Below, in pieces: positions 1 through 64,000 of a stretch of DNA of 64,000 nucleotides (its first letter is position 1; each line of letters starts with the position of its first letter). Made by a program: the position numbers and the translations under genes. The notes beneath the pieces were generated by a model. The model saw nothing but the letters and a program-made list of their open reading frames with translations. It did no database searches and was not told the DNA's origin. The stretch spans positions 19,445,863 to 19,509,862 of the forward strand of contig NC_049985.1 of assembly GCF_000003815.2 (NCBI RefSeq). The letters run 5' to 3'. This DNA comes from Branchiostoma floridae. Taxonomy: Eukaryota; Chordata; Leptocardii; Amphioxiformes; Branchiostomatidae.

Positions 1-928
1 GCGTTACGACACCATATATGCCGAGGAACAGGTGGGTCGTTAACCCTGTTATCATATAACCTATACCCAAACTGACCCATTTAAGCGACAAATTCCTTTA
101 TAAAACATACATGTTTTATTAAGTACATTGAATAAATTTGAACAGTCAATTTGAACAACATATAACTTGCACGTGAAATGTCTTTCAGTTCCAAGGCTTG
201 AAATAATAACAAAGTCGATTCATTATGTTACAAACTGTTGCACGCTCCGTATTTCTCCACTCGCCCATTCTCCAGTTTTTCAAGTTCGTTCGCATCAGGC
301 GGTAAATCTCTGCCGGCTTTCCTGAGGCATTCCGGGACATGACTTTTTGGACATGACTTGAAATAGATTTTATTGTTTTGAATATTATAGGTAATTTAAT
401 GTTGTTTTGAGACGGCAAATGTTTTCTTTGAACAAAGAAACACGTACTACCGATGTTAATAGAGGAAGCCTTCCCCCCTGCCATGCCTGTACTTATTCCC
501 CTATCTTGGCAGATGGACGATTCCTGGATATCTCATTCTGATTGGCCAGCGTCCTGTTTGTCTGTCCTTCTGATTGGTTCAAACTTTTCAAAAGTCATTA
601 ATGCACGTGTGCATTAATCAAAACGATTAATGCACGTGTGTATAATACGGCGTCATAACCAGCATGAAATGGGGCCTTCTGATTGGTCAACGTCCCCTTA
701 CTATATGATAATATGTAATGAACGCCGTAGCGAACTACTTTCCGGTGTTTGGTACCCAGGCTAATAAACTGCCATTCCAAGGGCACATATGGTGAAGACA
801 CATTCAGGAGATTTTAACCCAGGATCTGGGCTAAACACCTTACCATTACGCAACACATGTCGTCGCCACATGCCCAGTTTGCATCATTTCATGAGCTTTT
901 ATAATATAGACATCCTTGTTTGTCCCAG
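1..928. other. Left-edge sequence, no gene recognised
   Basis: No conserved coding segment is visible in this stretch. Short direct repeats of 'ttaatgcacgtgtg' occur near 598-640. Upstream exons of the lectin-like gene at 929 may lie here or left of the window, because its first visible exon starts in phase 1 and needs a donor exon; I could not identify one. Confidence 0.4.
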
Positions 929-3800
929 ATGACGTCCCAGCTGGTGCTGTAGTTCCACAACCGGTAAGCAACACTACAGACTGTCCGAGGGTCAGTCTGC
1001 AAGGTGACGACACCTACCAACCTTCCCGCATGACAACCTACACCAGGACAAACCAGACCAGCGGCGGCAGGCCTGTCTACGTTAGCGACACGGACAGCCG
1101 AGACTTGCTCTTCTTCCTTGGTGACTGCAACCAGTGGTGGGTTGGGCGCACGATCGGGAAAGACTTCGGCTACGCCTACATCAAAGACTGTGCCATGACA
1201 CCGGACCAGACCAGGCCAGTGTGGGAGCTGTGGGACGGGAGCGGATGGCGGTTCGTCCCGTCGGTTCATGCAACCTGCTTCGGTATGTACTCTGTGTCGT
1301 ACTAAAACAGCAAAAGGTCTCTAGCCATGTTTGTCTTTTAAAGGGGCAGTCCACTTCAGAAGGGGGTGGTGTTTTCCAATAAATAATGTGTCAATGAATA
1401 CACAATCAGCCGAATTTTGTGGAATTCATCTTGGGATGAATTGCGCGATGTGTGTTTTGTAAAACATATGACACTCACTAAACCCAGGCAGACCCTACCC
1501 AGGCATAACTCACACGCATAGACACTTTGTTTATCGGCAATATTTTCTGAATAAATGAGGATCGCTAAGCACACCGAGAAGGCAAATTGCTCATAAGATA
1601 TCAAAGAACACATAAGAAAACGAGATTTCTTAGCGATCCTAAAATTAGTTTTGTAACCTTACCTGAAAGTTTTGCATTGTATTCAGCCATAGGATTAATT
1701 CAGTTAGAAGCTACTTAACACAGTACTTGGGGAGTTTAGTAGAAGACTGAATGCTTTTGAGGCACGTGGAGCAACTGGGTACTCGTATAATGTGAAGTAG
1801 TATGCATTTATTACTTCCTAAAAGTAATATCTGTCGGAAAAGAACAGTCCCGTATGGAGTTGAATGCCCCTTTGAATTTTCGTGTATTACTAATCGTTAC
1901 TTACTGCATTTTTTCATCATAGCTCCTAAGAAGTGGCGTGATGATGCCCGTTGCGGACCGTGGTACCCTGCTGAAGACGGGAGCTCTGCTGAATGCGACC
2001 CGGCAGGTCTCCCATGCTGCTCCCGGTCAAACTGGTGCGGCAACACTGCGGCCCACTGTGACTGTCCGGACTACTGTGTCGACTACAGAAACATAGGTAC
2101 CTTATTGGAACTTGCAAAATATCGCTTTGTCGTTATCAGAAATGATTAACCCTTAAACCACCACAACTTTTTTACGACTAATCTTACCGTATGGGGTCAA
2201 AACTGACCCCATAACCTTAAGTTCGAATACATTTTTTATTGATGACTCTTTTTGTGATTTGTACATAATTATAGTTTCATCAATCTATGGGACATTTGTG
2301 GGACATTTTGACATGATTAGGTTTCAATAATTCCAAGTCATTATCATAATCTATGCAAGATGTCATAAGGACCACATTTTGCACTAACCGCATTCAGACC
2401 GGGGAGGAGATTTTTTTAATGTCTGTACCATCTAGAACGTCGTATATCGTCCATGAAAGTCAAGACTACGCTAGGGCCACCAAACTTGGTGCCTTTTCAG
2501 AAAATGTTAAAAAAGTAAGTTTGCCAATTCTCATGTTGCCATGGCAACGGAATTCGGACAGGCATATCATTAACAAAATTGGCTAATTTAGGTTTAACCC
2601 TATTCAGACCGGGCTTTTTTGGTCATCCCTGGACCGGGGGGGGGGGGGGCTTTTGAGGCCCTCCACTTCTAAGTCCTCTAACTCTTGAACGACGTGCCGT
2701 AAGGCCACCAAATTTTCAGGACATGATATCGACATAATATATGACGTATAATTGACGTTTGACGTTACGATGATGTACGATGACGTAATTATGACGTCAT
2801 CAATTTGATTATATTGGCCGGACCCATGAAAAAAGGGTATTCTCAGAAAACTTCAAGTTATACAACAAAAATGTAACAACAAGTCCAGATAACAGAATAA
2901 TAATGTTTATTACGACTTGTATTGCCTATAGCAACATCGATGACGTCATAATGACGTCATAAAATGACGTCATGCACATCTAAGATACGAGTTAGGCTCC
3001 GCCATATTATATCCACCACCTTGAATTTTTAAAAGTACTTTTTTTACAACAAAAAATCACAAAGGGCAATGTAAATACACTAAATTCATTCATTTAGATG
3101 GTTTTTGATGAAAAAATACCAGGTAGTTACAAATTTTAAGGGATAATTAGCTTGTTATTCTTGATCTGGCCATACGGTCCGCCATATTGGATTTTGGGCT
3201 GATGACGTCATCAAATTAGCATAATTTATGCATATATAATTATGAAAGATATGCTAAATTATATAATATTTTATTTATGTAATAAAATAGCAGTAATATA
3301 GCAAATAAATGTGAAAAATACATTGTTAGAACCAAAAATAGTGATTTTTGGCAAAACTGCCTGTCAGCAAACGGTTGCCATGGCAACACGGAAAAATGGA
3401 ATATTGGTCAAACTTCTTAAAATTGTTGCCAACAATATTTTAGGAAAACTCACCAAATTTGGTGGCTTTAGCGTAAGGCGTTCTTGCGTTATAGGACATC
3501 GAAAATGGCGCGGGCCTCAAAAGCCCCCCCCCCCCTCCGGTCTGAATAGGGTTAAAAAGGGTTTAATATGACACTGCTAATGATAAACCTCTCGTCTGTA
3601 ACAGAAGTCAATCTTGCCCTGGGAAAGTCAGCGTTCCAAACTACCACTTTCTATGAGGCCAATGGGTTTGCCAGCCATGCCGTAGACGGGAAGACCAATA
3701 CCTGGTATCGTGATGGATCATGTACACACACGGCAGATACCCCGGGGGAGTATAACCCAGCCTGGTGGGTGGACCTTGGGCAATCGTATAAGATCGGCAG
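929..3800 (+). CDS. Lectin-like extracellular protein with FTP (F5/8C) domain, partial gene (3 exons seen)
   Basis: Three exons join in one frame: 929-1282, 1923-2096 and 3605-3800, with AG acceptors and GT donors (gtatgt, gtacct, gtatgt). The first two junctions are phase 1, as is the incoming one. Exon 1 encodes a module with GRPVYVSDT, CNQWWVG and FGYAYIKDC and four cysteines; I do not know a family name for it. Exon 2 encodes a 58-residue Cys-rich module with PCCSRSNWCGNT and HCDCP, resembling hevein-type chitin-binding folds. Exon 3 is the N-terminal half of a fucolectin/tachylectin-4/pentraxin-like (FTP) domain: VNLALGKSAFQT, SCTHT, WWVDLG. The second half of that domain should follow in phase 2 but is absent before the CA repeat and assembly gap; compare the full domain split the same way at 46915-48031. 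Likely an extracellular glycan-binding protein. Both ends are missing, so signal peptide or membrane anchor is unknown. Confidence 0.75.
2380..2593. mobile_element. Partial copy of the TTAA/CCCTATTCAGACCGG MITE
   Basis: The sequence begins with a variant end (actaaccgcattcagaccgg) and shares internal phrases with the full element next to it, such as 'ccaccaaacttggtg' and 'gttgccatggcaac'. It abuts the full copy at 2598 directly, so two relatives lie in tandem inside the second intron of the lectin-like gene. Confidence 0.6.
2598..3551. mobile_element. piggyBac-like MITE, full-length copy
   Basis: The 954-bp element starts ccctattcagaccgg and ends ccggtctgaataggg, and TTAA flanks both sides (2594-2597 and 3552-3555). 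A TTAA target duplication with termini starting CCC(T) is the hallmark of the piggyBac superfamily. It contains repeated cgtcat motifs and no transposase reading frame, so it is non-autonomous. Other copies are at 15334, 25396, 43660 and 51753. Confidence 0.85.
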
Positions 3801-3834
3801 GTATGTGTACAGCTTTTATGAACGTATCAGATAT

Positions 3835-4148
3835 TATACACCCATACACACACGCGCACACACACACACACACACACACGCACACACACAAGCACACACA
3901 CACACACAAGCACACACGTGCATACATACAAATACACACGCACACAGAAATACAGACACACATACATATACACACATACACACACATACATATAGACACA
4001 TACATAAATACATATACGTATACATACATATACACATACATACATATACATACACATACATACATACATACATGTACATACACATACATACATATAAACA
4101 CATACACACATACACACAAGCGCAAACATACACACACACTCAACACAC
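3835..4148. repeat. CA/ACAT microsatellite beside the gap
   Basis: The stretch is almost pure (ca)n and (cata)n runs ending at the N block. Long open frames of His-Thr or Cys-Val repeats through it are artefacts. Its complement (TG) also begins right after exon 1 of the intact UGT gene at 28490, so this may be intron 1 of the truncated UGT copy. Confidence 0.9.
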
Positions 4149-4248
4149 NNNNNNNNNNNNNNNNNNNNNNNNNNNNNNNNNNNNNNNNNNNNNNNNNNNN
4201 NNNNNNNNNNNNNNNNNNNNNNNNNNNNNNNNNNNNNNNNNNNNNNNN
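4149..4248. other. Assembly gap (100 N)
   Basis: Exactly 100 N, the usual placeholder for a gap of unknown size. It interrupts the minus-strand UGT exon and separates it from the CA repeat. Confidence 0.98.
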
Positions 4249-4619
4249 AGGAGATCGCAGTGTTGAGTCCAGCATTTGAACGCCTCTTGAAAGTGTTGAA
4301 AAATACGGAACACAGACTGGTTAGATATCTCGCTCATCTGGCCTGTGAGGGTTTCTACCCGCGCAAAGCTTCTCTGGTCATCGAATGAATCAAACCGCAA
4401 GTCCGGCCTCTCCGCCCGACGTTTGGCCACGATGTCCTGGGAGACGACGGCGGTGACATCGTGACCCCTCGCCGCCAAAGCCTGGCCGACTGACGCTAGA
4501 GGGAACCAGTGGCTGCCCGCTATGGCCGGCGGGACAATGAGAACCCTCTCCGCACCGATAACGTGAACTCCCAGGCATATCACCACACATAACAGTACGT
4601 ACCGTGATACAGTCTCCAT
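4249..4619 (-). CDS. UDP-glucuronosyltransferase N-terminal fragment, cut by assembly gap
   Basis: The minus strand opens with METVSRYVLLC at 4619 and gives about 123 residues matching the start of the intact UGT at 27634, with roughly 20 substitutions by eye. It keeps the hydrophobic signal peptide, the catalytic-histidine motif GSHWFPL and RGHDV. The frame runs open into the N block with no stop, so damage is not proven; the rest of exon 1 (about 480 bases) may simply be missing from the assembly. About 300 bases upstream also match the UGT promoter region at 27330-27630. No downstream exons are found to the left, where a plus-strand lectin exon lies instead. It could be a functional paralogue, a partial duplicate or a mis-join. 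Confidence 0.8.
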
Positions 4620-4960
4620 TGCGTTGGGCTAGCCAAAGCACAAACCGGAAGTAGTTCGCGATATGTGACCGTGAAGCTCCGAACGTGTTTCGAATATTGT
4701 TGGCAGGTCTTTAAAGATGGAAACAAGTTGACAAAGGCGTCTGTGTTCCTCTGACAATAACACTAAAATTTGTAACGCTCTGTAGACTTGTTTTTACCTG
4801 GAATATTCAGGAGTGAGTCGTCCTCTCGTTGAAACATGTGCGTGGTGAGTGCTTTCGCAAAATGGCCGATCGGACGATGACCTGTGCGTTAGCACAGGAG
4901 GTCGTTGCTATAGTGATGACATGAGGTCATCAGCCTCGAGTGATATCCAAGCAGATGTGA

Positions 4961-5819
4961 GGATCCGGCTCTTTCTTGGTGTTTTTATACCTGTTTTGTA
5001 ACATTTCCTTTTTTTTAAATTTTTTTTACCGGTAGGAAAAGTAATATCAGACAGGATCGAAGCTACATGAAATGCTTCTATAAACTTCTTAAACGCACAT
5101 GTACTTCTTTATTACATATATTGTATATAAAAGTCCAAGTTTCCATCTTAACACATTATAGATTGTAAAGATACATGCCTGTGGCACTCAGTGTAAAATT
5201 CCGATTGTTTACCACTAGGGGGACCATTGCATTTTTGCATAATTTATGCAAATTAGGCCCTTAATTTCATAGTTGGCATATGTTAATTTCCGTTGCCCTG
5301 AATTCTAGATATCACTCGTTCTCATTGAAATGTAACGAATGACATTTTTGGGTCTAAATTCTAAAAATAAATCGTCTTTATTTTCAATGAAATCTACCTG
5401 GTTGTTTAGGAAAATTCCTCTTTCAACCATACCCGGAAAATGGCAACTTATCATTTTTGGTCCCATTGGTTAGGAAAAGGGCCTGGTTAGCTGGTTTCAT
5501 CACCTGCCGAACAATCATTTCTGTGAACTGAATTGTTACATTTTTGGCTACTATTTGAGTTTTTCGTTTCTTCTCAGGCGACAGCCATTTCCTAGGGGTT
5601 GAAATCCCAACCGTGGCTGTGATAATCTTCTAAGCCATCAACCAATACGAATGTTGTTGTGCATATTTTGTAAAACATTTCAGGGGTTGTGGAAAAGTCA
5701 AGGAACCAGTGAAATTGTCTAAAATTTGCTGCATATAAAGTCGCAAAGGCAGTCGACAGCATTTTTTACATTTAAGTGAGAACGAGTCATATGTCACCTG
5801 TATCAAAGTCTAATTTGTA
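4961..5819. other. Non-coding part of duplication arm A
   Basis: No gene is seen. Only 5205-5290 is clearly matched in arm B. A motif 'actcgttctca' recurs in inverted orientation near 5317 and 5770, suggesting the ends of an unclassified insertion that is absent from arm B. Confidence 0.4.
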
Positions 5820-6017
5820 ATACCCCCTCACATTAGGCGAAAATGGATCGGACGACGAGTCTGCGAGCTCTAAATTACGAGGAGGCATGACCCTGACGGA
5901 AAGGGGGAAACTCTGCCATTTCTTCGTAGGCATCAGGGCCTAATGCCTCCTCGTAATTTAGTTTAGAGCCTGCAGACTCGTCGTCTGATCGATTTTCGCC
6001 TAATGTTAGGGGGTGTA
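5820..6017. mobile_element. Foldback MITE (cacattaggcgaaaat family)
   Basis: About 198 bp. Left arm cattaggcgaaaat...gacgacgagtctgc is mirrored by the right arm gcagactcgtcgtc...attttcgcctaatg. The arms occupy most of the element. A related element is at 58043-58279. It is absent from arm B of the inverted duplication. Confidence 0.75.
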
Positions 6018-6558
6018 AGAAAACAGTACCTAAATAATTTCATCAAAACTAGACAGGAAACTTAGCCACGTGTACCTTGTGTAGAACACAGATGCTATAC
6101 AGTATTGATTAGGATGTTGAGCTTTTTTCTATTTTTATATTTTGTGCTCTGTGTAATAATGATACAAATAGTTATCGTCATCTATTTTATATTGTACCAT
6201 GTACAGTTCGGCTAATAATTTTGTTTTTATATATGTATACTTGTTTTGACTTGTTGTGACCGGTACTTAGCTCGATTGGGCAAAACTGTACAATAAAGGT
6301 CTTCATTCATCCATTATAAATGGTGATGCTTCACTTTAGGCGTAGACACTTTCTATCCCACAACTAAATCATCATTGGACACGAACCAAATCATACTCCT
6401 ATTTCTCCAGGTATCCTATTACACCACTTCTTCCTTAAATCTTGACACCCTGTAATCAATAAACACGTAAGTGCGGATGCACACCAAAACAAGCAAACCA
6501 ACACACCAACTGACTACAGTACTATTCGTTTGTTTTACTTGTGTAGCTATAGCTACAC
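6018..6558. other. LINE-3'-end-like sequence and duplication block
   Basis: 6100-6315 ends with an AATAAA-like signal and 'cattcattcatcc', a tail resembling the 3' ends of CR1/L2-type LINEs; this is an inference. 6340-6545 is the inverted partner of 25095-25320. No coding segment seen. Confidence 0.4.
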
Positions 6559-6760
6559 TCCAAGCAGAGGTTAGGCTCCGGCTGTTTTTTTAACGTTTTG
6601 TTGACGTTTTTAGTCGTTTTTTTTCTATTTTGTTTGCATTGTATCTGGTATTGTCAAAAACTAAGTTTGGCTGGCCTACTTCAAGAAAAATGACAAAATA
6701 AAAAGCCCGAAGAAAACGACTAGAAAAACGTTAAAAAAATACTGGCTGACTACACTCCTT
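6559..6760. mobile_element. Foldback MITE (tccaagcagaggttagg family), copy 1
   Basis: The left terminus tccaagcagaggttaggct is partly mirrored on the right, where the arm is degraded. The interior shares 'gtattgtcaaaaactaag' with copy 2 at 24848 (inverted). Copy 3 at 61248 is shorter but has near-perfect arms. Confidence 0.75.
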
Positions 6761-7224
6761 GGCCAGTTTGGTACTATCCTATACCATTGTAGGTCTACTT
6801 GGGGATTAGGTTTGTGCCCTTAGCATAAAGGTTGTAATATTACACGTGAACGTATATATCCAAGGGGGCGTGACATTCTTGGTACATCTAATCTGAAAAG
6901 TTACGTTCTTTATAACAAGCATTTTGCAAAAATGCCCCTTTAAAAGCTGCACTCCTGGACATTTAACCACATGCATGGCACAACATAGATTCTACCATAA
7001 TATATACAATAGTAGCATTATCATGTCATTATCAAGATATGAATTAGTTACTAGCATTAGGCATAATCATAGTACAATGTCACAAAAAGAAGAAAAAAAT
7101 GTGCGTTGGCAATATTAATGTGTCAGTGAACTGGACAGGTTTTAACTGCCGCCTCATAATGCTTATGTCACATTTTAAAGCGGGGGCCCGACTGGACTGT
7201 TTGTAAATAGAAAGATAAAAATGT
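6761..7224. other. Gap between repeats, no gene seen
   Basis: Includes 'gtgcccttagcataaagg' near 6815, which looks like an eroded end of the GCTAAGGGCAC foldback family. Nothing else was recognised. Confidence 0.35.
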
Positions 7225-8110
7225 ATGCATAAAAGTACATACAAAACAGATGAGAATGTAAAACACGCTTTACAAGCCAAACTGAACCGCGAATCGCAAT
7301 GGACTAGGAAAATGCAGAAATGGGGTATTGGAAAGTGTCACACCATCCACCAGCAAGCCATCCATGCGGCAAAGGACTCAGAATGGACATCAATACCTAA
7401 ACATGTCAAACAACAAGTCACAGATATGCGTCATGACGTCTGGAGTAAACATCAGGAAAACCTTCTACAGCAAGGGCAGATGCTACAACTGCTGGAGGAA
7501 GAAAAATGCGACCTGACATGGCGGTCCGCTATGTACAACCTGCCGAGGGGTATCCTCAGTTTCGCTGTGCGTGCCTCCATCGACGCCCTCCCCACACTCT
7601 GTAACCTGACCACTTGGGGAAAACGTAACACTGACAGGTGTAGACACAACGGGGAAACACTCCACCACGTTCTGAACCACTGCGGTGTCGCTCTCCAACA
7701 AGGACGATACACATTCAGACACAACTCAGTATTGAAGCACATAACACATAACAGACACCATCGTAGAGTCCATTGACCCCTCTCTGATCAACGCCACCAT
7801 CTATGCGAACATAAAATGCTACACGACTAACGGAGGTACCATCCCGGTCCATACACTACCCACTACCCAAAAACCAGACTTGGTCATCTACTTACCAGAA
7901 CAGAAGACCATCCACGTACATGAACTGGCTATACCCTTCGAAAAGAACATTAAAGTCAGCCATGACCGGAAGGTCAATAAGTACTGCGCCCTAGTGACAG
8001 ACTTGAGAACTACAGGCATTTCAGCCACTCTCACCTGTTTTGAGATCGGGTCCAGGGAACTCATCACACCAGACAACAAAATACTCTTTTCAAGGACATT
8101 AGCCGTATAG
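7225..8110 (+). pseudogene. 5'-truncated RLE-type non-LTR retrotransposon remnant
   Basis: Two plus-strand frames join across a frameshift near 7755. The first (7225-7776) includes PRGILSFAVRASIDALPT and a Cys/His-knuckle-like segment GETLHHVLNHC. The second resumes as TIVESIDPSL and continues through KPDLVIYL, then VHELAIPFEKNI and FEIGSRELIT. A Cys/His knuckle followed by a PD...E-type restriction-like endonuclease at the C terminus is the architecture of R2/NeSL/Hero-class LINEs. The reverse transcriptase is missing. The frameshift and truncation mark it as dead. Confidence 0.7.
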
Positions 8111-8479
8111 CAATACTGCCATCCTACGCTGTATGGAATGCGCGCCATGAGCCACACTGGCAGGCGGACACACTGCTGTAGAAACCAGCTATCTCTTTCT
8201 ATGAAATTTGGGTTATGACATACTTTCTCCCTTCCAAGCTATGCAAAATATATCAATAGTGATATATTTTGATAACTGAAAAACAAAATATTGATTTCAA
8301 ATGTAATTCAGACGCCTTACAATATGATTTTAAGGTAATGATGAGACAAACCTCTGTGCAATATCATTTGATAATATGTCTTGTGTTGATCTGTCAATAC
8401 ACCCCTGCATGCTTGGTCAGTATTGACCAGCGTGACCTGGGAAAAATGTACCTTTCTTTCATCTACGAATAAAGAATGA
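8111..8479. other. No gene recognised
   Basis: AT-rich sequence after the RLE-LINE remnant, probably including its 3' untranslated tail. No conserved motif seen. Confidence 0.35.
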
Positions 8480-8800
8480 TTATACATACATGCTCCTTAC
8501 GTATAGTGTTGTTAGGCGTCTTTTATGCCATACATTTCGTTCTCAAAAGGTGCCCAGCCAGGCCCCACTTTGGAGTATGACGTAGGCCTGAATCTGACGG
8601 CTAAATACCGGCATGACGACAGTCTTGGGTAGGGGGGTTATTAGCCGGAGGGGGGGGGGGTTAACGTTTAGGTCCAACACGTTTACACTGTGTGGATGGA
8701 AAATTCCGCTGCATAAAATGCGCATGCGCTAGTAACTGTATTGGCATAGATAATGATCCCATGGCAAACCTGTTCGACAAGAGGTCACTAATCTGAGTGT
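8480..8800. repeat. Dispersed repeat R1, uninterrupted copy
   Basis: This segment matches sequence around 13955-14100 and then 15185-15330 (shared phrases 'catacatttcgttc', 'gatggaaaattcc', 'gaaatgcgcatgc' with small changes). It lacks the 3.8-kb and 1.1-kb insertions present in the other copy, so it serves as an empty-site comparator. Confidence 0.65.
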
Positions 8801-9700
8801 CATTAGCTTGACCAGATACAGTAAATTTCAAAATGTTTGCACCACAAAATACGTTTTCACAAAATATATTTCTACTAAACTTTGGAATCGTTCCAACTGC
8901 GAACTTACACTCCACACGAAAGCTCGTTTCCTCTCTTTACTGTGAATTTCTTAAGTCTCCGCAAAAATGAGTTGGTGATTACGGTGATAATTGCGCAACA
9001 GATAGACCTAAAGTCTGGGACACGCCTGTCTGACAATTTGCCTTCCAGTCAAATTAATTCTTTCGCAGTCGGAGCTCTACGGTATACGGGACACCTCAAA
9101 GGTATCGTCAGACAGTCTTTTAATGTTATTTTACCATAGTATTGTATAATTCACGTTTACTTTACGTCAAATTTTACAAAGCGCTTTTTGCTCTAGATAT
9201 GTTTGACGGTCCGACTAGATAATATCATAACTCACCATACTACATTACCCTTTGTGACAGATACCCCCCCCCCCCTTTCCACTTGGACGGCGCTCTCGCC
9301 GCGCTCTCTCTGTGACCTAAAATTAGACAAATCGCTCAACGATTACTGTAGAAAAGAAACGAATCTTTTTACACTTTGTGTGTTTCGTTGTCTTCTCGGT
9401 CAAACTTTTACGTTTTGTATGATATGCCCAGTGTGAAAGCAAAAGTCACACATGTCCTTGTGAAGTCGCAGTGAGAACGCAGCGCGATCGCTTTCTAGTT
9501 GAAAGGGGGCCTGAGTGAGACACATTTCCGTCAACTTATTGAGATGTGCAGTTTTGTATATATCTTTAGTTACTAGTAGTTTGTACACTCAATTAAAACA
9601 ATGCCTTAGGATTCAAGGATTCTGTCTCAGACATTTAAAGGTAGATGTCGAAAGTCATATGATAAGCCTTCAAACTCGAGCAGATTTGTACTGAACAGTA
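8801..9700. other. No gene recognised
   Basis: Several short open frames exist but none has recognisable motifs or convincing splice context. Confidence 0.35.
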
Positions 9701-10014
9701 TAAAGGTGGGGTCACACCTGCGTATATATTTAGGTCCGTATGAGGCGCGCATGGGAGTATTTACCTCCACCAGGCTCCACAGGTCGTTGGAAAAATAATA
9801 GAAATTGGACAAACGTAAACAGGTAACATGTCAGACGAGTTAGCTGGGTCGCTAACCATACTTCTCGGTTAGCTAACTCATCTGGCATGTTATGTATCTA
9901 TATTTGTCCAATTTGTACTATTTTCCCCGCGACCTGTGGAGCCTGCTAGAGACTAAGAGCTTCAAACGCACCTCAAACGGACTTGAATACATACGCATGT
10001 GTGACCCCACGTTA
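9701..10014. mobile_element. Foldback element (aggtggggtcacac family), copy 1
   Basis: Left arm aggtggggtcacac...tgcgtatatattta is mirrored on the right by atacgcatgtgtgacccca. A central inverted pair (gttagctgggtcgc / ggttagctaactc) forms a second stem. Copies are at 57670, 58738 and 59779. Confidence 0.8.
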
Positions 10015-11209
10015 AGCTTTTATTCCCGGACAGATCTAAATTTTATTTGAATCGCTCGCACAGGGAATGCTGTTTTTCTACACACACACAAACACACATA
10101 CACACAAATGCTACCCAAATTATGAACTTCTTCATATTAATGACATTCTATTTACGATATATGTAGTGTAGTTTACACTGTGCGAAAGGGTGTGATTTCC
10201 GGACAAAGTCGGAGTTGACATATTTTTGGACATGCTAAATATTCGGACTGTGTCCGGGCACGATGTTCAATATTTCCCATATCTGGAAATATCATGAGTC
10301 AGGAATTGTCTTGTTATGTATCCGGACAAATAAGACTTTCCTGCTTTTCAAGATACGCGCCATTGACGTTTCTTGCCTCCGAATACGTGAAATGTTCTAC
10401 ATTCTTTACATATCCAAGGTCCATATATTTCGATAAGGAATACCCGGACAAATTAGGAGTTTGCACGAAGCATGATGTGCATTATTTCTGGGCCATTGTC
10501 AGATGACATTTTCAATTCATTATGTCTCAGAATATCATGAGCCATGAAATGTTTCAGCACATGCCCGGACGGATAGAATTTCCCGTTCTTCCGAATACGT
10601 GTCAGGGACGTTTCATGTTTTCGAATTCATACTATTTTCTTTTCTTTCCATTTACCAGACATATCCGCGATATTCCATGGATTAGTTTTAGGACAGATTC
10701 GAAGTTAGCATATTCTGACCGTTGCCGATAAAGGCATTCTATACGTGAATTGTGAATCGGTGATTGTTTTATTGCGCATCTGAACAAATAAGACTGCATT
10801 TTTTTTGCCGAAATTTTCGCTCCTTCCGAATTCATATTCCGTTCCATTTACGACAGATGTCCAAAACAGAAACATTCCAGAGATCAGTTTTCGGACCACT
10901 TAATGGTTAACAAATTACTTTTCTTGTCATACATGAATCTGAGATTGTTTTGTTGGGTATCCTTAAAAAGGTTTCCTATCTTGTCAAATACACGTCATTA
11001 ACGTTTTTGCTTCTGTATATGTGTTTTTATTCTACAACGAGTATGCCCGATGTCAATGTATGTTTACTCTTTAATTTTCTGGTAATTGAAGCTTAGGCTT
11101 CCATATACATGTGCAAATATACTGACATCGACATTTACAATCAAATGACACAGAAAGCAATCTTTGCGATGGTAACAATTATGAGTCAAGTATTATTGTT
11201 TCTTTGCAT

Positions 11210-11735
11210 ATCCGGACAATATCTTGAACAAAGTTCAGTCAAAATACTCCACCCCAGCGGTGCAGTTTGGGATAGGTCCATATCCGGACAATATCATGAA
11301 TAAAGTTCAGTCAAAACACTCCACCCCTGCGGTGCAGTTTGGGATAGGTCCATATCCGGACAATATCTTGAAAAAGTTCAGTCAAAACACTCCACCCCAG
11401 CGGTGCAGTTTGGGATAGGTCCATATCCGGACAATATCTTGAAAAAGTTCAGTCAAAACACTCCACACCAGCGGTGCAGTTTGGGATAGGTCCATATCCG
11501 GACAATATCATGACAAAAAGTCACTCATGATATTGAATACCAGCGTTGCTGTGTGGGAATGGCCCATATCCGGACAATATCACGAGGCAACTTCAGTCAA
11601 AACACTCCACACCAGCGGTGCAGTTTGGGATAGGTCCATATCCGGACAATATCATGACAAAAAGTCACTCATGATATTGAATACCAGCGTTGCTGTGTGG
11701 GAATGGCCCATATCCGGACAATATCACGAGGCAAC
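11210..11735. repeat. Subterminal minisatellite, about 70-bp units
   Basis: At least seven units each contain 'atatccggacaatatc' followed by a variable part such as 'gttcagtcaaaac' and 'gcggtgcagtttggg'. The last units alternate between two versions (gttcagtcaaaa and aaaagtcactca), giving a higher-order dimer. Open frames through it are repeats, not a protein. Confidence 0.9.
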
Positions 11736-12819
11736 TTTACTCGTAAAGCGGTTATGCAAGCTGTGCAAAGTGCCGAGCAGACCAGTACGTTGGCATGTCA
11801 ACGGTGCGCCTACTGGGGCAGTCGTTGCAGATAACAGCCTACACCACGCCACAGCGTTTGCTGCTGTGTACAACTTTGAAACTGGTAAGTACATGATGCA
11901 TTTATTCACAAAAATAATGCACAATGCCATATGTTTCCGTGAAACAGGCATGATGGATGACACTAACTTGCTTGGAACCATCTGGAGGAGTCCTTAGGTA
12001 ACAAGACTATATTAGGAAGTCACATGACTTGACTAGACCAATAGTAGACCAGCTGGTGACAACAGTTAGGTTTGAAACTAGATTTGAATCTCAGTTGCCG
12101 CTGCCGCTAGCCGCTACCGGACCAAGAAGTGAGTAGTGTAGCTCTCTAGTACATAGATTGTATATACATAGCAGTTACCGTTCTTAGTTCCGTATATGTC
12201 TGTCAGCAATGTCTGTTATCCCTTCCTAGTGTTTTGTGTATTTAATAATTAGTAGTGTGATCTCTTTGTAAAGATTGTTGTATGATAGATCAATTCTCTT
12301 TCAGCTGGAACCCCCGCGTGTCATCCCCGGCTTGTTTACAAATTGCCCGTTCCATAGTTAGTTAAATTCTCATATTATTTTGTGCCGCAGTGTATGTGCC
12401 GTAACGGCTGCTTCTAAACTTTCCTGTTCTGTTGTTCTAGCTGGCTTAATCTTTCATAGAACCAAGGAGAAACTGTAATCTCCTCACTAGGACCAATGTG
12501 ATTGTGTGCATATAAAATTCCATTCGTTCTCTGGGGATCCTTATCTGTGCCATCTGTGTGGCCCGCACCCTTTGATGATAGCCGACTCCAGATTCCTGCC
12601 TTTGTCCCCGTCTTGTCCTGCTGTGATTTTTATGGCCGTGTTGTTTGAATAATTTTACATGTACCGTTCATGGGTTCCGGGCAGTTACTAGCCGTTTTTT
12701 TCCATTCCAGCCGCTGAGCCTCTGTTTCCCAATTGCCTGTCCTGCCATGCCGACGACCGAGGCCTACCTCCTGGTAACACTTACGACAGTCTGTGACCGG
12801 TGCCGTTTAATCCTGCCAG

Positions 12820-13038
12820 AACTGTTTCTACTCTGAAGACGGACAGTGCCTGGACTATGCAATGGAACGGACTTTCCTCGAGACGTGCCGTCGATATTGC
12901 AGGGTCTTGCCAGAGCATCTTCCGTCGCCAATGATCGTCCACTACCACAAAGACGCAGAAGAGGGCGCCCCGGACGATGATTCCACAGTCAACACGATAC
13001 GGACTTATAGAGGACTTGAAAATGGACTGTCGTACTGA
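12820..13038 (+). CDS. Candidate terminal exon inside the CACTA-like element
   Basis: After an acceptor 'taatcctgccag' the frame runs 72 codons to a TGA at 13036. It contains five cysteines in NCFYSEDGQC and TCRRYC, then an acidic Asp/Glu-rich tail ending RGLENGLSY. An in-frame stop lies just upstream of the acceptor, so the segment is coding only if spliced. A possible upstream exon ends at a gtaagt donor near 11884, with residues VRWHVNGAPTG, but its phase (1) does not match this one (0). It may be an element-encoded protein or a captured host exon. No family is recognised. Confidence 0.3.
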   Translation, partial: NCFYSEDGQCLDYAMERTFLETCRRYCRVLPEHLPSPMIVHYHKDAEEGAPDDDSTVNTIRTYRGLENGLSY

Positions 13039-13954
13039 TTTCGTAATGACATTTTTGTCCTACGAATATTGATTGTATGGTTTATAACGTTAGACTTGTG
13101 TCGGATACTGTACATTTGATATTGTACATTTAAACTGATCAGTTTTGTTATGATGTTATTGACTTGGGCTTGATATTATTGGATCTGACAGTGAACTGTT
13201 TCATTTTGGCTTCATTCGAGCTTCACTTTTTGTGAAGACCAATGAGGTTGTAGTGAGCTAAAACTTCCTTGGTAAGACAGAGACAAATGCATATTGATTT
13301 GCCCCTTGACGTTAACATGATCTGTTCCTCCACATAATGTATTTGTTGTGATACTTGTGTCATCTGATTTATACAGGAAAGTCTTTGAAAAGCTTTCACA
13401 AAATGTAGCCTTACCGAGTTAGCATTTTCGGGGTTAAAACGGACAGGAAACGTTAAATATTAGGTATTTAGCATGATCGTAAAGTTACTGGATATTCTGA
13501 AATAATGTGTTGTATTGTTCCTATGATGTTTCAGTATATCTTAAGTTTATGCAACCTTTCCGGGGCGTAATAGCCCCGAACGCGCTCAGAAAATATGAAA
13601 TGTTCGGAACGTGTTTTGTCTCCAAAGAGTCCTAGAACGTTCCATTACTTGAAATCCGGATATGCGACATGATTATATGGTCCCATTCTTGACTCCTGAA
13701 ATTATCCGGATTAATACGAAATATTCGGAACGTGGTTTGTCTCCAAAGAGTCCGAAAACGTTCCATTACTGGAAATCCGGATATGAGGCAGGAATTAAAT
13801 GGTCCCGTTCCGGACTCCTGAAATTTTCCGAAAACGCAGGGGAGTCATGTCAGATTTCGTCCGGATATTGTCCGGATATATCCAGAAACGGTCCCGATCC
13901 GGATGTATACAAACATAGAAACGTCCGGAAATGACACCCTTTCGCACAGTGTTA

Positions 13955-15330
13955 GTGCCCTTTATATCATACATTTCGTTCCCAAAAGTCGCTTGGTCCG
14001 GCCCCGCTTTGGAATATGACGTAGGCCAGACTGTCGCTGCTAAGTGCCGGTATGACAGTCTAAGGGAGGGGGTCATTTACCCTACCGGGGAGGGGGGAGG
14101 CACGCGCGGATCCAGGGGGAGGCGCGCCAGGCGCGCGCCTCCCCCTTCAGCTGGCAAAAAAAAAATGAGCAAGATAAACCCAGGCTACTAGGGGTCTTCG
14201 GAAGTTATGCCAAGAATATTGACAACGTTATAAAACTAACTCGCTTATTTGAAAGGAGATTTTCTGGTAATTATTTAGAGAAACTTGCAGTTTGCAATTG
14301 ATATTGGGTCTTTCGAGTCACGTAAACTTACGGTAAAGGCCCGGGGCGCGACCGCATCAATTTCTCCCCATGAAACTGGTGGGTCGCTGTATTAAAGCCA
14401 AAATCGGCGCTCGAAAATATAGAAAGAGCGTGAAAATTTTGTAAGATCTCCAGAAAATCAGCGGAATTTAATTATTTTTGATAAACTGGTGATTTCTATC
14501 GTCCGTCATCAGAGAGACGCAACCGATCGACCCCGCCTTAGGAAAATCGGCGTCGTGCGCCGACACCCCTCTCCCCACTCCAGTTCTGATCAGTCGCCGC
14601 AATGACCGTGCTGACGGTTTTGTTGTCATCTTCCCCCGATTAATCGTCATCAATTGCCACCGCAGAAGCAAAAAGAGTCCGAGATATATGCAATTTCAAA
14701 TGCGTAACACACTTTCAAAATCGTCTCCGGCAAGCCGCTCAGATCCCACGAGACTTCTATGCGATTTTATAGGAGCGCGAGCCGCTTCGTGGTGAAGGGC
14801 AAATCGTCAGCCAGGTACAAATAATAATAACAAGGAGGAACTAGCCTTCGTTTATAGGTTTGTTGGGTTTGTCCTCAGTGGTAGTTGCTAAAAATAGTAA
14901 AAAAACTAGACAGCCACAGACATGACAAAAAGTTAGTGTTAGTTTGCTTCTCAAATTTGCTCAGAGATGGCTCTAAAATGCACCAGAGAGCCTCTATTTA
15001 TTAAAAATTTTCTGGGGGAGGCCCCCCATACCCCCCCAACGAGAGGGGGAAACCCCCTCTCGTGCTCTCCCCCCGCGCAGCTTGCGCTGCGCGGCCGCGG
15101 CCTTCGGCCGCGTCATGGTGCGCGCCCCCCCCTTAGCAAATTTCTGGATCCGCCAGTGGGAGGGGGTTGTAAACACAGCCTAATTTTCAACTTGTAGGCC
15201 AGACATGTTTACACTCGGCGGATGGAAAATTCCACTGCATGAAATGCGCATGCACTTTTCACTGCATGGACAGATGGCACAGATAATCATCGTCTGGGGA
15301 ACCTGTTGGACGATGTCTCTGACCTGGGGT
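13955..15330. repeat. Dispersed repeat R1, copy split by insertions
   Basis: 13955-14100 and 15185-15330 together match 8500-8800. They are separated by the GC-rich element at 14101-15158, and the left side is cut by the CACTA-like element ending at 13951. Confidence 0.65.
14101..15158. mobile_element. Transposon with cggatccag terminal inverted repeats
   Basis: The ends are cacgcgcggatccag and ctggatccgccagtg. Just inside are strong GC hairpins: gggggaggcgcgc / gcgcgcctccccc on the left (14115-14146), and on the right cgagaggggg / ccccctctcg (15041-15062), gcgcagc / gctgcgc and gcggccg / cggccgc (15075-15112). The related copy at 8640-8690 has only a G-rich run at the insertion point. About 1.06 kb, no recognised transposase; superfamily not determined. 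Confidence 0.6.
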
Positions 15331-15333
15331 TAG

Positions 15334-16722
15334 CCCTATTCAGACCGGTCTTTTGTGTCAATCCTGGACAGGGTGTTGGAGTGGGGGGTGGGAGTTAGAT
15401 TTTTTGAGGCCATCCACTCCTTCTAACTCCATAAACAAAAACCACGGTGGTCAAATTCGGGCTCAAAACCTCACATGTCTTGCCAAATTGGAACCTTGTT
15501 CCAAGATGTTCGATCTGCCGTAATTCGAACCCAACCTGTGTTCTATTCTTTGCTGTCATTGCAGGTAAAATAGTACTTTCTGGCCTTTTCCCCCAAGTGC
15601 CTTGAATCAGACAAAAAAAATAGTTTTTCACCAATATAAAAAAAATTTCTGGACAGTACATCTACACTCGTCTGTCACTATTTTGGGGTCCTGTAATATG
15701 TAACGAAGCTACTGGCGTTTGTGTTGGTGACCTTGAATATTGAAGGTGTTGTTTACACCGGTATCAATTACACCCTCCCGCTTTCCGTGCGGCATGACAT
15801 GCATGCAACCATCATTTAAGATCGCGACCAAGAAGAGTCCAACTAAACTCATTGACGGCTCAAAATTACCACAACGGTTTTCCCGAAATTTCTGTTTAGG
15901 GGATTTAAAAAAAAAATGCCTTTGGTTTTGAATTATCGGTAATTAAGTGCGAAAAACGCCATTTTACGCATATTTTTGACTGTAAATTTGCTTGAAATAA
16001 CAAAAATTCGAAATCCCAAAATCAAAAAAAAAAAAGTTTTTATTTTCCTCATAGATGGGGAAAAATATAAAATTGAAAATTTTTCATGACACATCCGGCC
16101 CATCATATCAAGAGTTTGGTCAAATTTAAGGCCTTCCTGAAGACAGAAAATAATCGTCTTTGGAAGCAAAATGTCATGTTGGAGGTGAAGATACCTCTTG
16201 GCCAGACCGCTGTGACACCGGACCTTGACCTGGATTTTCTGTACTGGTACCCACCCCTATTAGTTACTACTTGTGTTGCCAAGAGCAACATCGATGACGT
16301 CAAAATGACGTAATAAAACGGCCTCCAGCAAAACTATGATACCAATAAAACAAATAATCGCAAAAGACAAAGGTAATAGGCTAAAACGTTCTTTAAATGA
16401 TTTGGTGAAAAAAATACCAGGTAGTTACAAATAATGAGAGACAACAAGCTAGTTTTCCTTGATCTGGTCATATGGTCCACTATCTTAGATTTTTGGTCAA
16501 TGATTTTGACCGATTCCGTACTCAAATTAGCATAATTTATACATATTTGATTTTGAAAGATATTCAACTTAACATAAGATTTTATTCATGTAAAAAAATA
16601 GTAAGAATTTGGCAAATAAACATGATAAATAATTTGGTAGAACCGAAATAAGTGATTTTCATGTCAAATTCCTGTGTCAACAAACGGTTGCCATGGCAAC
16701 AAGCAAAAAAAATCGGCGCCCT
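15334..16722. mobile_element. piggyBac-like MITE, right end missing
   Basis: Starts ccctattcagaccgg after TTAG, a decayed TTAA. Similarity to the 2598-3551 copy runs to 'aaacggttgccatggcaac' near 16700 and then stops. It is longer than other copies because of extra internal sequence at about 15420-16240. Confidence 0.65.
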
Positions 16723-17032
16723 CGGAAGCAAATATCAGTTTTACAGATCGACTTGCAAATACTGTACATAATGCCAATTTTGTCTAATAATTCTTCACAA
16801 TTTTTACAGTTGCAAGGATCTAGGAAGACATTACTATCATGCAAAATTTACAGCGCTTCAGCTATGTTCGAAATCTCTCCTTCGTTGTGACAAGGTCGGC
16901 CAACATCAACCGTTTGTATCTGTGCGCCATAAAGGACTCCAGGAGGGCAACTACCACCCAGCAGTGGGTAAGAAGATTGAATTTTCGAAAGAACGTTTTT
17001 GTTAAAAAAAGAGGATAACTCAAGAATGGTTT

Positions 17033-17081
17033 GTCCTCAAATTTTGTATGCAGTACGTAACTGCATACAAAATTTGAGGAC
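17033..17081. repeat. Perfect 22-bp inverted repeat with 5-nt loop
   Basis: gtcctcaaattttgtatgc(agt) at 17033-17054 is exactly mirrored at 17060-17081 around the loop acgta. It is not followed by a T-run and lies in repeat-derived sequence. Confidence 0.9.
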
Positions 17082-17382
17082 AGCTTTAGTTATGGTTGAC
17101 CTAAGTATTACCTCCATGAAATGTCATGGAGGTTATATTTTCACTAGATTTCGTGTGTCTGTCTGGCAACAAGATAACTCAAGAACGGCTGGATGGATTG
17201 GTTTCATAATAAGTGTGTTGGTGGCTCGTGAGGAAAGCTAGAAATGATTAGATTTTTGGGCTTCCTTTGGTACTGCAGCGCAACTCCCGGTTTTGCTATC
17301 TCGTGTTCTGAACAAGCTGTGGTCACGAATTTTGAGTATTAGATTGTGCATGTGCTCAGGAAAAGTGACACAGGGTTGGGCC

Positions 17383-17482
17383 NNNNNNNNNNNNNNNNNN
17401 NNNNNNNNNNNNNNNNNNNNNNNNNNNNNNNNNNNNNNNNNNNNNNNNNNNNNNNNNNNNNNNNNNNNNNNNNNNNNNNNNN
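17383..17482. other. Assembly gap (100 N)
   Basis: Placeholder gap of unknown true size. Confidence 0.98.
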
Positions 17483-18751
17483 AACTTCAGAAGTAGATAA
17501 CTCAAGAAGGGAACAGAAAATTTTCATGATTTTTGGTAAGAGGATACCTTAGACAATGATGTAGAAGATGAAATACCGAGTATGCAAAATAGGACTACAT
17601 TTGCATAATTAATGAGAATAAGCTACCATACCATTTTTTAAGTATCTCTTGTCCCGGACCCGATATGGTCGTAACATTTTTGTGGATGATAGCTTTTAGT
17701 GTCATGACAAAGTGGGGCAAGTTTCAGCCCCCTAACATTTGGTTTTGGAACTGCAGGGGCATTTTTGTCAAGATATTCCAAATAGGATAACTGCAGAAAG
17801 GAATGACGGATCGACCTCATTTTAGACATGCGGGTAACTTAGGCAAAGATGTTTATAATGATATACAAGTTATGCAAATGAAAAAGTATTTCGCATAATT
17901 AATGTGGAAATTGCATAATTCCATTGTTTTCAATAACTGGACTTCAATAAATGTGATGATTGAAATTTTATACTTGTGACATGTGTATGTTAGTCAATGA
18001 TTAACATCAACCTCCTTAACTCATGTAAATGTGCAAGTCATTCGCATAAACTGAACAAAAGCTCTTAATATTTCATGGAGGTATGAGGTCGCCGAACTCT
18101 AATTTAATTATGAAAGTGAGGATCTATAAAGGATAGTCAATAAAGAACGTTTATAAATGTATGTAACTTACAAAACTGAGAAAAAGAGGAACATAGACAA
18201 ATATGAAATATGCAAATATTCAAGGTAAATTTTTGGCGACGCCTCAGGGCCGAGCCTAATAGTATAGTATAGTTTTTATTGCCACATTTTTCTTTATCTA
18301 TCCCCAATTGCTAGCTTCCTTTTGCCTTATTGTACATTGCTTTCTCACTGTAAACTGAGTAACAACGCTTGTCCTACGGTCAGAACAAAAGCACAAGATA
18401 AGCAGAAAAAAACAGGGCATGTTTTTGTGAGTTGTGGAATGTCAGCAGGACTGTAGTGAAATCTGTATCTGTACTGTACTATAGACTACTGCAGCCGCTC
18501 GTCGTCGATATTGATGCTCTTGTGCTTTATCGTAGTCTAATCTCAAAGCAGATCCTACGGTAGCATAACATAGAATCAAAAGCTGGTAGTGGAGTGAAGC
18601 AGGCCTTGGAGTGTGTTCCGCTACTTTTAAGAAGATAAGGTAAAGCACAGGGTACAAACTATCTTCTCCCACCATTTCATCCTGAGTATTCCTGACCATT
18701 ATGTTAGCTTGCGTGGCCAGCTTTCTTGAATAGGATTTCTTGTTTCCCCAG

Positions 18752-21700
18752 ATGTTGCGACAAGTAAGGATGAACCAACATGGCAGCGGAGCGAGCGCCG
18801 TGGAAAAAAGCAACAAGAGGGATGACGTCAGGAGAGACGACGTCATGAAGGACCTTGACGTCATCACTCGTGACGTACCCTCTGCCCTGATGCCCGTCGT
18901 GGGGGGTCTCACCTCACGGCGCAAGCGCGTGCCCTACTGGTATACGTACGACACTCGAGGGTCGGAGATTTATGAGGAGTATGTGTTAATTGTTCTCACC
19001 CTCAAGGTGCAATCTCACTGTACTTGCGTCAAGCTTGCGTCACTGCTGGTGGTGGTTCGTCTGAGCCTTAAATTCTTCCCTTATGTTTCAGGGTGGCGAC
19101 AACATCTAAGACGTATTTAAACTGGCATAAGGAGCACAGCGTGCTCCAGAGTCATAGCGACGACATTGCAGCCGAAACGACGTCCCCTGTCATCTTGGTG
19201 GAGCTCGGCAGCGGCGCTTCCTCCAAAACCCGCTTGATCCTAGAGGCGATGCTGAAGCGTCACGGAACCCTGACGTTTGTGCCAGTGGATGTGTCCAAAG
19301 GTAAGGCTTATGTAAGGTCAATTGTGCTGGTGCCTGTCGGGGATGTAAAAGTCTAATGAGATTCTCCTGTTAGCTTTCGAGAAGAGATGCCTGATGGCGA
19401 GTCTCAGTGTTTCACTCCGTGATCGTATTTCGAATAAGTAAATAAGAGCGAGACTGGTTATAGAAAACACCATTGTCGATGCCATCAGACTCAGATTACT
19501 AAGGTGGTTTGGTCACGTTGTCAGAAGACCACCAAACACAATAGTCCACAAAACAAATTAATATCAAGATTTCCAAAAGCGCAGGCCACGGGAGAGACCC
19601 CCGAAGTGATGAAGAGACCAAATTGCAAAGGACATCGGACAGAGTATCAAGTTTGCGGAGATGAGTGCGAAGAATCGTGCACTTTGGAGAAATCTTACGA
19701 ACAGGAGCAAGGGGCCTTAGGCAGGTGGGCAGGTTGTCGGGGATGTAGCCCCGGCTTCCCTTCCATGCCACAGATTTGTCCCGGTGGACTGCGGGATATC
19801 GGGGGTACTCCTCCGTGTTCATCGCGGTTAGGTCAGGGCGTTTAGCATTTCCGAACCGTGGCCAGGTCGGGCAGCTTTTAGGAGCAAATAGAACGATATA
19901 GCAAATANNNNNNNNNNNNNNNNNNNNNNNNNNNNNNNNNNNNNNNNNNNNNNNNNNNNNNNNNNNNNNNNNNNNNNNNNNNNNNNNNNNNNNNNNNNNN
20001 NNNNNNNNNGGGCGCTGGTTTGTGACCTAAGCCTTAGTTTTAGTCCATAAAACGTCAACCCCGTGTTTGGGCGGGCTTCCAAAAAATAGTACCCAGGGAG
20101 CCACATGGTGTCTTTTATGTTCAAAAAGGTTTTGTAGAGTGGAGTAGACCCATCAGTTCAGTTCATCCTCTTTTTGGAGGTGACACCTGTGTGCTCAAGC
20201 TATATCGGTATCTTTCGGACCTTAGTAAAACATTTGAAGCCCCATTCCTTTACCATTCAGCCTGTTACCCAGACAGTGTTTTGTCGCGTACTTTTATGTT
20301 TCAATGTCTATTCTTTTCCTTGGACAGAACACATCGAGGAGGTCGGTCAGCAGCTGGAGCGAGATTACGAAGGATTGACTGTGGAACCGTTCGGAGGTCT
20401 CTACATGGAAGGGATCCGCCATCTTTCCACCCGCAAGGAGCCGAAGATGCTGCTGTTCCTGGGTGGCAGTTTCGGCAACGTCTGCATCCACGAGCAGGTG
20501 GACATGATGAAAGAGGTCCGGGCACAGTTAACGGGTAGGCACTAGCTATAGTCAGTCATCACATGACTCTAGTAGGGCCTTCACACTAAAACCGAATTAG
20601 CTGGAATCAAGCAGAACCAGCCGGAATGAAGTATTTGCAAAATTCGCGCCACATTCGGGGCTATTCGGGTGGAAATTCCAAATGGACCTTATATCCCCTT
20701 CACACGAGAAGGAATGAGCCAAAATGTCGTCAGAAGGAAAATTTTCTTTCTATTCCTGGGAATTCGTGGTTTATTATAGAAATCCTAACTGCATTCCAGA
20801 CATTCTGGCAGGATTCGAAGTGGCTTCCGTTTCGGTTCTCCATCGAATGAGATAAGAAAGTTTGGAATGCCGTAGAATGTGGTCATACTGCAGTTAGAAT
20901 AGTTAAGACACACTTAGAATACACTTTGAATGCAGTTCAATATTTCTCCACTTTAAATGCACCTTTAATTTTTTTAGCATGTCAAAAACTTTCGGTACAG
21001 CCGAAAGAACGGGCACAAATATCTAGAAAGCAGTGAGATTATCGAGAATACACTACGAAATCCCAGGAATAGAGAAGAATTTTCATTCGGACGGCAATCC
21101 CGCTCATTCTTGCTCTCCTGTGAAGGGGTCTTGAAGGTCTTTACACGAGAAGCGGAATAAAGTCGGCATGCTGTCAGAATGGCTATTCTTTGCATGTTCC
21201 TGGGTGTTCAACATGCATGCTATAAATTCTCACTGCGTTCTGGATATTTCTGCCCATTGGAGCCGTCACGAATGTTTTTGTCATGCTCAAAGCTTTCGAG
21301 GTGCATTTGAATTGGAGAAATATCGAATGAAATTCAAAGTGCATTCTAACTGCAGTATGACCGCATTCTACGGCATTCAAACATTCTTGGAAACATTCTG
21401 ATCTCATTCGGTCGAAATATTAAATGGCAAGACTTATCAAATATTGCCAGAATGTGACCAAACGAATATGTTGAATACAATAAGAATGTGTAGAATGCGC
21501 GATAAATACCCTGAAATAGACAAAGAATAGTTATTTTGACGGCGTTTCGGCTTATTTTTTCTCGTATGAAGGTGATATAAGATTCATTTGAAATTCCCAT
21601 CCGAATGTGGTACGACTATTGCAAATTCTTCATTCCGGGTGGTACTGTTTGATTCCTGCTGATTCGTTTTCAGTGGGAAAGCATAACACAAGTATTTTAT

Positions 21701-24700
21701 ACTCAGTCTGTCTACGTTTTTGTCATATTTTTCTTTTAATGCATGGCATGCATTTGCTCCTTTCACAACTGTTTCTCTTACTCTCTCTTTCTCTCTCTCT
21801 CTCTCTCCCTCTGCCACTTTCTCTCTCTCTCTCTCTCCCTCCCTCTCTCTCTCTCTCTCTCTCTCTTTCCATGTGCCGTTTAAACGGAGAAAATATGATG
21901 TTTCCGTACATATCTTCACAACACACGCGAATATATTCTTACGCCGACAACTGATGCTAGACCGTCATGCATTGCATGACTCGAGGGTTCATTATAGCAA
22001 CAGAAGTTCTTCTACTTCTACATCATAGTACATACATGGTATGGACAGAAACCTATGGACAAAGTGCCTCATGGCACATCTTCTACACAAGTGATGTGTA
22101 AAATAAATCACGATTAAATGCTTTCAGAATCGTTCATATACAGCGCAGTAAAGAACCTATTGTTGTTAGACGGGCGACATACGTAATATGGCAATTTTAC
22201 ACTTTCATCTGCTTCTGGTCCGTTCGGCGCCGACAACTTGCCAAAAAAGCGATATCCAATACCCCTTCAAAGTGAATATTTCAGGCTGATATCTCTCCAT
22301 AGCAATTTCCTTACTAAACACTACCCATGCGCCAGTTTAAACGGAGAAAACATCATGTTTCTGTACATTTCCTACAACGCACACAGATGTTTTCCTTTGT
22401 CGACAACTGATGCTAGACCGTCATGCATTGTATGACTCGAGGGTTCACTGTCCTCCTTCCAACCACGTACGTAGTACTGTAATAGTAATTACAGGACAAA
22501 GGTCGGTGGGGAACCCAAATGGAACAATAATCTTGTTGTGTTTAACTTATAGCGTTTAACATGCGACCAAGATAGGATAATAATAAAGTGTAACGAAATG
22601 ACCTTGCCATGTGTAACGAAATGACTTCGTGATGTAACGAACCGACTGTAACGAAAAGGCGATGTAACGAAACGACCGGTTACCTCTCTTTCTCTCTCTC
22701 TCTCTATATATGCATATATTGTAAATGCATCAATCAAATGTACTTAAAAATGTTTACTGAAGTCAAGTTTGCCATTAGATGACCCATGTAACATTAAATG
22801 TGCTTGTCTCTGTGATAATTTGCCAACTAACTGTTTCGACATCTAGCCAAGGACCGTTTCGTACTCGGGCTTGACATGAACATGGATCGGGAGTCTCTAC
22901 TGGAGGCCTATGGTCAACAATGGGCCAACAATGTGCTCAACAATCCCATCGATCGCCTGAATAAGGTGACATAAGTTGTTGTTTTAACAGGTTTGCAGGT
23001 GCAGGCGGTGGGGGTTCCGTATCGTTAACAGTCGTTGTCGTTTGAAACGGTCGATGGAAGATCCTAGCGCTTGATGACTTTTTTTCGTGAGATCGCATGG
23101 CGTGATTGGCAGCGCGTTGGGCTCTGGCCCAAGAGGTCCTGAGTTCGAATCCCGCTGTGCCATAGATCTTGTGCCCTTGCTAATTCGAAAAGGCACGACT
23201 GTCCTTTTCACGTACCGTTCGCACAAGACATCGACCGTTTTAAATGGCAAAAAAAAGTTTACAAGACGAAAGTTAGCAGAGGTGTTGCTTCGTTAGCAGG
23301 TTTGGGGTAACTAGTCATTGCGTCCTGCCGCGGTATGATTTGATGTAATGTACCCGACTCCAGGACTTCGATGGTGACATGGATGCGGCGAAGTTTGAAC
23401 TCGTCACCGAATTTATTGAGAACCCTGCAGACGGAGATACTCCGAGCTACGTTATGGGGTATTGGAGGAGCTTATCTGAACATCGCGTGTACTTTCGTAA
23501 GTTTGACATATGAATTTGACATTGACATTTGATATAAGGCCACAGCTAGTAAATTTTCTGGATGACATCTTCTGCAGACTGCAAAAAAAATGAGACAGGG
23601 CGAAAAAAAAAGTTGGGTTAAAAAAAAAGATTTAAAAAGAGACATCATAAACGTTGTAACACACTTTAAGTGACAAAATGTGGCATTGTAGCCGACGACG
23701 CATTTATTCCAGTATTTAAGAAGTGTACTAGAAGTGACACTAGTGTGGTAGACTTGCATCACTAACCGTGTTGGCAACTAATCATGGCTTCCATATTGGT
23801 GCCACTCTTATAACATTACTGTGCAGCAAGTTTCTGCAAATACAGTCAAGGCTACCACTCTAGTGTCACTTCTACATAGAACTGATTAGGTTACAACACA
23901 ACTTATGTACCCATTTTGGTCTATTTGACAATCCCCGAAAAAGAAAAAAAATCTTCTTTTTTTTCGTCTGGAATTAGACAAAACTTAATGAGCGCGCGGA
24001 TGTCATCCATAAAATGTACTTGCTGTGGCCTAATTGTCGTTATTCAAGACCGCTATAAGTTCATCATTCGTCCGTAAACGCTTGGGCTTTGAGTAACTAA
24101 TGCAGATATACGGGCACGAACATGGCGGTGGACGCAGTGATGACATCACGTCACGTGAAAGCGCTCTGTTAGTATGCCAAATAGAAGTTTATCAAGAAAC
24201 TGAATCGGTCAGAGGTTTCAGGTAGCATCCATTACTTTTAGTTAACGACAATTAGCAAGATCTGTTAAAGACCAGGTTTTTGATCAAAACGCTGAATTGA
24301 TATAAAATGAGATTAATATTATATCTAGTGGTTTGAATATGTATGTATTTGCAGTATCTGATAAAATTGATTTCAAATTTTTGATGCTCTGATTATTATA
24401 GTTCGTTCCTACCTGCGGTCCTGTATGGCTAAAGATATACGTTTGAATCATGGATGCCTTCTTTGCAAGAGGTTTGAAAGTAGCCTGATTAAATCTCGCT
24501 TATAGCAGCCCGCCAAACATCCGCCGGCCCCCTAGAGGAGGGGAGGGGTCAGTTACAGCCCTGGACAGCGGAGTTTGTGTTACACAGACTAGTTTGAAAC
24601 TGACAACGTACGTTTTTGTCCTTATCCTCAACTATCAGGCAAACTTGGCCTCAACCTCGACTTCCAGAGGGGAGAGAAGTTTTTCTTCACGGACGGGCCG

Positions 24701-24829
24701 AACTGGAGCTGCAAGTGGAGCCTGCACCAGATACGCCGCCTGGCGGAGAAGAGCGGATTTGCACTGGAGGACTACTGGACCAACGATGCAGCAGATTATG
24801 GCGTGTTTTGCTTCGCGCCTGCGCCGTAG
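18752..24829 (+). CDS. EgtD-like SAM-dependent amino-acid N-methyltransferase (Methyltransf_33 family)
   Basis: Six exons read through in frame: 18752-18978, 19092-19300, 20328-20534, 22847-22965, 23364-23496 and 24639-24829 (TAG), giving 361 aa. The ATG follows the acceptor 'tgtttccccag', so a 5' untranslated exon is likely; M7 is an alternative start. Family features: YDTRGSEIYEE (about 66-76), SAM motif VELGSGASSKTRLIL (112-126), FVPVDVSKEH (138-147), LFLGGSFGNV with Asn196, AKDRFVLGLDMN (215-226), LLEAYG with Tyr236, MGYWRSL (285-291), and NWSCKW (320-325). Bacterial EgtD makes trimethylhistidine for ergothioneine; fungal EasF relatives methylate an ergot precursor. EgtD has Glu-x-Ser where this protein has Asn320-Trp-Ser, so substrate may differ. 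No EgtB or OvoA partner is visible. A foldback MITE begins 19 bases after the stop and holds an AATAAA at 24989. Introns carry LINE, SINE and foldback insertions. Confidence 0.85.
19462..19735 (+). pseudogene. LINE ORF2 C-terminal remnant in methyltransferase intron 2
   Basis: The plus strand reads IVDAIRLRLLRWFGHVVRRP, then, after a stop and frameshift, RPRERPPK, two TGA stops where tryptophans are expected, and RDQIAKDIG...MSAKNRALWRNL. This is the C-terminal tail typical of RTE-like LINEs. Frameshift and stops show it is dead. Confidence 0.7.
19908..20009. other. Assembly gap (about 100 N)
   Basis: Run of N inside intron 2 of the methyltransferase gene. No exon appears lost, because exons 2 and 3 join in phase and match the family continuously. 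Confidence 0.97.
20574..21685. mobile_element. Composite foldback element, copy 1 (intron 3 of methyltransferase)
   Basis: The outer arms (agggccttcacactaaaacc... and ...gctgattcgttttcagtg) enclose two further inverted-repeat units, each bounded by 'cttcacacgagaa' on the left and a 'tgtgaagggg'-like end on the right (about 20697-21130 and 21132-21578). The same three-part layout occurs at 45489-46795. Confidence 0.7.
21775..21868. repeat. CT microsatellite
   Basis: Pure (ct)n broken by two c-rich interruptions. Reverse frames of Arg-Glu repeats are artefacts. Confidence 0.95.
21874..22450. repeat. Direct duplication of about 115 bp
   Basis: The segment 21874-21988 recurs at 22334-22446: both start near 'gtttaaacggagaaaa' and end 'atgactcgagggttca', sharing 'gacaactgatgctagaccg'. 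The copies are separated by about 345 bp within intron 3 of the methyltransferase gene. Confidence 0.8.
23091..23260 (+). mobile_element. tRNA-derived SINE-like sequence (methyltransferase intron 4)
   Basis: The acceptor arm gcatggc (23095-23101) pairs over 7 bp with gctgtgc (23153-23159, two G-T wobbles). Pol III box-B-like agttcgaatcc is present and an anticodon-like stem ttggg/cccaa encloses a 6-nt loop. The T stem is broken, so this is not a working tRNA. An unrelated tail follows and ends in an A-rich run (ggcaaaaaaaag) near 23255, as in SINEs. Confidence 0.6.
23534..24033. mobile_element. Foldback element (aggccacagc family)
   Basis: Left arm aaggccacagctagtaaatt...ggatgacatc is mirrored at 23997-24033 (ggatgtcatcc...gctgtggcctaa). 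An inner pair (agaagtgacactag / ctagtgtcacttct) forms a second stem. It lies in intron 5 of the methyltransferase gene. Confidence 0.75.
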
Positions 24830-24847
24830 AGCAGCTAAAGCTTTCTG

Positions 24848-25057
24848 TCCAAGCAGAGGTTAGGCTCCGGCTGTTTTTTAAAGTTTTTCCAGTCATTTTC
24901 TTCGGCATTCTATCTCGTCATTTTTCTTAAAGTAGGCCAGCCAAACTTAGTTTTTGACAATACCAGATACAACACAAACTAAATAGAAAATAAAACAACT
25001 ATAGCTAATAACGACTACAAAACGTTAAATAACAGCCGAAGCCTAATCTCTGCTTGG
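24848..25057. mobile_element. Foldback MITE (tccaagcagaggttagg family), copy 2
   Basis: Arms tccaagcagaggttaggct and gcctaatctctgcttgga flank about 210 bp. It begins 18 bases after the methyltransferase stop and carries AATAAA at 24989-24994, so it may form the 3' end of that transcript. It is also the outer edge of duplication arm B. Confidence 0.85.
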
Positions 25058-25395
25058 AGCGTAGCTATAGCTACCCAAGTAACAATGTGATATTTGCCTG
25101 CGCGAAAACGGATGGTACTGTAGTCAGTTGGTGTGTTTGTTTGCTTGTTTTTGTGTGCATCCGCACTTACGTGTTTAATAATTGCAGGGTGTCAAGATGT
25201 AAGGAAGAAGTGGTGTAACAGGATACCTGGAGAATTGGGTGTATTATTTGTTTCGTGTCCGATGATGGCTTAGTTGTGAGATAGGAGCTGCTTACGCGTA
25301 AAGTAAAGCATCTTCAATTTTACACGTGTGCTAAAAGACGGCAATAGAGCGCGATTGCGGATCATTCTCAAGGAACCGCAATGGTGCGCAGTTAA

Positions 25396-25906
25396 CCCTA
25401 TTCAGACCGGGGGGGGGGTGGCTTTGGGGGCCCGCGCCAACATTCATGTCGCATAACAGCAGAACGGCTGACGCTAGAGCAACCTAATATATGACGACGT
25501 TTCACAGAATTTAGTTAGCAACAATTTGGCAGCGTTTGTTGACAGGCATTTTGACGTAAATTACGAATATAGGTTCTAACAATGTATTTTTTCACGTTTG
25601 TTCGCTATATTATTGCTGTTTTTTTACATACATAAAATATTATGTATCAAGAAAATTGAATGTTTATAAATTGTGGTAATTTAATTACGTCATCGGTCAA
25701 AATCCAAGATGGTGGACCATATGACAAGATCAACGTCATAATTACGTCGTATTCCGTTGTAATATCGTCAAATTTCTTCAAATGTTTAAAAATTTTCTTC
25801 ACATTATTCTCTACAAATTTTGTCGTCATATGAGAAGTCGTTTAAGAGTTAGAAGGGGTGGGCCTCAAAAGCCCAATCTGACCCAAAAAGCCCGGTTTGA
25901 ATAGAG
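25396..25906. mobile_element. piggyBac-like MITE, internally deleted
   Basis: Bounded by TTAA (25392-25395, 25907-25910) with ends ccctattcagaccgg and ccggtttgaatagag. At 511 bp it is about half the length of the 2598-3551 copy. Confidence 0.8.
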
Positions 25907-25910
25907 TTAA

Positions 25911-26212
25911 GAGGTAGAAAGTGCTAAGGCGCACGTGCAGCATGTTTTTGGAGGGATGGACATGGTTGCGTCATACTGATGCTGACCAAAAGTAAGTTAT
26001 TTTACCCAGTACCGATATGAACGTGTATTTCAGCTTTTGACTCTATGTGCTGTGTGCCCCATCAGCTAATGTTGGCCCGTACCCCAGTTCTATAAAAATA
26101 AGATTAAAAAAAAACTAGTATTGCATGTGTGAAAGTCATTTCGTCGTTGACAAAATACCATGCTAAAGCATAACATTTTATCATATACTATAAAAACGAA
26201 GAATAAGGAGAA
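25911..26212. other. Between two insertions in arm B, no gene seen
   Basis: No recognisable motif. Confidence 0.35.
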
Positions 26213-26227
26213 ATTCTTTGTACACAA

Positions 26228-26294
26228 CCAGTGGGTACTTACATAGCTTACGTTTCGATGTCTCTCAGACACCTTCGTCAGAGCTTCTAACTGG
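26228..26294 (-). ncRNA. Hammerhead ribozyme motif, copy 1
   Basis: The minus strand is identical to copy 2 over the core: CUGACGA, helix II GGUGUCU/AGACAUC closed by loop GAG, GAAA, and a short helix III. See copy 2 for pairings. Confidence 0.75.
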
Positions 26295-26765
26295 AGTTCT
26301 GCTTCTCACCGCTATATGTAGCCGATGTATAGTAGGTGGCGCTTTTGCGGTGAGAAAACAATCCCAAACGTGGCTTAGTTTGTATCCCCCATCGTCCCGG
26401 ATCATCACTGGGGGTGACTTTCTTATCCAGATGGCCTCCTTAATCCACCGTGCCCGCCTACTGTCTATGACCTTCGCCCCCTCCCAGTCAATTACGCAAT
26501 TGTTCCTGGCGATATGGTCTGTAACTGCCGACTTCTTTTCTTCTTTGAGCGCAAGTCTTTTCTGTGATCTTGTGTATCTTGTGGCATCTATGTTGTTGGC
26601 TTCTTTCTTGTGTTCTTCTAACCTCGTCCCAAAAGTCCTTCCTGTTTCACCAATATACACCTGATCACAGCTCTGGCACGGGATTCTGTACACACAGTCT
26701 GTTTTGGCTAAGTCCTCCTGTTTGTCCTTAGGATGCACTAACAGACTTCTGGATAAGAAAGTCAA
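26265..26765 (-). pseudogene. GIY-YIG endonuclease domain of a Penelope-like retroelement (fragment)
   Basis: The open frame (166 codons) contains DCVYRIPCQSCDQVYIGET, the Cys pair plus GIY-YIG core typical of Penelope C termini, followed by GTRLEEHKK and a catalytic-region-like WIKEAIWIRK. The last part (SSDEGV) is translated through the ribozyme arm. The N-terminal residues come from the inverted arm, so the start is artificial. Without the reverse transcriptase it cannot act alone. Confidence 0.75.
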
Positions 26766-26879
26766 CCCCAGTGATGAACCGGGACGAGGGGGGATACAAA
26801 CTAAGCCACGTTTGGGATTGTTTTCTCACCGCAAAAGCGCCACCTACATCGGCTACATATAGCGTCGAGAAGCAGAACT

Positions 26880-26946
26880 CCAGTTAGAAGCTCTGACGAA
26901 GGTGTCTGAGAGACATCGAAACGTAAGCTATGTAAGTACCCACTGG
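26880..26946 (+). ncRNA. Hammerhead ribozyme motif, copy 2
   Basis: The core CUGACGA is at 26893-26899 and GAAA at 26918-26921. Helix II is GGUGUCU (26901-26907) with AGACAUC (26911-26917), 7 bp, loop GAG, and one extra A at 26900. Helix III is ACGUA/UAUGU with loop AGC, ending in the cleavage triplet GUA. Helix I has an outer stem CCAGU/ACUGG and an inner AGCU/AGU part around an internal loop. This matches a type I hammerhead with short helix III, as described for Penelope-like elements. Confidence 0.75.
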
Positions 26947-26972
26947 TTGTGTACAAAGAATTTCTCCTTATC

Positions 26973-27241
26973 CTATATTCTACCAACCTGATGAAACTAT
27001 TTTCGGATATAAAAACGAATTTAAATTGGCACAATCTCTGCATGGTTTGGTACACTTTTAACTGATATGTACATGAACGTATGTGATTCCTACCATTTAC
27101 CAAGAGGAAGTTATGCCACCCCGCATCAATAATCAATAGATGTTTCACCATCCCAAAATTCCATACGTCGCATGTCGGAAATGTTTCACGAAATAAAACG
27201 CCCCTGTGGTTCTTGCACAAGCAGCTAAGGGTCTCTATCTT
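26973..27241. other. Between Penelope-like element and UGT upstream block
   Basis: No gene or repeat recognised. Confidence 0.35.
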
Positions 27242-27633
27242 GTTGATTGATTAACAAATGCCAACTATGAAATTTAGGGCCTTATTTGTATAATGTATGC
27301 AAAAATGCAATAGTTTCCGCATTGATGGGAATTTCATCACTATAGCAACGACCTCCTGTGCTAACTCGCAGGTCATCGTCCGATCGGTCATTTTTCGAAA
27401 GCAGGGCACATGTTTCAACGCGAGAGGACGACTCATTCTTGATTATTCCAGGTAAAAAACAAGTTTGTCGAGCATTACAAGTGTTACTTTTATTGTCAGA
27501 GGAGCACAGACGCCATTCTTAACTTGTTTCCATTTTTAAAGACCGGGTCTCCAACATATTTGAAACACATTCGAAGCTTCACGGTCACCTAACGCGAACA
27601 ACTTCCGGTTCGTTCTTTTGATAGCCCAGCGCA

Positions 27634-30600
27634 ATGGAGACTACATCACGGTATGTACTGTTGTGTGTGATGATATGTCTGGGAGTTCACGTTATCGGTG
27701 CGGAGAAAGTTCTCATTGTCCCGTCGGCCGTATCAGGCAGTCACTGGTTCCCTCTAGCGTCAGTCGGCCAGGCTTTGGCGGCGAGGGGTCATGATGTCAC
27801 CACCGTCGTCTCCCAGGACATCGTGGCCAAACGTCGGGCGGAGAGGCCGAACTTACGGTTTGTGTCCTTCGATGACCAGGGAAGCTTTGCGCGGATAGAA
27901 AACCTCGCGGGCCAGATGAGTGAGATATCCAAGCAATCTATGTTCCGTATCTTTCAACACACACAAGAGGCGTTCCAATACATTTTTCAACACTGCGATC
28001 TCCTATTAGGGGACGGTGATCTTATGGGCAGGCTGAAACAAGGACGTTTTCAGGTTGTCGTCACCGAGCCATTCATGTGTCCGTGCGGGGCCATAGTCGC
28101 AGCCTACCTGGGGGTACCACACGTTGCCCTCCTTCGCGGTGATCCTTGGGGGTTTGACGGCCGTGCCACCGGCGTGCCCCGCCCCCCATCCTACGTACCG
28201 TCTATCATCTCCCCTTTTACCGACCGGATGACTTTAAAAGAGCGTGTAAGGAACACTGTTATGTCGTTTGCAGTGACTATGGTGTTCCAGTGGTTCTTAG
28301 CAGGCGCAAACAACAACCTCGTCATTAAGTACCTCGGTGAGAAGGAGACTCTCCTGGGGGTTGTGGGGAAGACGGACGTGTGGTTGTATCGAATCGATGT
28401 TTTGCTGGGCCTCCCGGCACCGACGATGCCCAACATGGTCAACGTCGGAGGGATCAACGCCCGAGAGGCCAGTCCACTTCCAGAGGTGCGTGTGTGCGTG
28501 TGCCTCTGTGTGTGAAGTTGTAGGTGTGTGTGTGTGTGTATGTGTGTGTGTGTGTGTGTGTGTGTTTGTAGGTGTGTGCGTGTGTGTGTGTCTCTGTATG
28601 TGAGTATAAAGTTGTGTGTGTGCCTCTGTGTGTGTGTGTTCGTGCGTGTGTGTGTGTGGAATTGCTCAGTATGTGTGTGTACCTCTCATGCTGTGTGTGT
28701 ATGTAGGTATGTGTGTGCGTGTGTTTGTGTGTGCCTCTGTGTGTATGTGTAGGTGTGTGTGTGTGTGCCTCGGTCTGTGTGTATGTGTAGGTCATAGTTT
28801 GTGTGCCTCGGTCTGTGTGTATGTGTAAGCGGTACATATGTGTTCCTCGGTCTCTGTGTAGGTGAGTGTGTGCCTTGGTCTGTGTGTATGTGTAGGTATG
28901 CGTGTGCCTCGGTCTATGTGTATGTGTAGGTGTGTGTGTGCCTCGGTCTGTGTGTATGTGTAGGTGTGTATGTGCCTCGGTCTGTGTGTATGTGTAGGTG
29001 TGTATGTGCCTCGGTCTGTGTGCATGTGTAGGTGTGTGAGTGCCTCGGTCTGTGTGTATGTGTAGGTGTGTATGTGCCTCGGTCTGTGTGTATGTGTAGG
29101 TGTGTGTGTGCCTCGGTCTGTGTGTATGTGTAGGTCATAGTGTGTGTGCCTCGGTCTGTGTGTATGTGTAAGCGGTGTGTGCCTCGGTCTGTGTGTATGT
29201 GTAGGTGTGTATGTACCTCGGTCTGTGTGCATGTGTAGGTGTGTGTGTGCCTCGGTCTGTGTGTATGTGTAGGTGTGTATGTGCCTCGGTCTGTGTGTAT
29301 GTGTAGGTGTGTATGTGCCTCGGTCTGTGTGCATGTGTAGGTGTGTGATTGCCTCGGTCTGTTTGTATGTGTAGGTGTGTATGTGCCTCGGTCTGTGCGT
29401 ATGTGTAGGTGTGTGTGTGCCTCGGCCTGTGTGTATGTATAGGTATGTGTGTGTGCTTCGGTCTGTGTGTATGTGTAGGTGTGTGAGTGCCTCGGTCTGT
29501 GTGTATGTGTAGGTGTGTATGTGCCTCGGTCTGTGCGTATTTGTGGGTGTGGGTGTGCCTCGGCCTGTGTGTATGTATAGGTGTGTGTGTGTGCTTCGGT
29601 CTGTGTGTATGTGTAGGTGTGTGTGTGCCTCGGTATGTGTGTATGTGTAGGTGTGAGTGTGCCTCGGTCTGTGTGTATGTGTAGGTGTGTATGTGCCTCG
29701 GTCTGTGTGTATGTGTAGGTGTGTGTGTGTGTGCCTCGGCCTGTGTGTATGTGTGTGTGTGTGCTTCAGCCTGTGTGTATGTGTATGTGTGTGTGAGTGT
29801 GCCTCGGCCTGTGTGTATGTGTAGGTGTGTGTGTGTGTGTGCCTCGGCCGGTGTGTATGTGCAGGTGTGTGTGTGCCTAAGCCTGTCTGTATGTGTGTGC
29901 TCTCTCGTCAGTTCCAGACTTCCCTGCGGCACTGGAGCTTACAGACACGTCGCAGTTGTCGACTAATAAAGTCTTCACACATCTCTCTTCTGTACAGGAT
30001 TTAGAACTATTCATGCAGAGTTCCGGCCCTGCCGGGGTCGTGGTCGTCAGTTTCGGGTCACAGGCCAAGACCATCAGCCTGGAGAGGGCAGAGGTCATGG
30101 CAGCAGCCTTCTCACGGCTCCGACAGAAGGTTGTGTGGCGGTACGTGGGAGAGAAGCCGGTCGGTCTGGGTAACAACACCAAGCTGATGTCCTGGCTGCC
30201 TCAGAACGACCTCCTGGGTGAGTAATGGTGACCAAACAATAAGCACGTTCAGCATTCCGAATACGCATGTGCAGCGACAGGAACTGTGGGTAATATGTCA
30301 AAGGTTAAGGCCCAAGAGTTGTTAACAACATAATCTCAACCATTATCTTGATTTGCATAACACTACCCAGACGTGCCGTGATGTTAGTAGGATGAACCTT
30401 ACTTATTCACATGGACCAGGAATAGACTTCAAATCCTTATCTATTGTGTCTTGCTCTTGGAAGGCAAGCCAACCTTAAGGTTATTTTGTTTCCTCTCAAA
30501 GACAACGCTGTAACTGTACGCTAGAAATGATGCACAGCAATTTAGCCCACTTTGTTCATTTTGCAGGTCACCCGAAAACCCGAGCCTTCGTCACCCATGC

Positions 30601-31898
30601 GGGTTCTAACGGCCTGTACGAGGCCCTGTACCACGGCGTGCCGGTGGTCTGTACCCCGCTGGCCGGGGACCAACCCGGTAACGCCGCCCGGGCGGTGTCC
30701 AAAGGCCTGGGAGTGATACTCGACTTCCACACGCTCACATCAGAAACAATGTATCAGGGTATAACACAAGTTATCACTGGCAATAGGTATGTATTACTGA
30801 CTTTATGTTACACCGCGATAACGTTTGTTATGCTTCGGTAACAATTCGGCCTGTGCCCGCCGGGTGTGTAGCCCTGGCCGTCCGGTTCCGAAGATACAAG
30901 TTAGTCCCAGTCGACTACAGGCTACTGCGAGTGCACGTGGTGCTCTAACGTGTAGGTCACGGCATCTATTTGCCGCCATGTCCCGGACTGATTTTAATTC
31001 CGATAAAAAGACATTGATTGCTCGACGGAAACCCTTTTTCTAATTAATGTAAGCTTAATGGGTGATTACTGTTATCACACGGACTTCTGTTGAATAATTC
31101 AAATGCATTTCGAATGTAGCTTTTACAGTGGTCAGAAGTTGCAGTGAAGATTGAAAATGGCGAACTTAAAACATTCCCATTTTTAAGTAATGACTGTAGC
31201 ACTATGTTAATAGCAGTGTGACGGTAAATATATATATATATAAATTGCTGTTAATGGACCACAGGGTGCACTGATTTTTGCGGCAACACATGCAAACGCG
31301 AAGATGAAAGAACTATCTATTGCTTCGCCAGAACCCCTTTCTTGCGTGAACAAACACCTATCTAGGCCCATATTATGCATACCATTGACCTCATTGCCAA
31401 ATTTGTCTTTTATTATTAACTAACTGAGTGTGTTTTTGTTTCAGCAAAGTTAGCTAAGTCTCTTCATCATTGTTAATCTGATGCAAGGCATTGTTTGCGG
31501 CAAGACCAATAATGTGATTTCTCAATACGTTGTCTATGCCTTGAAAACAGCAAATCTTCCTTCAAATGCACCCTGTTATACTACTCTTAGAATATCTGTA
31601 CTTGTATGCCCGTAGCTACCGTGAGACCGCAGCCCGCCTGTCCCGCCTGCACCGTGACCAGCCCCAGCCACCCATGGAACGGGCCGTCTGGTGGATAGAA
31701 CACGTCATCAAACATGGCGGACTGCCCCATCTCCGCGCACGCGCCGTGGACCTGCCGTGGTACCAGTACTACCTGCTGGACGTGACTGCGTTCCTATTGG
31801 CTGTCTGTACAGCTGTCCTGGGTACCGTCTGGTACAGCTGTTCGTTCATCTGTAGGAAGATGTGCTGTAAAAGTGGCGGCAAGCTGAAATCTCAGTAG
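27634..31898 (+). CDS. UDP-glucuronosyltransferase (UGT), complete four-exon gene
   Basis: Exons 27634-28485, 29998-30217, 30567-30786 and 31616-31898 (TAG) give 524 aa, the usual UGT length. The enzyme transfers a sugar from a UDP-sugar to small lipophilic acceptors in the ER lumen. Seen: signal peptide 1-23; catalytic-His motif GSHWFPL (His37) and RGHDV; acceptor domain to about 284; VVVVSFGSQ; and the donor-binding signature with [15 protein letters not shown] and [15 protein letters not shown]-terminal transmembrane helix ([13 protein letters not shown] onward) is followed by a short basic tail ending KLKSQ, which fits a KXKXX ER-retrieval signal. At the position of the catalytic-dyad Asp (usually in an ADPF or ADAL context) this protein has TEPF, Glu145. 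AATAAA lies at 32101. Intron 1 is filled by a minisatellite. The upstream 300 bases are shared with the truncated copy at 4249-4619. Confidence 0.95.
28490..29890. repeat. TG-rich 34-bp minisatellite filling UGT intron 1
   Basis: After about 250 bp of (tg)n the array settles into units of the type 'cctcggtctgtgtgtatg' plus 'tgtaggtgtgtatgtg'. Successive 'cctcgg' starts at 28941, 28975 and 29009 are 34 bp apart. Over 25 units with point and length variants are present. Long open frames on both strands are artefacts of the absence of stops. Confidence 0.95.
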
Positions 31899-33782
31899 AA
31901 AATCCCAGAGAAGAGAGATGGCAGCTAATGCTTGTTCTCAGGATGACCTCCATCTGTTGTTCTTAAACAGATATCAACGGATAGTGAGTTGATGGATACT
32001 GGTTTCGAATTGCAATATTTTCAAAGTATACCAGTTTGAAAACAGCTCCCGTTGACTTGATACCCTGATTTTAAATACAGTGTATATAGGTTACCCCGCG
32101 AATAAAGGTGAACCAGCGTTACTTATGGCTCAACGGCCTTCGATTTCAGGTTGTAAAGTTTCCTACATGTATAAGAAATACCATCATATTCAGAAATCTC
32201 GGAAATTATATATTTGAAAACAGAAGAAAAATTAAAATATGATATAATAGGTGAGGTGATCAAAGGAATGTTGATGGGTCTAACCTTCCTCACCTTGGCA
32301 ATGATGCTGGATGAAATCTTTATTAGAACTTTCAAACATTCGATTAGTAGCAAATTCATTACCCCTTAAATCCATTTGTCTAAACTTCATTAAAATGTTC
32401 TCTCCGTCTTGCTATTGTATACTATGAACAATAGCTTAAAAGGATTATAATTTCTGTATATTTGCTTTACAATCACTATAATTGTAATGGTCAGTCGGTA
32501 TGATTTTTTTACCTTCCCCAAAATGGCTTGTTTTTTTGTTGTGTTTTTTTTTCAAATCAGTGCGTCTTTTGTTGTCCGAGAGTAGAATAACTCAAGACTG
32601 CCTTTGTGAATTGTGTTCAATGTTTAGTTCATGTTTACCTGTTAAACTTTTTTCTGTGCCCAGGGTCCTCAATAACCATAAAACTATATAGATGCTCCCT
32701 GCTGAACTGTGCCAGGAGTCTTGAAAGCTGAATTGACCCTCTAGACCACATAAACTAATTAGAAGCCATGGGGAGTCCAGCCAGTGTCTGCTGCCAAAAT
32801 TGTCTCAACTACTTGTCGACAAAATACTGTCTAACAAAGCAAAATGACAAATAAGCGTGCTGCAAGGCTAAAGACACCATACCACATTAGGTTTGAAGAA
32901 AGACATATCAGACCAGTGTTGAAAATTAAAGATGTTGGCCAGATTTTACTGTTCCTTTGAATTCAGTGTAGAAGTACATCTACAGTCTTTCCTGCACTAT
33001 CTTGCTCTCTACCTTTGTCTGAGTTACTGAATGTCAACATCATTGCTATTTGGTGTCTTACCTTTCAGAAACTATTTGGTGTCTTGTTTTCAAATAAGAC
33101 CTGTTATCCTCATTGTAGAGAATAAGAGCATTTATTTTGACAAAGATTAGTCCCTGTCAAATTTGTATTTCTTTTACTTCGTTTAGTAGTTATAATATGA
33201 GCTTTCTATTGGCGTTTGTGTGTCTACAAATAGAACTTGTAATCTTGGCACCGCCTTTGCAATGTGAGAGACTAGAATTACTAATGCACAGTCACCACTA
33301 GCAACTAGGGTATAATCTCTCAGTGCCCCAATGTTTCCTTTTTTCAACCTCATTGCTTCACATTATTTCTGTTTAGAGAAAGCTTACAAATTTACTTTTA
33401 TGTGCGACCAAACTAAAACTCTTTATCTAGTTGTGACTACCGAAACTCTACAGACTACAGTGTACGTATTAGCCCTGCTAGTTAATTGTTTGCTTTTTAG
33501 TCACTCACGTTAACATCTGTTATCCCCGTTTCGTCTAAGTCGAACGCATGTTGTGTAATCATTAAAGGTAAAGTAGCACCTGTGAGCGCTGTGGTCTTAC
33601 ACGTTACGCTAGGGGGCGTGACTGCACTGTTACCTTCCACGCCCCCACTAACACTTTCACATGAGTATATTACTTTTCCTACGTTTTACAAAATATAGTA
33701 TTAAATTGTCTTCTTCTGTACCACCCTATCTGTTTAATGTTTAAAAATTTGCTTATTAATAATGTAAATATCATATAATTTG
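31899..33782. other. UGT 3' region and intergenic space
   Basis: An AATAAA at 32101-32106, about 200 bases after the stop, is a likely polyadenylation signal. The rest is AT-rich and no other gene was recognised. Confidence 0.5.
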
Positions 33783-33911
33783 CTCAACAATAACCGGTTT
33801 TTCTTATTGGACCGGTCCAGAAAAACCGGACCTGAACAAAAACCGGATGTTGGACCTATTGGAAAATGAACAGATTATATGATCAGGCATTCACACGTTT
33901 TGGGGCTAACC

Positions 33912-36900
33912 TCACTCACTCACTCAGCTCCGCTTGCTCCGAAGAGGAGCGTAGCGCCTCTGCATACCGATCTCCAGGCTGATCTGTCTCTGGTTGCCTC
34001 CCAGGCTGCGGTGATGGAAAGGCCGGCAGTCTGCTGTAGGTCGTTGGCCAGTTGGTCGAGCCAGGTGCGTCTAGGTCGTCCTCTGGGGCGGGACCAGGTA
34101 GTGGGGTTTGGTTCTCTCAGCAGGACGACAGGTTCGGGAGGTGGTTCTGCCCGGGCAAGGTGGCCAAAGAGGCGGAGCCGGGCAGAGCGGATCTTATGGG
34201 AAAGTGGTGGCTGATTGGTGATGCTACGTAGGGTTGTATTTGAGACATGATCATACCATCTGATCCCTAGGATCCTGCGTTGGCATTTTGAGTCAAAGGC
34301 ATCCAGGCGTTGTTCCTGGGTGCCTGTTAGTGTCCAAGTCTCAGCGCTGTACATAAGAATAGAAAGCACAAGGCTGTTGTACAGTCTGATCTTTGTTTGA
34401 GTGGAGAGTTTCCTGTTGGACCATACGTTGTCCAGGCTAGCCATCGCGGATGCGGCGCGGCCGATACGGATCTGGATATCAGCATCACTCTTGCAGTCGG
34501 ACGTAATTGTGCCACCGAGGTAACAGAACTTGTCCACAACTTCAACAGGATGGGAGTTGATGACAAGTCCTGCTGGGGGGGTCTTGAAGTCACTGAGGCT
34601 TTGGGCCTTGGTCTTGTCCCAGCTGACCATCAGGCCAAGAGGCTGAGTTTCTGCATCCATGGCCTGCAGAGCAAGTTGGAGAACTTCCATGGCTTCGGCC
34701 AGGATTGCCACATCATCTGCATAGTCCAGATCTGTGATGGTGACATCGCCGAAGCTGGCTCCGCACGCACACTGGGCCACTGTTCTCCCCATGACGTGGT
34801 CGATAGCTGTGTTGAACACTGTCGGGGCCAGGACACAGCCCTGCCGGACTCCACTGTTGATGTTGAAGTTGTCGGATAGCAGCCCATTGACTCTCACACA
34901 GGAAGAGGTGGCAGAGTACAGGAGGGAGAGAAGGTTGATCAGCTTGCCCGGGACACCAAGGATTCTGAGGATCTTCCAGAGAGCCGGTCTGTCCACAGAA
35001 TCGAATGCCTGTTTCAGGTCTACATAGGCTGCATAGAGTGGTTTTCTGAACTCCCTTCTCTTCTCAGCCAGCAGACGGAGGGTCAGGATTCTGTCGACGG
35101 TGGAACGCCCTGGCGTGAAGCCGCTCTGTTCCTTTCTCTGCTTGCGTAGAAGGAGAGGACGGAGTCTTGCAAGTATGACATTAGCAAACACCTTTCCTGG
35201 GACACTCAGAAGAGTGATGCCTCTATAGTTGCTGCACACATCTTTCGGGCCCTTCTTCCAGAAAGGGAGGATGACACCTTGGAGCCAGTCGGCTGGGACG
35301 GTCTCCTCCCTCCAGATAGTAGCAAACAGGTGATGAAGCTGATCTGCAACCGTGGGTCCACCATGCAGTAGCAACTCTGGGGTGATGCCGTCGGCCCCTG
35401 CAGCCCGGCCAGGCTTTAGCTTCCTAATGGCCTTGACAACTTCCTCTAGAGACGGGGGAGCTGTTGGGACAGAGTCGTCCTCCATGGCCGAGGCCGCTAG
35501 TGCTTCCAGCTGGGGACAGGGGGGAGGTGCTGGGCGGTTCAACAGACTCTGAAAGTGTTCCCTCCATCGTGCCAGCTGTTCTGCCGGGGTGTCTGGGATG
35601 GTACCGTCCAGGGCTTTTACACAGGAAGTAGGTGGTGTGGTTTTCCCGGAGAGGGTTCTTAGGGTCCTGTGGAGGGAGCCTTGGTCGCCTCTGCGGGCAG
35701 CCGCCTCAGCTTCCACCGCAAGGTTATCAACCCAGTTCTGTTTATCCTTGTGGAGCAGGTGGTTGCGTCTGGCATTGAGTCTTCTAGATTCCATGTGGTT
35801 GCCTTCCAGTCTAGCTTTCCTCCTTGCCTCCACAACGCTGAGGGTTTCATCTGACAGGAAGGCCTTCTTCTTCTTCTTTCTCCTGGGCCCAAGCACCTTG
35901 GCTGCAGCGGAGGTGATGTTTTCCTTAAGGTTCTCCCAGAGCTTCTCTGGGCTGTCCCCGTCTGTGTCCGTAGATGTGTCAGTGTCTAGGACAGCGAAGC
36001 GGTTGTGAAGTTCCAGTTGAAAACTGGCTGCAACTTCTGGCGACCTCAGTTTGGACACATCCACCCTGCGCTGGACTTTGGCTGCGGGATCCCTTTTCAG
36101 TCGGAGGCAGACTGTCATGGCAAGCAGCCTGTGATCGGAATTCCCCAGCTCCGCACTGCGGTAGACACGGCAGTCGGTTGAGGTGTGCCAGCGACGGCTG
36201 GTAAGGATGTGGTCCAATTCTTTTCTGGTGCGGCCGTCGTTGCTGATCCAGGTCATGCTATGAATTAGCTTGTGCTGGTAGAAGGAGCGCTCCGATCGTA
36301 AGCGGAAGTTGGAGCAGAATTCTAGGAGCCTTAGGCCGTTGTTATTGCAAGTACCGGTTCCATGAGGGCCCAGGGCATTCTCAAACCCAGATCTGTCTGA
36401 CCCGATTGTGGCATTGAGGTCGCCGAGGATCCAAACTATGTCATGCCTGGAGATGTCCGCCGTGAGTGATGACAGCTGGGTGAAAAACTCGTCTTTTTCC
36501 TCATCTGCTGCCATGTTGGTCGGTGCATAGGCTACAATGATGGTGATTCTGCCGTAGCTGTGGCGTAGACGGGCGAGAAGCAGTCTATTGTTCACTGGTT
36601 TCCAGTAGACTAAAGCTCGAGAGGCATCTGGCGCTAGGGCGAGTGCAACTCCTTGGCGATGCTGGCCGTCGTCCCTGCCAGACCAGTGGTAGCTGTAGTC
36701 ATTTGATACGTGGGTGCCAGAACCAGGCCAGCGCACTTCCGTGAGGCCTGCTACTGAGACGCTCAGTCGAGACAGCTCATTGGCGACAAGCTCAGCTGAG
36801 CCTTCCCTGTTCATGGACAATACATTCCAAGTTGCGACTCTTAATGAAGCAGTTCTGCTAGGCTTATTTCGTAAGTCCATCCGGTCCGAGGTCGAGGTTC

Positions 36901-37182
36901 CAGTAAGATCCGTCCTATTTGAGTTCTGTATGCGAGGATTCGTAGCAGGCTTGTTTTATGTGGTGGGTTGCTAGCCCGACGCACAACCCCGGCTGAATTT
37001 GTATACCGCCCATCGAGGACTGAGGCGGTGCAGGTGCTATTGGCCAGCTGCAGCTCCCCTGGGAACCGTCCCATCATGGTTGAACCTGCCAGGGGTGAGG
37101 GAGCACCACAGGTGAACCTGCTGGTGCTCCGCCCAACCCCCGATGGTATCGCAACCCAGGGTCATTGCAGCAGCCGTTGTCC
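33912..37182 (-). mobile_element. RTE-like non-LTR retrotransposon, apparently near full length
   Basis: The direct repeat GGGGCTAACC (33902-33911, 37183-37192) flanks a 3.3-kb minus-strand LINE. Its 3' end (left) terminates in a short (tgag)n tandem tail. The 5' end includes a 78-codon open frame (37077-36841) that overlaps the main ORF start, as small leader ORFs do in RTE-type elements. Confidence 0.85.
33920..36880 (-). CDS. LINE ORF2: APE endonuclease plus reverse transcriptase, intact 986 aa
   Basis: One uninterrupted frame. The N-terminal AP-endonuclease-like domain (about 1-265) has ATWNVLSMN, LTEVRW, VAYAPTN, ILGDLNATIG and the catalytic NSDHRLL. The reverse transcriptase (about 480-780) has AGADGITPELL, NYRGITLLSVPGK, EQSGFTPGRSTVD, VDLKQAFDSVDR, SGVRQGCVLAP and the catalytic YADDVAIL. 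The tail has CQRRILGIRWYDHV, RLRLFGHLAR and RPRRTWLDQLANDL. This order and the tail resemble RTE-like LINEs; clade was judged by eye. With no stop or frameshift, the copy may be recent and possibly active. Plus-strand open frames here are shadows. Confidence 0.95.
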   Translation of the reverse strand: MDLRNKPSRTASLRVATWNVLSMNREGSAELVANELSRLSVSVAGLTEVRWPGSGTHVSNDYSYHWSGRDDGQHRQGVALALAPDASRALVYWKPVNNRLLLARLRHSYGRITIIVAYAPTNMAADEEKDEFFTQLSSLTADISRHDIVWILGDLNATIGSDRSGFENALGPHGTGTCNNNGLRLLEFCSNFRLRSERSFYQHKLIHSMTWISNDGRTRKELDHILTSRRWHTSTDCRVYRSAELGNSDHRLLAMTVCLRLKRDPAAKVQRRVDVSKLRSPEVAASFQLELHNRFAVLDTDTSTDTDGDSPEKLWENLKENITSAAAKVLGPRRKKKKKAFLSDETLSVVEARRKARLEGNHMESRRLNARRNHLLHKDKQNWVDNLAVEAEAAARRGDQGSLHRTLRTLSGKTTPPTSCVKALDGTIPDTPAEQLARWREHFQSLLNRPAPPPCPQLEALAASAMEDDSVPTAPPSLEEVVKAIRKLKPGRAAGADGITPELLLHGGPTVADQLHHLFATIWREETVPADWLQGVILPFWKKGPKDVCSNYRGITLLSVPGKVFANVILARLRPLLLRKQRKEQSGFTPGRSTVDRILTLRLLAEKRREFRKPLYAAYVDLKQAFDSVDRPALWKILRILGVPGKLINLLSLLYSATSSCVRVNGLLSDNFNINSGVRQGCVLAPTVFNTAIDHVMGRTVAQCACGASFGDVTITDLDYADDVAILAEAMEVLQLALQAMDAETQPLGLMVSWDKTKAQSLSDFKTPPAGLVINSHPVEVVDKFCYLGGTITSDCKSDADIQIRIGRAASAMASLDNVWSNRKLSTQTKIRLYNSLVLSILMYSAETWTLTGTQEQRLDAFDSKCQRRILGIRWYDHVSNTTLRSITNQPPLSHKIRSARLRLFGHLARAEPPPEPVVLLREPNPTTWSRPRGRPRRTWLDQLANDLQQTAGLSITAAWEATRDRSAWRSVCRGATLLFGASGAE

Positions 37183-37494
37183 GGGGCTAACCGGTCTAGA
37201 AAAATAACAAGAGCGAAGTAGAGTAGAGTCTATAGTCATTTCTACCATGCTTTACAGTCAATAGTACAGAAGCATTTAGCCTTTTAGTATTTTAAAACGC
37301 CAATGGGAATCGAATACTCCACAAAACATATTTCTTTGCTGCGAAAGGGACCATTGTTTCGAGTATCGTCCATTCATAAGTCATCAAATACTGAATCAGG
37401 TCCAGGTTCAGGTCCAAACCTGGACTTGATACTCTGGACCTGAACCGGACCTGAACCTGCATTTTCTGTACCGGTACCCAGCCCTACTCAACAA

Positions 37495-40248
37495 GCTGTT
37501 TTTCTCCAGATACAAAGTAATGATCCAACTCGGTGTTACTCAAAGTAAATGCTGGACTGGAATTGTGGAGATTCTAATCTTTGATCCAGAAGATGAAAAC
37601 ATGACGCGTGGCGGTTAGTTGTATCAGTTGAATTGAAATAAAGAGCTTTGATTGTCACAAATCAGCTGTTTGATACCTCATCTTTGAAGCAGCTAAAAAG
37701 CTATATGACACAATGTTGGCACTACGTTGTCGGCAAGATATTCTTTGTTTTGTTTGTTCCCGACGTATTTACGAAGTAAAACGACTTGACTTGAAATTCT
37801 AAGAATTGATAATGTCATTATCATTGAGTTAACGTTTGGGAAAATCGCCATATTACATAAAATGATCAAAGTTGGTGTGACATGATGATGAAAGTGCTTT
37901 GAATATATCAACTGAAATTTGCATAAATGCAAATAATTCCAACACGTGAGTTAAAAGAATGCTGTTGTTCTAATATTGATATCTTATGATATGAGAAAAA
38001 TAGCAAATAATTCATGAGATCTTGCTTAATTAGTCTAGGCACGTCTAGGTGCGTTGTCAATTCAAGACACCCACTGCTCATTTTAGCATATGTGGCCAAT
38101 TTTAATATTTTTTCGTCGTTCAAAATCTCCCACGTCGGGTCGTTTTTAAACACCATTTTTCTTATATTATTATTTTGTCAGACATTTTGAATTCTGGAGA
38201 GACGCCCAGTCTTGGACTGAGTGAGCTCATCGCTTGAAAGAACAAGCATCAGAGGAAGGCCCTCCCTTCGCCTCTTAATTCCGACCTTGCATCACCTTTA
38301 CGACAAGATATGGATTCAGGTAGGTAACAGCTCATTACTTTTTGCATTTTGCTATGTCTCCAGGAGACTGGACCTTGGAGTAATGGAATCTTGGAATAAA
38401 CTAAACTGTTCAATCTATGTCATACATTTGTATACATATTACAACAGCCTTTCTAACTTGATGTTAGTGACGTTAGAGACCATTTCAACCATGGCTCCTA
38501 GTGTTCGAATCCGTGGAGGGAGACTTTTCTTTCATTTTTATTTCTTTTTAACATGATTGCTCTTTATTTGCATGTTCTCGCCAATGTGGGCTAAATGCAG
38601 TAAATCCCATGATGAGCTACTGAAGACTAAGTACTATTACATGTAGTATTACCATTGAATGAACAATACATCTGGAGCTATACTATCACTATATCTAACG
38701 TTTACATGCCTCTTCCATTTTCTTAAAGTATTGTATATTACGAACGTGGTTTAACAATAGGTATGCATAGCCTAATTCCTCCAAAATCCTACAAATTTGC
38801 TACATTTTCTACTGCTAAAATTAAATACTTTTGTCTTGTGATCAGAACATCAAAACCCACCTTTCCAGGGACTTTCTGATCTGCATTTTCCGCTGTTGGG
38901 ATGTTGGAATGAGCGAACAGACGTGCGATGCATGTAATGTCTCTGCTTATTTCACGTTTTAATTTTCCTTAAACAACATATACCACGATACAACATCTAT
39001 ATCACATAATTACAAAAGAAGAAACTGATTTTCTGGAAAACACTCGCATACCGTATTATAAAAAGTTTCGCAAAATATATTCGTGTACATGTTCATTTTC
39101 ATATTCCTTGACATACCTCATTTGCAAATTTGTGAATCTCACCATGCGACCATATCAGTTCGTGGCAAGGACAGGATAGTTACTCTGGTTCTATTCATAT
39201 GACATTCTAAACACAGGAAAAAACTTTCACACATGCAAATTATAACAAAATGCCAGCTTTTTAAAAAATACTTGTTTTAGTGACAGCAGTAGCAAAAGAC
39301 CTTCTCTCTTCTTGGTCAATCCACAGTATGGTGACAGTCGAGTGGTGAAATATTAGAGAGATTACAGATGGGCACCAAAACGCCCAATTACATTATTTCC
39401 AAGCTAAGGTCACAGCCCGCCGCACATGCAAATACGTGTTGTCTACGTGCCAAACCGTGGGCAATATTTTTTGGGATCCGTAAGTGGTAAGTACCGCCTC
39501 CGTACGAACTCGTAGGAATCCGATGGAATTTGGAGCACGCAGACACGCCGTAGAACTTTACATGCAGGCAAAACTTTGCGTGCCATCGGGATGCGCATTT
39601 GCCACCAATATGTGCAATTAAGCTAATAGCTTCGCCAAATGGTTTGAATTTTTTCGAGTAAACTATTTAAAGGTTTTTCCGTTTGATTATGCAAATACGT
39701 TCCTGATTTTCATAATTTGTATCGGTTGATCATCCTCTCTATCCAACAGACACACGTCCAAAGTAAGAAAGCCTTGTCGTATCACAGAGAAGGCCAATTT
39801 ATTGTTTCCTCATTAATTATGTAAATACCAGACTAACTTGCATGATTCGTGTCTTATAGTGTACACCTTCACCAAGCTTCAATATGTTGCAAGCAAGAAA
39901 TTCCTTTCCTAATTAATTATGTAAATTAGTTATTGATTTGCATAATTGGTACCTTAATATGCAAGTCATCACTTAGGCTACATACAAACCAAAAATCATG
40001 ATCCGTCAACACGTTCGCGAGTTATTCTCGTTATCGAACTTCACCTTCGTTTTCCCGACCCCTACCCACCTACCAAATATAATCAGGATCCATCCAAGTT
40101 TTATCGAGTTATGCTGTTTACAGACAGACACACGGACAGACACACAAACAAGCCCAAAACATAACCTTCTGGCGAAGGTAATGACGAAAAAGAATGAACA
40201 TTCAAATTGTTGTATTTCCATGGATCATGTTTTAAAACAGATAGAAAA
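37495..40248. other. Intergenic region upstream of the membrane lectin gene
   Basis: AT-rich; no coding exon recognised. 39409-39605 is a single arm of the GCTAAGGGCACAACC foldback family (shares 'ggtaagtaccgcctccgta' with 42407-42728). 39640-40190 is a dispersed repeat with 'aattaattatgtaaat', 'aggatccatcca' and 'aaccttctggcgaaggta', also found at 54360-54900 and 55560-55870. An acceptor-like 'gttttaaaacag' just before 40241 suggests an upstream untranslated exon. Confidence 0.45.
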
Positions 40249-43200
40249 ATGGAGGTCGACGACGACCGTGAACGCACCAATACCGGAGGGTACAGCCAAC
40301 TCCCTGTGACTGCAGGCTTCATTGGTAACCAGAAGTATGGGACTGGTGCTTTGCAACAGGAGGAAATCAAAGGTATCGTTGCACCGTAGTAACCTTCTCA
40401 AACAATGCTATGGGGTTTTTTTAGGTTCGTTTGTTATTTTATTCCAAGCAATGAAAGGACCTTTACATATCGGTTTACCTTAGGCCACACCAATTTTATT
40501 TCTTGTTTCTCGGATTTTTTTTTTCAGAAAAAAATTGGGTCGGTCGGTCAAAAAAATTTAATCTTTTTTTTTAAAGTCGGGGGTAGGAAAGATCGGACAG
40601 GAAAATCTAAACTTTCAACATTTAGGGAGTCCCTGGTAGCAAAGTCAAAATTTTGAAGAAAAATGATAAACGTACCGTCCGATAAAGGCACGTACAACTT
40701 CTACTAGAATTTGACGTCCATAGTTAATTTGAGAAAGGAGAGGCAGTGAAATTTTGTCAACACGAGGTGTGGCTATCAATTGGAATTTTTTTTTTTTTTC
40801 AAGTCGGAAAAAAAGATTCGGAAAATTCGAGAAACAACAAATAAAATTGGTGTGACCTTACGAACATTATTCACAATATGTCCAAACAACAGGATCTATC
40901 TATTACACCGATGAGTCCCAGGGCGATCACCAAAACAACGGGGATCAGTTCACTGATGATGATGGAATCAACAACCCACGGCAGGCTAGCCCCCAGAGTC
41001 GGAAAGGTGGACAAACTTCAGCAACAGAAGATACAGACAAAGAGGACTGTATCGCTGCCGACGTGTTCGTGAACCCGATGTACACGGCGAATGTGTTACC
41101 ACAGGACGATAGAGGTACGTTTTGGTGTTCTCAACTATTTGATGTCTGAGTGTGTATGTCAATCAAATCATTTCTTAAGAATCTTTTTCTTTTTTCATTT
41201 GGTATATTATTTTACATTATAGGGGGGTTCTTAAAATTGTTGCCATCATAGAATAAATTCTTTGCTTTGTCATGAGGTTAGGAACTTCAAGTATGATTCT
41301 ATAACAATAAGTATAGATATAATTCAATATGATGATGATGATATATAATTCAATATAACAGATTCACATGCATGCTATATTTTTAGAAACCATTTACTGT
41401 ATATTTTCACATCTAACATCCAGTCATCATTGATCTGCAAATGTTTTCTAACGCAGGGCAGTCAGCAGGTAACTTCAGAGACAAAGAAACCAACGAAAAA
41501 CATTCTAACACCATTGAGATCCATGACGATACCGGTAACGACGTGTACCACTGCATCAACGACGATGAAATCAACAACCAACAGCAGGCTGCTCACCATA
41601 GTCTACACGAGGGACAGCCATCAGCGGAAGATGCAGATGATCACCAAAGTCGACACCTGGAACAGCCATCAGCAGAAAATGCAGATGATAGGGGCCGTAA
41701 TAGCTTGTTCGAGAACCCGATGTACGCGACGGGTGCGTCACGACAAGATGACGGAGGTACGTTTTGTTGTATATTACCATTTCTACCACAAAGAAATTAC
41801 AAGATCAATTTTAGGGCTGTGTTTAAAGTCATTGCTTTAAATGTTTCCTTTTGAGTAATATATCTAATGATATATTGGTCATCAATTGAAGGTAACGCGT
41901 CATCTTAGACGTAAAGTAGTATGACAACACTGTTGATTGCTTTACAGCTAACTGTACTCTTTTATGGCAAACATCATGATCAGCCAGTAAAATGAAAGAA
42001 AAAAAATTGGTATTTATATATTTGTGTATATCTCCTGGGAAGGCAAAATGACAACAGTAACTTGATATGACATATTGTCTGCTCACAGATGACAACGATG
42101 CTGCAGACAGTTGCGTGTTCTCGAGAAGCTTCCACGCGACATTTCATCGTTACAAGCTGCTCTTCATCATCACCATCGCCTTCACTATAGCAGCCTCCAT
42201 TGGTGCAGGAGCTGGTCTCGTCACATTTCTCACAACCGTGCAGAAAGCTCGCCCTCTCTCGTCCAGTTCTTTAGAGCGGAGTGGTACTTCAAGCCGACCG
42301 TTCCCCGCCACCCCTACCGCCGGTTCCACACTGGAGGCCATCTTGGTTAGTTTATTACCTTTCATTTAATGTGCAATTTTAGACCGCATGGTATGTTTTG
42401 ATATAAGCTATAGGCACAACCCGCCGTACGTGCCAAAACGTGGGCAATCTTTTGGGAACCGTAAGTGGTAAGTACCGCCTCCGTATATAAACTCGTAGGG
42501 AATCCGACGAATTTAGGATCACGCAGACACGCCGTAGAACTTTTCGTGGAGGCAAAACTTTATATGCCAGCGGGCTGTCGATTCACAGTGTAGTACTGGC
42601 GACGCGCTTTCCCTGTACAGCCTGAACTTTTTCAGAAATGCGTGGCAGGCGTAGCCTAAAAAAAACAAAAAACGAACGGACAAATTACAAGTACGGGGGG
42701 GGGGGGGGGGGTGTGTTGTGCCCTTAGCTATACTAGACAAGAAGCATCTGATGATGGAAAAATAGAATTTCCATGCGTTCCTTTTAACAGAAAGCTTCGA
42801 GATTTTAAAAATGGTATCCTTTTTAATGGCCTAACAAAGCGTTGCCACCGGTTAGTTAACCTTACACATATTCTTATTCATAAAATAATTCTGATATACA
42901 TGTCATATATGTCCAAATTTGAAACAGCCCAAAATGAGTGTGACGACTGATTCAACCAATGCAACAGCTTCGCTGTCATGGGAGACAGTTGGTGACGGGA
43001 CGAGTGCTGATGTGTCTTTCACTGGTCTGTATCCTGAAACGAGCACGATTCTGCAAACTGGAGCTGAGGTAAGAATTATCGGTGCACCCTCCAGTTTATT
43101 TGATCAATTCGAGGCTGCGCACCCTCAAGTCAAGAGGCCGCCTTTTCAAGGAAATAAATCTTTACAAACAACCAGGTTTCAGTTTCTTCGCCCTCTGTAC

Positions 43201-46200
43201 TTTACTTAATTTTTTGGGGGGGGGGGAGGAAAGTTATTCATGTTAAAAAAAAATTGGTATTTTTAACAAAAAAAACCCATCACCTATAGCTTATAATTAG
43301 TCATGAAAATTACTGATATTGTCGGAAAGAATACAGAGCGTGTGCTGTTTTGGGGTAAATTTATTGGTAATGTTATTGGTACTGTTTGTCCACGTACATC
43401 TAAGTGATAACTAAAGAAACATACCTGTCTTATTATTTCTCTTTAGGTTTTCCAACATAATACTCAAGGGACAAGATTTCACCAGATTCAGAAGGCTACC
43501 ACAGAGCAACCTTTAACGACCCACAAAGGTTTGTAACTTTATTTGTTATACCCTGGGCATCTAGGAGTTGGACTTGATACAGCTGTGCAATGTTTTGTAT
43601 TGATGTGTCCTGTGCCTGCCTACGACTGTAGCCCCTAATGAACAATGAAGTACAACAAAAATCTTACCCCGATGCAGACTGGACTTTTTTCGGCATTCCC
43701 TGGCCTGGGGGGGGTCTCTTTCGCCCCCCCCTCCCCCTCGTTATTTCAAAACGGCTTACTGTACGATCACAAAACTTGCAAGAGGTGATATGCTTGTCAA
43801 GTTTTATAATTGCTGAAACTTTTTATATCATTATGACGTAACACGGCGTAATTATGACGTCATGCATTGATTTTGGGGCTAAAACGGGGAATTCCCATAA
43901 TACCGAAATATTTCACACAAAAGGACTAGGTAACAATATTGGTTTCTTATCAATATGTAAGTCTTATTTGACTTCTGTCGTCAAAAGCTGACGCAAGGGC
44001 GCAAAAAATGTGTAGCTAACTATCCTCCATCATGGATTATCAACCTTAAATGTCTTTAGATACATCTTTTTTTAACATATAACATATGCCCTCAGAAACC
44101 CGTTGCCATGAAAAATAAAAAACTTACGCTATTTTTTAAATTTGTTGCTAACAATATTCTAGGACAAGTCAATAAGTTTGGTTGTTTTAGCACAAGCCGT
44201 TTGGGAGCTATACGACGTCAACGTTGGCGCAGGCACTTCCCCACCCCCCTCAATCTGGATAGGATTAAAATATCATCTTCTGATATTTGATCTGTGCAGT
44301 ATGCTTGGTAAGTGGCTACATGTGAATGAAATCGGCCATTTTGACAGATTAATAGGTATGCAAATCCGTACCTTTTTTCAATAGTGACCACTTCTACCCC
44401 CATAGAAGTGTGGTACCAACGTCTGGGTTGCTGGAAGGATGATCCCAATCGCGCCATTCCATCCCTCGAGGGGACATATCCACGCCTGGATGACAGCTAT
44501 GGTGCACGGCACAACGCTATTGAGAAGTGTTCCCAGGTAGCACATTCTCGTGGGTTTACCGTGTTTGCTGTACAGTATGGCGGGCAGTGTTACGGGTCTG
44601 ATGACGGTCACAACACCTACTCCAAATACGGACGTTCCTCCGCCTGTGGAGTGGACGGCAAGGGCGGGACTTGGGCAAATGAAGTCTACCAGATTGGTAT
44701 GTAGCGCTCGATGACTGTCTAAAGCTAAGGGCACAACCCGCCGTACGTTCAATTTGTCCGTACGTTTTTTTCTTGGAGGCCACGTCCGCCACGTATTTCT
44801 GAAAACTTTCAGACTGTACAGGGCAGGCGCATCGCCCGTACTGGCACGTACGGGGGCAAATCCGCAGCCCGATGGCACTCAAACTTTTGCCTGCACGTAA
44901 AACCCTTCGGATTCCCTGCGAGTTCGTACAGAGGCGGTACTTACCCCTTGCTGATCCCAAAAGATTGACCACGTTTTGGCACGTAGACAGCACGTATCTG
45001 TACGTACGGCGGGTTGTGCCCTTAGCTTAAGGCATAGTTTTCCATTTACAATTTCATCTTAGGAGAGGCTTATTGAGTAAACACAAATGCGTGTATGATA
45101 TGCAAGTGTACCATAAACGTTTAAGGCACACAACAGGATCCTTGTGCAGGTTGACCATGCATCCTTTTATACTACAATTTCCGTTTCAAAATACCACTTT
45201 TAACAATTGGATATATGTCTGTATACGATACTATGATTATAAAATGGCAGCGATAGCCTGCAATAACGCACATCATATCAACATTGAACTAAACATAATG
45301 TATGCAGGGACGTTACGACATTTTGCTACGCCAATAAAACCAACAGCCAATAAAACCAACAGCCAATAAAACCAACAGCCTTCAAACAAGCTCATTAGTC
45401 AAGCCCAGTAAACTAAACATACAGCATCTAATCAAATGTGTTCATGGGGGACTTTAACATTTTCCACAACAGGTCCACCACAGTTTTCATAATACGGCCT
45501 TTATGCTTGTCAATCAGAACCAGTCAGAAAGAAGAATTTGCAAAATTCGCGCCACATTCTGGTAGGAAAGTAGTATAGTAGGAGTACGCTGACTATTATA
45601 ATTCTGGCAGAGCAAGGTGGAGCAAGGAGGAGCAAATACCTATTCCCCTAGATTTTGCCGTGACGATGACCTCTGACCTGCTCCACCTTGCTCCACATTG
45701 CTCAGAATAATGATAGTCAGCGTACTCCTACTATACTACTTAGGAATTCCAAATGGACCTAATAGCCTTTCACACGAGAAGTGGAATGAGCCAGAATGCC
45801 GTCGGAATGAAAATTACTGGGTTTCGTAATACATTCCTGTATATTCCGGGATAGTCGTAGTGTATTCTAAAAATTCGCACTGTGTTCTTGATATGTGTGC
45901 TCATTTTTGCAGACAATCGAATGGGATTAGATTGTTTAAAATAATGTTGGAATGCCGTAGAATGCGGCCATACTGCAGTTAGAATACACTTAGAATGCCG
46001 TTCGATATTTCTCCATTTGAAATATGCAAATTGTGAGCATGACCAAAACATTCGGGACGGCCACAAGAATGGGCACAAATGACCAGAATGCTGTGAGAAT
46101 TTCTAGAATGCACTTCGAATACTCAGATATATACAAGTAATCTTCAGTTTGGCGGCATTCCGGCTTATTCTACCTTTCGTGTGAAGGGGCCTTTAATTAG

Positions 46201-48176
46201 CCTGGTCAAATGCGTTATATAAAGCCCCCTTCACACGAGAGCACGAATGAGTCGGAATTATTTTTATTTTATTCCTGGCAATTCCTGGCAATTCGTAGTT
46301 GGTTTCAGACATTCTAACTGCAGTCTAGCTATTTGTGCCCGTTCGTTTGGCTAGCCCGAAAGTTTTTGACATGTTAAAAACTGCCGAGGTGCATTCGAAG
46401 TGGAGAAATATCGAATGGCATTTATACTGGATTATAAATGTATTCTAACTATTCTAACTGCAATCTGACCGCATTCTACGGCATTCCAACATTATTCGAA
46501 ACATTCTTATCTCATTCGATGGAGAACCGAAACGGCAAGCCACCTCGAATCCTGCCAGAATGTAGCCGGAAGAATATCTGGAATGCAGTGAGAATGTCTA
46601 GAATACACTACGAATTCACAGGAATAGAAAAGAATTTTCATTCTGATGGCATTCTGGCTCATTCTTTCTCGTGTGAAGGGGATCTAAGGCTCATTCAGAA
46701 TTCCCATCCGAATGTGGCACGAATTTTGCAAATACTTCATTTCGGCTGGTTCTGCTTGATTCCTGCTAATTCGGTTTCAGTGTGAAGGCCCTATAAGAAA
46801 TAAAGTCAAGTAATAGCACAACTTGTACTGGAGAAGTGGGTCGATAACAGACCATAAGATTTTAGAAGGCAACTGCTCTGTGGACAAAGGTGCTAGTGTG
46901 CTAGTGTTCGGCAGGAGTCAATGTGGCCCTGGGGAAGACGGCGTTCCAAACAAGCACCCTTGATGCGAATGATGGCAGTGGGGTTCCCAGTGGGATTCCC
47001 AGTCTTGCCGTGGACGGGGTGACCGCTACTCACTACTATGATAATTCCTGTACACACACCTCATGGCCCGCAGAGGATAATCCGACCTGGTGGGTGGATC
47101 TCGGTCAACCGTACGTGATTGTCAGGTGCGTGTTCAAGGGTGCCTATGCATTTGCAGGAACCCTATGAGATTCGTACGAACACTATGTGATACGCACGAA
47201 TCACTATACGAAAACGCATGAAAATCACACGACTCACTTTGCGAAAACGCACGAACCTTATGAAAATTACACGAAGCACATGTGAAAACGTACGAACCTT
47301 ATGCGATTTGCACGAACCTTATGCCAATGACGTAATGTCACGTGGCCCGGCGGTGGTCGGCCGGTTTCGCGTAAGGTTCGTGCAAATCGCATAAGGTTCG
47401 TGTGTGTCACATAGTGAATCGTGCGAATCACACAAGGTCCGTACCTTTTCGCAAAGTCATATCATTCATTACTATGCATGATTATTACGCACACATAGGA
47501 ACGTAATTGTAAATCTAAAAAAAATACGCGTAGGATCAACAACACAGCGTTCGTCACATTTGAACAGACAATTTGTTTCTAGTAACCGTGTCAATCCATA
47601 CTTTTAAAGAACCAATGTCCTTAGCGATCATAGTGAGTAAGGACATATTTTTGTTCAAGAACGTTCATCCTAATAATATACATCATCATCATCATATCGT
47701 TCCATACCAATACTTCAGCCAGGCCACGGCCTTCTCGTTCGTCTAACATCATGTAACTCGAAGTTTCTTTGTTTCTTTATCTTCAATATATACAGAGTGG
47801 TCATCTTCAACCGCCTGGACTGTTGCTCCGAGCGACTCAACCCCTTCAACATCCACATCGGGGATTCCGACCAGGTCACCGCGAACCCCATGTGTGGAGG
47901 TGATCATCATATCGACGTGACCCAGCCGTCCATTTCCGTCTCCTGTCAGGGGATGAAGGGTCGCTATGTGGGCGTCCGTCTTCCCGGATCCTCTCGGGTA
48001 CTGACCCTGTGCGAAGTCCAAGTATTAGCTGGTAAGCCTTCATTGAATTCAATTCATTTGGCTATAAGATCGTTATACATTCTAGGGTCTCGTTTACAAA
48101 TAACGGAAATCATCTCAAAATTGCTCTGTTTCCATAAAAGTGTGTTTGTGATTGGGATTGTGAGTGTGTGCCTGTG

Positions 48177-48241
<65 letters not shown>

Positions 48242-48256
48242 TTGCGTGTTTGTGAT

Positions 48257-48293
<37 letters not shown>

Positions 48294-48981
48294 GTGTCAG
48301 TTTCCTGATATTTGTGGTCAACATAACTTAATTAAAAAGAGCCCCTGGAAGGTAATGGTCGACATTAGGCCCCCTGGTGTTTGACATTGGTACTGCAGGA
48401 TAACTGGTTCTTGTATCTTGTGTCCATGATTTACATGATATTGGGCATTGATATTGCACGATGAAATGCAAATTATACATATGTGGATTTATTTTGCATA
48501 CATGAGGAAATTCCATAACTCAAGTATTTTCCATAGCAGGACCTTAATATTACATAATAACATCGTAGGTGGATTACGAATACCAATTATGTAAATATGG
48601 ACTTGGTTTTCATTAGCAACTATCATATTCCGTAATACAGGCGTTTCCCAAAATAGATTATTTGCACACCTAATGCAAAACTCCATCGCTTCTTTAATTG
48701 GTGAATAGGCGTTGACAAGTGATTGTGCCGCTGCAAACAATTCTGTATAATATTACGTACAGACTTCACTTATTATCATGTTACATTTCATTTCATTTCA
48801 AACGACACTTAGACAAAGCAGTGAGGGTCTAGAGCATGATACATTCTAGACAATGTATCTCGGTAGTTTATACGTTGATTTCAGCAATTTAGATCTTGTA
48901 TTCATGGCATTATATACCTTACCTTTTTTTACTCATTAAGCTATTTATTTTCCTTCTACTTTAGTGAGAGCATCCAAGTGA
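40249..48981 (+). CDS. Type II membrane fucolectin-like protein (NPMY tail, TM, WSC-like, FTP domain)
   Basis: Ten exons read through: 40249-40372, 40893-41114, 41457-41756, 42089-42345, 42928-43068, 43447-43528, 44406-44696, 46915-47125, 47796-48031, 48965-48981 (TGA); 626 aa. No signal peptide. Residues 1-238 are an acidic cytoplasmic tail with two NPMY motifs (102-105, 202-205), which suit PTB-domain or endocytic adaptors. Residues 239-261 form one hydrophobic helix. A Ser/Thr-rich stalk follows to about 375. Exon 7 encodes a WSC-like Cys module (RLGCWKDDPNRAIPSLEG). Exons 8-9 encode an FTP/F5-8C lectin domain: VNVALGKTAFQT, SCTHT, WWVDLG, FNRLDCCSERL. His in CTHT and R-x-D-x4-R match the fucose-binding pattern HX(~26)RXDX4R, here with 28 spacer residues. 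Likely a cell-surface fucose-binding receptor. The short last exon adds only VRASK. The gene-level model is inferred from splice consensus and matching phases. Confidence 0.85.
40480..40860. mobile_element. Foldback element (aggccacaccaatt family), intron 1
   Basis: ttaggccacaccaatttta at the left is mirrored by taaaattggtgtgacctta at the right; arms are over 35 bp (including ttgtttctcg / cgagaaacaa). Confidence 0.8.
42407..42728. mobile_element. Foldback element (gctaagggcacaacc family), intron 4
   Basis: Starts gctataggcacaacccgcc and ends tgtgcccttagc. A poly-G run near 42695-42711 interrupts the right arm. Better preserved relative at 44724-45026. Confidence 0.75.
43660..44272. mobile_element. 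Degenerate piggyBac-like MITE, intron 6
   Basis: Ends resemble the family (cttaccccgatgcagactgg and ctggataggattaa). The interior shares 'tgttgctaacaatatt'. TTAA at the right is preserved as ATTAA. Confidence 0.6.
44724..45026. mobile_element. Foldback element (gctaagggcacaacc family), intron 7
   Basis: gctaagggcacaacccgcc and ggcgggttgtgcccttagc are perfect 19-bp ends of 303 bp of sequence, and the inverted pairing continues inward through the cgtacg motif. It starts 27 bases after the exon 7 donor. Confidence 0.85.
45489..46795. mobile_element. Composite foldback element, copy 2, intron 7
   Basis: Outer arms (atcagaaccagtcagaaag... and ...ggttctgcttgattcctgc) enclose two inner foldback units (about 45763-46193 and 46226-46686), each delimited by 'ttcacacgaga' and 'gtgtgaagggg'. 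Same arrangement as 20574-21685. A third small MITE is inserted in its left arm. Confidence 0.7.
45569..45740. mobile_element. Small foldback MITE with TAGGAA target duplication
   Basis: 172 bp; ends agtagtatagtaggagtacg and cgtactcctactatactact are inverted repeats. TAGGAA flanks both sides (45563-45568, 45741-45746). It interrupts the left arm of the composite foldback, so it arrived later. Confidence 0.85.
47150..47480. repeat. Clustered 'cacgaaccttatg' motif array, intron 8
   Basis: Short modules resembling 'gcacgaaccttatgcg' occur many times, forward on the left half and reverse on the right (cgcataaggttcgtg), around a centre near 47330-47360 that contains tgacgtaatgtca. The whole can fold as a large imperfect hairpin. 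Confidence 0.75.
48165..48296. repeat. TG microsatellite, intron 9
   Basis: (tg)n, about 130 bp, with 'attgcgtgtttgtgattg' interruption. Confidence 0.95.
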
Positions 48982-49654
48982 GATCAGTAGGCTGCGGGCA
49001 CTGTGCATTCAGTACTGTACTACTAGGACTCACTTTTTGACCACAATGCCTGGCGGCAGCTGACCAACTCAACAGTGTCGACTTTCGAGGCCGAGAGGGT
49101 AGCAGCAGTCAAGGCAAAGAGAAAGGCGAGGGAGGCCCGTCAAAATAGGACTGAAAACCAGTAGACTTGTTACAGTCGATTGAGTGGTTTTCCATCACTA
49201 CATGTAGCTATAGGATTCACTACAAATAAGTGATCTGTGTGAGACGACGCTAAAGGCTCTGAAAAAAAGTGGTACATCATCCAATCATCAGAGGGTGTCG
49301 AGAGAAATCGTTACCTTCATTTTGCTCAACACAGCTTATCAGTCAGTTTCATACATGTTCAGAGTCCAACCGACATTTTCACTTGTTTAAAGGCATTAGT
49401 CATTGTAAACATTTTTATAAACATGTTTATATTTTAGAGATGATTCACAATATTTTCCTAAAAAAAAAATAGGATAAAGGAATGGAAATAAATAAGAAAC
49501 ACATCTTGTGACGTTGCGCAAGGAAGACTGAGAAGTCAATTTCTTTCCATTGTCCACATTAAGTCCAAAATCAACTGCACCAAAATTACGTAAGGTCATC
49601 TTTGACAACACAGAGCGAAACCTTCCAAAAATAGTTTCATCAGGTAGGATATAG
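48982..49654. other. 3' region of the membrane lectin gene
   Basis: 49000-49163 has a short open stretch rich in Arg/Lys/Ala codons in the first intergenic bases; it follows the stop and is more likely 3' UTR. No other gene seen. Confidence 0.4.
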
Positions 49655-49917
49655 GATAATTCTTTTTACATAACCAACAGGTACTAGCATTGCTTACGTT
49701 TCGATGTCTCTCAGACACCTTCGTCAGAGCTTCTATCTGGAGCTCTGCTTCTCACCGCATATGTAGCCGATGTAGGTGGCGCTTTTGCGGTGAGAAAACA
49801 ATCCCAAACGTGGCAAAGCTGGTATCCCCCCTCGTCCCGTTTCATCATCACTGGGGTTGACTTTCTTATCAAGATCAATCTAAGTACCTGCTGGTTGTGT
49901 AAAAAGAATTCTCCTAT
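49655..49917 (-). mobile_element. Short Penelope-like terminal segment
   Basis: Matches the arm of the element at 26213-26440 (shared 'tcggctac' region, 'caaaagcgccacct', ribozyme). Terminal sequences ttctttttacataaccaaca and tgttggt-type complement at 49890-49912 are inverted repeats, giving a compact unit with no reverse transcriptase. Confidence 0.7.
49674..49740 (-). ncRNA. Hammerhead ribozyme motif, diverged copy 3
   Basis: The minus strand keeps CUGACGA, helix II GGUGUCU/AGACAUC and GAAAC. The helix III/cleavage region reads CGUAAGCAAUGCUA, which needs a bulged C, and helix I is weakened, so cleavage activity is doubtful. Confidence 0.6.
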
Positions 49918-50027
49918 AGCCAACACAGAGAGTTAGTGCGTGGCATGTTCGTGCTGCTTCTGATTTCAGATGACCAATGATGATCTCATGGTTAAGCCAA
50001 TCTGTGTATGAATTTCATGACATGATA

Positions 50028-50419
50028 AGAGGTGTGATCAAGTCCCCGGCCTCATACAGAAATAATAAACGCAACTCAGATTTCGAAGCATAGGTGCCAA
50101 GTATAACGTCTTAGTGTTGAATGTATACCAAAATTTGAATTAGTGTGATCATTACTTTGCAGGCGACACCCAGTAACGTTACGTAAGGGGGAAGGGAAAA
50201 AAACATGGACAATTAAGCTGCGACCTAAGGTGTGCGCGTCAACTTGCGCTGCTGGAAGTCAGACACCCACTTCTTTCTGCTTCTGTAAAAAACAATGCCT
50301 GGTAATGACTACAATAATTTGAAATTTGGAGGATATTGATAAAAGGCTTTATGCTTCGAAACTTGAGTTGTGCTTATTATTGCTAGGTGAGGCCTAGGAC
50401 TTATTGATCACCCCTCGTA
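50028..50419. mobile_element. mariner-like MITE, copy 1
   Basis: Right end cttattgatcacccctcgta and left end gaggtgtgatcaagtcc are inverted repeats. The interior (aactcagatttcgaagcata) is shared with 63191-63810. Ends of the TACGAGGG...TGATCA...AAGT type and TA targets are typical of mariner derivatives. Confidence 0.65.
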
Positions 50420-51594
50420 TCGTACAAGTGACGACTTTGTGATGGGCGTATCAACGTTGTATTGCTTCACGGTTTTTTGATATGGTTGTCCTCTTTAATT
50501 GATTTTACCGAGCACTTTATATAGAGTAATAATCCAGTCAATAAGAATGAGTTACCTCTACTGCCTTACTGATTATGATACTAAATAATGTATGTCTGCA
50601 TTTTGGATAGCATGATCGACACAAATAGATGTACTAGTTTCAAATATGTCATATTGGTGATTTGCAACAGTTTTTTTTTAAATTCAATGACTATGTTATA
50701 ATTATAATAAGTTTTAAGTATGTTCTTGATATGAGAACAAGGTATTAAACAAACAGTCTTATAATAATAATGATGATGATGATGATAATAATAATGGTCT
50801 TGTGGATGTAGAGGAAAAACTAGACTTATACAGTGATTTTAAACAAGGATAAATGGAAATGGAACTAACTTAAAAGACACTATGTGTTACAATCGCTATT
50901 GGCTGCATCTAACATGTTCTTCTCTTTTTTTTTTGAAACACATTTTTAAAAACACATTTGAAGCTCATTTTCTAAGATTTCTTGGGGACAAAAGATTTTT
51001 TTCCGGAAGATAAATTTTCTGTGAGGGAGCAAAACAATTTAAAAATTAATAAGCATTGGCAGTGTATATACAATTTTTCAAACTGTAATAAGAATATCAA
51101 TATTGATAAGTATCCTATCTTTGTTACTACTTGTATTTTCTAATTTAACTGACAAAAAAATACTATTGCATATACATTGTAATGCAAAAATGTAATATTG
51201 GTGATGGATTGCAACTTTCATTCATCATCACATTTACAACGTATAACATCTGGTAGATGTTTTGTTTTTATATTCACTGAACCTTCAAGTTAGTAAAATA
51301 AACTTAAATACAAAATTGCCATATCTATTATCATTTTTTCTAGACGTAGCTTTAAGATATATTTGAAATCTATATTAATGGTGACGTGCAGCTTGAAATC
51401 AAGCAAACGAAAGGAAATGTACAAATGAATTATATTTCATAATTTATTTATTCATCTATTTATTGATAACTATAAAGTTTACACATAGGTCACAGCTTAC
51501 AAACAATACAGACCTAACGGTTAGCATAGAATATTATTCAATTGATGATTAGTCCTTAGTCCCTCTCTGTCTGTCTGTCTGTCTCTGTCTCTGC

Positions 51595-51629
<35 letters not shown>

Positions 51630-51748
51630 TCTCTCCCCCTCTCTCTCTCTCTCTCTCTCTCTCTTCAGACTAGAGACAACCGTACTTGCCCATGTATCTA
51701 AACTGACTCGAAATGCGCCAAAAAGGACATCTAAAATACATAGTTGCA
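50420..51748. other. AT-rich intergenic region with CT microsatellite
   Basis: No gene recognised. (ataat/gatgat)n near 50760-50800; (tctg)n and (ct)n at 51560-51664. Confidence 0.45.
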
Positions 51749-51752
51749 TTAA

Positions 51753-52694
51753 CCCTATTCAGACCGGGGGGGTCTTTTGAGGCCTGCGCCAACTTCGATG
51801 CCCTATAACGCCAGAACGCCTTACGCTAAAGCCACCAAACTTGGTGAGTTTTCATATTGTTGGCAACAATTTTACGAAGTTTGACAAATTTTCCATTTTT
51901 TCGTGTTGCCATGGCAACCTTTTGCTGACAGGCAGTTTTGCCAAAAATCACAATTTTTGGTTCTAACAATGTATTTTTCACATTTATTTGCTATATTACT
52001 GCTATTTTGTTACATAAATGAAATCTTATATTATTTAGCATATCTTTCATAATTATATATGCATAAATTATGCTAATTTGATGACGTCTTCAGCCCAAAA
52101 TCCAAGATGGCGGACCGTGTGGCCAGATCAAGAATAACAAGCTAATTATCCCTCAAAATGTGTAACTACCTGGTATTTTTTCATCAAAAAACATCTAAAT
52201 GATTGAATTTAGTCTATTTCCATTGCCCTTTGTGATTATTTGTTGCAAAAAAAGTAGTTTTAAAAATTCAAGTTGGTGGATATAATATGGCGGAGCCTAA
52301 CTCGTATCTTAGATGTGCATGACGTCATTTTATGACGTCATTATGACGTTATCGATGTTGCTATTGTCAATACAAGTCGTAATCAACATAATTATTCTAT
52401 CATTTACACTTGTTGTTACATTTTTGTAGTATAACTTGAAGTTTTCTGAGAATACCCTTTTGTTCATGGGTCCGGCCGATATAATCAAATTGATGACGTC
52501 ATAAGTACGTCATCTTACGTCAACGCAACGTCAAACGTCAAATACTTGTCAGATATTATGTCGATATCATGTCCTAAAAGTTTGGTGGCCCTATGGCACG
52601 TCGTTCAAGAGTTAGAGGACTTAGAAGTGGAGGGCCTCAAAAGCCCCCCCCCCCCCGGTCCAGGGATGACAAAAAAAGGCCGGTCTGAATAGGG
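51753..52694. mobile_element. piggyBac-like MITE, full-length, inverted relative to the 2598 copy
   Basis: TTAA at 51749-51752 and 52695-52698; ends ccctattcagaccgg and ccggtctgaataggg; 942 bp. The interior is the reverse complement of 2598-3551 over most of its length. Confidence 0.85.
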
Positions 52695-52698
52695 TTAA

Positions 52699-53889
52699 AT
52701 GGTAATAACCTTCTTTGTACCTAGCTATCAATAATACCTCACAAAGGACAGAAGCTAATTGAATTCGGAAACTTCGTTTAAAAAAAAAAGATTGGAAAGT
52801 TTTTGCATTATAAGATCACTGACAGAGACTACTTTCACAACTTAAAGTCGAAAACAACAATTCCAAGTAATTTGTCGGGAGAATACGTTAGAATAAACAA
52901 TATGGTATGATGAGAATTGCATAATATGACTAGCATGTTTATAAGAGCCCCTTTTTTGACGGCGTTCTTGCCATGCGCCACGCTTTCGCTTCGACCTACA
53001 ATTAGCAAGAGCGCGGAGACCCCAAATAAAGCTGCTCTTATAGACTAGTGGAATCTATCCAGCGACCCCACAATTACGAATTACATTTTGGTTCGTCCGT
53101 TTTGTTGTATTTCCATACTTTTACGTTCCACATGAAATCAAATTTATAAACTGTCAACAAATCCAATTTTGCTCAGTTCTCAGATTCTATGCATTTGTCT
53201 TCTTGTTTATTATTTAAAATTGTCATGTAATTTGTTTACAATAAACATATTTATCATGTCACGTTATCCTCGTGAGTCATAAAAAAACATTGAAATCAGG
53301 ACTATAATAGACAATAATCTAAAGGTACATGTTTAACATAAGAACATGGAACCAAAACGTTACGAAGGTCCTTCCAAAGTTATGCCTTAACATACGTTGT
53401 AAGCATGTCACTTGCAAACATGATTTATATATATATGTGCAGTTTTAATACAATAGCTAAAAGTTGGTAAATGATTTTTTTTTCAAATCTCTTTTTGATA
53501 TATTTTATGTACTACAACATTCATCTAGGCCAAAAGCTGGCGAATGGCGCCATCTGGTAACTTGCAGCAGTACTACACTGCTAACCACTGGGTCTTCCTC
53601 GAATCCAGGTTTTGACGTAAATTTGAATTCGTGCATTCTGTATACGTATGATACAACACAACGATTGAAATCATTTTCACTGGTACATACATAAATATAT
53701 TTTTCAAAAACAATTAATTATTTCTTCACTAAAGCATCGTCTTTGTGATAGGATTCTTTCATCTTCAGTCCCAAAAAACTGATATATGGTGTAAATTTAT
53801 ATCTGTACAGTACCTGTATTTCATGATCCGGTATTTTTTACCTGTACGGAATCAATTTTAACGGAAAAGTGCCGAGTCTGATACTTGGT
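52699..53889. other. Intergenic, no gene recognised
   Basis: AT-rich with no conserved motif. Short open frame at 53464-53694 has no family features. Confidence 0.35.
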
Positions 53890-53897
53890 GACGGTAC

Positions 53898-54328
53898 TAA
53901 GGATGGGTATCGGTACAGAAAATTCGGGTCCAGGTCAAGTTCAGGTCTAGAGGATCTGATTCAGTATGTGAAAACTTGTGAACGGACGGTACTCAAAACA
54001 ATTATTAATTTCGCTACAAATAAACCTGCTTTGGATAGTATTCGACTCCCACTGGCGTTTTCAAATCCTACAAAGCTTAAATGGCTCTGTACGATTGACT
54101 GTAAAAGTTGGCAGAAATTACTATAGACTCTACTGTACTTCGCTGTTGTTATGTTCCTCGACCGGTAGGCCAAAAAATGTCTGAATGCCTGTTCATATAC
54201 TCTGTTCATTTTCCAATTGGTCCAACATCCGGCCCACCAATTTTTTTCAGGTCCGGTTTTTCTGGACCGGTCCACTGAGAAAAACCAGTTAACGTTAAAA
54301 CGGTACGCCGTACCGGTACCCACCCCTA
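53898..54328. mobile_element. hAT-like non-autonomous element, uninterrupted copy
   Basis: 431 bp with termini taaggatgggtatcggtac and gtaccggtacccacccct. Flanking octamers gacggtac (53890-53897) and gccggtac (54329-54336) differ at one base, fitting an old 8-bp target duplication. Serves as the empty-site relative of 33791-37486. Confidence 0.75.
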
Positions 54329-54336
54329 GCCGGTAC

Positions 54337-56198
54337 GCAACTCTACTGAATACAAGTCAGATCTTCCCCCAGATGGCATAAACAACTAGAGTTCCATGAA
54401 CACATACCTTCGCCAAATAATCAGGGGTTATTATGAAGAAAGCCTGGCTGTTTTTCAGACCTTATAAATCATTGACATTATGATGGTCCTGTCCTATTGT
54501 AGATATAGATATATTACAAAGTTCCTTAATTCGATATGCAAAAAGAAATTCATAAATCCAAAACATGAAGTCCTATCTATGTAACGAAGGCCATATTTGT
54601 TTCCTCCTGAATTATGTTAATGTGAAATTAATCACGATTAATGTCTGATAATGTTCACCTTCACTAAGCTTCATAATGCTACATGTACGGAATTCCCATT
54701 AATTACCAATCCGGAATTATAGTAAAAACTGGAAGTTCCACTGCAGTACCTTAGAAAGCTGCTTGTGGCCATTATTGAACTTGATCTTTGCTTTCCTGAC
54801 CCCTACCTACCTACCAAACAAACCCACCTACCGAATATCACCAGGATCCATCCAAGGCTTCTCGAGTTATGTTGTTTACAGACAGTCACTCACTCAATCA
54901 TGTGTATTATAGGTTAGAGAACTCTATGATCCAGTAAGATCTACTGTACAATAGGACAAGACATTACATTAAGGATTTATAATGCCAAAATGGGCACTCT
55001 TAGAAATAACTCTTGTTTATTTGGCAAAGTTATGTGTTCGTGGAACTCTATTCTTTTGATAAATTTCTGTGCACATCTTTCCTCACATCGTGCTTTGTTG
55101 GAAAAGCACAACCCCTCATTCAGATGTTTGAAAAATAAACCACACACGCTTGTTTGTTTGTCTGACCTACTTTCCAACTTGCAACCAAAACAGAGGTAGG
55201 TACTCAGTCCTTGAACAGAAGTCAGTTCATAGCTTGAATATAAGATTACACATTCTACCCAATAGCTATGTAATGACGCCTTACTTTGCATAAATAAATT
55301 TGACATTATGTTAATCATCACCTACAGTACCTGCCTGCCGAAAACAATGGATATTTATCAATCCCTACGTACTGGAGTTATCCTTCTTAAAAGTTAGAAA
55401 CAAAGTGGTTCACTGCAGTTCAAAACAAGTCACCAGGGGGCCCAAACCTACACCGCTTGCTTCCTGTACCAAGGCCTATCCACCACTAAAAAATCATCAA
55501 CCTGGCGCCAGCAGAAAACTTAACGTCCAATTTTGAACCTCCGCTGCAGTACCGCAACTTGTCACCAGGACGCCCATAATCGAACTTGACCGTCGTTTTC
55601 CAAACCCCTAAATAACTACCAAATATAATGCAAAACAATCCACAGCGTCAAAAGTTATCGTGTCCGCTGCACTCACGACAGAAAGTGCCAGCAGTACCAT
55701 TTTCGTACAAAACCTTCCTATACGCAATGGCAACTCAAATACCAAATATCGCGACATTCCATCCACCGCTGCCCAAGTTATTTGAGATTACCTATATACT
55801 GGGACACAAATTTTTTTCCAACCAAAACATAACCTTCTTGGCGAAGGCAATAAGTGAAAATGTATCAGAACGTGTGCACAGACATCTTTACGTCAGAAAT
55901 CCAACGCTATGTTTTTCCAAGAAGGAGTCTTTGATATTTGTTGACAAATGAGCAGGCCTAGGAGAAGTGACGTCATCAGAGCGGTGACGTCAGTAGAGAT
56001 ATTTATAGTGACATGCCCGGCCGACGGACATCGCTGTCGTGACAGGTCCTCACTATGTAAATAAATTTAATGTTCTGAGAAACATCTATTTGCTGGATGC
56101 GAAAGTCAATGACCTAAAAGTCAGAGCATACGGAGCCCGGCATATCTAACAATTTCAATTGTAAGTATACGTCCAATAGCTAGAACTTTAAAATAGAC
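54337..56198. other. Dispersed-repeat region, no gene recognised
   Basis: 54360-54900 and 55560-55870 share 'gaacttgaccttcg'-like, 'ctaccaaatat' and 'aaccttcttggcgaaggca' phrases with 39640-40190. No splice-supported coding segment was seen. Confidence 0.4.
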
Positions 56199-56402
56199 TA
56201 CTGTAAATGCATTTAAGTTCGCTGGGATTTAATTTCGCGGTAGTGGGAAAATGGACTTTTCGCGGTGGTTTTAATTTCGCGGTAGCACCATGCACTCTAC
56301 TATTATGGAAAAATGTTCGCGGTGGTTTTAAATTCGCGGTGAAGCGGCCGCCGCGAAAACCGCGAACATTTATCCACCGCGAACATTTCTGCATTTACAG
56401 TA
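56199..56402. mobile_element. Foldback MITE (tactgtaaatgcat family), copy 1
   Basis: 204 bp; tactgtaaatgcat at the left and tgcatttacagta at the right. The interior repeats 'ttcgcggt' in both orientations. TA at both outer ends. Confidence 0.85.
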
Positions 56403-56569
56403 TACAATTGCATACCTTATATCAACTGCTTGGTCCATTAAAACATTTGGAGAGTCAATTGCAAAGTAAAAATAGAGCCAATGCGTCTTCTCAGCTCGTG
56501 TTATTGTTTATTTACAAGTTTACAACCACACACATTCATAGTAAAACTTTTTTTGTTTTCCTTGTCTGA

Positions 56570-56657
56570 CTGACAGTAGTAGTAGTGGTAGCAGTAGTAG
56601 TAGAAGCAGTAGTAATAGTAGAAATAATAGTAGTAGTAGTACAGTATAGTTAGCTGA

Positions 56658-56688
<31 letters not shown>

Positions 56689-56870
56689 ATAGTACAAACA
56701 AACAAACAAACAAATGTACTACAGTGTTATAGTAGTAGCTGCAGTAATACCAATAGAAGTAGTAGTAGGGCTAGAAGTAAAAGTAGTAGTTGTAGAAGCT
56801 ATTGGAAGAGAAGGGAGTGTTGTAGTTGTAGTACAGTATTATAGCAGTAGCACAGTATATAGTAATAGTA
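56570..56870. repeat. (TAG)n trinucleotide repeat
   Basis: Imperfect tagtag runs, with aaacaaacaaac at 56696-56713. Confidence 0.95.
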
Positions 56871-57669
56871 ATTATACATCTTGACATGTTTTGATAGTGA
56901 CTCCTAAATGTATACTAACCAGTGCCAGATATAGAGTTTCATTTAAACATCCGAGCTTCCCTTCCACGAAGACTGAAAGAGAACAAACGTCACTGATTAT
57001 CGGAAAGGCAAGAGATTTCCCAGACTACGTGGAATACTTTGATTGACGGCGGAACGTCAGATGTAAATAGTCCGTCTGACACCCCGGTTTTGATGACGTC
57101 AACACGATTCGCTGTGAGTCCGTTGTTAGGACGGCTGTTATGGTAATGTTATGAGAAATGTCGGTGGATAATACACGAATAACGGTTTCCAATTAAAAAT
57201 GTCATTGTACAAGAGAACCGTGACACACCAGTCCTGTACGCGCAAGGTATAAGCGGACTCCTATAGAGCAGATAGTCTTATTATTATAATATTGTCCCAC
57301 AAAAGATTAAATACATTTCACAATAGATAGGACTGCGGTTATGATAGAGATATAATAATTGGTTGTATAGAAAGTAAACCCCATCACTTAAATGTGTATT
57401 CACATAAGCGTGTACATCATGTCCGTTTGAGGTCTGAAACTTTTTTTAATACGCAGTTGTACGCACAGTACACACCTCATCTGGATCGTTTTATGTCAGT
57501 TTTGGGTAATGCAAGCAGACACACAGTATGGCCCTGTAGACGTACGCAAAGCGATTGAGTTGCGTATGAGGTGCGTATCATGCCTACGACTACGTGATAA
57601 ATGAAACATGTTAATGCGGACCTCATACAGATTTGATATGTTCACTCAAGATCTCCTGCCTACACCCTT
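56871..57669. other. Intergenic, no gene recognised
   Basis: Nothing recognisable apart from fragments of the aggtggggtcacac family near 57420-57640 (gtatgaggtgcgta). Confidence 0.35.
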
Positions 57670-57950
57670 TACGGTGAGTTCACACGTGCGTATAAGTCTT
57701 TATGAGGTCCGTTTGAAATTCTTATCATCTACCAGGCTCAACAATTTGCTGGAAAAATGGTAGAAATTTGATAAGATATGGACGGTCACAGATAACATGC
57801 TAAAAGAATTAACTAGTCTCAAACCATACTTCTCAGCCAGCTAGATCCTCTGGCATGTTATCTGTCTATATTCTACTGTATTTTCCAGGCTACGATACCA
57901 ATACTGACATCATACGGACTTGAATACATGTATATACACACCTATGTACA
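57670..57950. mobile_element. Foldback element (aggtggggtcacac family), diverged copy 2
   Basis: Shares 'cacacgtgcgtata', 'taacatgc' and the catacttctc central phrase with copy 1; ends are eroded. Confidence 0.6.
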
Positions 57951-58042
57951 AAATGAGCTCATTCTTGGGATCGCCTTGCCTTTTTTATAATAAATTCATC
58001 TGTCTCTTACGATAAAAGCATAGATTCTTGATAGGTTCTGTG

Positions 58043-58279
58043 ATACCCCTGTCACATTATCCACGATCTTCGGGCGTATCGATGGAAGATCAGCCACATT
58101 TAAGATCTACAGAGGGAAGCGCGTATTTTTCACCCGAAAACCGTCCCTGTCACATATAAGCCATACTTTGTACCTTGTACAATTGTTGTGCAATAAAGTT
58201 ATCATTATAAGCGAGGCTTGGGCGATTGCCGCAGAATCGTCGTCCGATCGATTTTCGCCAAATGTGACAGGGGTATAAC
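58043..58279. mobile_element. Foldback MITE (cctgtcacatt family)
   Basis: atacccctgtcacatt and aatgtgacaggggtat ends. The right part (cgtccgatcgattttcgcc) matches the 5820-6017 element. Confidence 0.7.
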
Positions 58280-58737
58280 AGTCTGCTTGAAAATAGATAT
58301 CCTACAGCATCTACATCGCCAGTACGACGAGATTGGACGAATGTGACACCAAATCCCCTGACACGGGGACACGGCCTACAAGGACATTTAGGTCAACTGG
58401 GTCAGGGGAACTATGGTGAGAACTTTTCTCATGTGGTCAAGCGTGGCATGGTCAATTTGCTCAGTGCGATGTCATAACAAAACACGCCCCAATGCTCTAC
58501 ACCTAAAAAGGCGTTGAAAGTCGAATCCGTATGTCATCCCTAGCCGGTTCTTCGTATACAGTCAAAACAAACGCTGTCACTAGGTCGAACGATCAGCTGC
58601 TGAAAGAGTATGGTGTGAACATACCATCATGATAGTCTTTTTGAGGGCCGTAGGGAATTGTTATCCATTGTATCTACGGCGATAGAAAAGCAGTCCGGTT
58701 AGAAACCTCTTTTCCTGACCGAAAATTGATGCATCCA
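58280..58737. other. Intergenic, no gene recognised
   Basis: No recognisable motif. Confidence 0.35.
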
Positions 58738-59054
58738 TGTAAAGGTGGAGGCACACGTGCGTATATATTTAAGTCCGTATGAGGCGTGCATGGGAGTATT
58801 TGCCTCCATCAGGCCCCACAGGTCGTTGGAAAAATAATAGAAATTGGACAAACGTAAACAGGTAACATGTCAGACGAGTTAGCTGGGTCGCTAACCATAC
58901 TTCTCTGTCAGCTAACTCATCTGGCATGTTATGCATCTATATCTGTCCAAGTTGTACTATTTTTCCTGCGACCTGTGGAGCCTGATAGAGACTAAGAGCG
59001 TCACATGCACCTCAAACGGACTTGAATATATACGCATGTGTGACCCCACCTTAA
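58738..59054. mobile_element. Foldback element (aggtggggtcacac family), copy 3
   Basis: Near-identical to 9701-10014 through the centre (gtcagacgagttagctgggt) with matching arms. Confidence 0.8.
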
Positions 59055-59778
59055 CCAAATAAACATTAAACGGTGCAACTTGCTACATTATATGGTGATG
59101 TACCGATGACCCTATTTCCTGTTCCAGTACAATTTGCTTCGGGGATTCAGCTTAAAAACACCGCCCGGATTTCCCAGTAAACCGTCATTAGAGTTCAACA
59201 ACCGCAACCATAGGAAAAAGCCAACAACCCAATTTTCCAAGCAGATATTGAAACGGAAGATTGTATCTACCACGTTTTACACAAAGCTGCAAAACGTGAC
59301 CAACCAAAAGGAGTACGTGACGGTCGTAAAACCTCGTGATACATCAATCATTGTAATCGAAAAGTCGTAAAATAACCTAATAAACATTTAGGAGCAAATA
59401 ACAAAGGAGTTTTAAAACTTCGTTAGCACATGACCAATTCATTTTCTTAAATATCTTGCTTTTATCTTTTGGAGGTAATCAAATATGTAAAGTATGTTGT
59501 ATGGAATATTACTTTAAAGCAGCTATCATTGTTATATTTCTTCTTTTATGTGCACTTGTTTGAATATATAACCATCGTAGAAATACCAATTCCTGAGCCA
59601 CGGCCTCAAGAAAAACACCTTCAAGATCTTATCAAGACGAAGGAATTTGTCTTGGGAGTCCAGGAGAAGCTTGGTAAACACACATGTTGAGCTCGCGCCA
59701 AGCTCATGGCGAAACTATGTAAAACACGTGGTGTAGTCTGTACTGGCGGTATGTACACGTGAGTCTAAAACACACAGG
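59055..59778. other. Intergenic with two weak exon candidates
   Basis: After 'ttcctgttccag' (ends 59126) a frame of about 80 codons runs to a TAA at 59368, with a basic composition (NRNHRKKPTTQF). A second short frame at 59580-59684 (EIPIPEPRPQEKHLQDL) lies between an AG and a gtaaac. Neither matches a known family and they cannot be joined without crossing the stop. Confidence 0.2.
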
Positions 59779-60080
59779 TTAAGGTGGGGTCACACCTGCG
59801 TATATATTTAGTCCGAATGAGGCGCGCATGGAAGTATTTACCTCCACCAGGCTCCACAGGTCGTTGAAAAATAATAGAAATTGGACAAACGTAAACAGGT
59901 AACATGTCAGACGAGTTAGCTGGGTCGCTAACCATACTTCTCGGTCAGCTAACTCACCTGGCATGTTATGTATCTATATTTGTCCAATTTGTACTAGGCG
60001 ACCTGTGGAGCCTGGTAGATACTAAGAGCATTATACGCACCTCAAACGGACTTGAATATATACGCATGTGTGACCCCACC
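59779..60080. mobile_element. Foldback element (aggtggggtcacac family), copy 4
   Basis: Near-identical to copy 3, about 0.7 kb away in the same orientation, with a short deletion near 59996. Confidence 0.8.
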
Positions 60081-60864
60081 TAGGTTCACATAGTACAACA
60101 CCGTATTTAGGAACCAGGGCTCGAAATACTTATTTCTGCATACCTGCACTGGTACAGGTAACATTGAAAATTACCTGCACCCGACAAATTTTACCTGCAG
60201 TACTCTGAATTTAGGAAGTATGGATCATACTAAGATTGATCAGGAACCATTTTTCTTTTTCTTTTTTTCTTCACAGGTGGCAACAGTCAATGCAGCTAGT
60301 AACAATCCATATACAGCTACCCGTAATAGTACATTTATGTATAAAACCCGGTAAATGGACCAGTGCAGGTTAGGTGCATGTAGACACCAGAAATACCTGC
60401 ACAGCTCCAATTCTACCTGCACTAACATGCATATGCTGGTTGTATTACGAGCCCTGGAAACACAAGCCGTCACATTTACAATACACGTGTGGAAAAGATC
60501 ACCATATGTTTTGCTGGTTGCTAAGAGAATTTCACATATAACAAAAAATTGTCGCTTCAGACTCGGAAAGGTGTTTTCTAAATGTCAAATACAGAACTTA
60601 AGTCTATGAAATAAGGAAATTGGTTTTGTAAGAGCTTATACAAGTTATTTCTCTCTACGGTATACAATCTACACTCTACTACAAAATGGCATTTAACCTC
60701 TATTCTATCTAAATTACAATATCTACATTGTCTTTGTTCCAGAGGGGTGCAGGTATATAATCATACGAAGGAAGTTTAGAATAGTATTAAGGCCAAATTT
60801 TAATACCAGCTGTCAAAACAAGAAGCGTTATGCATTGTCTGAGGTTGACCTTTTACATTCTAAA
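60081..60864. other. Intergenic, no gene recognised
   Basis: The phrase 'tacctgcac' recurs about five times between 60140 and 60425, partly inverted (gtgcaggt); possible decayed foldback. Confidence 0.35.
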
Positions 60865-61059
60865 TACTGTAAATGCATTTAAGTTCGCGGGGATTTAATT
60901 TCGCGGTAGCGGGAAAAAGGACATTTCGCGGTAACACCATAGACTGCAGTCTAATACCATAATAGAAAAATATTCGCGGTGGTTTTAATTTCGCGGTGAA
61001 GTGGTCACCGCGAAAACCGCGAATATTAATCCACCGCGAACATTTCTGCATTTACAGTA
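60865..61059. mobile_element. Foldback MITE (tactgtaaatgcat family), copy 2
   Basis: 195 bp; same termini and 'ttcgcggt' interior as 56199-56402. Confidence 0.85.
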
Positions 61060-61247
61060 GTGCAGACACATGAGTGTCAGACACGTGTTGTCACTATCTC
61101 CGGGCTTAGCTGAAAAACAAAGTCCTTCATTTAACACAAGGACGCCTTACACTTTCGGCCACCGGCAGCTGTATCTAAAGTAATAAGCAATCTACGTCAG
61201 TACAAGGTACCTCTAAGGCCATGTTGATTTGACTATATCGATTATTC

Positions 61248-61394
61248 TCCAAGCAGAGGTTAGGCTCTGGCTGTTTTTTTGCGATTTTTTTTCTTGAAGT
61301 CCGTCAGCCAAGGTTTTGATAATACAATATACAATAGAAAATAGAAAGCCCTATAAAAACTAAAAAGACAGCCGGAGCCTAACCTCTGCTTGGA
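61248..61394. mobile_element. Foldback MITE (tccaagcagaggttagg family), copy 3
   Basis: 147 bp; tccaagcagaggttaggct and agcctaacctctgcttgga are nearly perfect arms. Shortest copy of the family. Confidence 0.85.
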
Positions 61395-62310
61395 GAGTAT
61401 AACATCGATGACATCCGCGCGCGCATCAATTTCCGGTCATTTCCCAAGACAAAAAAGTTTTGAACGATACTGTAAGTCGCACAGATGAAAAATTAGCCGT
61501 ACATTGAAAAAAGTATATTGGGAAAAGGCACATTTTAACGTCAAAGAAAGTCACAGTGAATTTCAAGACCAAAGAGAAATGTGAAAGAATTAAGATGAAA
61601 AGTCTACTGTTCGGTATACTATGCCATATTAATATTCGGCGTGTTATGTGGTGAGGAAATATGGTAAATGCTGCTTTCTCTGCTTAGCATTTAGTATTAG
61701 AGAAACAGTACTAGTTTGGTAGTGAACACACACCAAGTTAGGTGTGATGGGTCGTTCGGTGTAATATAACTAGCTGCTGCCGCGCCGCGTGCCTGGGAAA
61801 CTGGTGTGTTACGTCCAAGGGCGGATATACTGGCTATATAGATATAGATACAGATACAACTACCAGTGGACGAGCTCCCTGCTGTAGTGATTGTCCAAAG
61901 ATGTGTGGCCCTGGGCTACAAAATCGGAGATGGGCGCAGCCTGATTCTCTATCTGGTGCGGGAAAACATTTTAACTTTTGTTTCTACTTCTGCAAGTCAA
62001 GTTAAGTCAAAGTTTATTGCACAACATTTAAAAACGGTTACAATGTAAGGCAAACTAAGTATATTGTATAAGACAACTAGCTATATAGTAGAATTAAACT
62101 AATAAGGTAACAATACGTGTAGATTTAAGCATATGCAATATTTGAAACATACAATGTGAAACAAAACCAGAATGTTGCGACAGGCTACTAACTGATAACA
62201 TAAATCTATTACATACTACACTCAGGTTCTATGTTATACAAACGATATGGACAGGAGACACAGTGAGGATTTTCATATCTAGTACATGTGGTCGCACAGA
62301 TGAAAAATTT
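61395..62310. other. Intergenic, no gene recognised
   Basis: No recognisable motif. Confidence 0.35.
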
Positions 62311-62705
62311 GTAAGACACGTGTTTATGAGTAAAGCTAGCGTCACGTTTGTCTCCTAGCTGGGGTGATAAAATCCTCGTGACTCTGAGCACCCTTAAACA
62401 TGCATAACACATAACCATAGGTATAGCGACTGTGTTTTTTATACATTCTTATGACATTTATACATTCTTATGACATTCAACTAAAGGTCTGTTTTCATAG
62501 TGGAGACACGCGTAACCTTGTCGACAGTCTTTATCATGGATCAAGTCCACGGGCACGGTGGACATTTACACGTGAGTGTAAGACACGTGTTTATGAGTAA
62601 AGCTAGCGTCACGTTTGTCTCCTAGCTGGGGTGATAAAATCCTCGTGACTCTGAGCACACTTAAACATGCATAACACATAACCATAGGTATAGCGACTGT
62701 GTTTT
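62311..62705. repeat. Direct duplication of 128 bp
   Basis: 62311-62438 and 62578-62705 are almost identical (gtaagacacgtgtttatgag to gcgactgtgttttt), 267 bp apart, suggesting a recent local duplication. Confidence 0.9.
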
Positions 62706-62788
62706 TTGTTTTTCCAAGGCTATAAAACGAATAAAAGAGAATTTGCACAGCAATTTGGTGAATTTCATCCATTTGCATATCAAAGCCA

Positions 62789-63032
62789 TGGTATCTCACT
62801 GCACTTGGAGCACCGGTGCGGCACTGCTGGGTTCGAAAATTACTCAACGAATTTCAGATAATCACGAAGAGCGTATTTTCTTACCTGTTGTGTATTTTGT
62901 TGCCTTCTAAGTCATATTTTTACGTATTACGTTATATCAATTTTTTTTTAAATCGGCGAAAATAACAGAACAGTGCTGCAGTGAACGAACCCCGCAGTGC
63001 CGCACCGGTGCCCCAGGTGCAGTGAGATACCA
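62789..63032. mobile_element. Foldback MITE (tggtatctcactgcac family)
   Basis: tggtatctcactgcac...gcaccggtgcggcac is mirrored by gtgccgcaccggtgc...gtgcagtgagatacca; arms of about 48 bp around about 145 bp of AT-rich sequence. Confidence 0.85.
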
Positions 63033-63190
63033 CATTAAAAGGCGAAATGTTGCCTCCATGTCCGTTTTTTTTACCGGTACTTCCGTTGCCATTTTTCCGA
63101 TGATCACACACCAATTGTCCTTTCGTTGTGAGCCTTTCAGTACAATATAACAGCTCTTTCTAACATATAACTCACATCGCTTTGCTGTGA

Positions 63191-63810
63191 ACGAGGGGTG
63201 ATCAATAAGTCCTCGGCCTCACCCAGAATTAATAAGAACAACTCAGATTTCGAAGCATAACTTCATAGTATGATGTCTTTTATCAATATCCTCAAAATTT
63301 CAAATCATTGCAGTCATTCCTTTCCAAGCATTCGTTTTTGCTAATTAGAAGGTAAGTGGCGAGAAAAAACAAGCTTAGGGTGAATTGTGATCAGACATGT
63401 GTGGGTCGAGTTCCCCATGCCGTAAATTCTTTGAGATTAACAAAAAAAACATTGTCAAAATGTATGATTGTCTGGGTGGTTTGTTTGTGCCTTTATTTCA
63501 ACTCGATAAATACTTCATCGGCCTTCAAGATAATGATTCTCTCCCTATTTTGAAGCAGAAAGAATTGGGTGTCTGACTTCCAGCAGCGCAAGTTGACCCG
63601 CACACCTCAAGTCGCAGCTCAATTGTCCACGTTTTTTTCCCTTCTCCCTTACCTAACGTTACTGGGTGTCGCCTGCAAAGTTATGATGACACTAATTTGA
63701 ATTGTGGTACACATTCATATAAGACTTTATACTTGACATCTATGCTTAGAAATCTGAGCTGTGCTTATTATTTCTGGGTAAGGCCGAGGACTCATTGATC
63801 ACCCCTCGTA
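63191..63810. mobile_element. mariner-like MITE, copy 2
   Basis: Ends cgaggggtgatcaataagtc and cattgatcacccctcg. Contains 'aacgttactgggtgtcgcc', which is in the opposite orientation in copy 1 at 50028. Confidence 0.7.
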
Positions 63811-64000
63811 TTTACCGATCTCCAAATCCTTCAACAGCAAGAGATTCTTTCCCCGGAAGACAAACTACGGAACTCTCTCGATGACAATTTGTTCCCTCCT
63901 GTGTACAATCTTTTAATCTTCAAAGCCAAGGTGCGGCCGTATACTCTATTCGATAGGCGCGTGCTCGAAGTGTGACTCTCCTCAAACACAGGGCCTCTAT

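Follow-up and report, generated by a model that had tools for sequence, protein, structure and literature searches.

Passages of PMC8593015 describe how the bacterial histidine N-alpha-methyltransferase EgtD holds its substrate: Tyr206, Ser284 and Tyr56 contact the carboxylate, Asn166 contacts the alpha-amino group, and the imidazole is reached through a water set by Thr213. The same passages call Asn166 and Glu282 important residues of the enzyme (PMC8593015). In fungi, the N-terminal domain of Egt1 is annotated as EasF-family in a passage of PMC9396837. Also, TrpM, the N,N-dimethyl-L-tryptophan synthase of Psilocybe, is placed in methyltransferase family 33 in a passage of PMC12603985, and this family is taken here to be the Methyltransf_33 family of Pfam. 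Animals are said, in parts of PMC7653990 and PMC9396837, not to make ergothioneine. For the lancelet Branchiostoma floridae, a passage of PMC4768315 reports OvoA, an ovothiol sulfoxide synthase with a SAM-transferase domain of its own. As far as such passages go, this paper on OvoA was also the only one among the matches listed from open-licence PMC in which ergothioneine and Branchiostoma occur together. The word amphioxus was absent from the ergothioneine papers among the matches listed from the same collection, and no paper treating EgtD-type enzymes and lancelets jointly was found among open-licence PMC papers.

The DNA analyzed here, called the window, is a stretch of 64,000 nucleotides from B. 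floridae. Six exons at positions 18752-24829 of its forward strand join into 1086 bases that encode a protein of 361 amino acids in a stop-free reading frame, and the introns between them are GT-AG in all five cases. The coding part of exon 1 (18752-18978) supplies an N-terminal extension, the motif YDTRGSEIYEE, and residues Tyr66 and Tyr74, which correspond to Tyr39 and Phe47 of EgtD. Exon 2 (19092-19300) carries Tyr84 and the SAM-binding motif VELGSGASSKTR, and exon 3 (20328-20534) carries the FLGGSFGN loop with Asn196 (EgtD Asn166); both exons were matched by the Pfam profile PF10017 in the genome search described below. Exon 4 (22847-22965) contains LLEAYG and Tyr236 (EgtD Tyr206) and has a gap in the column of EgtD Thr213. 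Exon 5 (23364-23496) includes the segment DGDTPSYVMGYWRS and has Gly286 in the column of EgtD Met252. Exon 6 (24639-24829, stop included) encodes the segment FTDGPNWSCKW, with Asp317, Asn320 (aligned with EgtD Glu282), Ser322 (EgtD Ser284) and Lys324.

The start of the protein is putative. Met1 and Met7 are both matched in the nearest paralogue (L108), and the bases 5' of Met1 resemble a splice acceptor in the window gene (TTTCCCCAG directly before the ATG) with no such resemblance in that paralogue. Our own spliced aligner reproduces the exon joins of the window gene, a result that serves as a check of the program and not as independent evidence, because the aligner was guided by the window protein itself. 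More independent support for the joins comes from the paralogues, because they repeat the exon lengths, with the qualification that their models were also guided by the window protein.

The profile PF10017 (Methyltransf_33) matches the window protein over residues 49-357 with 208.8 bits (E = 1.3e-61), compared with a Pfam gathering cut-off of 23 bits, and the match spans positions 5-302 of the 304 in the profile. At E values up to 0.001, it is the sole domain in the 361-residue product. An earlier note on this DNA had described a spliced, animal-type EgtD-like gene with six exons and a product of 361 amino acids, unfused to a sulfoxide synthase, had placed Asn196, Tyr236, Asn320 and Ser322 in that product, and had named Methyltransf_33 as the profile to search. 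The re-joined exons, the positions in the joined protein, and the strong match to a single domain bear out that description.

More specific profiles were also compared. The equivalog profile for EgtD (TIGR03438) gives 174.4 bits, under its curated cut-off of 290.9, and the EasF-family profile (TIGR03439) gives a weaker match of 119.2 bits over residues 49-355, under its curated cut-off of 205.55. The window protein is under both curated limits and therefore belongs to neither of these named groups. Solved relatives identified by phmmer at E values up to 0.1 comprise six distinct sequences, all of them EgtD. In addition, an HHalign comparison of 13 lancelet rows with 87 bacterial rows (including the best 80 of 560 confirmed relatives) gives E = 8.6e-63. 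The gene product is best read as a predicted SAM-dependent N-methyltransferase of the EgtD family.

A PF10017 search of the genome to which the window belongs (431 contigs, 513,431,437 bases in total) returned at least 26 exon matches, which we grouped into at least 14 loci. The window gene is on contig C7, three loci are on C5, five are on C10, and one each is on C2, C4, C15, C16 and C277. The earlier note had called the gene stand-alone, which is right in the sense that it is unfused, with PF10017 alone, and goes too far in the sense that the gene is not solitary, being one of 14 loci. Both the multigene family and the 4-residue insertion discussed below had been missed.

The 13 other loci were modelled with our spliced aligner by using the window protein as a guide and then a profile of the family. 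Of these 13, 12 repeat exon lengths of 209, 207, 119 or 122, and 133 bases. The third exon of L110 (207 bases) is in two pieces, split by an extra intron of 325 bases, and inspection by eye of this insert revealed no clear terminal inverted repeat. L120 is partial: its first two exons are absent, the stretch holds 1921 Ns, and the exon lengths are 217 (5' end unresolved), 128 and 133. The paralogues also join at GT-AG, with two exceptions: a GC donor follows exon 4 of L119, and another is in the doubtful first exon of L113. L112, which has an in-frame stop at the position of Tyr206, has lost Asn166, and lacks a proper first exon in our models, is a pseudogene. L114, whose exon 1 lies just beyond the modelled stretch (C277:11453-11557), shares 95% identity with L116 (dS 0.104), and its contig is 42.7 kb long; it may be an allele rather than a separate locus. 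Models that are domain-complete and free of stops were obtained for 11 loci, including the window gene (with some doubt about where L113 begins and about the final residues of L117), and L114 is very likely a twelfth. The remaining two of the 14 are the partial locus (L120) and the dead one (L112). Across the domain, identity to the window protein ranges from 0.55 to 0.82, with L108 the nearest. A protein search also gave extra matches to exon 5 or exon 6 at C5:1771057, C364:3349, C10:1784505-1786050, C10:18230715 and C10:18192055.

To assess ancestry, 69 bacterial and 13 lancelet rows were placed in a maximum-likelihood tree. The pseudogene L112 was excluded, as were 18 bacterial rows of the 87, picked by name and 74-96% identical to a kept row. 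In this tree, a branch with an SH-aLRT value of 100 has all lancelet rows on one side, and the midpoint root divides that branch into parts of 1.91 and 0.35 changes per column. The 14 loci probably arose by repeated duplication of an ancestor that already contained introns. Relatives were also sought elsewhere. The lancelet protein had no relative among viral contigs and genome contigs in a search with exact 8-residue patterns, which detects close relatives only; none was found in phage records, and the lancelet-family alignment found none among viral contigs. One viral contig (L007) was matched by a mixed alignment. On inspection by eye, this contig joins a phage-like frame to an EgtD-like end, with an EgtB-like frame next to it; it looks chimeric and was set aside.

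We compared the substrate pocket with a set of 87 bacterial rows consisting of the best 80 of 560 confirmed relatives (behind which stand 593 matched stretches), 6 plasmid records out of 49 that matched, and EgtD of M. smegmatis. Asn166, Tyr206, Glu282, Ser284 and Lys286 are found in all 87 rows, which were selected by likeness to the lancelet protein and are little guide to variation at Glu282 in the wider family. All 14 lancelet loci have equivalents of Ser284 and Lys286, and 13 have equivalents of Asn166 and of Tyr206, the exception being the pseudogene in both cases. In the window protein, the equivalents of Asn166, Tyr206 and Ser284 are Asn196, Tyr236 and Ser322, and the earlier note was correct that the Ser of the Glu-x-Ser pair is retained. 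Tyr39 has an equivalent in 11 of the 12 loci having that part of the protein (L113 has Trp). Tyr56 corresponds to Tyr84 according to phmmer and MAFFT with 8 rows, and to Thr83, a shift of one residue, according to MAFFT with 88 and 101 rows; this carboxylate contact is probably kept in the window protein.

Other pocket positions vary. The Met252 column holds Lys in four lancelet loci, Gln in four, Gly in three (the window gene among them) and Leu in three. The Phe47 column holds Cys in five, Tyr in four (again including the window gene), Phe in three and His in one, and is missing in one; the His belongs to L114, whose exon 1 is mis-modelled. In the Thr213 column, 13 lancelet loci including the window gene have a gap, and one has Leu. 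Work from the Seebeck group reportedly places Glu282 in contact with the imidazole, and changes at Glu282 and Met252 are said to produce a tryptophan enzyme. Variation at the Met252 position suggests that the lancelet copies may differ in substrate.

Because the backbone contacts are mostly kept and the side-chain surroundings are altered, we infer that the enzyme N-methylates alpha-amino acids and that its preference among side chains has changed. On balance, we think it probable that the lancelet genes encode a set of diversified SAM-dependent alpha-N-methyltransferases that act on an amino acid other than histidine, with both activity and substrate predicted from sequence comparison. With the SAM site and the backbone-holding part of the pocket kept, an alpha-amino acid would be bound by its backbone. 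The side-chain pocket would have been rebuilt through loss of the aligned Glu282 and the 4-residue insertion, with further changes at Phe47, Met252 and Thr213 in the window copy, and the substrate would be something other than histidine, perhaps a different one for each copy. Up to three methylations of the alpha-amino group would then yield an amino-acid betaine.

Assessment of the Glu282 position is complicated by the insertion. Asn320 is aligned with Glu282 by phmmer, by MAFFT with 88 and 101 rows, and by HHalign (both Viterbi and realigned), and in this column Asn occurs in 14 of 14 lancelet loci, versus Glu in all 87 bacterial rows (including the best 80 of 560). MAFFT with 8 rows instead places Thr316 at Glu282, a residue that is Thr, Asn, Cys, Tyr, Ser or Ala depending on the lancelet copy. 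The stretch from the GE pair to Ser322 is four residues longer in the lancelet proteins than in EgtD; no such insertion before Ser284 is present in any of the 87 bacterial rows (including the best 80 of 560). The inserted segment has the family motif [DE]-G-x-N-x-S-x-K, with residue 317, beside the insertion, being Asp or Glu in all 14 loci, and Asn320 likewise found in all 14. A displaced acid, with Asp/Glu317 in place of Glu282, is possible. Thus, the replacement of Glu by Asn320 that the earlier note proposed agrees with most alignments and with the Asn in every locus, and is qualified by the insertion with its invariant acid and by the one alignment that favors Thr316.

This invariant acid is central to another reading, which we consider unlikely but still a serious competitor: the enzymes may remain histidine N-alpha-methyltransferases in which the insertion shifts the acid, Asp/Glu317 acts as Glu282, and the product is hercynine. 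Such a role would be in keeping with the solved relatives found, all of which are histidine enzymes, and with a register blurred by the four extra residues, given that MAFFT with 8 rows placed the gap differently. However, phmmer, MAFFT with many rows, and HHalign all give Asn320 at Glu282, and by our own count on the sequences an acid-to-acid alignment needs two gaps. Retention of histidine as substrate also fits poorly with the differences of the window copy at Thr213, Met252 and Phe47, and with a score that misses the EgtD equivalog cut-off.

The genomic surroundings bear on a third reading. A Pfam scan of ten chosen open frames in the neighborhood of the window gene revealed parts of UDP-glycosyltransferases (UDPGT) just downstream (27625-31895), a further part upstream on the reverse strand (4143-4628; 22.7 bits, cut-off 19.5), and a reverse transcriptase (33923-36955). 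The family member L109 (C5:9637568-9642047) has a UDPGT cluster about 0.9 kb away, ending at C5:9636668. Gene families that expand in this way often encode enzymes for foreign compounds. The substrate could be something other than a free alpha-amino acid (a peptide, a decarboxylated amine or a foreign compound), handled by a detoxifying gene set that includes the neighboring UDPGTs. We regard this as improbable: the window UDPGT frames had no match at E values up to 1e-6 near the other 12 loci (about 10 kb each, with a further 10 kb for two), leaving a UDPGT neighbor at only 2 of the 14 loci in the stretches examined, and the kept carboxylate-binding residues Tyr206 and Ser284 are a better fit to an alpha-amino acid.

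Selection was estimated by the method of Nei and Gojobori. The dN/dS ratio is 0.11-0.31 in 89 of 91 lancelet pairs, an estimate that is rough for the many pairs with dS above 1, and the other two pairs are saturated. Pairs that include the dead L112 are also low (0.16-0.26 in the four pairs printed), and therefore low pairwise values are no proof that each copy works. Copies in this genome do die, as is evident from solo exons and from L112, which has a stop where Tyr206 would be and no longer has Asn166, and the window gene might similarly be decaying or noncatalytic. Its open frame, GT-AG joins and SAM motif, along with a dN/dS of 0.29 versus L108 over 313 codons, make this very unlikely. 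Bacterial contamination or misassembly can be dismissed as having a negligible probability, for although bacteria commonly carry related proteins, it is contradicted by the five GT-AG introns, as the earlier note held, by the UDPGT and reverse-transcriptase frames around the gene, and by spliced paralogues that repeat the exon lengths on other contigs, mostly 19-35 million bases long.

The preferred reading, a diversified family acting on an amino acid other than histidine, can be stated in a narrower form that we offer tentatively and with more doubt than confidence. Under this proposal, about 12 apparently intact EgtD-related alpha-N-methyltransferases would make several betaines other than hercynine, and the [DE]-G-x-N-x-S-x-K segment and the Met252 position would set the substrate. 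If true, this set of betaines would represent a branch of chordate metabolism for which no description was found among open-licence PMC papers. More generally, a chordate family with low dN/dS and a rebuilt pocket, belonging to an enzyme group that starts ergothioneine synthesis, makes animal histidine methylation testable, as well as the question of which betaines lancelets produce for themselves. The protein family itself is already known from Pfam, and database labels such as "histidine N-alpha-methyltransferase-like" presumably exist for lancelet genes; the lancelet expansion and the altered pocket were found in no open-licence PMC paper.

Among the described systems, OvoA is a multi-domain sulfoxide synthase, and the OvoA-like exons of this genome are on a contig other than that of the window gene, as two exon sets in tandem (C15:6113574-6143984) in which every exon is under the whole-family cut-off. 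We take the SAM-transferase domain of OvoA to belong to another methyltransferase family, and its C-terminal domain may be a poor comparison for the window protein. The fungal EasF-family domain (TIGR03439), compared by profile alone, is matched at the 119.2 bits given above. TrpM, also fungal and compared only by its description in part of one paper, provides a family-33 precedent for an amino acid other than histidine. With EgtD (TIGR03438; structures 4pim, 7scf and others), the window protein shares the Pfam domain over residues 49-357, the SAM motif, and equivalents of Asn166, Tyr206, Ser284 and Lys286. Unlike EgtD, it scores under the equivalog cut-off, has Asn at Glu282 in most alignments, carries the 4-residue insertion, is changed at the Phe47, Met252 and Thr213 positions, and is a member of a spliced gene family.

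Exon 3 of the Methyltransf_33 (PF10017) genes, which in the window copy has 207 bases and includes the FLGGSFGN loop, is interrupted in L110 alone, a paralogue at C4:32705500-32715400, and is unbroken in all other modelled copies. The extra intron is 325 bases long, has GT-AG ends, and is likely a recent gain. Matches to exon 5 or 6 of the family also occur at five further sites in the genome (C5:1771057, C364:3349, C10:1784505-1786050, C10:18230715 and C10:18192055). The remaining exons are absent from the match list at these sites, some of which contain stops, and the matches are perhaps relics of additional duplicates. Two OvoA-like exon sets are arranged in tandem on C15 (6113574-6143984), with a spacing of approximately 24 kb.

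UDP-glycosyltransferase genes adjoin 2 of the 14 Methyltransf_33 loci, in differing orientations. They are found in the window at 27625-31895 (+ strand) and 4143-4628 (- strand), and at C5:9622411-9636668. Because the genome yielded 115 UDP-glycosyltransferase exon matches, this linkage may reflect chance or old synteny. Elsewhere in the window, a 72-base unit is repeated 7.3 times in tandem (11207-11726), and a 184-codon open frame (11443-11994) overlaps this array.

In a viral contig (L007, 3660-6124), inspection by eye suggests that an EgtD-like C-terminal part is continuous with a phage-like frame and that an EgtB-like frame is adjacent; this contig is probably a chimeric assembly. On a plasmid of Streptomyces sp. 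NBC_00637 (L001), a gene labelled egtD is flanked on both sides by MFS transporter genes, with no egtB in the displayed stretch around it. This plasmid egtD may have a role other than ergothioneine.
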